IMG/VR virus record: IMGVR_UViG_3300048836_001187
Location: 1-31,705 of that record
DNA length: 31,705 bases
Reading direction: 5' to 3' (one strand)
DNA from: a virus
The notes under the pieces were generated by a model, which saw only the letters and a list, made by a program, of their open reading frames with translations, had not been told where the DNA came from and made no database searches. Both the position numbers and the translations under genes were made by a program. Below, one piece after another: positions 1 through 31,705 of this stretch (position 1 is its first letter; each line of letters opens with the position of its first letter).

Positions 1-1572
1 TCAACCAACCTCAATCTCCATCCCATTATAAAACACAAACCGTATTCCCCCGCTTCTCCCTACTATCCCCTTCTCCACCATAACCGTCCAAATGGTGTCA
101 TCCCATGTTTCAAGCGCCAGCGGAGTCTTCTTCATCGCTTTTATAAACGTAGACATGGCTTTGTCTTTCTGTTGCCGCGAAGTTCGTTCCTCTTTTTGCT
201 TTTCAAGTTCGCAAACTAAATCCTCATGGCGTTTATTCAAGCTGTCGTACTTCTTCAAATACTCCTCCTGCGATTGAGCAGTCGAGGAGTTTTCTTTCAC
301 TAACGACCTGACTAGCTCGGCCACAATCTCGCATTCCTCACTCAAGCGCGCAATTTCGGCATCAGTATCTCCCAAATCCGTCAACGTTCGGCGCATGAGT
401 TCACAATCCGCAATAACCTGCGTCTGGTTCGCCATCATCTGGTTATACGCCTGTATGAACATCCTCTGAATCGTTTCGGTATCAAGTACTGGCGTGTCGC
501 ATTTCTTTTCGAATTTATCGTTGCATTGCCAGATCACCTTGCGGTATCGGTCAGTCGAATGCCACACTTTGGAGCCATAATAACCGCCGCAATCAGCGCA
601 GACTAACTTGGAAGACAACACGTTCTTTCCACTATATGCCCTGCCAAGCTGCTTCCGTCTAGCGATTTCGACTTGAACCTGATCCCATTCTTCCGGCACA
701 ATGATTGCCGAATGGCTGCCCTCAACATAGTATTGAGGAACCTCGCCTTCATTGGCTTTCATCTTTTTCTGCAGGAAGTCCACCGTGAATTTCTTCTGTA
801 AAAGCGCGTCGCCTTTATACTTTTCATTAGTCAGGATGCTGTCAACCGTCGTTTTGCTCCATTTACTGCTCCCACCCGGCGATGGAATGCTCAGTTGCTC
901 AAGATGTTTACAGATTCCTGCAGTGGTTTTCCCATCCAGATATAGCCTGTAGATGAGCCTGACAACGGCAGCTTCGCTCGCAACAATGGCAGGACGGCCG
1001 TTCTCTCCTTTTTCGTAACCGAGAAATCGTTTGTAAGGCATCTGAACCTTCCCATCGGAGAAGCGCTTGCGCTGGCCCCATGTCACATTTTCGGAAATAG
1101 ACCGGCTCTCTTCCTGCGCCAGCGAGGACATGATCGTGATCAATAGCTCGCCCTTGCCATCAAAAGAATAGATGCCCTCTTTTTCGAAATAGCACTCAAC
1201 GCCGTTTTCTTTGAGTTTGCGTATAGTAACCAGGCTGTCCACAGTGTTACGGGCAAAACGGCTAACCGATTTCGTCACGATGAGGTCGAACTTGCCAGCA
1301 AGTGCGTCGGCAACCATTTCTTTAAAGCCCTCTCGCTTCTTTGTGTTGGTGCCAGATATCCCCTCGTCGGTATACACCTTCATGAACATCCATTCCGGCT
1401 TGGATTTGATGAAATTTGTGTAATAATCGACCTGTGCTTCATAGCTGGTAAACTGCTCATCGCTATCCGTAGAAACGCGAGCGTAGCCAGCGACACGGCG
1501 CTTTTCTGCCGAGGCTGACGGTAAATGCGTCAGCGGGTTCACGGTCGAAGGTATGACTGTTACTTTTGGCAT
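1..1572 (-). CDS. Large serine recombinase 1 (integrase candidate)
   Basis: This 523-residue protein is a large serine recombinase that would cut and rejoin attachment sites through a 5'-phosphoserine link. The N-terminal resolvase domain (about residues 25-175) holds the motif YARVS with nucleophile Ser34. A recombinase domain follows (about 190-300), then a zinc ribbon with CADCGG near residue 326 and two later cysteines, and a charged, coiled-coil-like stretch from about 390 to 470. The size and order match phage and transposon integrases of Bacillota. Its start overlaps the end of recombinase 2 by 13 nt, so the two are translationally coupled. The stop codon is the first triplet of the window, so the gene is complete but its downstream flank, where an attachment site might lie, is not visible. 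I am confident of the family; which of the two recombinases integrates the prophage cannot be told. Confidence 0.92.
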   Translation of the reverse strand: MPKVTVIPSTVNPLTHLPSASAEKRRVAGYARVSTDSDEQFTSYEAQVDYYTNFIKSKPEWMFMKVYTDEGISGTNTKKREGFKEMVADALAGKFDLIVTKSVSRFARNTVDSLVTIRKLKENGVECYFEKEGIYSFDGKGELLITIMSSLAQEESRSISENVTWGQRKRFSDGKVQMPYKRFLGYEKGENGRPAIVASEAAVVRLIYRLYLDGKTTAGICKHLEQLSIPSPGGSSKWSKTTVDSILTNEKYKGDALLQKKFTVDFLQKKMKANEGEVPQYYVEGSHSAIIVPEEWDQVQVEIARRKQLGRAYSGKNVLSSKLVCADCGGYYGSKVWHSTDRYRKVIWQCNDKFEKKCDTPVLDTETIQRMFIQAYNQMMANQTQVIADCELMRRTLTDLGDTDAEIARLSEECEIVAELVRSLVKENSSTAQSQEEYLKKYDSLNKRHEDLVCELEKQKEERTSRQQKDKAMSTFIKAMKKTPLALETWDDTIWTVMVEKGIVGRSGGIRFVFYNGMEIEVG

Positions 1573-2867
1573 TGTGCTTTAATCCTCTCAAAGGTTCTTT
1601 GTCGGGCGGCAGCTCTCATTTCATCTGTCCAGCTTTGGCTGCGTAATTTATCTTTCCATTTCACATTGGTCTCGGTTCCGTCAATGAAGCGAAATATCAA
1701 CGTGTTATCATTGCAGGCTTGGATGCGATCCACCCTGTCGCGAAAGGCCGGTTCATCAATCGTGGCTTGGCCTAGAGCCTTTGCCGTGACGCTCATCAGG
1801 ATATCTTCCGGTATATGCTTAGACGCGCAGGCAGATTTTCCAAATCGATTGAATTTGCCGCAAGTCCAAACCGGTCCACCATGTGTTTCTTTTCTGTGAT
1901 AGCTGCCGCCGCAAACACCGCAATATAACTTTCCATTGAAAGGATGTACAGTCTTAGAGGTTGCAGGCTTCTGCAATCTATTGGCGCGGTGGGCTATCTC
2001 CTTTTGAACTGCATCGAATGTTTCCTTGCAGATGATCGCATCATGCGCTTCCTCAACCCGAAACATCGGGTGCTCGCCTTGATTGAAACGCTTTTGTTTC
2101 GTCATATGGTTTTCGCGGTATGTTTTCTGCAACAGCAGATCGCCGGTATATGCCTCATTGCGAAGAATCGCCATGATCGTGCTCTGGTACCAAAGCTTGT
2201 CGTTGCGAGTTTTAGCGCCTTCCGCGTTCAGTCTCTGCGCTATAGCGTTGTACCCATACCCTTCCAAGTACCATTCAAAAATCTTCTGAATCAATGCTGC
2301 TTCCTCGGGAACGAAGACAAATTTGCCATTTTCGTAGCGGTATCCGTGTATGGTGCCGCTCCAAGGTTTCCCCTCTTTAAAGTTCTTCAAGATCCGCCAT
2401 TTCTGATTCTCGCTTGCCGACAGGCTTTCCTCCTGCGCATAAGACGCGAGGATGGTCATCATGAGCTCACCGTCGCCGCTGATCGTATGGATATTCTGTT
2501 CTTCGAAATAAATATCCACCCCCAGCGCTTTGCATTCACGAGCGATCTCTAAAAGTACGACCGTGTTTCGTGCAAAGCGGGAGATGGACTTCGCCAGTAT
2601 CATGTCAACTTTTCCGGCGCGGCAATCGGCGATCATTTTCTGAAACCCTTCTCTGGTGTCTCTTGTGCCGGATTTCGCTTCATCTACATATACACCGGCA
2701 TAAATCCATTCCGTGTGGCTTTGGATGAATTTGCTGTAATAGCTCACCTGTGCGGATAAGGAATGGAGCATCGCATCCTTGCCACAGGAGACTCGGGCAT
2801 ACGCTGCGACCCGCTTTTTTTGTTCTAGCTTCGGCGGTTTTGAGATTATCGTCAGGGTTCCAGACAT
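1560..2867 (-). CDS. Large serine recombinase 2
   Basis: This 435-residue protein is the second member of a tandem serine recombinase pair. The resolvase domain carries YARVS with nucleophile Ser27 and the conserved SRFARN stretch. It is followed by a recombinase domain (about 180-285) and a zinc ribbon starting CGVCGGSY. It lacks the long coiled-coil tail seen in its neighbour and is about 90 residues shorter. The start is fixed by a near-perfect Shine-Dalgarno AAGGAGGTGA just upstream of ATG. Paired recombinases of unequal length next to SHOCT and HTH/zinc-finger genes recur in Bacillota elements, and the two proteins may act together. That cooperation is inference; the catalytic residues needed for independent activity appear present in both. 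Confidence 0.92.
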   Translation of the reverse strand: MSGTLTIISKPPKLEQKKRVAAYARVSCGKDAMLHSLSAQVSYYSKFIQSHTEWIYAGVYVDEAKSGTRDTREGFQKMIADCRAGKVDMILAKSISRFARNTVVLLEIARECKALGVDIYFEEQNIHTISGDGELMMTILASYAQEESLSASENQKWRILKNFKEGKPWSGTIHGYRYENGKFVFVPEEAALIQKIFEWYLEGYGYNAIAQRLNAEGAKTRNDKLWYQSTIMAILRNEAYTGDLLLQKTYRENHMTKQKRFNQGEHPMFRVEEAHDAIICKETFDAVQKEIAHRANRLQKPATSKTVHPFNGKLYCGVCGGSYHRKETHGGPVWTCGKFNRFGKSACASKHIPEDILMSVTAKALGQATIDEPAFRDRVDRIQACNDNTLIFRFIDGTETNVKWKDKLRSQSWTDEMRAAARQRTFERIKAQCQK

Positions 2868-2923
2868 CTTGTCACCTCCTTCCAGTTCGACATATTACCG
2901 TTGATTCGATTGATATAGCAAGT

Positions 2924-3088
2924 CTATCCGCGATATAAACTGTTCGTAGGAATCTCATATTTCTCGGCCATTATGGCATCAACGCGGGCAAAGTCACCCG
3001 GCGTGATAATCCCTTTTATCAGCATTCTCTTTGCCTGCAACATGGAAGCAAGGTAGTGTTCCAAATTAACGCGATATTCATTCTTCAC
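2924..3088 (-). CDS. Small SHOCT-domain-like protein
   Basis: This 54-residue protein starts at GTG, which overlaps the TGA stop of the upstream gene (GTGA), and an AAGGA sequence lies about 10 nt upstream. The core resembles the SHOCT domain, a short C-terminal helical module: a helix followed by an LIKGIITPGDFARVDAIMAEKY pattern with the typical G-I-I-T turn. Proteins of this size sit directly before serine recombinases in many Bacillota elements. Its molecular role is not established. Position and size make it a candidate accessory or directionality factor for the recombinases, but nothing in the sequence proves that. A longer reading from an upstream ATG lacks a ribosome binding site and would overlap the previous gene more deeply. 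Confidence 0.72.
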   Translation of the reverse strand: MKNEYRVNLEHYLASMLQAKRMLIKGIITPGDFARVDAIMAEKYEIPTNSLYRG

Positions 3089-3480
3089 TGCAAGCACGTC
3101 CTTTTGCGCTCGGCGATATAGCAAGCATGGCTACAATATTTCCTGCTTCTGTTTCCATATGCCGAGAAAGGATTGCTGCAATGCTGGCAGTTGAAATGAT
3201 AGATCGCCTTACGGTTCACGCATTCCAGATGACTATTCCACCATGAAACCCGGCAAGAATCAGAACAGAATTTCTTAGGTTTGCGTCTAGTTATTGCTTT
3301 GATCTGTTTGCCGCACTGCTTGCAGGTAAAAACTGCTGCTTTTGTATTTTCTCCGCGCTCGTTTCTCCGGCAAAAGGAACGTACCGTATTATCTGAAATG
3401 CCAAGCAGCCGGCCGATTCTTATATACCCATAGCCCTGCTGACGCAAAGCCGAAATGTACTCTTGCTGTTCGTTTGTCAT
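3085..3480 (-). CDS. HTH protein with two Cys4 zinc fingers
   Basis: This 131-residue protein begins with a helix-turn-helix (about residues 3-40, with GYGYIRIGRLLGISDNTVRS) of the kind found in resolvase C-termini and sigma region 4. Two similar cysteine clusters follow: C53, C56, C72, C76 and C98, C101, C116, C120. Each has the pattern CxxC-x15-CxxxC and probably binds one zinc. Databases often label such proteins as sigma-70-like, but I see no sigma region 2. The ATG has an AAGGAG site eight bases upstream. It is the first gene of a four-gene set with the SHOCT protein and two serine recombinases, so a role as DNA-binding regulator or recombination accessory factor is a fair inference. Confidence 0.75.
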   Translation of the reverse strand: MTNEQQEYISALRQQGYGYIRIGRLLGISDNTVRSFCRRNERGENTKAAVFTCKQCGKQIKAITRRKPKKFCSDSCRVSWWNSHLECVNRKAIYHFNCQHCSNPFSAYGNRSRKYCSHACYIAERKRTCLQ

Positions 3481-3562
3481 GGGTTGTCTCCTTCCTGAAA
3501 AATCTTTGTCACACTATTTAATGGAGATGAAATACCTGTTTTGTCGAAAAATGAGTAAAGAA

Positions 3563-3596
3563 AAAGGCTCGGACGGATTTCTCCAACCGAGCCTTT
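3563..3596 (-). terminator. Intrinsic terminator after the lysis genes
   Basis: A perfect 10-bp stem (AAAGGCTCGG paired with CCGAGCCTTT, 14-nt loop) lies just past the holin stop. Read leftward it is followed by a T-rich run, so it should end the late transcript. It separates the late operon from the recombinase set, which therefore needs its own promoter; I could not fix one with confidence in 3481-3562. Confidence 0.85.
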
Positions 3597-3615
3597 CTCA
3601 TCTTTTTATAAGTTG

Positions 3616-4101
3616 TTAATCTGCCTTCATTTGACCAATGAGTTGTTCCGCCGTACCCGTGATCAATGCGGAGATGTCGACCTGCGCTGCGGTCAGTACG
3701 TCCATCGCAGAAGCGGAGAGTTTCGCTATCGTCTTTTCAAAGAGCAATTGACCGAGTTGCGAGATTTCATCCTTCGTTAGTTTCCCGTCTTTACTGGCGG
3801 CCTTCATACCGTCGACCATCGTCTGTTTCAGCTCACCGACCGTGATCTGTGCCAGTTTGATCAGCTCTTGCTGCGCACGGTTCACAGTGTCGAGCTGCGA
3901 CGCCTTTCCGAGTTTCGCGGTCAGCCATGCTCCAAACACACCGATCAGCGCAATAAAAAATGCCGCTGCAATGTTCACGGCATTCTCTATCAGGATTTGG
4001 GCGACGGTAGCGTCTGTGGTTCCGCCTGTGTCCGCCAGCGCGACGACGGGCAGCGCGAGCATCAGGAGCGCGAGTAGTACCAGGATCAGTTTCTTTTTCA
4101 T
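3616..4101 (-). CDS. Phage holin, LLH family
   Basis: This 161-residue membrane protein matches the layout of LLH-type phage holins. A hydrophobic N-terminal segment (residues 4-23, ending ALAD) looks like a signal peptide or first membrane segment. A second hydrophobic helix follows (about 40-65, AVNIAAAFFIALIGVFGAWL), then a long amphipathic C-terminal region with KDGKLTKDEI. Holins form lesions in the cytoplasmic membrane that let the endolysin out at the end of the lytic cycle. It is last in the late transcript, 18 nt after a small membrane-protein gene and next to the endolysin gene, and a strong terminator follows. The assignment rests on architecture and context. Confidence 0.8.
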   Translation of the reverse strand: MKKKLILVLLALLMLALPVVALADTGGTTDATVAQILIENAVNIAAAFFIALIGVFGAWLTAKLGKASQLDTVNRAQQELIKLAQITVGELKQTMVDGMKAASKDGKLTKDEISQLGQLLFEKTIAKLSASAMDVLTAAQVDISALITGTAEQLIGQMKAD

Positions 4102-4119
4102 GTGTGTTTTCTCCTTCTT

Positions 4120-4422
4120 TTAGATAGATGTAGCCTGCTCCGAGGCAAGCTCATGGACAAAATCTTCGTATTCCTCTTGCGCGGTTTTCGCTTTCTCCCG
4201 CGCAGTCTTCATTTCGCCATTCGTTTCGCCGCGCTCTACGGCGATACAGGTCGCAAGCGAGAGCGACAGGCTTGCATCCTGCATCTTCATGGCGAGCTTC
4301 GATTCCTTCGCGCGAATCGCGGCGCGTTTTTCTGTTTGTTTCCGGTCGCGGGCCACGCGCACCTCTAGCAAGACGACCAGCAGCGCAAACACGCCAGATA
4401 TGATCTCACCGATGTATTCCAA
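4120..4422 (-). CDS. Small membrane protein of the lysis cassette
   Basis: This 100-residue protein probably starts at TTG, with GGAGAGG seven bases upstream. It has one N-terminal hydrophobic helix (about residues 5-21, IGEIISGVFALLVVLLEV), then a highly charged, helical and coiled-coil-like tail rich in Lys, Arg and Glu. It lies between the endolysin and holin genes with gaps of 17 and 18 nt, so it belongs to the lysis cassette. The single membrane span and cytoplasmic coiled coil would suit a second holin or an antiholin, or a spanin-like accessory. I do not recognise a named family, so the role stays inferred. Confidence 0.65.
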   Translation of the reverse strand: MEYIGEIISGVFALLVVLLEVRVARDRKQTEKRAAIRAKESKLAMKMQDASLSLSLATCIAVERGETNGEMKTAREKAKTAQEEYEDFVHELASEQATSI

Positions 4423-4439
4423 ATCCGTTCCTCTCCGTT

Positions 4440-5192
4440 CTATTTATATAGGAGCTTGCAGCGGCCGCATTTGTGCCAGTACCCGCTGCCTCCCTGATTG
4501 ATTCCCTCCACAACGACGCCAACGTCGCGACCTTTCGCGTGGATGACCATGCCGCGGCCTAGATAAAGTCCAACGTGCGTTTCGTCCTCGGCGTTCGTGG
4601 TACTGTTTCGAAACAGGAAGTCGCCCACGATCAGCTCGTTGCGCGCAACCACGTCGCACAGCGCCCAGAGACCGTCGCAATTCTTTCGATCATCCCAAAT
4701 TCCTGTCTCGCGCATGAGCCAGGAGATGTAGCCAGAACAGTCATGCGCCATGAGGTCGGCAAATCCTGCCTTGTACTGGCTGTCACGAAAGGTGATCGCG
4801 CGAGCAAACTCCTCATCCATGGTCTGAATCTTCGTGTTGGATAGATCAGTCAGGCCGGATGCGCCCCAAACGTAAAGGTCGCCGATTCGCGTTAGCGCGA
4901 GCGCGCAGATCGCCTTTGCCTTGTCCGAAACCGTGCCCTTTGCGACCGGCACTGCTAGCGTTGCCGTGTCGCCAAACAGCGCCGCCCACGTTTCCTTCCC
5001 TATTATCCCATCGACACTCAGCCCGGCTTGCGCCTGAAAACGCTTCACAGCCTCCAGCGTGTCCGCGCCGAACGTTTTCCTCGTCACCGTCGTGATATGC
5101 TCTCCGTAGAATCCTAGCTCCAAGAGCTTCTGCTTACAAAAAAGCACGTCCTCGCCAGACGTGCCTTTCTTCAAATTGCGCGTAAAATCCAT
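4440..5192 (-). CDS. Endolysin: peptidoglycan-binding plus NlpC/P60 domain
   Basis: This 250-residue protein is the likely endolysin. Residues 8-73 form a peptidoglycan-binding domain of the PGBD-1 type (DVLFCKQKLLELGFY, then DTLEAVKRFQ and GLSVDGIIGKETW). A linker leads to an NlpC/P60 peptidase domain (about 88-250), with catalytic Cys152 in HDCSGY, His206 in THVGLYLG and a likely third residue near His218. Such enzymes cut peptide bonds in the stem peptide of peptidoglycan. No signal peptide is present, so release should depend on the neighbouring holin. GGAGG lies six bases before the ATG. The gene is separated from the tail genes by a 241-nt gap with a terminator, so a separate leftward promoter is expected, but I see no strong one. 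Confidence 0.9.
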   Translation of the reverse strand: MDFTRNLKKGTSGEDVLFCKQKLLELGFYGEHITTVTRKTFGADTLEAVKRFQAQAGLSVDGIIGKETWAALFGDTATLAVPVAKGTVSDKAKAICALALTRIGDLYVWGASGLTDLSNTKIQTMDEEFARAITFRDSQYKAGFADLMAHDCSGYISWLMRETGIWDDRKNCDGLWALCDVVARNELIVGDFLFRNSTTNAEDETHVGLYLGRGMVIHAKGRDVGVVVEGINQGGSGYWHKCGRCKLLYK

Positions 5193-5256
5193 AATTTCCT
5201 CCGTTTCGAATTAGAAAAAATTTCATGATTTCTTCATGGTATTTCCGAGAGAAATC

Positions 5257-5388
5257 TGCTATGATGCAGGTACATCAAAGCTTGCATGGTATACACAACC
5301 TACCTACCCGGTATGTCCCAATCCCTAACAAGATTTACCATGCAAATTAGAAAGGCACTCTTCCCCCCGGCTGAGTGCCTTTCGCTAT
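5257..5388 (+). ncRNA. Candidate small RNA in the tail-lysis gap
   Basis: The plus strand has an extended -10 element (TG at 5257-5258, TATGAT at 5260-5265) that would start an RNA near 5272. The -35 region is weak. The RNA would contain a 10-bp inverted repeat (TTGCATGGTA at 5282-5291, TACCATGCAA at 5336-5345) and end at the hairpin 5351-5382, giving about 115 nt with no useful ORF. It would be antisense to the leader between the tail fibre and the endolysin. The inverted repeat and hairpin are clear; transcription is inferred. An antisense regulator of the endolysin leader or a type I antitoxin-like RNA are possible, but I found no partner toxin ORF. Confidence 0.35.
5351..5382. terminator. 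Bidirectional terminator between tail and lysis genes
   Basis: A perfect 10-bp stem (AAAGGCACTC and GAGTGCCTTT, 12-nt loop) has T-rich sequence on both sides. Read leftward it ends the tail-gene transcript after the tail fibre; read rightward it could end the candidate small RNA. The rest of 5193-5433 holds a shorter possible hairpin at 5391-5414 (TGGGCA and TGCCCA) and no gene. Confidence 0.75.
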
Positions 5389-5433
5389 TTTGGGCATACT
5401 GAAAGGTGTGCCCAATCTATTTGTATCCATTAC

Positions 5434-7512
5434 CTATGCCGTTCTCTTCCAAAAATAGCAGGTGATATAGGGCTGTAGGTTGTTGTGCGCCGTGCCGCTG
5501 CCGTTATTGCCGATAGAGCCGGACACAGAGCCAGTATGGTCATGCGACCCGCCTGAGCCGGTTGTCTGTCCGCTGGTTGCCCCGCCGTTGGTCATATAGT
5601 AATAAGTAGAAGCAGATCCACTACCGACCTTATACGACCCCGAAGACGCTTGGTGCGCATGCGCGCCGTTGGCGTTGACCGTTACGGATCCGCTGAATGA
5701 GTGGTTGTGCGACGGCATTTCCGCCGCGGATAACGCTTGCGCGCTGGAACCGCCCGTTTTCTCAACGGTGTTGAAATTGGCGTCCGAGGTGTTCACGCCC
5801 ACCGGCACGCGGCCCGTCCCCCATCGCACCCAGGTGCCGCCAAGGAATGTGCTCGCATCAGCGGCAGAGACTGTCATACGGATGCTACCTGCCGGGAAGA
5901 TCAGGTTTGCCAGCCACAGAACACTCGAAAAAACAACATTATCGTCAAACTGCACATTTTCACGGAACCGCGCCGGCCAGCCGACATCGAAGCTATCCTC
6001 TTCGGCAACCTTTCCAACCGCAAGTCCCATACCAGTGCTGCGCACGGAGAGAATGACCTCCGCCGTACTCAGATCAATATACCCATATGCTTCCCCGAAA
6101 TAGTCACCGAGCGTCACACGAATATCGTAGGTATACTGGTTTGAGAGAGTTCCGCCGATGCGATAATTGCCGTTGACCGAATAGCTTGCAAGAGCGAACG
6201 TTGTATCCGTATAGTACGTTTCGCTCTTGCGCTTATACCCAATTTTGAGTACGCGCGTATTCTTATTGCTCACAGAGGAGATCGCGCCTGTTACCGCGAC
6301 CATAGCGTATGTGCCGGTGTTGCTGGCGTTGCCGGCCGCATCGCAGCGAAAGACCGTTACGGATTGCACGGAAGGTGAATCATATGCGACAACCTCGAAC
6401 GTTCCCGTTAGCACCGTGGCTCGGCCTCGGCTGTCCGTAATCGTCACACGGATCGTGTTCGTTCCAGCCGTGCTCAGCTCATTCGTCGAAAAGGAGTTGC
6501 CCGAATACGTCGCGCCGTTGACCGTGGTCGAGATCGAGGAGATAGATGAGCCGTAGACCCCAGCGGCGGATATGCTGACGTTGAGCTTGCTGTTGTGCTG
6601 CACATAACATGCAAACTGTGTTACCAGCGCAGCCTCCGCTTCCGAGAATGAAAGCGTGCCGGTTGGTACAACGCTTGCCGGAATCGCGGCGGATATGCTC
6701 AACTGCGTTGTGCCAAGAAGTACCCCGTTGGAGTAGGTATCGCAATAGAGTGCCCCCGCGACGCTCGTCGCATTCGGCGCAGCGTTGGCCTCGTCCAGTG
6801 AAGGTGTCCATGAAATGTTTGTTGCGGCGGTTTGCGCCGCGATCGTCGTCTCCGCGCGCGAGCCAAATTTCGCCCGCAGGGTATGAAGGAACGCGCTCGA
6901 CGCTGGTGTGAGCGTAATCGTCGCCGCGCTGCCGAGCGTGACGGCGGAGATGGTGGGCGTCGTAATGCGCGGGATCGCCGGCAACGATAGGACCACGCTG
7001 CCGTTTGCCGATCCGATCGAAGCGGAATAGGTGCAGTTCGCTGTAAACGCCAACGTGATCTGCTTTGTTCCGTCCGAGTTGTGGCTGACCGTGCATTCGC
7101 CATATGCTTCGCTTTCCGAGCTCGCATTGTCGGTCAGAATCATTAGGTATTGGTATCCCAACGCCGTATCATACGGCTCCTGATACTGCGTGATATACTC
7201 GTTGCGGTAAGGGATCCGCGAGATGGCGAATCCTCTGCCAACGCGGTTATATACAGAGCTTCCATCGACCGACACGGCCATTGCGCCGCGCGAATTCGAA
7301 TCGACATTGTTGCAGTAAACATCAAACTGCGAGGTGTTCCCAGATGTCGCGAGAAACACATGGAACCGGATGGTTGACGTGTTGTTGGCAACAGACTGGG
7401 AAATGATCTTGTACTCCAGCCAACAGGAAACCTTGCTTGCCGCAGTTCCAGATAGAGAACCGTTGACGATCGTGTATCCGTCATGAATCGACTCATACGG
7501 CCAATTAGCCAT
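5434..7512 (-). CDS. Tail fibre / receptor-binding protein with collar-like tip
   Basis: This 692-residue protein looks like a host-recognition protein at the tail tip. The first 580 residues or so are low in Cys and rich in Ser, Thr and Ala. They resemble DUF859-type minor structural proteins: a jelly-roll-like N-terminus (MANWPYESIHDGYTIVNGSL) followed by Ig-like beta repeats. The last 120 residues hold a short-tail-fibre tip: PSHNHSFSG, AHAHQ, HDHTG and a final HNNLQPYITCYFWKRT. HxH motifs of this sort bind metal ions along the axis of trimeric fibre tips. It is the last gene of the tail transcript, four bases after the tail endopeptidase-like gene, and a terminator follows. The exact receptor is unknown. 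Confidence 0.8.
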   Translation of the reverse strand: MANWPYESIHDGYTIVNGSLSGTAASKVSCWLEYKIISQSVANNTSTIRFHVFLATSGNTSQFDVYCNNVDSNSRGAMAVSVDGSSVYNRVGRGFAISRIPYRNEYITQYQEPYDTALGYQYLMILTDNASSESEAYGECTVSHNSDGTKQITLAFTANCTYSASIGSANGSVVLSLPAIPRITTPTISAVTLGSAATITLTPASSAFLHTLRAKFGSRAETTIAAQTAATNISWTPSLDEANAAPNATSVAGALYCDTYSNGVLLGTTQLSISAAIPASVVPTGTLSFSEAEAALVTQFACYVQHNSKLNVSISAAGVYGSSISSISTTVNGATYSGNSFSTNELSTAGTNTIRVTITDSRGRATVLTGTFEVVAYDSPSVQSVTVFRCDAAGNASNTGTYAMVAVTGAISSVSNKNTRVLKIGYKRKSETYYTDTTFALASYSVNGNYRIGGTLSNQYTYDIRVTLGDYFGEAYGYIDLSTAEVILSVRSTGMGLAVGKVAEEDSFDVGWPARFRENVQFDDNVVFSSVLWLANLIFPAGSIRMTVSAADASTFLGGTWVRWGTGRVPVGVNTSDANFNTVEKTGGSSAQALSAAEMPSHNHSFSGSVTVNANGAHAHQASSGSYKVGSGSASTYYYMTNGGATSGQTTGSGGSHDHTGSVSGSIGNNGSGTAHNNLQPYITCYFWKRTA

Positions 7513-7516
7513 TTAA

Positions 7517-9160
7517 TCACCCCGCGATCTTTTTAAAGTTTAGGTTGCCGCTCTCGGGCACCCAGGCAAAGCTGCCAATCCGCAGCGACGAAAGCACCTG
7601 TACATCGTTGACGTACAGCTTGCCGGAAGAAAAATATGCGATTGCGCTGTCGGTGGTGACGCTGTCCTCGCTGCCGGAGAAGAAGTAAAGAACATCGTTC
7701 TCCAGCTTTAGCTTGATTGCGGACGTGCTCTTCCCGATCACAATGCCGGAGGAAATTAGCCGTATGAAACCGCGCACCGACTCGAACTGCTGCGATGTTT
7801 CGCCGTTCAGCGTTGAAATACGGCTTGCCGTCTCCGTGAAGTTCGCCTCGATTGTCCCCGCCATGATGGAGAACGAAGTCTGAACCGTATTCTGCAGCGC
7901 GATGAAATCCTGCGTCCGGACATATTCTTCCAGAGCGGTCATGATAATCTGCTGTGCGGATTGCAGGATCGAGGTGTTCTGGGTGATTTGCTCCTGCACG
8001 ATTTCCTTGATCTCTCCGTGCGTCGAATAATCAGATTCGATCGACGCAACGCGATTCTTCACCGAAGCATTCTGTCGGATCTCTTCACCGATCATAGACG
8101 GACGCGAATCCCCGAGTACGATGCCAGTGCTTGCGGGATTATTCAACGGAATCGTCAGTTCTGACAGCACATACGTCTCTTCCGGGCAGATCGTGCCGCA
8201 GGAAACGATCACCTTATCCAAGAAGCGAAACGACTCCACGTTTGCGTCGGCATTGTGCAGATCGACCGCCGAAAGCTTGATCGTCTGCTTGAATCGCGCG
8301 CCTGTTCCGCTTAGCCAGTCGCGGCCTTTGTTCATGAGGATCGAAGCGTCGGTGACTTCATCCCATGTGGTCAAGCCAGACGGCGCGAAGATTACCCCAT
8401 AATCGGTGGCGAGCTCGGAATCGATCAGAAAATCCTGCCCAACGTTCACGCTTTCGATCGTCAGCTGTGCGTCGCTCTCCGATTCCGGGTCTATGTCCTT
8501 CAACGCTGCGCCGAGCGGAACGCAAGCGGTGTAGGTCTCGGACGCGTTCTTGCTCAACACAAGGTCGATCAGGTTTTCACCGAATTCAATCCGCTGGCTC
8601 GAGGTGTCCGACACATCGGCGAGATAGTCCATAACCGGATTTTCATTCTCGTCAAATCTGACGATTAGGTAGCCGCCGAGTGGATCGAGCAGGCTGGTTC
8701 TCAAAATCTGCCACGCGGACAGATATTCCTTTGTCGTAATGCTGACCAAGTCGGCTATATCGCAGTTCCCTATACTAAGCCGCTGATTCACATTCACTTG
8801 CACGTTGTGAAGGGTCAAAATATGCGCCCATACATCAGCCGCGGTACCATCCAAAGCAAATGGACGATGGATGCTGTCCAATAGAAACGCCAGGACGCCC
8901 TCCGCGACCACCTTGCGATTTTCGTAGAGATCGCGCTCGTCCTCGATCGCTCGCCCAACCCAGATTAGGTTATCGTCCCGATAGACCCTGACGCGACTCT
9001 TGAGCTTTTCCAGCGCTCCATATTGCGGATGCTCCTTCGGAATCGTGAACATCAGCTCGCCCTGCTCGTTCTTCTTTTGCCTCAGCTCCGGCTCCAGAAC
9101 GAACAGATCTGGCAAACGCGGGTCATATAATACGTAGGAATCGCAGAGTATTCGGTACAT
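7517..9160 (-). CDS. Tail-associated protein, siphovirus tail endopeptidase-like
   Basis: This 547-residue protein has the position and N-terminal fold signature of the tail-associated lysin/baseplate hub family, which follows the distal tail protein in siphoviruses. The first 350 residues or so (MYRILCDSYVLYDP, then GRAIEDERDLYENRKVVAEGVLAFLLDS) match the ring-forming hub domain. Residues 380-470 are helical and would form a coiled coil (ASRISTLNGETSQQFESV). The last 80 residues are beta-rich (GIVIGKSTSAIKLKLENDVLYFFSG) and probably join the fibre. I see no clear peptidase catalytic motif, so a structural hub is the safer call. The ATG overlaps the TGA of the distal tail gene (TGATG), so the two are coupled. 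Confidence 0.78.
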   Translation of the reverse strand: MYRILCDSYVLYDPRLPDLFVLEPELRQKKNEQGELMFTIPKEHPQYGALEKLKSRVRVYRDDNLIWVGRAIEDERDLYENRKVVAEGVLAFLLDSIHRPFALDGTAADVWAHILTLHNVQVNVNQRLSIGNCDIADLVSITTKEYLSAWQILRTSLLDPLGGYLIVRFDENENPVMDYLADVSDTSSQRIEFGENLIDLVLSKNASETYTACVPLGAALKDIDPESESDAQLTIESVNVGQDFLIDSELATDYGVIFAPSGLTTWDEVTDASILMNKGRDWLSGTGARFKQTIKLSAVDLHNADANVESFRFLDKVIVSCGTICPEETYVLSELTIPLNNPASTGIVLGDSRPSMIGEEIRQNASVKNRVASIESDYSTHGEIKEIVQEQITQNTSILQSAQQIIMTALEEYVRTQDFIALQNTVQTSFSIMAGTIEANFTETASRISTLNGETSQQFESVRGFIRLISSGIVIGKSTSAIKLKLENDVLYFFSGSEDSVTTDSAIAYFSSGKLYVNDVQVLSSLRIGSFAWVPESGNLNFKKIAG

Positions 9161-9801
9161 CAGAGCGCTCCTTTCCGGTAGGTGAACGTGATCGAACCTG
9201 TCCCCGTGATTTCAACCTCCGTAACACCCTCCAAGAGCACAAGCGAAGGAACGACATGCGAGCCAACCGACAGGTTAATCGTATAAACCACTCCTGCAAT
9301 CGTGAACGTCAGCGTCATCTCTGCAGAAACGGTGATCGTCGGCACGACCGGCATGCGCGTGTTGGTCAACGTCACGGTTGCGTTGCCCGATGGAAGTACT
9401 GTAATCGTAGTCTCGAAGTGCTCCAGCTTGTATGGTTTCGATCTGCACTCCAGCGAAAGTTCGCAATACCCAGCGTGCCGTTCCACATCCTCCACCGTAA
9501 CCCGCGCGGCAAAGTAATAAGTCGGATAGCGGTCGAAGATTACGTTCATCCGCCGCCCGTGCACGTCCGCCGCGAATGCGGAGATCGCCGCGTCAAACGG
9601 TGCGCGCGCGTACATCGTCAGCGGAATGATCCGATCGGCGTAACGCACCGTGCCAAACGCCTCCGACAGATCGAGCGCACCGTCGCGCCCGGGGATCTCC
9701 ACAAAGTTCGTCTGCGGCTCCGGCATGGGGATGGCGTAGGGCGCGACAATCAGGCCGTAGTCTGCGCGCGCCCATTTGGTTCCGAATCGGATATCGCTCA
9801 C
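9160..9801 (-). CDS. Distal tail protein (Dit-like)
   Basis: This 213-residue protein is the likely distal tail protein, which forms the hexameric hub between tail tube and baseplate. The sequence RFGTKWARADYGLIVAP and the stretch VEIPGRDGALDLSEAFG are typical of the N-terminal Dit domain (SPP1 gp19.1-like). A beta-rich C-terminal domain follows (PSGNATVTLTNTRMPVVPTI). I chose the GTG start because it lies in ATGTGA, overlapping the tape-measure stop, with AAGGAG about eight bases upstream. A much longer upstream reading in this frame runs through the tape-measure gene and has no ribosome binding site. Position after the tape measure is standard. Confidence 0.85.
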   Translation of the reverse strand: MSDIRFGTKWARADYGLIVAPYAIPMPEPQTNFVEIPGRDGALDLSEAFGTVRYADRIIPLTMYARAPFDAAISAFAADVHGRRMNVIFDRYPTYYFAARVTVEDVERHAGYCELSLECRSKPYKLEHFETTITVLPSGNATVTLTNTRMPVVPTITVSAEMTLTFTIAGVVYTINLSVGSHVVPSLVLLEGVTEVEITGTGSITFTYRKGAL

Positions 9802-12140
9802 ATCAGTCGCTCCTTTCGTCTGCGAATCGCGCCGAGCGCGTCGTCCATGGCCGGCGCAAGCCAGCCGATCGTTGCACCGGTATCCGCCACCAGCTGCATC
9901 CCAGCGAGCTGCGGCAGATACCGTCGCACCTCGGAGATCAAAACATCCAGTTTTTGCGACAGCAGGTCGCTCGTGCCACCGAAGCCGACGCTGTTCGGCA
10001 GGTTCGTCAGTACGTCGATCGCGCCCACATCTACGCTGGTCGGGATCGCGCTTTGGATCTGCTTGTTTACGTCCTCCATGGCGCCGGTGAAGCCAACGCC
10101 GACGCTGTCGCCCATGTTCTCGCCGATCCCAACGAACACTTTGGATGGCGAAGCGATACCGAGCGCTTTCTTCGCGCTTTTCACGATACCAGAGAAGAAA
10201 TCGCGCACTTTTGAAGCCAGCCATGAGGCCATGCTCTTGATGCCTTCCCAGAGGCCGTTAACAATATTCTTACCGATCTCGACCATGGATGACACCGACT
10301 GGCCGAGTCCGTTCAATATTGCGGAGATGATCTGCGGCAGAGCGGCGATCAACTGCGGGAGTGCCTTGATCAGACCCAGGGCGAGCTGAACCGTCAGCTG
10401 GATGCCCATGGTCATGAGCATGGGAAGATTCTGTGTAATGAAGTTGATGATCCCGGTGATCAGTTTCGGCAACGCTTCGATCAGCTTCGGCAGTGCGCGG
10501 ATGATCCCCTCTGCTAAACCCGTCACGATCGAAAATGCAGCCGCAAGAACCTTGTCCATGTTATTGAGCAGCGTTTCACAGATCAGCAGCACCGCCTCGA
10601 TGATTGCGGGAATCAGCGTCGGCAGCGCTTCTCCGATACCGGAGATCAGCGACGCAATCATGAGAATCGCTGCTTCAACCAGCGCGGGCAGGTTATCGAC
10701 GATCCCCTCCGCGAGCGTTGTGATCAGCTGCACCGCGCCGTCCGTAAACTGTGGCAGAGCAGTGATTACGCCTTGCAGCAACGTCATGACGATACCGGAC
10801 GCGGCGGAGATCAGCGTCGGCAGATTCGCCGCCAACGCTCCGCCGATCGCGCTCACGATGCTCATGCCAACCTGCACGAATTGCGGCAGGCTACCGAGAA
10901 TCAGGTTTGCAATCCCGCCGACCGTCTCGCCGAGCACGACGGTAATCTTATCGAAGTCGCCGCCCGCTTCCGCTAGTCCTGAGGTGAAGTCTCCAAGCAG
11001 GGAAACGCCGTCGTCCGCAAGCGTCTGAAGCTGCGGTAAAAGAACCGTTCCCATTACCCTCTGAGCCGCTTCCGATCCTTGCTTGAGCCGTTGCAGGGAA
11101 TCGTCGAACGCGCCGAACTTCTCGATCGTTTCCTCGCTCAAAACCGCGCCCATACGCTTGGCTTCATCGGCCAACGCCGCGATACCCTCGCTGCCCTGTG
11201 CGATGAGTGGATTTAACTCCTGCGCGCTCTTGCCGAAGAGCTGCATGGCCAGCGCATCGCGCTCCGTTTCGTTCGCCACCTGCCCGAGCGCGTCAATGGA
11301 ATCCCAGTAAACGTCCTCGCTGCCTCGAAGCGTCCCGTCCGCGTTGGTCACCGATACGCCTAAACGGTCGTATGCCTTGGCAAATTGTTCACTGCCGCCG
11401 GCGGCGTTGGACATGGATTTCACGTTCTTCGCCATGGAGCCGGTCATGGTCTCCAGCGAAACATCCACAAGGTCGGCGGCGTAGGAATACGCCTGTAGCC
11501 GTTCCACGCTCATGCCGGTAATGGAACTTTGCGTCAGCATTTCATCCGCATATGCCGCGGTATTGATCGTCATATCGACCAGCGCTTTGCCTGCCGCAAC
11601 CGCCGCCGTACCGATGGCCACCATGGCTGCACCGAGCGCAACGCCGATCCCTTTGACGACCGAGCCAAGCTGATCGAAACGACCGCCAGCGTCATCTGCC
11701 TGATCGGCTGACTGCTTGATCTCCTTGCCGAATTCGTCCGCCTGCTTCCCAGCAGAATCAAGACCGTTGGCGGAACCTTCAAGCGCTGTTTCATTCGCGC
11801 CAAGCTCCCGCTCCATACCGTTGAGCGCGGCGTTAGCATTGTTGAGCTGAATCTGCCAGGCCTGGGTGCGCTTATCATTCTCCCCAAAAGAAGAAGCCGC
11901 GTTCTGCAACGCGGCCTCGAGGGTTTCGACCTTATCTTTTTGAGCGTCGATCTCTTTTCGCAGGACCTGGTTTCGGGCGGTCAGCGCGCCGACTGATTTA
12001 TCCTGCTTCTCGAACTGGGAGGTGACGAGGTTCATCTCGCTCCCGAGCACCTTGAACGACTGGTTGATCTCGGAGAGCGATTTTCGGAAAGCTTGTTCGC
12101 CCTCAATTCCAATCCTGAGTCCAAAATCGCTATATCCCAT
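9798..12140 (-). CDS. Tail tape measure protein
   Basis: This 780-residue protein sets tail length and helps DNA passage. The N-terminus (GYSDFGLRIGIEGEQAFRKSL, then INQSFKVLGSEMNLVTSQF) is the usual start of Bacillota tape measures. A long coiled coil (about 20-150) and alternating hydrophobic segments follow (about 160-185 and 400-600, with repeated ALPQLI and ALPTLI patterns). The C-terminal part includes the conserved ALGIASPSKVF motif near residue 690. The start at 12140 has AGGAGG twelve bases upstream; a reading 10 codons longer has no ribosome binding site. The last ATGTGA couples it to the distal tail gene. Its ribosome binding site and first codons have an exact inverted copy upstream (12386-12420), which is highly unusual and may control translation. 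Confidence 0.92.
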   Translation of the reverse strand: MGYSDFGLRIGIEGEQAFRKSLSEINQSFKVLGSEMNLVTSQFEKQDKSVGALTARNQVLRKEIDAQKDKVETLEAALQNAASSFGENDKRTQAWQIQLNNANAALNGMERELGANETALEGSANGLDSAGKQADEFGKEIKQSADQADDAGGRFDQLGSVVKGIGVALGAAMVAIGTAAVAAGKALVDMTINTAAYADEMLTQSSITGMSVERLQAYSYAADLVDVSLETMTGSMAKNVKSMSNAAGGSEQFAKAYDRLGVSVTNADGTLRGSEDVYWDSIDALGQVANETERDALAMQLFGKSAQELNPLIAQGSEGIAALADEAKRMGAVLSEETIEKFGAFDDSLQRLKQGSEAAQRVMGTVLLPQLQTLADDGVSLLGDFTSGLAEAGGDFDKITVVLGETVGGIANLILGSLPQFVQVGMSIVSAIGGALAANLPTLISAASGIVMTLLQGVITALPQFTDGAVQLITTLAEGIVDNLPALVEAAILMIASLISGIGEALPTLIPAIIEAVLLICETLLNNMDKVLAAAFSIVTGLAEGIIRALPKLIEALPKLITGIINFITQNLPMLMTMGIQLTVQLALGLIKALPQLIAALPQIISAILNGLGQSVSSMVEIGKNIVNGLWEGIKSMASWLASKVRDFFSGIVKSAKKALGIASPSKVFVGIGENMGDSVGVGFTGAMEDVNKQIQSAIPTSVDVGAIDVLTNLPNSVGFGGTSDLLSQKLDVLISEVRRYLPQLAGMQLVADTGATIGWLAPAMDDALGAIRRRKERLM

Positions 12141-12158
12141 TTGTTCAGTTATCCTCCT
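12124..12158 (-). repeat. 35-bp inverted repeat, copy at the tape-measure start
   Basis: This copy contains the AGGAGG ribosome binding site, spacer, ATG and first codons (MGYSD) of the tape-measure gene. It is identical, base for base over 35 bp, to 12386-12420 on the opposite strand. The match ends exactly at both sides. Confidence 0.95.
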
Positions 12159-12324
12159 TCCCGGCAACAAGTACTGTATTGATTGCTTTTTTCAGCTAGA
12201 CTTCTCGGATAATTATTTGCAGAACTAAATGGTGATTTTTCATTAGGGTGGATGAAAAAGATAAAAATCATTCAGATTCGGATCGGAAAAAAGCATCTTT
12301 GCACTTTCACTGCAACACATCATC

Positions 12325-12352
12325 GTAATAGTTATCCGAGGAGTTTTGTCAA
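12325..12352 (-). promoter_or_regulatory. Candidate leftward promoter for the tape measure
   Basis: The minus strand reads TTGACA (12352-12347), a 16-bp spacer and TATTAC (12330-12325). A transcript would start near 12318, inside the loop of the 35-bp inverted repeat, and so carry the tape-measure ribosome binding site without its antisense copy. The -35 is perfect and the -10 matches at four of six positions. It lies behind a strong terminator, so the tail and lysis genes probably need it. Confidence 0.5.
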
Positions 12353-12364
12353 AATTCCTCGGAT
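12334..12364. promoter_or_regulatory. Palindromic operator between divergent promoters
   Basis: The palindrome has 9-bp outer arms (ATCCGAGGA and TCCTCGGAT) and inner TTTT/AAAA arms around GTC, 31 bp in all. Its centre supplies the -35 boxes of both divergent promoter candidates. Related half-sites TTATCCGAGAAG occur at 12419-12430 and, inverted, at 12201-12212. A dimeric repressor or activator could bind here; it could also be a structured RNA element. No gene in the window is an obvious partner. Confidence 0.5.
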
Positions 12365-12374
12365 TTCCTATATC
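12346..12374 (+). promoter_or_regulatory. Candidate rightward promoter
   Basis: The plus strand reads TTGTCA (12346-12351), a 17-bp spacer and TATATC (12369-12374), with a likely start near 12381. The transcript would carry the second copy of the tape-measure start region and a 23-codon ORF, and could end at the hairpin 12482-12503. Confidence 0.4.
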
Positions 12375-12385
12375 TTCTGAAAGTT

Positions 12386-12420
12386 AGGAGGATAACTGAA
12401 CAAATGGGATATAGCGATTT
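12386..12420 (+). repeat. 35-bp inverted repeat, upstream copy
   Basis: This copy lies 227 bp from the tape-measure copy and in the opposite orientation. On the plus strand it reads as a complete AGGAGG, spacer and ATG followed by MGYSD codons. In a leftward transcript it is perfectly antisense to the tape-measure translation start. Confidence 0.95.
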
Positions 12421-12475
12421 ATCCGAGAAGTGGGATAAATCGCTCGCCAAAGAACCACCTCCCTATAACAAATAG
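12404..12475 (+). CDS. Micro-ORF sharing the tape-measure start
   Basis: A 23-codon ORF (MGYSDLSEKWDKSLAKEPPPYNK) starts at the ATG in the duplicated region, with the same AGGAGG site as the tape-measure gene. After five shared residues it diverges. Its DNA also forms a hairpin (12414-12443, GCGATTTAT and ATAAATCGC arms). It may be a leader peptide, a by-product of the duplication, or untranslated. No family is recognisable at this length. Confidence 0.3.
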   Translation: MGYSDLSEKWDKSLAKEPPPYNK

Positions 12476-12481
12476 CACAAA

Positions 12482-12503
12482 AAAACGACCCGAAGGTCGT
12501 TTT
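12482..12503 (-). terminator. Strong terminator after the diguanylate cyclase gene
   Basis: Read leftward, a 9-bp stem closes on a UUCG tetraloop (ACGACC, UUCG, GGTCGT) and is followed by a run of seven T. It lies 27 nt after the diguanylate cyclase stop. It should end transcripts from upstream and thus cut off the tape measure and everything beyond it from the head-gene transcript. Confidence 0.85.
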
Positions 12504-12529
12504 CATGAAAGAATATGCGAATTTAAGAT

Positions 12530-13879
12530 TTAATGGATCGTAACTTTATCCCTGCCCGAGTTCTTCGAACGGTATAGCGCTTCATCGGCGTTCGTAATCA
12601 ACTCCTGTTCGTTGCTGATCGTGGTTTCCGGCATGGAGTCAAGGCCGACGCTGATTGTTACACCAATCTGATTCTCGCCAAATGATGTCTTGCTTTCCCG
12701 AACGATATGACGTACACGTTCTGCAATCGTAAATGCATCGTTCTTCGATGCGCCAGGTAGTATGACCATGAACTCCTCTCCGCCATAGCGCAATAAAATG
12801 TCGCCTTCCCGAATGCCTTGACGAATCGAGTTCGTGATATTCTTCAAAACCCGGTCTCCGACAACATGGCCATATGTATCGTTCACTTGCTTGAAATGAT
12901 CGATATCAAACATCAGCACTGCAAGCGGCACGCTGCGCCGCACAGACCGTGAGTATTCCTCGCGCAGTCGGATCATGCCAAATCGACGATTCAAAATACC
13001 CGTCAACGGATCAAGCGCCGCGAGCTTCTGCAGCTGCTCATGCTCCAGCGCATTATGCAGCGCAACAGCGAGGCTTTGAGTGAAAATAGCCAGCTGTTTA
13101 AGGTTCTCTGCAATGAATGGAGAGGCTTTTGCTAAAAGGATTACACCCAAGGGAACGTTCTTAAACTTCACCGGCTCTATGATGACTTCATTTGGATGAA
13201 ATCGCGTCAGTGTGCTTTCCACAATAATCTCCGCGGGATATTTGATGGCAATGGTATCGCCTTTTGAAAAAGCCCTTAAAACATGAGGATCTGTCGCTGT
13301 TTCCTTCGCATCTTGTATGCCGAAGGAACGCAGTACAATAATCTCGCCTTCATTCTCAATCAAAATTGCGCCAGCATCTGCTCCGGTACCACTCATCACG
13401 CGATCCAATGCGTATTCTGCGAGCGCGTGCAAGTCCAACTGACTGGAAAAGGCGGCCGTGTATGTTTTAATTTCATCGAGCATGCGAAGCGAGTTTTCAA
13501 ACGATTCGATCAGTTCATCGAAGGCCTGCGCACTCTCCCCAAATTCATCATCCGTATCGACAGGAATGCTGCAATGCTCTGCGCTGCATTCGTCGATCCT
13601 ACCGTTTTCGGAAACCAATATGATTGAATTCTTCACATCCCGCATTTTCGTCGTCAGTACAGTTAACTTGTTCTTTACCGTAACGCGAGAAATCAGAATG
13701 TTCACGAACCCGACGAGCACACCTGCGGCAACACAGCATGAAATGAACAATCCGCTGAACGCGATTGTTTTTGGTACACCAAGCAGGATCATGAAGAACG
13801 GAAATACGATACCAATGAGCAGTCCGAACCCAATCATGCGAATCGACAAACTAAGAAACGTGTTCCGTAAACGCTTCAT
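12530..13879 (-). CDS. Membrane GAF-GGDEF diguanylate cyclase
   Basis: This 449-residue protein makes cyclic di-GMP from two GTP. Two membrane helices (about residues 15-34 and 38-63) lead to a HAMP-like linker (about 64-140), a GAF-like sensor domain (about 145-280) and a GGDEF domain (287-449). The active-site motif is GGEEF (366-370), with metal-binding Asp325 in FDIDHF and the entry motif DPLTG at 290. An inhibitory I-site RxxD (REGD, 357-360) lies exactly five residues before GGEEF, so the enzyme should be active and product-inhibited. TAGGAG precedes the ATG. The gene sits between the tail chaperone and tape measure, where phages normally have nothing, is visibly richer in A+T than its neighbours, and has its own promoter candidate and terminator. 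It looks like an acquired gene for host behaviour rather than for the virion. Confidence 0.93.
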   Translation of the reverse strand: MKRLRNTFLSLSIRMIGFGLLIGIVFPFFMILLGVPKTIAFSGLFISCCVAAGVLVGFVNILISRVTVKNKLTVLTTKMRDVKNSIILVSENGRIDECSAEHCSIPVDTDDEFGESAQAFDELIESFENSLRMLDEIKTYTAAFSSQLDLHALAEYALDRVMSGTGADAGAILIENEGEIIVLRSFGIQDAKETATDPHVLRAFSKGDTIAIKYPAEIIVESTLTRFHPNEVIIEPVKFKNVPLGVILLAKASPFIAENLKQLAIFTQSLAVALHNALEHEQLQKLAALDPLTGILNRRFGMIRLREEYSRSVRRSVPLAVLMFDIDHFKQVNDTYGHVVGDRVLKNITNSIRQGIREGDILLRYGGEEFMVILPGASKNDAFTIAERVRHIVRESKTSFGENQIGVTISVGLDSMPETTISNEQELITNADEALYRSKNSGRDKVTIH

Positions 13880-13955
13880 TTCGTACTCCTATTCCTTTTT
13901 ATAAACGCCATAACGTAAGATAGAGCAAGTTTACCATATACGCTGAGCGGATACA

Positions 13956-13985
13956 ATTGAAAGCAAAATCATATGTTTGTGTCAA
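13956..13985 (-). promoter_or_regulatory. Candidate promoter for the diguanylate cyclase
   Basis: The minus strand has TTGACA (13985-13980), an 18-bp spacer and TTCAAT (13961-13956), about 75 bp before the ATG. The -10 matches at four of six positions. An own promoter would let the prophage express the cyclase in the lysogen. Confidence 0.4.
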
Positions 13986-14005
13986 CATGCTCAAGCAAGC
14001 TGTTT

Positions 14006-14580
14006 CTACAGGAACGATGGCAAAACATCTTCTATAGAATACTCTGTTTTCACGTGGGCGATTCCATGAAACTGCCGGTATGCTTCCCACTGATCAAGAA
14101 GTGCGCCAAGCGGCATGAGCCAAACCTCGCGCTCCGGGCGCCCCAACAGGGTCACCCCATAAAAGATCAGTCGGGCAAACAGCTCTTCGTCACTTGCCCG
14201 ACTGGCGCGTTTTTTAAGGACTCCTCCTCGCTCTCGACATGACGCGCCGTTCCCTTAACCATCGCTTCCATGATCGCGGTCTTATAGCTGGAGAGATCCA
14301 GCGGTGTGGTGAGCAGTTCGACCGCTTCCTCGGTTAAAAGCTCGCGTTTATCGTCCGGCTCGAGCAGGTTATGCACAAGCGTGCTCTGATTGGCAAGCAG
14401 CGTGATCAGCCACACCACCTCATCCAGCGCCAGCTCGAAGTTCTCCGCCTTCATGAGCTTATCGCCCAGATGCTCTAACCCGCCGTAGCGCTTCGCGATC
14501 TCTTTCGTCGCGCGGGTGGTCAGGAGCATTTCATACTCCCGATTGCCGATCTGGATCATCGCGCCTCTGTCGTTTTCCAT
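14006..14580 (-). CDS. Tail assembly chaperone, long frameshifted form (GT-like)
   Basis: A -1 shift at A AAA AAC (14215-14209) joins the first 124 codons of the short chaperone to a 67-codon extension that ends at TAG 14008-14006, giving about 191 residues. The extension reads RASDEELFARLIFYGVTLLG, then PLGALLDQWEAYRQFHG and TEYSIEDVLPSFL. This is the pattern seen in the T part of many siphoviral chaperones and has no start codon of its own. The long form is known in other phages to recruit the tape measure and tail tube protein. Frameshifting is inferred from the slippery heptamer and the well-conserved appearance of the extension. Confidence 0.8.
14167..14580 (-). CDS. Tail assembly chaperone, short form (G-like)
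   Basis: This 137-residue protein is the zero-frame product of the tail chaperone gene. It reads IGNREYEMLLTTRATKEIAKRYGG at the start and then a helical body with LDEVVWLITLLANQS, as in the gpG-like family of siphoviruses. It lies directly after the major tail protein gene, and its ribosome binding site GGAGGG overlaps the end of that gene. The A AAA AAC slippery site lies 14 codons before its stop, so a fraction of ribosomes should produce the longer form. Normally the tape-measure gene would follow at once; here about 1.85 kb with a diguanylate cyclase gene intervenes. Confidence 0.88.
   Translation of the reverse strand: MENDRGAMIQIGNREYEMLLTTRATKEIAKRYGGLEHLGDKLMKAENFELALDEVVWLITLLANQSTLVHNLLEPDDKRELLTEEAVELLTTPLDLSSYKTAIMEAMVKGTARHVESEEESLKNAPVGQVTKSCLPD
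14209..14215 (-). promoter_or_regulatory. Programmed -1 frameshift site
   Basis: The heptamer A AAA AAC is in the zero frame of the chaperone (TTA AAA AAC at codons 122-124). It is one of the most efficient bacterial slippery sequences. The -1 frame stays open for 67 codons after it. Confidence 0.85.
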
Positions 14581-14583
14581 TTG

Positions 14584-15174
14584 TTAACCCTCCACCGCAA
14601 ATGTCGGTTCGTAAACCTGTGTGTACCAACCCGTGATCGTCGCTGCCGGCACGCTGGTATCATCCTCGTTGACCTCAGCCTTCCAAGGGTGCTTTCCCTG
14701 ACCATCCAGCTTGTTGCGACGGATGATTGTTCCCTCAATCGACGGAGTCGAGAACGTGATATTGTCGCCTTTGGTCTGCAGGTTCGTCGCGGGGATGCCG
14801 AACACGACGCGGTAGAGCCAGAAGTATCGGAATCTGCCGTTACTCTTCTTCGCGCGGAAACCGATTGCGACCGGTTGGCCGCCATTCTCGCTCTGGGAGA
14901 TCAGAACTTTGTTGTCGTCGATCTGCGACCCCGTCAGATCACTAGCGACCGCCGCGCCGATGTTGTCAATGCCCAGCGTCAGCGTACCGCTCTTGAACTC
15001 CTTCACCACCTCGGCGGCACCATCGTCGGCGTAGAGCGTCGCTTCGTTGATATCGATCTTTAACTCCGCGGACATCGCCTTGGCAAGTGAAACGGGTGCA
15101 GCGTAAGTCTCATCGCCGTTTGTGCCCTCAGTAATCTTCGCGTAATACAATTTATCTAGGCCAATTGTTGCCAT
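14584..15174 (-). CDS. Major tail (tube) protein, phi13 type
   Basis: This 196-residue protein is the tail tube subunit. The start MATIGLDKLYYAKITEGTNG and the stretch AMSAELKIDINEATLYADDG are characteristic of the phi13-type major tail protein of Bacillota siphoviruses. The rest is beta-rich, as expected for the tube fold, with VAIGFRAKKSNGRFRYFWLYRVVFG in the middle. It lies between the head-tail joining genes and the tail chaperone, which is standard. The ATG directly follows the stop of the preceding gene. Confidence 0.9.
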   Translation of the reverse strand: MATIGLDKLYYAKITEGTNGDETYAAPVSLAKAMSAELKIDINEATLYADDGAAEVVKEFKSGTLTLGIDNIGAAVASDLTGSQIDDNKVLISQSENGGQPVAIGFRAKKSNGRFRYFWLYRVVFGIPATNLQTKGDNITFSTPSIEGTIIRRNKLDGQGKHPWKAEVNEDDTSVPAATITGWYTQVYEPTFAVEG

Positions 15175-15519
15175 TTAAAGCGCCTCCTGTTCATATTCAT
15201 GTGCTACATCAATGGTATAAAGGTGGTAACTCGTCTCCTGTTCATATCCGCCATACCGCCGTTCCGTCACCAGAAAGCCTGCCGACAGAAGCATGCGCAC
15301 GAGCATATCCTTTTTCGGACCATAGTTGCCCTTCGAAAAGAGTGAAATCCGCGCCTCTTCGATGTTCATACCCGGCGTATTATCCGCAAACAGCTCAAAA
15401 TGCTCCGATATCGGCGTAATCACGACGTACTCTGCAGGCGCAGCCTTCGAGAAAACGCCGGTTTCTACAGGAAGTCCAGCGCTCTCAACGATCGTATTCA
15501 GTTCTTGCAGCATGCTCAT
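15175..15519 (-). CDS. Tail terminator-like / minor neck protein
   Basis: This 114-residue protein lies between the HK97 gp10-like gene and the major tail protein, where siphoviruses encode the tail terminator. I chose the start MSMLQELN because its ATG overlaps the upstream TGA (ATGA); a longer reading has no ribosome binding site and would run inside the previous gene. The sequence (KAAPAEYVVITPISEHFELFADN, then EEARISLFSKGNY) has the alternating strand pattern of tail-completion proteins. Function rests on position and general pattern. Confidence 0.7.
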   Translation of the reverse strand: MSMLQELNTIVESAGLPVETGVFSKAAPAEYVVITPISEHFELFADNTPGMNIEEARISLFSKGNYGPKKDMLVRMLLSAGFLVTERRYGGYEQETSYHLYTIDVAHEYEQEAL

Positions 15520-15944
15520 GGCAGATTCAGCTCCTCTTTCAATATGCGCTGCATCTCTTCGATGCACGGCTTCCGGCTCGAGGATTTGGTCTGCTTCAGA
15601 AACGGTTTCGGCGTTTGGCCATGCTTTCCGTATTCCAATAAATTGGCGAGTATTGCGTTACTAACATCGCCGCGGTTTTCGGAAAAGCCAACCTTCACGT
15701 CGAGGTTGTTCTCGCGGTTCAGCTTAGCGGGAGACACGCCGAGCGAAGCGGCGAGCTTGCCGGTCGACCGCGATTTATATTTTGTGCCTCGTCCGATCGC
15801 AGAGCGCAGGTTAGATTTCATCTTTTCCAGCACAACCTTGCCGCCTGCCTCCAGCGCTTTTGGGATCGCCGCGTCGAGCGCATTTCCCATACCTGCGATC
15901 GTGTCAAGCCATTGTGTGGGCATTTCGATTTTCACCTTACCCAT
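15516..15944 (-). CDS. HK97 gp10-like neck protein
   Basis: This 142-residue protein matches the HK97 gp10 family of head-tail joining proteins. It has a helical N-terminus (ALDAAIPKALEAGGKVVLEKMKSNL), a basic middle (RGTKYKSRSTGKLAASLG), and the usual YGKHGQTPKPFL segment before the C-terminal helix. It overlaps the head closure gene by 8 nt and the next gene by 4 nt, so it belongs to the tightly packed head-tail block. Proteins of this family fill the neck between capsid and tail. Confidence 0.85.
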   Translation of the reverse strand: MGKVKIEMPTQWLDTIAGMGNALDAAIPKALEAGGKVVLEKMKSNLRSAIGRGTKYKSRSTGKLAASLGVSPAKLNRENNLDVKVGFSENRGDVSNAILANLLEYGKHGQTPKPFLKQTKSSSRKPCIEEMQRILKEELNLP

Positions 15945-16269
15945 CCGCCATCACCCTTTTCCCCAAAATCTCCAGATACATCTTTCTGCCCTTCACATCC
16001 TCGACGGATGTGATTTCGAAACGATCATCCCCGCAAAGGATCACATGCGCTGTGGTTACAGTCAGGCCAGGGATGACGCGAAGCCTGAACAGATCTGTTG
16101 CCTCTGAAAAGGCGGCACGGTTGACCCATTTCTGAGAACCATGCCGCCCTTCCCGATAGACGTGGACGGAAGCGAGAATATTGTCCGTCTTTGTCGCGAA
16201 CCCTTCAGCGTCCTTGGTAACCACCACTTCCGCAATGGAAATAAACGTGCTCATTTTACCGAAGCTCAT
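15937..16269 (-). CDS. Head closure protein (SPP1 gp16-like)
   Basis: This 110-residue protein has the pattern of the phage head closure or stopper family: a beta-rich body with ASVHVYREGRHGSQKWVNRA, then FRLRVIPGL and CGDDRFEITSVEDVKGRKMYLEI. That last stretch is typical of this group. It seals the portal after DNA packaging and joins the tail. It starts one base after the stop of the connector gene. A start at the second Met (MSTF) is possible and would change only the first five residues. Confidence 0.82.
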   Translation of the reverse strand: MSFGKMSTFISIAEVVVTKDAEGFATKTDNILASVHVYREGRHGSQKWVNRAAFSEATDLFRLRVIPGLTVTTAHVILCGDDRFEITSVEDVKGRKMYLEILGKRVMADG

Positions 16270-16270
16270 G

Positions 16271-16582
16271 TTATATTTTCCAATCCCGATCTAAACGCAA
16301 AAGTGTGTTTACAACAGCCCACGTCTGCTGACCCGCCTGCACATTGTCCGCGAAGAATCCGCCCGTGCTACCATCCCGACTCTCGTAGAGATGGGAAGCG
16401 AGCATGATCACAGCCTGCTCGGTCGTCGGCGGCATAGCCGCTGCTTCGTAGGTTCCGGCAGTCAGATGCTGGTAGCTCTCCGCATATGCGACGGCGGCAT
16501 CGATCAGCCGCTGGAGTAGTTCATCATCGGCATCATGTTCGAGGATCAGGTTCGCCTTGACTTTATCCAGTAGCGTGATCAT
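16271..16582 (-). CDS. Head-tail connector (gp6-like)
   Basis: This 103-residue protein is the gp6-like adaptor that forms a ring below the portal. It starts MITLLDKVKANLILEHDADDELL and continues with LIDAAVAYAESY. Both are classic for the family: a short helix, an acidic DDxLL turn and a long helix. The central EQAVIMLASHLYESRDG is also conserved in type. It lies between head fibre and head closure genes with gaps of two and one bases. Confidence 0.88.
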   Translation of the reverse strand: MITLLDKVKANLILEHDADDELLQRLIDAAVAYAESYQHLTAGTYEAAAMPPTTEQAVIMLASHLYESRDGSTGGFFADNVQAGQQTWAVVNTLLRLDRDWKI

Positions 16583-16584
16583 CT

Positions 16585-16881
16585 TCAGGACGAACCCACT
16601 TCATCCGCGGCCATGATTCCGGCGTCCTTCAGCTTAAGGAGAAGGGCGTTGAAATCGCTCTTGAGATCGGCGATGGTCGTTGCGGCACTTTCCGCCTGAT
16701 TTGAAGACTGATAGACGCTGCCGGCCTGATCCGTCGATGCATATCCTGATTGCAAACCGGTGACGGTGGCGGTATCCAAAACCTCCAGAGTACCGCCAAT
16801 CACCAGCCGATCTCCGCCGTCGGTGAGATAGTTCTTGCAGTTGCGGGTCACGTCGCCAGCCGGGGTTTCAATGATTTCCAT
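16585..16881 (-). CDS. Head fibre-like protein
   Basis: This 98-residue protein resembles the small head fibre family (phi29 gp8.5-type, Phage_fiber_2). It has a short beta-rich N-terminus (GDRLVIGGTLEVLDTATVTG) and a C-terminal segment (ATTIADLKSDFNALLLKLKDAG) that is the best-conserved part of the family. Such proteins decorate the capsid surface and are often dispensable. It follows the major capsid gene with an 11-nt gap. Confidence 0.75.
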   Translation of the reverse strand: MEIIETPAGDVTRNCKNYLTDGGDRLVIGGTLEVLDTATVTGLQSGYASTDQAGSVYQSSNQAESAATTIADLKSDFNALLLKLKDAGIMAADEVGSS

Positions 16882-16892
16882 ATTTACCCCCG

Positions 16893-18092
16893 TTACGCCT
16901 TCTGCTGCAGGACCTTGATCGCTTCCGGCAGAATGAGCTTGCCGTCAAGCCGCTGAGAAGCGAGGAAGCCGATCTGACCGGTGGTGGCGTACAGCTCATT
17001 CAGGCGTTTGAACGTGCGACCCTGACGGTCGGCGATCCAGTAGTAGGAGAAGTCGCCGAACGCGATGGACTTGTTCCCCGCCGCGACAGATGGCATGAAC
17101 TCGCTGGTCACGATGCGGTGACCGAGGATGGTATCCGGCGCGTTTTCCGTGATGCCCGGACGCCAGAGGTACTGACCATCGCCGTCCTTTAGCTTTCTGA
17201 GCAGCTTCACGGTCGTGTCGTTGAGCACGAACACCGCGCTCTTGCGGTAGGGTGCGCGGAGCGAGTATACGAGGTCGATCAGCTCGTCACCCGTGATCGC
17301 CGAAGCACCCGCCGTGGTGACGCCGACTTCCGCGCCGCCGGTCGTGTGGAGAATACCGATGGGCTTACTCACACCGTTGCCGGTGAGGAACGCGTCCTCT
17401 TCTTTATCACCGATGCGTTTGCCGAACTGCTCGGACACATACCCTTCGATGTCGAAGACACTGTCGGAGAGCAATTCCTCGGAGACCTTGATCATGGTCG
17501 CGAGCTTGTACGCACCGAGAACGACCTGCGAAAAGGTATCGTCCGAGAGCGGGTAGGTGCCCTCTTCGTCGACCCAGTCGGCGGTGCCTTTTGACGCGAC
17601 TACAGGGATTTTCCGATCGCCAAAGCTGGTCTGGATCACATGGCAGAGCGGACGCAGCACATTCGCAGCTGTCAACTTCTGCACTAGTGTCTTTTCGAAC
17701 TCGTCCGGCACGAGATAGCCGCCCTCGCTGTCGGTGCCTTCGACCAGAGAGTTCAGGATCTCAGGTCTCGGATTCTTCGAGCGGATCGCGTTCCAGAACG
17801 CCTTTTTGTAAGCGTCGGACGCACGACCCGTTTTCTGGTCTGCGGCGGGTTGCGCCGGCTTGCTCGTCAGCGGATCGGCAGTGGGTTTGTTGAGTACCGC
17901 ATCCAGCGCAACCTGCCGCTCCAGCCGGTCGATCTCTTTGCCGAGGTTGACGACGTCGGATTCCATCTTTTCGTAGGTCGCTACGTCCTCGGCGGCGAGA
18001 AGGCCATCGGTGCCGCGCTTGGTGTCGAGAAATGCTTTTGCCGCGTCCCACGCTTTTGCACGCTTTTCGCGGAGTTCTTGAATCTGATTCAT
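16893..18092 (-). CDS. HK97-type major capsid protein
   Basis: This 399-residue protein is the capsid subunit. The first 105 residues or so are charged and helical (ELREKRAKAWDAAKAFLDTKR) and act as the built-in scaffolding delta domain that the protease removes. The mature part begins around residue 105-115 and includes the HK97 fold signatures SEGGYLVPDEFEKTLVQKL, VVLGAYKLATMIKVSEELL and GDKEEDAFLTGNG. AAGGAG lies before the ATG. It is 12 nt after exon 2 of the protease gene. Capsid maturation should depend on splicing of the intron in that gene. Confidence 0.95.
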   Translation of the reverse strand: MNQIQELREKRAKAWDAAKAFLDTKRGTDGLLAAEDVATYEKMESDVVNLGKEIDRLERQVALDAVLNKPTADPLTSKPAQPAADQKTGRASDAYKKAFWNAIRSKNPRPEILNSLVEGTDSEGGYLVPDEFEKTLVQKLTAANVLRPLCHVIQTSFGDRKIPVVASKGTADWVDEEGTYPLSDDTFSQVVLGAYKLATMIKVSEELLSDSVFDIEGYVSEQFGKRIGDKEEDAFLTGNGVSKPIGILHTTGGAEVGVTTAGASAITGDELIDLVYSLRAPYRKSAVFVLNDTTVKLLRKLKDGDGQYLWRPGITENAPDTILGHRIVTSEFMPSVAAGNKSIAFGDFSYYWIADRQGRTFKRLNELYATTGQIGFLASQRLDGKLILPEAIKVLQQKA

Positions 18093-18104
18093 GTGTTTTT
18101 CTCC

Positions 18105-18365
18105 TTATTTCTTCAAAAGATTGAGCCGCTGTAAAAGCGGCTCTGCGGGAAATTTCGGTTCGGTTTTCGGTAGCTTGCTCAAGAGCGAATTCGTCACCGC
18201 CCGGCGGCTGAACTGGTAGCTGTTGATTGCAATGCCATCCGGCACACTCGTTTCGCGCGTCAGGATACCGTCCGCGAATCCGAGCTCGATCGCTTTCTGC
18301 GCGTTCATCCACGTTTCTGCGTCCATGAGGTGCGCAAGCTTCGCGCGCGACATGCCCGTTTTCAA
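18105..18365 (-). CDS. ClpP-like prohead protease, exon 2
   Basis: These 86 codons (LKTGMSRAKLAHLMDAETWMNA and onward) complete the protease interrupted by the group II intron. Joined to exon 1 the reading frame is exact: TAT GAG then TTG AAA ACG, giving AYELKTGMSRAKL. It includes the segment HLMDAETWMNAQKAIELGFAD, which supplies the Asp/Glu-rich helix and the third member of the catalytic triad. Reading this part alone would give a truncated, inactive protein. The full spliced protein is 229 residues, a normal length for phage ClpP-like proteases. Confidence 0.88.
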   Translation of the reverse strand: MKTGMSRAKLAHLMDAETWMNAQKAIELGFADGILTRETSVPDGIAINSYQFSRRAVTNSLLSKLPKTEPKFPAEPLLQRLNLLKK

Positions 18366-18426
18366 GTAGAGTAGGGAAAAGCCGCCTTGCCGCCTTTCAG
18401 CGGCAGGTTTGCTTCACCCTCTCCCC

Positions 18427-18460
18427 AAACCGTACTTACCCCTCTCGGAGTATACGGCTC
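18427..18460 (-). other. Group II intron domain V
   Basis: This 34-nt catalytic hairpin starts GAGCCGTATACTCC and ends AAGTACGGTTT with pairing arms GAGCCGTA and TACGGTTT. The last codons and the stop of the intron-encoded protein lie inside it. Confidence 0.9.
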
Positions 18461-20283
18461 TCCATTGTTGTTTGGTCTTTACAACTCTGACGATGTATCT
18501 TTTTGTGACAATCTCGGCATACCACTAATGTTTTTCGCCGTTTGGCTATCATTGCACGTTCCCATGGCTCTTTACCTTTGAGGTCTTTCATCTTGTGGAC
18601 GTGATGAATTTCATAATGGTCACTTTCGATGTTGCCACATAATTCACAGACATTTGCATTTAACCGTTGTTCAAAGGTGTTTCGCGTGCTGCCGTTCATC
18701 AGAGCGGCGTTCGTGATAAAATCGCATGCGCTACGCACCTTTTTGGCTTCGGTGTAATCTGCAAAGTATAATCGCTTCTCCCCGTTTTTTGTTTGATAGG
18801 GAATGCCCCAGTTCCCTTTACCGTCCTGATGTTGACTGACAATTTGGGAAATAGTGCTTTTGTGCTTGCCGGCCATGGTTTTCAAACAACTGTATTCCAT
18901 AAGATAGGCAAAGAAATTCAACTTGCTGAAATTGCCCGCCAAAGAATAATAGTTGCATATTCCCCGCAATTCGGCGTTAAAGGTTGAAACGATTTCAAAG
19001 TCTGTTTGTCTGAACAAAGAAGGTCTTGCGATTGGGAATAGTGTTCCGTCCGCTTTTTGTTCCACCACACCCTTTGAAAACAGGAACTTATGGATTTTAT
19101 CTTCAAGGGGTATTGACAATTCGGTGTTGTTGTTAAGCGTTCGTTTTTTCTTATTTCCCGCCGCTCCGTGTTTGATTTTCCCGTCACGCCGAACACGAAC
19201 ATCATAACCGAGAAAACGCGCGCATTCATTGCTGTGCGTGATAAGCGTTTTTTCTTCGCTGAGTTCCATTTTTAGGGTAATACTAGTAAACTCAGAAAGT
19301 TTGCGCTTTATTTCTACGCAGTCCTCACGATTCCCATTTACGGCGATGAGAAAATCATCCGCATAACGGATATACTTCATTTTCTTATCCGTTTGAGATT
19401 TGCAAGGCGTTTCCAGCAGTTGTTTTCGCCACGCCTGTGATTGTGCAATCAGAGCCGCTCTTTCTTCGCCCTCTGCCATAGTAATTCGGGGTTTGATACG
19501 AGCGCGCCAGCGTTGCAATCGATTGTATTCGGTAGTGTGGTCTTGCGTTGCGGGTCTGTCAAAATCAGCTTTAAGTTTCATTACAAACTTATCCAGTTCG
19601 TGCAGGTAGATGTTGGCAAGCAAAGGCGAGATTATCCCACCCTGCGGCGTACCGCTGTACGTCTTGTGATATTGCCAATCCTCCACATACCCCGCTTTCA
19701 GAAATTTGTAAATCAGTTTTATCAGCCGAGCGTCCTTGACTTTGTTGTTTAGCAAACCCACGAGAACGGCGTGATCGATATTATCAAAGCAACCTTTAAT
19801 GTCGCCCTCAACAAACCATCTTGCGCCGTTAAACTCTTTTTTGAGCGATGTCAAAGCTGTGTGACAGCTTTTGTTGGGTCGAAAACCGTGAGAACAGTCC
19901 AGAAAGACTGGTTCATATACGGCGTCAAGTACCATTCGCAGAACCTCTTGCACAAGTTTGTCCGTAAATGTGGGTATTCCGAGCGGACGTTTCTTGCTTG
20001 GGTTGTTCTTTTTCTCAATGTAGGTTCGCCTTACAGGCGTTGGCTGAAAAGTTTCTTCCGTAAGCGACTTTATGATGTTCTCAATCTTCGCTTTGCTAAA
20101 ACCGTCAGCCGTGTCATCATTTACACCTTTTGTTGCAGCTCCGTTATTGGCGTACAAGTTTTTATACGCTTCATAGTAGAGGTCAGGACGCAACAGATAG
20201 CGGAACAGTTTGGTGAACACTTCTTCTTTGTTCTTGCCAGAGTTATTTCGGATTCTTTCTAAAATATCCGTTGTTGGTTGCAT
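18436..20283 (-). CDS. ltrA: Group II intron reverse transcriptase/maturase/HNH endonuclease
   Basis: This 615-residue intron-encoded protein helps the intron splice and retrohome. The reverse transcriptase domain (about 30-370) has SHGFRPNKSCHTAL (131-144), GDIKGCFDNIDH (160-171), the TPQGGIISPLLANIYLHELD block and the active-site YADD (307-310). A maturase X domain follows (about 385-475), then a DNA-binding region and an HNH endonuclease (CELCG 546-550, EIHH 558-561, CRDCHKKIH 589-597). All key residues are present. The ATG is preceded by AGGGAGGAAA. The C-terminal codons run into domain V, ending MESRILREG. The family is ML-type as in Ll.LtrB and Tn5397. The gene symbol denotes the LtrA-like family rather than a named locus. 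Confidence 0.95.
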   Translation of the reverse strand: MQPTTDILERIRNNSGKNKEEVFTKLFRYLLRPDLYYEAYKNLYANNGAATKGVNDDTADGFSKAKIENIIKSLTEETFQPTPVRRTYIEKKNNPSKKRPLGIPTFTDKLVQEVLRMVLDAVYEPVFLDCSHGFRPNKSCHTALTSLKKEFNGARWFVEGDIKGCFDNIDHAVLVGLLNNKVKDARLIKLIYKFLKAGYVEDWQYHKTYSGTPQGGIISPLLANIYLHELDKFVMKLKADFDRPATQDHTTEYNRLQRWRARIKPRITMAEGEERAALIAQSQAWRKQLLETPCKSQTDKKMKYIRYADDFLIAVNGNREDCVEIKRKLSEFTSITLKMELSEEKTLITHSNECARFLGYDVRVRRDGKIKHGAAGNKKKRTLNNNTELSIPLEDKIHKFLFSKGVVEQKADGTLFPIARPSLFRQTDFEIVSTFNAELRGICNYYSLAGNFSKLNFFAYLMEYSCLKTMAGKHKSTISQIVSQHQDGKGNWGIPYQTKNGEKRLYFADYTEAKKVRSACDFITNAALMNGSTRNTFEQRLNANVCELCGNIESDHYEIHHVHKMKDLKGKEPWERAMIAKRRKTLVVCRDCHKKIHRQSCKDQTTMESRILREG

Positions 20284-20542
20284 TTGAGGGTTTCCTCCCT
20301 AATCAACATTTATTTTAGTACACAACAACTGCGTTCCTTTGCCATTATGACGGCGTTACCGTCCTTGACTACTACGAACGCTCCGTACCCTTGCGGAATT
20401 TTCAGACACTCAATGTCATAGCCTTGCGGCGTTTCCGTTTAGGGTATCCCCAGTTAGCTTTGTTAATAGGTGTGCAGATTGTCGGATATGCTTTTGTTCC
20501 GTTAGCACCGGTTCTCCGGTACATTTCACAAGTTGCGATAAT

Positions 20543-20569
20543 TTATTGCGCTATGAGCTTACGCAATAA
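20543..20569 (-). other. Intron EBS1 hairpin
   Basis: An 8-bp stem (TTATTGCG with CGCAATAA) closes an 11-nt loop whose minus-strand sequence includes CTCATA, the exact complement of the last six bases of exon 1 (20840-20835). This fixes the 5' splice site and predicts the target. Confidence 0.85.
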
Positions 20570-20834
20570 GACTTGTGATAAAGGTTTCAGGCACTTTCCT
20601 TTACTCCACAGCAGGGAGAATTGGGAACTCACATTCAACAAATCCAGTTTTATCCTCATATCTGCTTATCCTCGCGGTTCAGTCGTGTTCGATTGCCTTT
20701 GAACAACTTACCGCTTTCCTGCCGTGCTCTGTTCCCGTGCCAGCTTTCGCCTTTCGGTTAGGCAGGTGGATTACCGCATTATCGTGCGGTGTGATACCTT
20801 AGTTCACTTTTAACAAGACCCTATCTGGGCGCAC

Positions 20835-21263
20835 CTCATATGCCGTAATGATGCTTTCTTTCACCTCATCCAGCATGGCGATTGCCTTCTGCATTTCCTC
20901 CGTGTCGCCGATCGCAACTGTTAATGGATTATGGATCATGAGCAAGCTCGTCGGTGCCATGAGTACCTCTGTGCCAGCCATGGCAATGACCGATGCCGCG
21001 CTTGCCGCAATGCCGTCGATCTTGACGGTGACGTTACCTTTATACTCGATTAGCATGGTGTAGATTTGGCTCGCGGCGACGCAATCGCCGCCCGGGCTAT
21101 TGACGTAGATCACGATGTCACCCTGACCTGCGTTCAGCTGTTCTCTGAAAAGTTTCGGAGTAACATCGTCATCAAACCAGCTCTCCTCAGCAATTACGCC
21201 GTCGATGGTTAAGGTGCGAGTGTTATCTTCGTTTCGCACCCAGTTCCAGAATTGTCGTTTCAA
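20835..21263 (-). CDS. ClpP-like prohead protease, exon 1
   Basis: These 143 codons are the first part of the head maturation protease, a ClpP-like serine protease. Start is TTG with AGGAGG seven bases upstream, overlapping the portal stop (TTGA). The substrate-binding loop VNSPGGD, the catalytic Ser in DGIAASAASVIAMAG and the His in LLMIHNPLT are all in this exon. The gene is then broken at GAG by the intron. Unspliced mRNA would add about eleven foreign residues and stop near 20799, giving a protein without the acidic third catalytic residue. The position between portal and capsid is standard for HK97-type phages. Confidence 0.9.
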
Positions 21264-22585
21264 GAAGAATCCTCCTGTCTGTTTGTTTTCTGCCTCTCGT
21301 TCTTGCGCGGCATTTTTGTGCTCGACCCGTTGTTCGCCGGATTCGCTTCCGAAGCGACTATTTTTTGCTGTGGGGAACCGAGGAGCATCATCGCTCCGTT
21401 AATGAGGTAAAGGTCCCCGCCGAGCTCTGGCGCGATGCGATCGAGGTTTTCCAGCTCGCGGATGTCGTTCGTGCTCATCCAGCCGTTCTGACGCGCAGTG
21501 GCATACCCGCTCATGCGAGAGGCGTAATCTCCGCGAAGAAGACCGTCGACATTGAACCGGATGAAGTACGTTGGTTTTTCGCTCTCGCTGAATAACGCCC
21601 GGCACATGCTCTGTTCCCAGCGCACGACCCAGGGATCGAGAGTGTACTTCACATATTCAAGTGACTGCTGCTCGATATTGCTGAACGACGATTTCTCCAA
21701 GTCCGCCAGCATGTGCGGCGGCACGCGAAAGATGCGCGCAATTTCATTGATCTGAAATTTCCGCGTCTCCAGAAACTGCGCCTGCTCCGGCGCGATACCG
21801 ATCGCGGTATACTTCATTCCCTCTTCGAGAACTGCTATCTTATGCGCGTTAGAGCTCCCCTGATACGCCGCATTCCAGCTTTCCTTAACCCGTATCGGGT
21901 CCTTGATCGTACCGGGATGCTCTAATACCCCCGCGGGAGCCGCGCCGTTGGCAAAGAACTTCGCGCCGTACTCTTCGGTGGCAATCGCCAATCCGATGGC
22001 GTTCTTCGCCATGGCGATTGGGCTGTAGCCGATCAGGCCGTCGAAGCCGAGTCCAGGGATGTGCAGCACGTCTGTTGACGCTAGGTAGACGCGGCTATCC
22101 GAACCGAGCGTGTTGGGATCCTCCGACCCGCGCTGATACAAATAAAAAAGCCGGCCGTTCTGATCACGGTCGACTGTCATTTTGTTCGGCATGAGCGGGT
22201 AGAGTGCGACCACTTCGCCTCTGGCATTTCGGATGATCTGCGCGTAGGCATTGCCCCACAGAAGCAGGTGGCTCATGAGTGTTTCCCGAAACGCAAAGCT
22301 CGTCATTTCGGGGTTTGGTTCATCGTGCAGCAGCCGGTAGAGCGGGTGCTTAAACGCTTTTTCTTTGCCGCCGCTGTCATTGTATTTGTAAACGTTCAGT
22401 GGTAGCCCCGCGACGGTTTCGGACAGGATTCTCACGCAGGAGTACACCGCCGTCATCTGCATGGCGGTCGTTTCATTCACCGGCTTCCCGCTCGAAGTTC
22501 CACCAAAGAAAAAGCTGTAGCGGCTGCCTGCTGTAATGTTGGCGGGCTTATCCCGCGCTTTGAAAATACCGGAAAATATGTTCAT
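21260..22585 (-). CDS. Portal protein (HK97 type)
   Basis: This 441-residue protein forms the dodecameric channel for DNA. It has the typical HK97/SPP1 pattern: AMQMTAVYSCVRILSETVAGLPLNVYKY near the start, LLLWGNAYAQIIRNARGEVVALYPL, and RIFRVPPHMLADLEKSSFSNIEQQSLEYV in the middle. I chose MNIFSGIF as start (AGGGAG upstream); readings from further upstream run into the intergenic operators. The last residues are charged and low in complexity. It overlaps the protease start. The Xre cassette lies immediately upstream, so the portal is separated from terL. Confidence 0.93.
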   Translation of the reverse strand: MNIFSGIFKARDKPANITAGSRYSFFFGGTSSGKPVNETTAMQMTAVYSCVRILSETVAGLPLNVYKYNDSGGKEKAFKHPLYRLLHDEPNPEMTSFAFRETLMSHLLLWGNAYAQIIRNARGEVVALYPLMPNKMTVDRDQNGRLFYLYQRGSEDPNTLGSDSRVYLASTDVLHIPGLGFDGLIGYSPIAMAKNAIGLAIATEEYGAKFFANGAAPAGVLEHPGTIKDPIRVKESWNAAYQGSSNAHKIAVLEEGMKYTAIGIAPEQAQFLETRKFQINEIARIFRVPPHMLADLEKSSFSNIEQQSLEYVKYTLDPWVVRWEQSMCRALFSESEKPTYFIRFNVDGLLRGDYASRMSGYATARQNGWMSTNDIRELENLDRIAPELGGDLYLINGAMMLLGSPQQKIVASEANPANNGSSTKMPRKNERQKTNRQEDSS

Positions 22586-22631
22586 CAGCACTTGCTCCCT
22601 TAAAAAAGCAGCCATTTGGCTGTTCTGTCTC

Positions 22632-22660
22632 TTGACATTACATCCAGTTGGATGTAATCT
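22632..22660 (+). promoter_or_regulatory. Promoter of the Xre regulator
   Basis: TTGACA (22632-22637), a 17-bp spacer and TAATCT (22655-22660) form a strong promoter reading into the Xre gene. The first operator fills the spacer exactly, so a bound repressor would block polymerase. Confidence 0.85.
22638..22657. promoter_or_regulatory. Operator 1 for the Xre regulator
   Basis: A perfect 20-bp palindrome TTACATCCA-GT-TGGATGTAA (centre bases not paired) lies between -35 and -10 boxes. It is one of two near-identical sites whose centres are 25 bp apart. Confidence 0.85.
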
Positions 22661-22662
22661 TT

Positions 22663-22682
22663 TTACATCCAACTGGATGTAA
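22663..22682. promoter_or_regulatory. Operator 2 for the Xre regulator
   Basis: The second palindrome TTACATCCA-AC-TGGATGTAA differs from operator 1 only in its two central bases. It lies over the transcription start, just before the GGGGGTG ribosome binding site of the Xre gene. Confidence 0.85.
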
Positions 22683-22703
22683 TTTAATTTGGGGGTGTTC
22701 TAT

Positions 22704-23036
22704 ATGGAAAATTTCAGTCTCGACGGTTTTCAAGTTGCTCATCTGAAGAACGATGGAGTTTTGCGTGAGCGCCGAGTCATTCTCGGTTTGACGCAGATGC
22801 AGGTAGCAGAGAAAGCAAAGATCCCGCTGCAAAGTTATCAGCGTTTTGAAAGCGGGGATCGCGATATTCAAACAGCCTCGTTCCAGGTAGCTTGCCGCGT
22901 CATTGAGGCGCTGGATATGAACATCTCCGATTTTTTCCACGGTGAATATGTCTTCGGTGAGAGACTACTCGATTCCAAGGAAGGTCTGCGTTATGAGAAG
23001 ACCGGTAAATTAATCACCGAGGATGTTGTTGAGTAA
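22704..23036 (+). CDS. Xre-family transcription regulator
   Basis: This 110-residue protein has an HTH of the Cro/CI type at about residues 15-70 (LRERRVILGLTQMQVAEKAKIPLQSYQRFESG). The C-terminal 40 residues are short and charged, with no peptidase or metal site, so it is not a LexA-like repressor. It is on the strand opposite to the late genes, in the gap between terL and portal, and ends six bases from the terL stop. ATG is preceded by GGGGGTG. Its promoter contains twin palindromic operators, which strongly suggests autorepression. It is probably a self-contained cassette (moron) expressed in the lysogen; it may also affect readthrough into the portal gene. Confidence 0.9.
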   Translation: MENFSLDGFQVAHLKNDGVLRERRVILGLTQMQVAEKAKIPLQSYQRFESGDRDIQTASFQVACRVIEALDMNISDFFHGEYVFGERLLDSKEGLRYEKTGKLITEDVVE

Positions 23037-23042
23037 CCACAG

Positions 23043-24647
23043 TCAGATCAGTAAAAGGCCTCGATCGTCATATACCGAGCCATTATTGTCATTGCCGCAG
23101 CGTAGCGCTCTATCAAGAGCCATGATTGTCGCCACGGCGCCATCGATTTTCTCGGTGCTTTTTTCTTTGTCCGGCTTGATGTTGCCGGCCGGATCGGTGC
23201 GGATGTAGATGTTGTCCATCATCCAGCGCAGAACTAGCTGGCCGCCGTGCGCAATCCTCTGCTCAAGCGTCAGCTTCATGAGCTCCTTCGTCGGCGGAGA
23301 CATATCCTTAAATCCCTGACCGAACGGAACAACCGTGAACCCCATGCCCTCGAGATTTTGCACCATCTGCACCGCGCCCCAGCGATCAAACGCGATCTCG
23401 CGGATGTTGTATTTCATACCGAGCTGCTCGATGAACGTTTCGATAAACCCGTAATGCACGACGTTCCCCTCGGTGGTCAGCAGGAAACCCTGCTTCTTCC
23501 AGAGATCATAGTTCACATGATCACGTCGTACGCGCAGGTCGATGTTATCCTCCGGGATCCAGAAGAACGGCAGGATAAAGTATTTATCGTCATCATCGAG
23601 CGACGGAAACACAAGCACGAATGCCGTGATATCCGTGCTGGACGAGAGATCGAGACCGCCGTAGCAAATGCGTCCTTCGAGCGACTTGGGGTCAACTGGA
23701 AACGCGCATTTATCCCATACGTCCATCGGCATCCAGCGGATCGACTGTTTGACCCACTGGTTCAAACGAAGCTGACGAAACGCATTCTCCTCCGCGGGAT
23801 TCTGCTGCGCGCTATCACATGCGGCTTTCACCTTGTCGATGCCTACCGTGATGCCGAGCGACGGATTCGCTTTCTTCCACACCTTCGGGTCGGTCCAGGA
23901 ATCGTTCTCCTCGGCGCCGTAGATCACAGGATAGAACGTCGGGTCCGTCTTTCTGCGGTTCAGAATATCCTGTGCTTTTGAATGCACTTCCCAGCAGATG
24001 GAGTTTGTGTTGTCGCCGGCTGTGGTGATCAGGAAGTACAGTGGTTGCATCCGCGCGTCGCCGCTGCCCTTGGTCATAACGTCAAAGAGGCGACGGTTCG
24101 GCTGGGTGTGTAATTCATCAAAGATGACGCCGTGTGTATTGAAGCCGTGCTTATTGGCGACGTCTGCACTCAGCACCTGATAGTAACTTCCGGTCGGCAG
24201 GTACACGATCCGCTTCTGCGACGCGAGAATTTTCACACGCTTCGCCAGCGCCGGGCACATGGTCACCATGTCCTTGGCGACCTCGAACACGATCGAGGCC
24301 TGCTGACGGTCCGCGGCGCAACCATACACCTCGGCGCGTTCTTCATTATCGCCGCAGGTTAAGAGCAGCGCGATCGCGGCCGCAAGCTCTGATTTTCCAT
24401 TCTTCTTTGGTATTTCGATATACGCTGTGTTAAATTGACGGTAGCCACTGGGTTTTAGTGTTCCAAACACATCACGGATGATCTGCTCCTGCCAATCGAT
24501 GAGCAGAAACGGCTTTCCCGCCCAAGTTCCCTTGGTGTGCGAAAGACACTCGATAAATGCCACAGCATGATCGGCAGCCTGTTTGTCGTACACCGAATCC
24601 TTTGCTTTGAATGGAGTCGGCGTGTATTTCTTCAGTTTTCGTAGCAT
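23043..24647 (-). CDS. terL: Terminase large subunit
   Basis: This 534-residue protein is the packaging motor and nuclease. The ATPase part has a Walker A variant KKNGKS (81-86) and Walker B VIFDE (174-178), then a coupling motif near FLITTAG (205-211). The nuclease part begins near CYGGLDLSSSTD (328-339), whose Asp residues bind metal. The length and motifs fit the Terminase_1 family of HK97-type phages. A strong AGGAGG precedes the ATG. Unusually the small subunit gene is 6.5 kb away; in this phage type several small genes stand between, and the RIT element adds 3.5 kb. Confidence 0.95.
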   Translation of the reverse strand: MLRKLKKYTPTPFKAKDSVYDKQAADHAVAFIECLSHTKGTWAGKPFLLIDWQEQIIRDVFGTLKPSGYRQFNTAYIEIPKKNGKSELAAAIALLLTCGDNEERAEVYGCAADRQQASIVFEVAKDMVTMCPALAKRVKILASQKRIVYLPTGSYYQVLSADVANKHGFNTHGVIFDELHTQPNRRLFDVMTKGSGDARMQPLYFLITTAGDNTNSICWEVHSKAQDILNRRKTDPTFYPVIYGAEENDSWTDPKVWKKANPSLGITVGIDKVKAACDSAQQNPAEENAFRQLRLNQWVKQSIRWMPMDVWDKCAFPVDPKSLEGRICYGGLDLSSSTDITAFVLVFPSLDDDDKYFILPFFWIPEDNIDLRVRRDHVNYDLWKKQGFLLTTEGNVVHYGFIETFIEQLGMKYNIREIAFDRWGAVQMVQNLEGMGFTVVPFGQGFKDMSPPTKELMKLTLEQRIAHGGQLVLRWMMDNIYIRTDPAGNIKPDKEKSTEKIDGAVATIMALDRALRCGNDNNGSVYDDRGLLLI

Positions 24648-24672
24648 CACCGCCTCCTCCTATGAAATCAAA

Positions 24673-24696
24673 ACGGAGGCCCGCGTGAGCCTCCGT
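24673..24696 (-). terminator. Hairpin in the leader of terL
   Basis: An 8-bp stem (ACGGAGGC and GCCTCCGT, 8-nt loop) followed leftward by TTTTGATTT lies 26 bases before the terL ATG. It may be an intrinsic terminator or attenuator. The rest of 24648-24799 shows no gene. Confidence 0.5.
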
Positions 24697-24799
24697 GTCC
24701 GGCTTGGTTTGGTTATCGTGCGCCGTTGGGGCAACCGCCCTATCCGCCTTTTGAACCGCTCTGTAGCGGCGACGTTGCGCGACGCGGCGTTACGGTGAT

Positions 24800-25252
24800 T
24801 TATGCGCCGAATATGTCCGGATGGCCATCTTGTACCGCAGCTTTCAGGATGTCCGCGTCAAACCCTGCCGCTCTGTACCCTTCCAGAAGTGTGCTGTAAT
24901 AGTAAGCGCTGGGCTTATTCTGTGGTTTGCCGCTGATTAAAATGAAAATCAGCGCATCCACCGGAGACCCGTCGCGACGCACTTTGATCGTCGCTTTCCG
25001 ATACAGTTCCGGCACACCGAACCAGCGCTCGAGCGCTGCTTCATCCTGCATTGAAATCTCCCACAGCAGCGCGGGAACAATGCTGCCTTTCGCCTTTTCG
25101 ATTGTCACCAGTGCGCCGGCCCTGCTGCCGCGAAACGCGAGTCTGTAGTTCTTCAGCTCCGCCGTGCCGATCAGCTTTGCGGTCGGGCAATGCTTCGCCA
25201 TCTCACCGCGGTTCACACCAACACCATATGCGGCAAATACTCGGTTACTCAA
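24800..25252 (-). CDS. Gamma-glutamylcyclotransferase-like protein, active site degenerate
   Basis: This 150-residue protein has the overall pattern of the GGCT/AIG2-like fold: FAAYGVGVNRGEMAKHCPTAKLIGTAELKNYRLAF, VPALLWEIS, and ELYRKATIKV. Start is TTG with AGGAGG six bases upstream. Two key features have changed. The YGSN substrate loop reads YGVG, and the catalytic Glu in the usual LDxxEG motif is Phe (LERWFGV). Thus the standard cyclotransferase reaction is unlikely. Phages often have such genes, sometimes next to amidoligases, though none is present here. It was probably coupled to DUF4314 before the RIT insertion, because the orphan tail of that gene overlaps its start. Confidence 0.75.
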   Translation of the reverse strand: MSNRVFAAYGVGVNRGEMAKHCPTAKLIGTAELKNYRLAFRGSRAGALVTIEKAKGSIVPALLWEISMQDEAALERWFGVPELYRKATIKVRRDGSPVDALIFILISGKPQNKPSAYYYSTLLEGYRAAGFDADILKAAVQDGHPDIFGA

Positions 25253-25289
25253 GCTCGCCCTCCTCAATCTTCACACAGGAGTCCTCATT
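25245..25289 (-). pseudogene. Orphan 3' end of the DUF4314 gene
   Basis: The minus strand reads NEDSCVKIEEGELE and a stop, overlapping the start of the next gene as TTGAGTAA. This fits a DUF4314 C-terminus (GVVF followed by NEDSCVKIEE) and aligns with the DYAVKI codons now found at the interrupted end. I infer that it is the original last part of the gene, cut off by the RIT element. Confidence 0.55.
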
Positions 25290-25312
25290 ATGTAAAGCTC
25301 TACATAATGAGG
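25283..25312. repeat. Perfect palindrome at the RIT left end
   Basis: 12-bp arms (CCTCATTATGTA and TACATAATGAGG) flank a 6-nt loop. Both arms contain a core-like TTATGTA. It lies at the junction between the orphan DUF4314 tail and the left inverted repeat. Confidence 0.8.
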
Positions 25313-25342
25313 ATTATGCGGTCAAAATAGTTATGTAGAGTA
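25311..25342 (+). repeat. RIT left terminal inverted repeat
   Basis: 32 bp beginning GGATTATGCGGTC and ending TTATGTAGAGTA, matching the complement of 28755-28786 at 29 of 32 positions. It encodes DYAVKIVM and a stop in one plus-strand frame. Confidence 0.9.
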
Positions 25343-25383
25343 GCCATCAATAAAAGGCTTTAATATTCGATTTCTTCAATAAT

Positions 25384-25395
25384 TACTCTACATAA
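25384..25395 (-). repeat. Inner left core site of the RIT element
   Basis: TACTCTACATAA is the exact complement of the last 12 bases of the left repeat (25331-25342), 41 bp away. The pair forms an inverted core arrangement typical of tyrosine-recombinase sites. Confidence 0.7.
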
Positions 25396-25405
25396 ATTGC
25401 ATATG

Positions 25406-25433
25406 TTGACATGATGACAGATACTCCTATTAT
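25406..25433 (+). promoter_or_regulatory. Promoter of the RIT recombinase operon
   Basis: TTGACA (25406-25411), a 16-bp spacer and TATTAT (25428-25433) lie directly upstream of a GGGAGG ribosome binding site. The promoter overlaps an in-frame ATG at 25411, so translation must start at 25459. The inner core site lies just upstream, so recombinase binding could repress it. Confidence 0.82.
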
Positions 25434-25458
25434 CAATAAAACGGGAGGTTCTATCATT

Positions 25459-26691
25459 ATGGCAAACGTATCTGAATTAGTTGCTATGGCATCAAAAACA
25501 TTTAAAGAACAAAAATTTTGCGATGCTCTCGTCCGAAAATACGTTGCTATCTGGCGGAAACTGCAGGTTTACGCTCAAAAGTACCGTATTGATGAATTCT
25601 CATGGTACTTGGCTCGGGCATTCCTACAAGAGGAATACAATATTGATATAGCAGGAGACGATATCTATTCGGCTGACTGCAAAAAATTTCATTACACAAC
25701 TGTTCGTCCACTGCTTTATCTTCTGCTTTTACAGAATGACGTCGGATTAATACGAACCACAAAGATTGGCATCATATCGCTTGAATCCTACTCGGAGGTA
25801 CTTGACAGGTTCGTGTCTTCTTGTATGGAGCGTCATCTTAAGCAAAGCACTATAGATAGCAAGCTATGGACAATAAGACCGTTTCTGATGTATTTAAAGC
25901 AAAACGGCGTAGCATCTACATCAGAGTTGAAAACGCTTGGCAAAGAGAAGATATCAGGATTTACGCATTTCCTGACTGTACGCGCATTAAATACCATCTC
26001 AGATAAAGTCAATGCACTCAGAAGCTTCCTCCTGTTCTTATATGAAAATCAGTTTGCTGAACAGGATCTTTCCGTTTATGTGCCCAAGGTTTCAGCAAGG
26101 AAGCAACGGCTTGCACATACATGGACAATCGAAGAGACAACACGCCTGCTGAATGCCATTGAGCGTGGGACATCGGTAGGCAAGAGAGATTACGCCATTT
26201 TTATGCTGGCGATACATTTGGGAATGCGTTCCGGTGATATTTTGTCTCTCACTTTTAAAAACATTGACTGGACCAAATGTTGCATTCACTTCGTACAGGA
26301 AAAAACAGGGATCCCACAAGAGTTGCCACTTAGCGAAGAAATTGGCAAAGCAATCATAGATTACTTAAAATTCGGGCGTCCTGACGATCCAAGCCCTTAT
26401 ATTTTTGTAAGACACACCGTACCATTCGGTAAAATAGACCGATTCTGGTACCAGATGCAAAGATATCTACGCATAGCAAAAATCAGTGTGGAGAGCGAAA
26501 AGCCTCATGGTCCACATACATTACGGTTCTCGCTCGCAACACATATGATGGATGCGGGAATTGAGTATGAAACCATATCGGCAGTTTTGGGACATTCAGA
26601 TCCTGCCTCCACGAACAGGTATCTCCGTGCAGACATTGAAAAGCTCCGCCTGTGTGCGCTTAATCCGGAGGAGGTGCTGGCCAATGCGTAA
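25459..26691 (+). CDS. RIT tyrosine recombinase A
   Basis: This 410-residue protein is the first recombinase of the trio. The N-terminal core-binding SAM-like region (about 105-205) precedes the catalytic domain (about 220-405), with Arg257 in GMRSGD, the box HTLR (353-356), His379 in LGHS and nucleophile Tyr388 in TNRY. An extra N-terminal region of about 100 residues is typical of the A member. GGGAGG lies ten bases before the ATG. The gene overlaps the next by 8 nt. Such enzymes cut DNA through a 3'-phosphotyrosine link. The three are thought to act together, but their division of labour is not known. Confidence 0.9.
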   Translation: MANVSELVAMASKTFKEQKFCDALVRKYVAIWRKLQVYAQKYRIDEFSWYLARAFLQEEYNIDIAGDDIYSADCKKFHYTTVRPLLYLLLLQNDVGLIRTTKIGIISLESYSEVLDRFVSSCMERHLKQSTIDSKLWTIRPFLMYLKQNGVASTSELKTLGKEKISGFTHFLTVRALNTISDKVNALRSFLLFLYENQFAEQDLSVYVPKVSARKQRLAHTWTIEETTRLLNAIERGTSVGKRDYAIFMLAIHLGMRSGDILSLTFKNIDWTKCCIHFVQEKTGIPQELPLSEEIGKAIIDYLKFGRPDDPSPYIFVRHTVPFGKIDRFWYQMQRYLRIAKISVESEKPHGPHTLRFSLATHMMDAGIEYETISAVLGHSDPASTNRYLRADIEKLRLCALNPEEVLANA

Positions 26692-27685
26692 GTCAAATGT
26701 GATTTTTATGCCTGATTTTACAGGCCCAATAGCCGAACATTTGAAGCAGTTCCTTGAGGAGAAGCGGGCTCTTGGTCGTAAATATACATCCGAGTCATAT
26801 AGGCTTCTCCAGATCGACCGAATAAGCAAGGAACTAAATATTGCACCAAACACCCTTCCGAAGGAATTAATTGATGCGTGGTGCGTTCGAACGTTTAATG
26901 AAAGCATTAAGACATGGCACGCCCGGATAACAGTTACAACACAGCTTACAAACTATTTCATCGCCCGTGATCTTCCTTGCGCGAAAACAATGATCCATCT
27001 GGACGGTACCCGAACAAATTCAAAATTTGTGCCACACATTTTCACAGCAGATGAGATAAAGCGGCTGTTTCTTGCAGCAGATGCCCTTAACGCGCCTTCA
27101 AACAGTCCGCACAGAAGGGATGCCGCGTCATTGCTCTTCCGGGTGCTGTATTCATGTGGGCTGCGTCTCAACGAGGCTCTTGCACTTACTGTTGAAAACC
27201 TTGACTTGGAAAATGGCATAATCACTGTAAAGGGCGGCAAAGGGAAGGTTGACCGTTATGCTCCTATGAGCAGAGAACTTACTGTGCGATGTCAGACCTA
27301 CAAAAATAATGTCCTTGATAATGTTAATGATTCCAGTATCTTCTTTGCAGCGCCCGATGGCGGGAAATATGCGATGACAACTGTTTCGTACATGTGGTAC
27401 CAGATATTGAAATCCGCAGGCATACCTAAAAATGAAGATGGTCCTCGCATCCATGATCTGAGGCACACTTTTGCCGTTCATTGCCTGAAAAAATGGGTCG
27501 ACAACGGTGAGAAAATCAACGCATTGTTTCCTGTCCTTTCTAGCTATATGGGGCATGTAAACTTAAACTCAGTCAACAAATATTTGAGGCTAACGGCAGA
27601 TGTGTTTCCTGACATCACCAAACTCGTTGAAAGGCACTATGGGTATATCGTGCCAAACGGAGGGTATGTCTATGAGGAAGAATAA
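26684..27685 (+). CDS. RIT tyrosine recombinase B
   Basis: This 333-residue protein is the second member of the trio. The catalytic domain shows Arg161 in CGLRLNE, a beta-hairpin Lys near 186 (GGKGK), the box HDLRH (257-261), His291 in MGH and nucleophile Tyr300 in NKY. GGAGG lies before the ATG, which overlaps the end of the A gene, so the two are coupled. All pentad residues are visible, so activity is likely. The sequence GKGKVDRYAPM resembles Xer-type integrases. Confidence 0.9.
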   Translation: MRKSNVIFMPDFTGPIAEHLKQFLEEKRALGRKYTSESYRLLQIDRISKELNIAPNTLPKELIDAWCVRTFNESIKTWHARITVTTQLTNYFIARDLPCAKTMIHLDGTRTNSKFVPHIFTADEIKRLFLAADALNAPSNSPHRRDAASLLFRVLYSCGLRLNEALALTVENLDLENGIITVKGGKGKVDRYAPMSRELTVRCQTYKNNVLDNVNDSSIFFAAPDGGKYAMTTVSYMWYQILKSAGIPKNEDGPRIHDLRHTFAVHCLKKWVDNGEKINALFPVLSSYMGHVNLNSVNKYLRLTADVFPDITKLVERHYGYIVPNGGYVYEEE

Positions 27686-28697
27686 TCAATTTCAGTTGCT
27701 GCTCGGTAGCTTCCTGAGTGAATATCTGCCCAGTCAGCGAAACTTCAGTACTAACACGATTTCGTCCTATTGCGATGCCTTTAGGCTTTTTTTAGCCTTC
27801 TTGAAATCGGGCAAAGGAATCGAACCTAATCAGGTCAAATTTAAAGATGCAGACCGTGAAACCGTAACCTCATTTCTGAACTGGCTTGAAACGGAAAGAA
27901 AGTGTTCCGCTTCGACAATAAATCAGCGATTGGCAGCCATACACTCCTTTTACAAATATGTCCAAGGTGAAGAACCACAGTTAATAAGCTTATGTCAACA
28001 GACGCTGAACATTCCTAATCGCAAATCTCCTGAAAAGTATGTATCATATCTTGGCAAGGAAGACCTTGAGCTGATATTACGACAGCCCGACACAACGACG
28101 AGCAAAGGGCGCCGGGATCTGACTTTGCTTTGTGTTCTTTATGATACCGGTGGCCGCGTGCAGGAGATAGCCGATCTCACTGTATCGTCCGTAAGACTGC
28201 AGGCACCGGCACAGATAAAGCTGGTCGGTAAAGGGAACAAAACGCGCATTGTCCCATTAATGGAACAGACAACAATTCTGCTATCGAGTTACATGCAGAA
28301 GAGCAATTTACTGTACGGGCAGTCAAACGAGCATCCTGTCTTTTTTAATCATAGGCATGAGGCACTAACAAGATCCGGAATTGGATATATCCTGCAGAAA
28401 TATGCGGCAGCTGCACGAAACGCACAGCCTACCATTCCGGAAAAAGTTACACCCCATATTCTGCGCCATTCGAAAGCGATGCATTTGCTTGAAGCAGGCG
28501 TAAACATAGTCTACATACGTGACATACTTGGTCATGTTAACATCGCCACAACTGGAATTTATGCACGTTCTAATCTGGAAATGAAGCGCAAAGCTCTAGA
28601 AAAGGTTGCGTTTATTCCCGATGTAAGCGCGGTTCCCTTCTGGACAGAGGATAAGGATTTACTATCTTGGCTTGAAGGGTACGGCAAATCTCTGTAA
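27672..28697 (+). CDS. RIT tyrosine recombinase C
   Basis: This 341-residue protein is the third member. It has an N-terminal core-binding domain (about 5-105) and a catalytic domain with Arg162 in GGRVQE, Lys187 in GKGNKTR, the box HILRH (262-266), His288 in LGHVN and nucleophile Tyr297 in TGIY. This is the most Xer-like of the three. The ATG is preceded by GGAGGG and overlaps the B gene by 14 nt. All catalytic residues are present. The stop lies about 57 bp before the right inverted repeat. Confidence 0.9.
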   Translation: MRKNNQFQLLLGSFLSEYLPSQRNFSTNTISSYCDAFRLFLAFLKSGKGIEPNQVKFKDADRETVTSFLNWLETERKCSASTINQRLAAIHSFYKYVQGEEPQLISLCQQTLNIPNRKSPEKYVSYLGKEDLELILRQPDTTTSKGRRDLTLLCVLYDTGGRVQEIADLTVSSVRLQAPAQIKLVGKGNKTRIVPLMEQTTILLSSYMQKSNLLYGQSNEHPVFFNHRHEALTRSGIGYILQKYAAAARNAQPTIPEKVTPHILRHSKAMHLLEAGVNIVYIRDILGHVNIATTGIYARSNLEMKRKALEKVAFIPDVSAVPFWTEDKDLLSWLEGYGKSL

Positions 28698-28700
28698 TTA

Positions 28701-28712
28701 TTATGCGGAGTA
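28701..28712 (+). repeat. Inner right core site of the RIT element
   Basis: TTATGCGGAGTA resembles the core TTATGTAGAGTA with two changes and is inverted relative to the outer site (28755-28766). The wider repeat (28697-28714 against 28752-28769) matches at most positions. Confidence 0.6.
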
Positions 28713-28718
28713 AATTAG

Positions 28719-28747
28719 AGGAAGTGCGTGTCAAACACACACTTCCT
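28719..28747. other. Hairpin between RIT recombinase C and right end
   Basis: A 13-position stem with one mismatch (arms AGGAAGTG and CACTTCCT outside) and a 3-nt loop lies between the two right core sites. It could end the recombinase transcript or be part of a structured recombination site. It lacks a long T tract. Confidence 0.6.
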
Positions 28748-28754
28748 AATCGTT

Positions 28755-28786
28755 TACTCTACATAATAATTTTCACCGCATAATCC
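28755..28786 (-). repeat. RIT right terminal inverted repeat
   Basis: 32 bp, the complement of the left repeat at 29 positions. On the minus strand it encodes the last residues DYAVKIIM and TAG stop of the DUF4314 reading frame. Confidence 0.9.
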
Positions 28787-28986
28787 ACGTTGAAAACTAC
28801 GCCGAGGGTGCTTCCGTTGCTCCATTTCGCAAAAATGGTACCAGCATCATCAACCCAAGTAACGACCCCGATGGTGCCTGCTGGAATGTGTGTGTAGGGG
28901 TCGTTCATGTGTACCAGCCGCACCTTCGTACCAGGCTTGTAATATTCTTTGAGCTGTTTCAGCAGCTCCGGATGAATTCCGTTCAT
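28759..28986 (-). CDS. DUF4314 protein with RIT-supplied C-terminus
   Basis: This 75-residue protein matches DUF4314, a small SH3-like domain found beside terminase genes in Bacillota phages: GTKVRLVHMNDPYTHIPAGTIGVVTWVDDAG, then IFAKWSNGSTLGVVF. The final residues (DYAVKIIM) and TAG lie inside the RIT right repeat, so the natural end has been replaced. The original end is probably the orphan NEDSCVKIEEGELE on the other side of the element. Start overlaps the upstream stop (ATGA). The molecular function of the family is unknown. The core domain seems intact, so the protein may still work. Confidence 0.82.
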   Translation of the reverse strand: MNGIHPELLKQLKEYYKPGTKVRLVHMNDPYTHIPAGTIGVVTWVDDAGTIFAKWSNGSTLGVVFNVDYAVKIIM

Positions 28987-29711
28987 GCATCACCACCCGC
29001 CTTCTGCTTCGCATATGAAGAGCTACCCGAGAGGTTTCGCAGAAGAACTTTACGCGAATCCTTGAACGCGTCGCCGATAAATCCGATTCTCAGAAGCAGA
29101 CAACGTAGCGCGTAACGGTCGCTTTCAACAGGGCGCTCGGCTGCAAGTGCGCGCTTCTGCGTCCGCGCCAGTTCGCAAAGCCCCAGTACCAGTTGGTAGT
29201 AGGCCGTGATCTCCGTTTGGTCGTCGGTCGGCCTGAACCATCCGAATTCTATCCGGTCAGCGTGCTCCGTGATTGGCAGGATGTTTGTGCCGAGCGACTT
29301 TTTCAGCAGCGTCGCTTTGCTCGCAACCAGCCGTCGCAGGTTCTCCATTGCAGTGGGCGTCATGTCGTCCTTCGGCATCTCGACCGAAAGCCGGTCAAGG
29401 CTGTCGAGTGTAGGTGTCATGATTTCCTTCCTTGGCGTTTCAATGATCTGCTGTTCCGCGGGCTTCAATGGCACGCCGATCCGTTCGCCAATGAAGCCGT
29501 CATGTGCCAGTTCGCGGACGAGCATGTCGATCTGCGCCGCGTCCGCGTCGTTCGGGCAGGTGATCGTACCGTTTTTATCAACGGTGTACTTGCCTACCTG
29601 AAACGCGAAACTCGGCGCGCCGAGGTATCGTGTCGTATCCTGCAGCACGTCCCGCATGACCGCGACCATCGCCTTTCGTCTGTCCCCTGTAACGTTGTAC
29701 TTGATCTGCAT
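28983..29711 (-). CDS. Phage protein of the virulence-related type
   Basis: This 242-residue protein starts MQIKYNVTGDRRKAMVAVM, followed by LGAPSFAFQVGKYTVDKNGTI. This start is common in phage proteins labelled virulence-related in Bacillota genomes; no virulence function is shown. The C-terminal half (RIEFGWFRPTDDQTEITAYYQLVLGLCELA) is helical, and the end is basic. AAAGGATGG precedes the ATG. It lies between the methylase and DUF4314 genes with coupled stop and start on the DUF4314 side. I do not recognise a catalytic motif. The conserved position beside the terminase genes suggests a packaging- or DNA-related role. Confidence 0.72.
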   Translation of the reverse strand: MQIKYNVTGDRRKAMVAVMRDVLQDTTRYLGAPSFAFQVGKYTVDKNGTITCPNDADAAQIDMLVRELAHDGFIGERIGVPLKPAEQQIIETPRKEIMTPTLDSLDRLSVEMPKDDMTPTAMENLRRLVASKATLLKKSLGTNILPITEHADRIEFGWFRPTDDQTEITAYYQLVLGLCELARTQKRALAAERPVESDRYALRCLLLRIGFIGDAFKDSRKVLLRNLSGSSSYAKQKAGGDA

Positions 29712-29773
29712 ATGATTACCATCCTTTCGTTTTTGTAGTCATATACATTGATCAAGCGGGTGTGAGTATCAAG

Positions 29774-31012
29774 CTATTTATCTGTGTTTTCGGCTATTTC
29801 TTTGTACGGAATTCGCTCGCCGTTGCGAATCAGGAACACGTCGTCGGAACCATTCAGCTGTTCGACGGTTCTTCGAACGATCACATCACAGTACTTTTCA
29901 TCCAACTCGATCATACGGCAGACGCGATCCGTCTGTTCGCAAGCGATCAGGGTACTGCCGCTGCCGCCGAACGGGTCAAGCACGATGCAGTTCGCCATGC
30001 TGGAGTTCAAAATCGGATATGCTAAAAGCTCCACGGGCTTCATGGTCGGATGGTCGGCGCTCTTCTTCGGTTTATCAAACTCCCAAATAGTCGTCTGCTT
30101 CCGGTCGGCGTACCATTCGTGCCGACCCTTTTTCTTCCAACCGAATAAAACTGGTTCATGCCGCCATTGATATGGGCTGCGCCCCAGAACTAATGACTGC
30201 TTCTTCCAAATACATGTGCCGGAGAGATAGAATCCCGCCTCAGAAAACGCCTTGCGAAAGTTCAGACCCTCGGTATCCGCGTGGAACACATAGATCGATG
30301 CGTCGTTCGCCATGCAGGCTTCCATATTCTGAAACGAAGCGAGCAGGAAATCATAGAACGCGGAGTCGGTCATGTTGTCGTTTTTGATCTTCCCGGCGCT
30401 ACCTTCGTAGTTAACATTGTAAGGGGGATCTGTGACCACGAGGTTGGCCTGCTTTCCGTCCATGAGAAGGTCGAACATATCCCGCTTGGTACTATCGCCA
30501 CACACCAGACGATGTTTGCCGAGCAGCCACAGGTCGCCCGGCTTTGTGATCGCCGGTTCCTTGAGCGCTGCATCCACATCGAAATCATCATCATGAACAT
30601 CGGCGCGCTGCGCATCTTTGAACAGCGCATCCAACTCAGGGGCGTCAAAGCCGGTCAGGGAGACATCGAAGTCCACGCCTTGCAGATCTGAGATCAGAAG
30701 CGCCAGTTTATCCTTGTCCCACTCGCCGTTGATTTTGTTCAGCGCGATGTTGAGGGCTTTTTCTTTTTCTTCGCTCATTTCCACGACGACGCATTCGACC
30801 TCGGTTACGCCGGTGTCGATCAGCACCTTTAATCGCTGGTGTCCACCGACAACGTGGCCGGTAGTCTTGTTCCAGATCACCGGTTCCACGTATCCGAATT
30901 CTGTAATCGATCGCTTCAGCTTCTCATATTCGGGATCACCGGGTTTGAGGTCTTTGCGCGGATTGTAATCAGCCGGTACTAGCTTATCGACCGGCAGTGT
31001 TTGAATGACCAT
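29774..31012 (-). CDS. ParB-like / DNA methylase fusion
   Basis: This 412-residue protein joins a ParB/Srx-like N-terminal domain (about 1-130, with PADYNPRK and GGHQR at 56-60) to a DNA methyltransferase. The methylase has DPPY (195-198) before the AdoMet motif DPFGGSGST (346-354), which is the beta-class order, and a target region between. It should methylate adenine N6 or cytosine N4, probably to shield phage DNA from restriction. The ATG has AGGAG six bases upstream and overlaps the preceding small ORF by 29 nt. No restriction enzyme gene is nearby, so it is an orphan methylase. The recognition sequence is not predictable. Confidence 0.92.
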   Translation of the reverse strand: MVIQTLPVDKLVPADYNPRKDLKPGDPEYEKLKRSITEFGYVEPVIWNKTTGHVVGGHQRLKVLIDTGVTEVECVVVEMSEEKEKALNIALNKINGEWDKDKLALLISDLQGVDFDVSLTGFDAPELDALFKDAQRADVHDDDFDVDAALKEPAITKPGDLWLLGKHRLVCGDSTKRDMFDLLMDGKQANLVVTDPPYNVNYEGSAGKIKNDNMTDSAFYDFLLASFQNMEACMANDASIYVFHADTEGLNFRKAFSEAGFYLSGTCIWKKQSLVLGRSPYQWRHEPVLFGWKKKGRHEWYADRKQTTIWEFDKPKKSADHPTMKPVELLAYPILNSSMANCIVLDPFGGSGSTLIACEQTDRVCRMIELDEKYCDVIVRRTVEQLNGSDDVFLIRNGERIPYKEIAENTDK

Positions 31013-31160
31013 GCTGAGCTCCTTTTGATACTATTTTTCGCAAGCCTGCCTGTGCCGCCATGAGATTTCCCGCAAGTGCCTGTCCGCGCAGCGTCTTGCG
31101 CTGCTGGCTCGTCAGCCGATGATACTTGAGCGAGTGGAGAAACGATTGCATTTCGTCCAT
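30984..31160 (-). CDS. Small conserved-type phage ORF
   Basis: A 58-codon ORF begins MDEMQSFLHSLKYHRLTSQQ and continues RKTLRGQALAGNLMAAQAGL. An AAGGGG sequence lies upstream of the ATG. It starts two bases after the terS stop and overlaps the methylase start by 29 nt, so it fills the gap between the two genes in an operon-like way. The sequence is basic and mostly helical. Similar short ORFs occur at this place in related phages, to my recollection; I give no function. Confidence 0.62.
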   Translation of the reverse strand: MDEMQSFLHSLKYHRLTSQQRKTLRGQALAGNLMAAQAGLRKIVSKGAQHGHSNTAGR

Positions 31161-31162
31161 AC

Positions 31163-31705
31163 TTATTTCCCCTTGCGCGCGGACAGCAGTCGTTCCATGA
31201 CGTCATCCTGCGGATTCGCGCCAGAATAATCAGCGGCGCAGTTCTCTCTGACGATCTGGTAAATCTCAAACCAGAGCCGGTTTGTCTGTGCCATGTAGTT
31301 CTGGCTCATAGCTACGTAGGGTGATTGGATCGCGCTTCCGGTAGTCGGATGCTTTGCTAAGAACCCGTATTCTGTAATCGCTATTTCACACTGAATCCAG
31401 CGCGCCGCGCTCATGGCATACCGCTCGAGCACCTGAGGGGAAACGATCTTCGCACATCCGCGCTGTTCCAGCCAGGTCCAGGTCCGCTCGTAGATCGTTG
31501 CGGCAACGAGCGGCTTGCCGTCCTTCTGAACGGCAGACAACATCTCCCGCGGTTGCGGCATTTCCGCGCCCTGCAATTCAGCAGCATTCGGAAATTCTAT
31601 GACGGTCAGCTTCCTCTTGCCGGGATTTCCGTCGAGCATCTTATCTGCCAGCGGTTTTTTCTTCTGACCCGAACCGGGGCGAGACCCGCCGTGACCGTTT
31701 GCCAT
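31163..31705 (-). CDS. terS: Terminase small subunit (P27 family)
   Basis: This 180-residue protein starts exactly at the edge of the window with MANGHGGSRPGSGQKKKPLADKM, the usual basic, glycine-rich start of the P27 family, followed by DGNPGKRKL, also conserved. The middle (AATIYERTWTWLEQRGC, then VLERYAMSAARWIQCE) is helical and forms the oligomerisation core. It would recognise the packaging site in the phage DNA and regulate the large subunit. The ATG at 31705 is probably the true start, though I cannot see upstream for a ribosome binding site. Confidence 0.88.
   Translation of the reverse strand: MANGHGGSRPGSGQKKKPLADKMLDGNPGKRKLTVIEFPNAAELQGAEMPQPREMLSAVQKDGKPLVAATIYERTWTWLEQRGCAKIVSPQVLERYAMSAARWIQCEIAITEYGFLAKHPTTGSAIQSPYVAMSQNYMAQTNRLWFEIYQIVRENCAADYSGANPQDDVMERLLSARKGK

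Follow-up and report, generated by a model that had tools for sequence, protein, structure and literature searches.

RIT (recombinase in trio) elements are mobile elements that were reportedly the subject of work by Ricker et al. in 2013. They consist of the tyrosine recombinase genes ritA-B-C within approximately 3.5 kb, with terminal inverted repeats of ~28–34 bp and overlapping palindromes next to ritA and ritC (PMC3414803, PMC10214605). According to PMC3414803, RIT mobility had at that time no experimental data behind it, and the sites at which the elements end were unclear.

The window, meaning the whole stretch of DNA analyzed here, is a virus record of its own of 31,705 bases. It very probably contains a miniature, non-autonomous RIT element, which has been inserted in codons 3–5 of the tape-measure protein (TMP) gene, with the start of this gene having been rebuilt from the element's own end (Table 1). 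Three adjacent tyrosine recombinases, a length of ~3.5 kb, terminal repeats and palindromes are all features of its complete relatives, whereas the copy in the window differs from RIT elements in having no recombinase genes. It also differs in its target, the first codons of a phage TMP gene, and in having terminal repeats that hold an outward-directed ribosome binding site (RBS) and start codon. MITEs are similar in being short and non-coding, in having ends in common with an autonomous partner and in the similar size of their copies. However, MITEs are derived from DNA transposons, while the partner here is a tyrosine-recombinase element rather than one with a DDE transposase; one conserved gene is targeted, and in place of a classical target duplication there is an 8-bp match that looks like a recombination core.

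Invertible promoter switches of the fim/hin type have short inverted repeats around a promoter segment which occurs in two orientations, and the present locus likewise has short inverted repeats and a promoter-like segment in two orientations. Here, however, the repeats carry coding starts, the record has no dedicated invertase and the orientations are known from separate contigs. Integrative elements such as tRNA-targeting islands and SpyCI at mutL restore the gene that they enter. The likeness is that what the target gene has lost is provided again by an element end, the difference being that here both ends resupply a 5′ start and RBS, with orientation irrelevant. While RIT elements are known already, the TMP-start subfamily, its start-donating ends and its miniature of near-fixed size look undescribed. 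The open-access literature searched gave no description of a RIT subfamily restricted to the TMP starts of phages, nor of ends donating an RBS and start codon, and no miniature tyrosine-recombinase element of nearly fixed size was found in it.

Table 1. Coordinates of the putative miniature RIT element and adjoining features in the window.
Feature	Position	Strand	Remarks
TMP gene, 780 aa	9801–12140	−	Current start MGYSDFGL, from element end
Complete insertion, 313 bp, counting the 8-bp AGCGATTT common to the target once	12124–12436		Empty site in relatives
TMP-side terminal inverted repeat (arm)	12124–12158	−	RBS AGGAGG; ATG GGA TAT and AGC GAT TT codons
Spacer, 227 nt	12159–12385		Orientation opposite to the spacers of L015 and L037 (alignment against shuffles)
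Subterminal motif TTATCCGAGAAGT	12200–12212	−	Starts 55 bp inside GGAGG of the TMP-side arm
Subterminal motif TTATCCGAGGAGT	12332–12344	+	Starts 55 bp inside GGAGG of the upstream arm
Second terminal inverted repeat (arm)	12386–12420	+	RBS/ATG/MGYSDL content; outward-facing, away from TMP
Junction palindrome AGCGATTTATCC-GAGAAGTG-GGATAAATCGCT	12413–12444		Two half-sites with 8-bp core; on the outer side of the upstream arm
Displaced original TMP start, GGGAGGTGGTTCT TTG GCG AGC GAT TT	12437–12463	−	Matches TMP start of element-free relatives

The two arms form the perfect 35-bp inverted repeat reported in the earlier note (35/35 nt complementary), and we estimate the chance expectation of such a pair in 31.7 kb at ~1e-12. 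It had also been noted, correctly, that one arm holds the RBS (AGGAGG), the ATG (12140–12138) and the first codons of the TMP ORF (MGYSDF). The other arm encodes only a 23-codon ORF, MGYSDLSEKWDKSLAKEPPPYNK. This ORF (12404, + strand) was considered as a small protein gene with an RBS and terminator, and was rejected as being the inverted arm entering the reversed old TMP start; its frame meets other stops in L015, L037, L048 and others.

Both arms of the window rest on one assembly, with one arm being reproduced exactly by L015, the only other viral contig to possess the exact 35-mer (in single copy). This phage is also represented by the contigs L007 and L016 (one sample), in which 12141–12529 is absent. 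Their ends (12530 and 12140) were examined as a possible assembly break at the repeat, but they coincide with gene boundaries and probably reflect trimming. The perfect identity over 35 bp, the sharp ends and the origin of the record in a metagenome assembly would suit an assembly chimera or a polymerase template-switch product, either of which would have newly duplicated the TMP start in inverted form. Such an origin is extremely improbable, given that homologous arrangements with diverged arms occur in seven other independent contigs, that 3.5-kb versions occur in genomes and that an ordered outer junction is found together with a displaced start. The chimera that the earlier note had named as its refutation is contradicted by the same contigs.

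Searching relatives for the repeat, as had been proposed in that note, located the arms both in seven other miniature elements and 3.5 kb apart around recombinase trios. A degenerate arm pattern (GGAGGATAACNNNACNNATGGGATAT) gave matches in 22 viral and 9 bacterial/genome contigs. In five of these (L104, L105, L121, L125, and L128, the last being from Youngiibacter fragilis), outward-facing arms lie 3481–3521 bp apart and enclose the three adjacent tyrosine recombinases (PF00589) that characterize RIT elements. Their length, their palindromes and their near-perfect end repeats of up to ~95–106 bp agree with those of RIT elements as well, and most have 0–1 differences between their arms. The catalytic R, H-x-x-R-H, H, and Y columns are invariant in the RitC alignment, and the ritA ORF of L125 is shortened by a stop or frameshift. 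A RitC search of Clostridia genomes gave 23 matches in 19 genomes, at loci too short for ends to be read, and a RitA search of the phage collection gave distant matches only.

Eight miniature elements were identified (in the window, L015, L037, L048, L101, L109, L113, and L119), with arms 281–293 bp apart. They resemble MITE-like derivatives in that similar-sized copies occur at comparable sites for which relatives have empty sites, and the window copy does so also in the homology of its ends to an autonomous element. Alignment shows that the arms and ~95 bp at either end share homology with the termini of complete RITs found at the same place in TMP of other phages and prophages. The upstream end of the window copy matches both termini of the L105 RIT at 79–82% over 87–96 bp (E 1e-19), and the L109 miniature matches the ritC end of L104 and L128 over 89 bp at 90%. 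A TTATCCGAG-like motif starting 54–56 bp inside GGAGG is found at every end of the complete and miniature elements (26/26); the TTATCCGAGGAGT copy in the window is the left half of a palindrome, TCCGAGGA..TCCTCGGA. As the 313 bp of the window copy contain no recombinase ORF, it is classed as a non-autonomous derivative and not as a RIT. In six of the eight miniatures the spacer is 227–228 nt, a strictness that may point to a function and that simple internal deletion does not account for. Outside close pairs, the spacers of the miniatures are only ~55–60% alike, yet their length is nearly fixed.

A joined empty site is present in the close relatives L017, L021, and L022, in which the older start runs directly into TMP. 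Matched against these relatives, the two halves of the window overlap by 8 bp, AGCGATTT, from which the limits of the inserted DNA follow. The TMP of element-free L022 starts with GGGAGGTGGTCCTTTGGCAAGCGATTTCGGC, and the older start is kept upstream of the outer arm as GGGAGGTGGTTCTTTGGCGAGCGATTT in the window and as GAGGAGGTGATTCATTGGCATCCGACTT in L015. At the outer junction the old TMP start runs to GAYTT and is followed by ATCC, an 8-bp block (N8), GGAT and the reverse complement of the arm; at the inner junction the arm, again running to GAYTT, is joined to the rest of TMP. The outer junctions of related RITs have the layout of the palindrome in the window. The N8 block occurs in both senses, being GAGATGTA in L037 and L048 and the reverse in L015. 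Both the junction palindrome (12413–12444) and the older TMP start (12463–12437, − strand) had escaped the earlier note.

Each arm carries, facing outwards, an RBS, ATG GGA TAT and two codons, so that an in-frame start is restored whichever way round the element inserts. An in-frame TMP ORF starts in 28 of the 47 arms that were inspected, which is to say in all of the TMP-side arms (28/28); the remaining 19 either stop at a contig end or have the displaced start on the far side of the junction palindrome. None of the arms found by the pattern lies outside a TMP-start location. The 28 in-frame TMPs have an N-terminus of MGY, two residues (SD, DN, DT, etc.) and FGL[KR].G.EGE or close variants; because the search pattern fixes ATG GGA TAT and not what comes after, the in-frame fusion is a genuine result. 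The consensus of the 26 paired ends is ..AGGAGgaTAac...Ac..ATgGGATAT....a (upper case invariant), in which the RBS, the start and two codons are kept and the intervening bases vary. An empty site, a displaced start, outward units of RBS, ATG and MGY(SD/DN), in-frame TMP copies and both orientations were all observed. Solo end scars were also noted in eight contigs without the element (L097, L098, L103, L107, L124, L126, L127, and L129), the TMP of which uses the donated RBS and ATG GGA TAT. By our reading, the first five of these have undergone deletion between CTCGGAT repeats, and in L126, L127, and L129 other DNA is found upstream of the donated start.

According to the proposed mechanism, the RitA, RitB, and RitC tyrosine recombinases of a complete RIT would act in trans on the miniature; we infer this mobilizer, as no complete RIT bearing these ends was found in the window record. 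Cutting would take place at the GAYTT/TTATCC junction, with GAYTT in TMP as the putative target. A circular form would integrate, its joined ends making a two-arm palindrome around the 8-bp (N8) core, which is a plausible attachment site for tyrosine recombinases. With the RBS and start restored by whichever end faces TMP, the protein would lose no more than a few N-terminal residues on insertion, and the phage would keep its tail. That the arms pair perfectly as RNA would be a by-product of their being terminal inverted repeats, with any effect on TMP translation from read-through transcripts being incidental.

The earlier note had instead proposed a switch in which the 35-bp stem closes the TMP start, leaving TMP to be made from transcripts that originate within the segment; in such an RNA lock the pairing itself would be selected. 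Pairing of the arms in a leftward read-through transcript is indeed possible, with the predicted fold of transcript 12450–12100 (− strand) having an energy of −118.7 kcal/mol (z −7.1) and being closed by the arms, and a transcript starting at 12320 does escape it in prediction, its structure not being unusual (z 0.14). The stem is also strong, with a duplex energy of −60 kcal/mol in the window as against −27 to −48 kcal/mol in the other miniatures. These others keep the element, however, despite arm mismatches at 3, 6, 8, 9, 10, 10, and 11 of the 35 positions (8/35 in L015) where the window has 0, and no compensatory change was seen in the arms of the seven homologous miniatures, which does not fit a cis-acting RNA switch. 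Since arm complementarity is not conserved among the miniatures, perfect pairing is not what selection preserves; the conserved features of the ends are the outward-facing sequences of the individual arms (AGGAG, ATG GGA TAT) along with the subterminal motifs. It also counts against an RNA lock that arms of like sequence lie 3.5 kb apart around recombinase genes and that the eight solo-arm TMPs use the same RBS and ATG. The internal promoter that it would need (TTGACA-N16-TATTAC, by our reading) is weak, was not reported by a consensus promoter scan and lies inside the repeat conserved as an element end. A selected switch tying TMP translation to the origin of the transcript is thus unsupported and we consider it very unlikely. 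For the perfect arm identity of the window copy, recent insertion or conversion is the best explanation. It is possible that read-through transcripts of all these elements would fold, with an incidental effect on TMP translation.

Both orientations occur among complete and miniature elements. L104 and L125 have a recombinase trio that points towards TMP, and in L105, L121, and L128 the trio points away from TMP. When flipped, the window spacer scores 34 and 35 against those of L015 and L037, as compared to −4 and 0 in the same orientation and at most −24 for shuffles, while the L015 and L037 spacers have the same sense (score 113). The L119 spacer is likewise flipped relative to L101 and L113. 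In L015, the promoter-like piece (window 12327–12412) lies against TMP rather than the upstream arm. As L015 and L037 have equal spacer orientation and exchanged arm types, at least two recombination events are needed. These opposites were seen between different contigs (assemblies), and both orientations are consistent with insertion either way, with in-place inversion, or with both.

The flippable segment that had been offered as an alternative in the earlier note therefore stands in part, in that the spacer is reversed in L015 and L037 and the arms are the ends of a recombinase element, although orientation may be set at insertion. The recombinases it mentioned are also present but are of other types: two are large serine recombinases, and the others form a RIT trio whose terminal repeats are different. 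In an invertible start/promoter cassette, recombinases would flip the 227-bp spacer in place and TMP along with the downstream tail/lysis genes would be phase-variable. The differing spacer orientation among close relatives, the re-linking of arm type and spacer side between L015 and L037, the nearly fixed spacer length and the valid TMP start always encoded by both arms favor such a cassette. We nonetheless regard it as unlikely, as insertion either way gives both orientations too, as it does in complete RITs, and the record has no recombinase with matching ends. The flip would turn a promoter-like end (TTGTCA-N17-TATATC, ~12347–12375) towards TMP or away from it, but this match is not conserved at all ends. 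There is also a small chance that a miniature RIT has been domesticated as a start cassette of this kind, with RIT recombinases flipping the 227–228-nt spacer and late tail-gene expression being phase-variable; a flip would then alter only the promoter and leader before TMP, because both arms carry identical RBS/ATG. Insertion of a miniature RIT is the reading that we prefer.

The gap between the tail-assembly gene and TMP was also observed to be a cargo hotspot (window 12437–14165, L010 5436–6900, L015 3831–5175, and the end of L008), with cassettes closed by a terminator, after which comes the TMP RBS. The cargo in the window is a GGDEF diguanylate cyclase, and that of L010/L011 a GGDEF protein, a PTPS-like enzyme and a Fur-family regulator, with a duplicated TMP start. 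L015 has a methyltransferase and an ORF of no assigned identity, and the end of L008 has a putative transposase start. Elsewhere in the window (18105–21263), a group II intron reverse transcriptase/maturase (18436–20283) lies between pieces of a Clp-type protease gene (20799–21263 and 18105–18365). A perfect 21-bp inverted repeat with a 5-nt loop (ATTACATCCAGTTGGATGTAA, 22637–22683), which could be an operator, lies between the start of a portal-protein-like ORF and a small ORF that by eye is helix-turn-helix-like.

The RIT trio of the window belongs to a second, complete RIT at ~25278–28792, having three tyrosine recombinases (25411–28697) and terminal repeats unrelated to those of the miniature. 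Its insertion site is the 3′ end of a DUF4314 gene, for which empty sites are present in G008, G012, and G013. The uninterrupted gene ends with GVVFGEDECVKIEEGEFE and a stop codon (e.g., G012). That of the window ends with GVVFNVDYAVKIIM and a stop codon inside the terminal repeat, and so the second RIT also resupplies the broken end of its target, in this case the C-terminus and stop codon.

RIT elements are widespread, yet their targets and movement are poorly known. In the present family the ends are clear, the junction palindrome is defined, an empty site and both orientations are available and there is a miniature partner, so that the reaction becomes testable using a 300-bp substrate. 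For the phage, the finding would mean that a mobile element spares an essential gene by carrying the translation start of that gene in both of its ends, and the comparable act of the second RIT at the 3′ end of another gene suggests that this is a general strategy.
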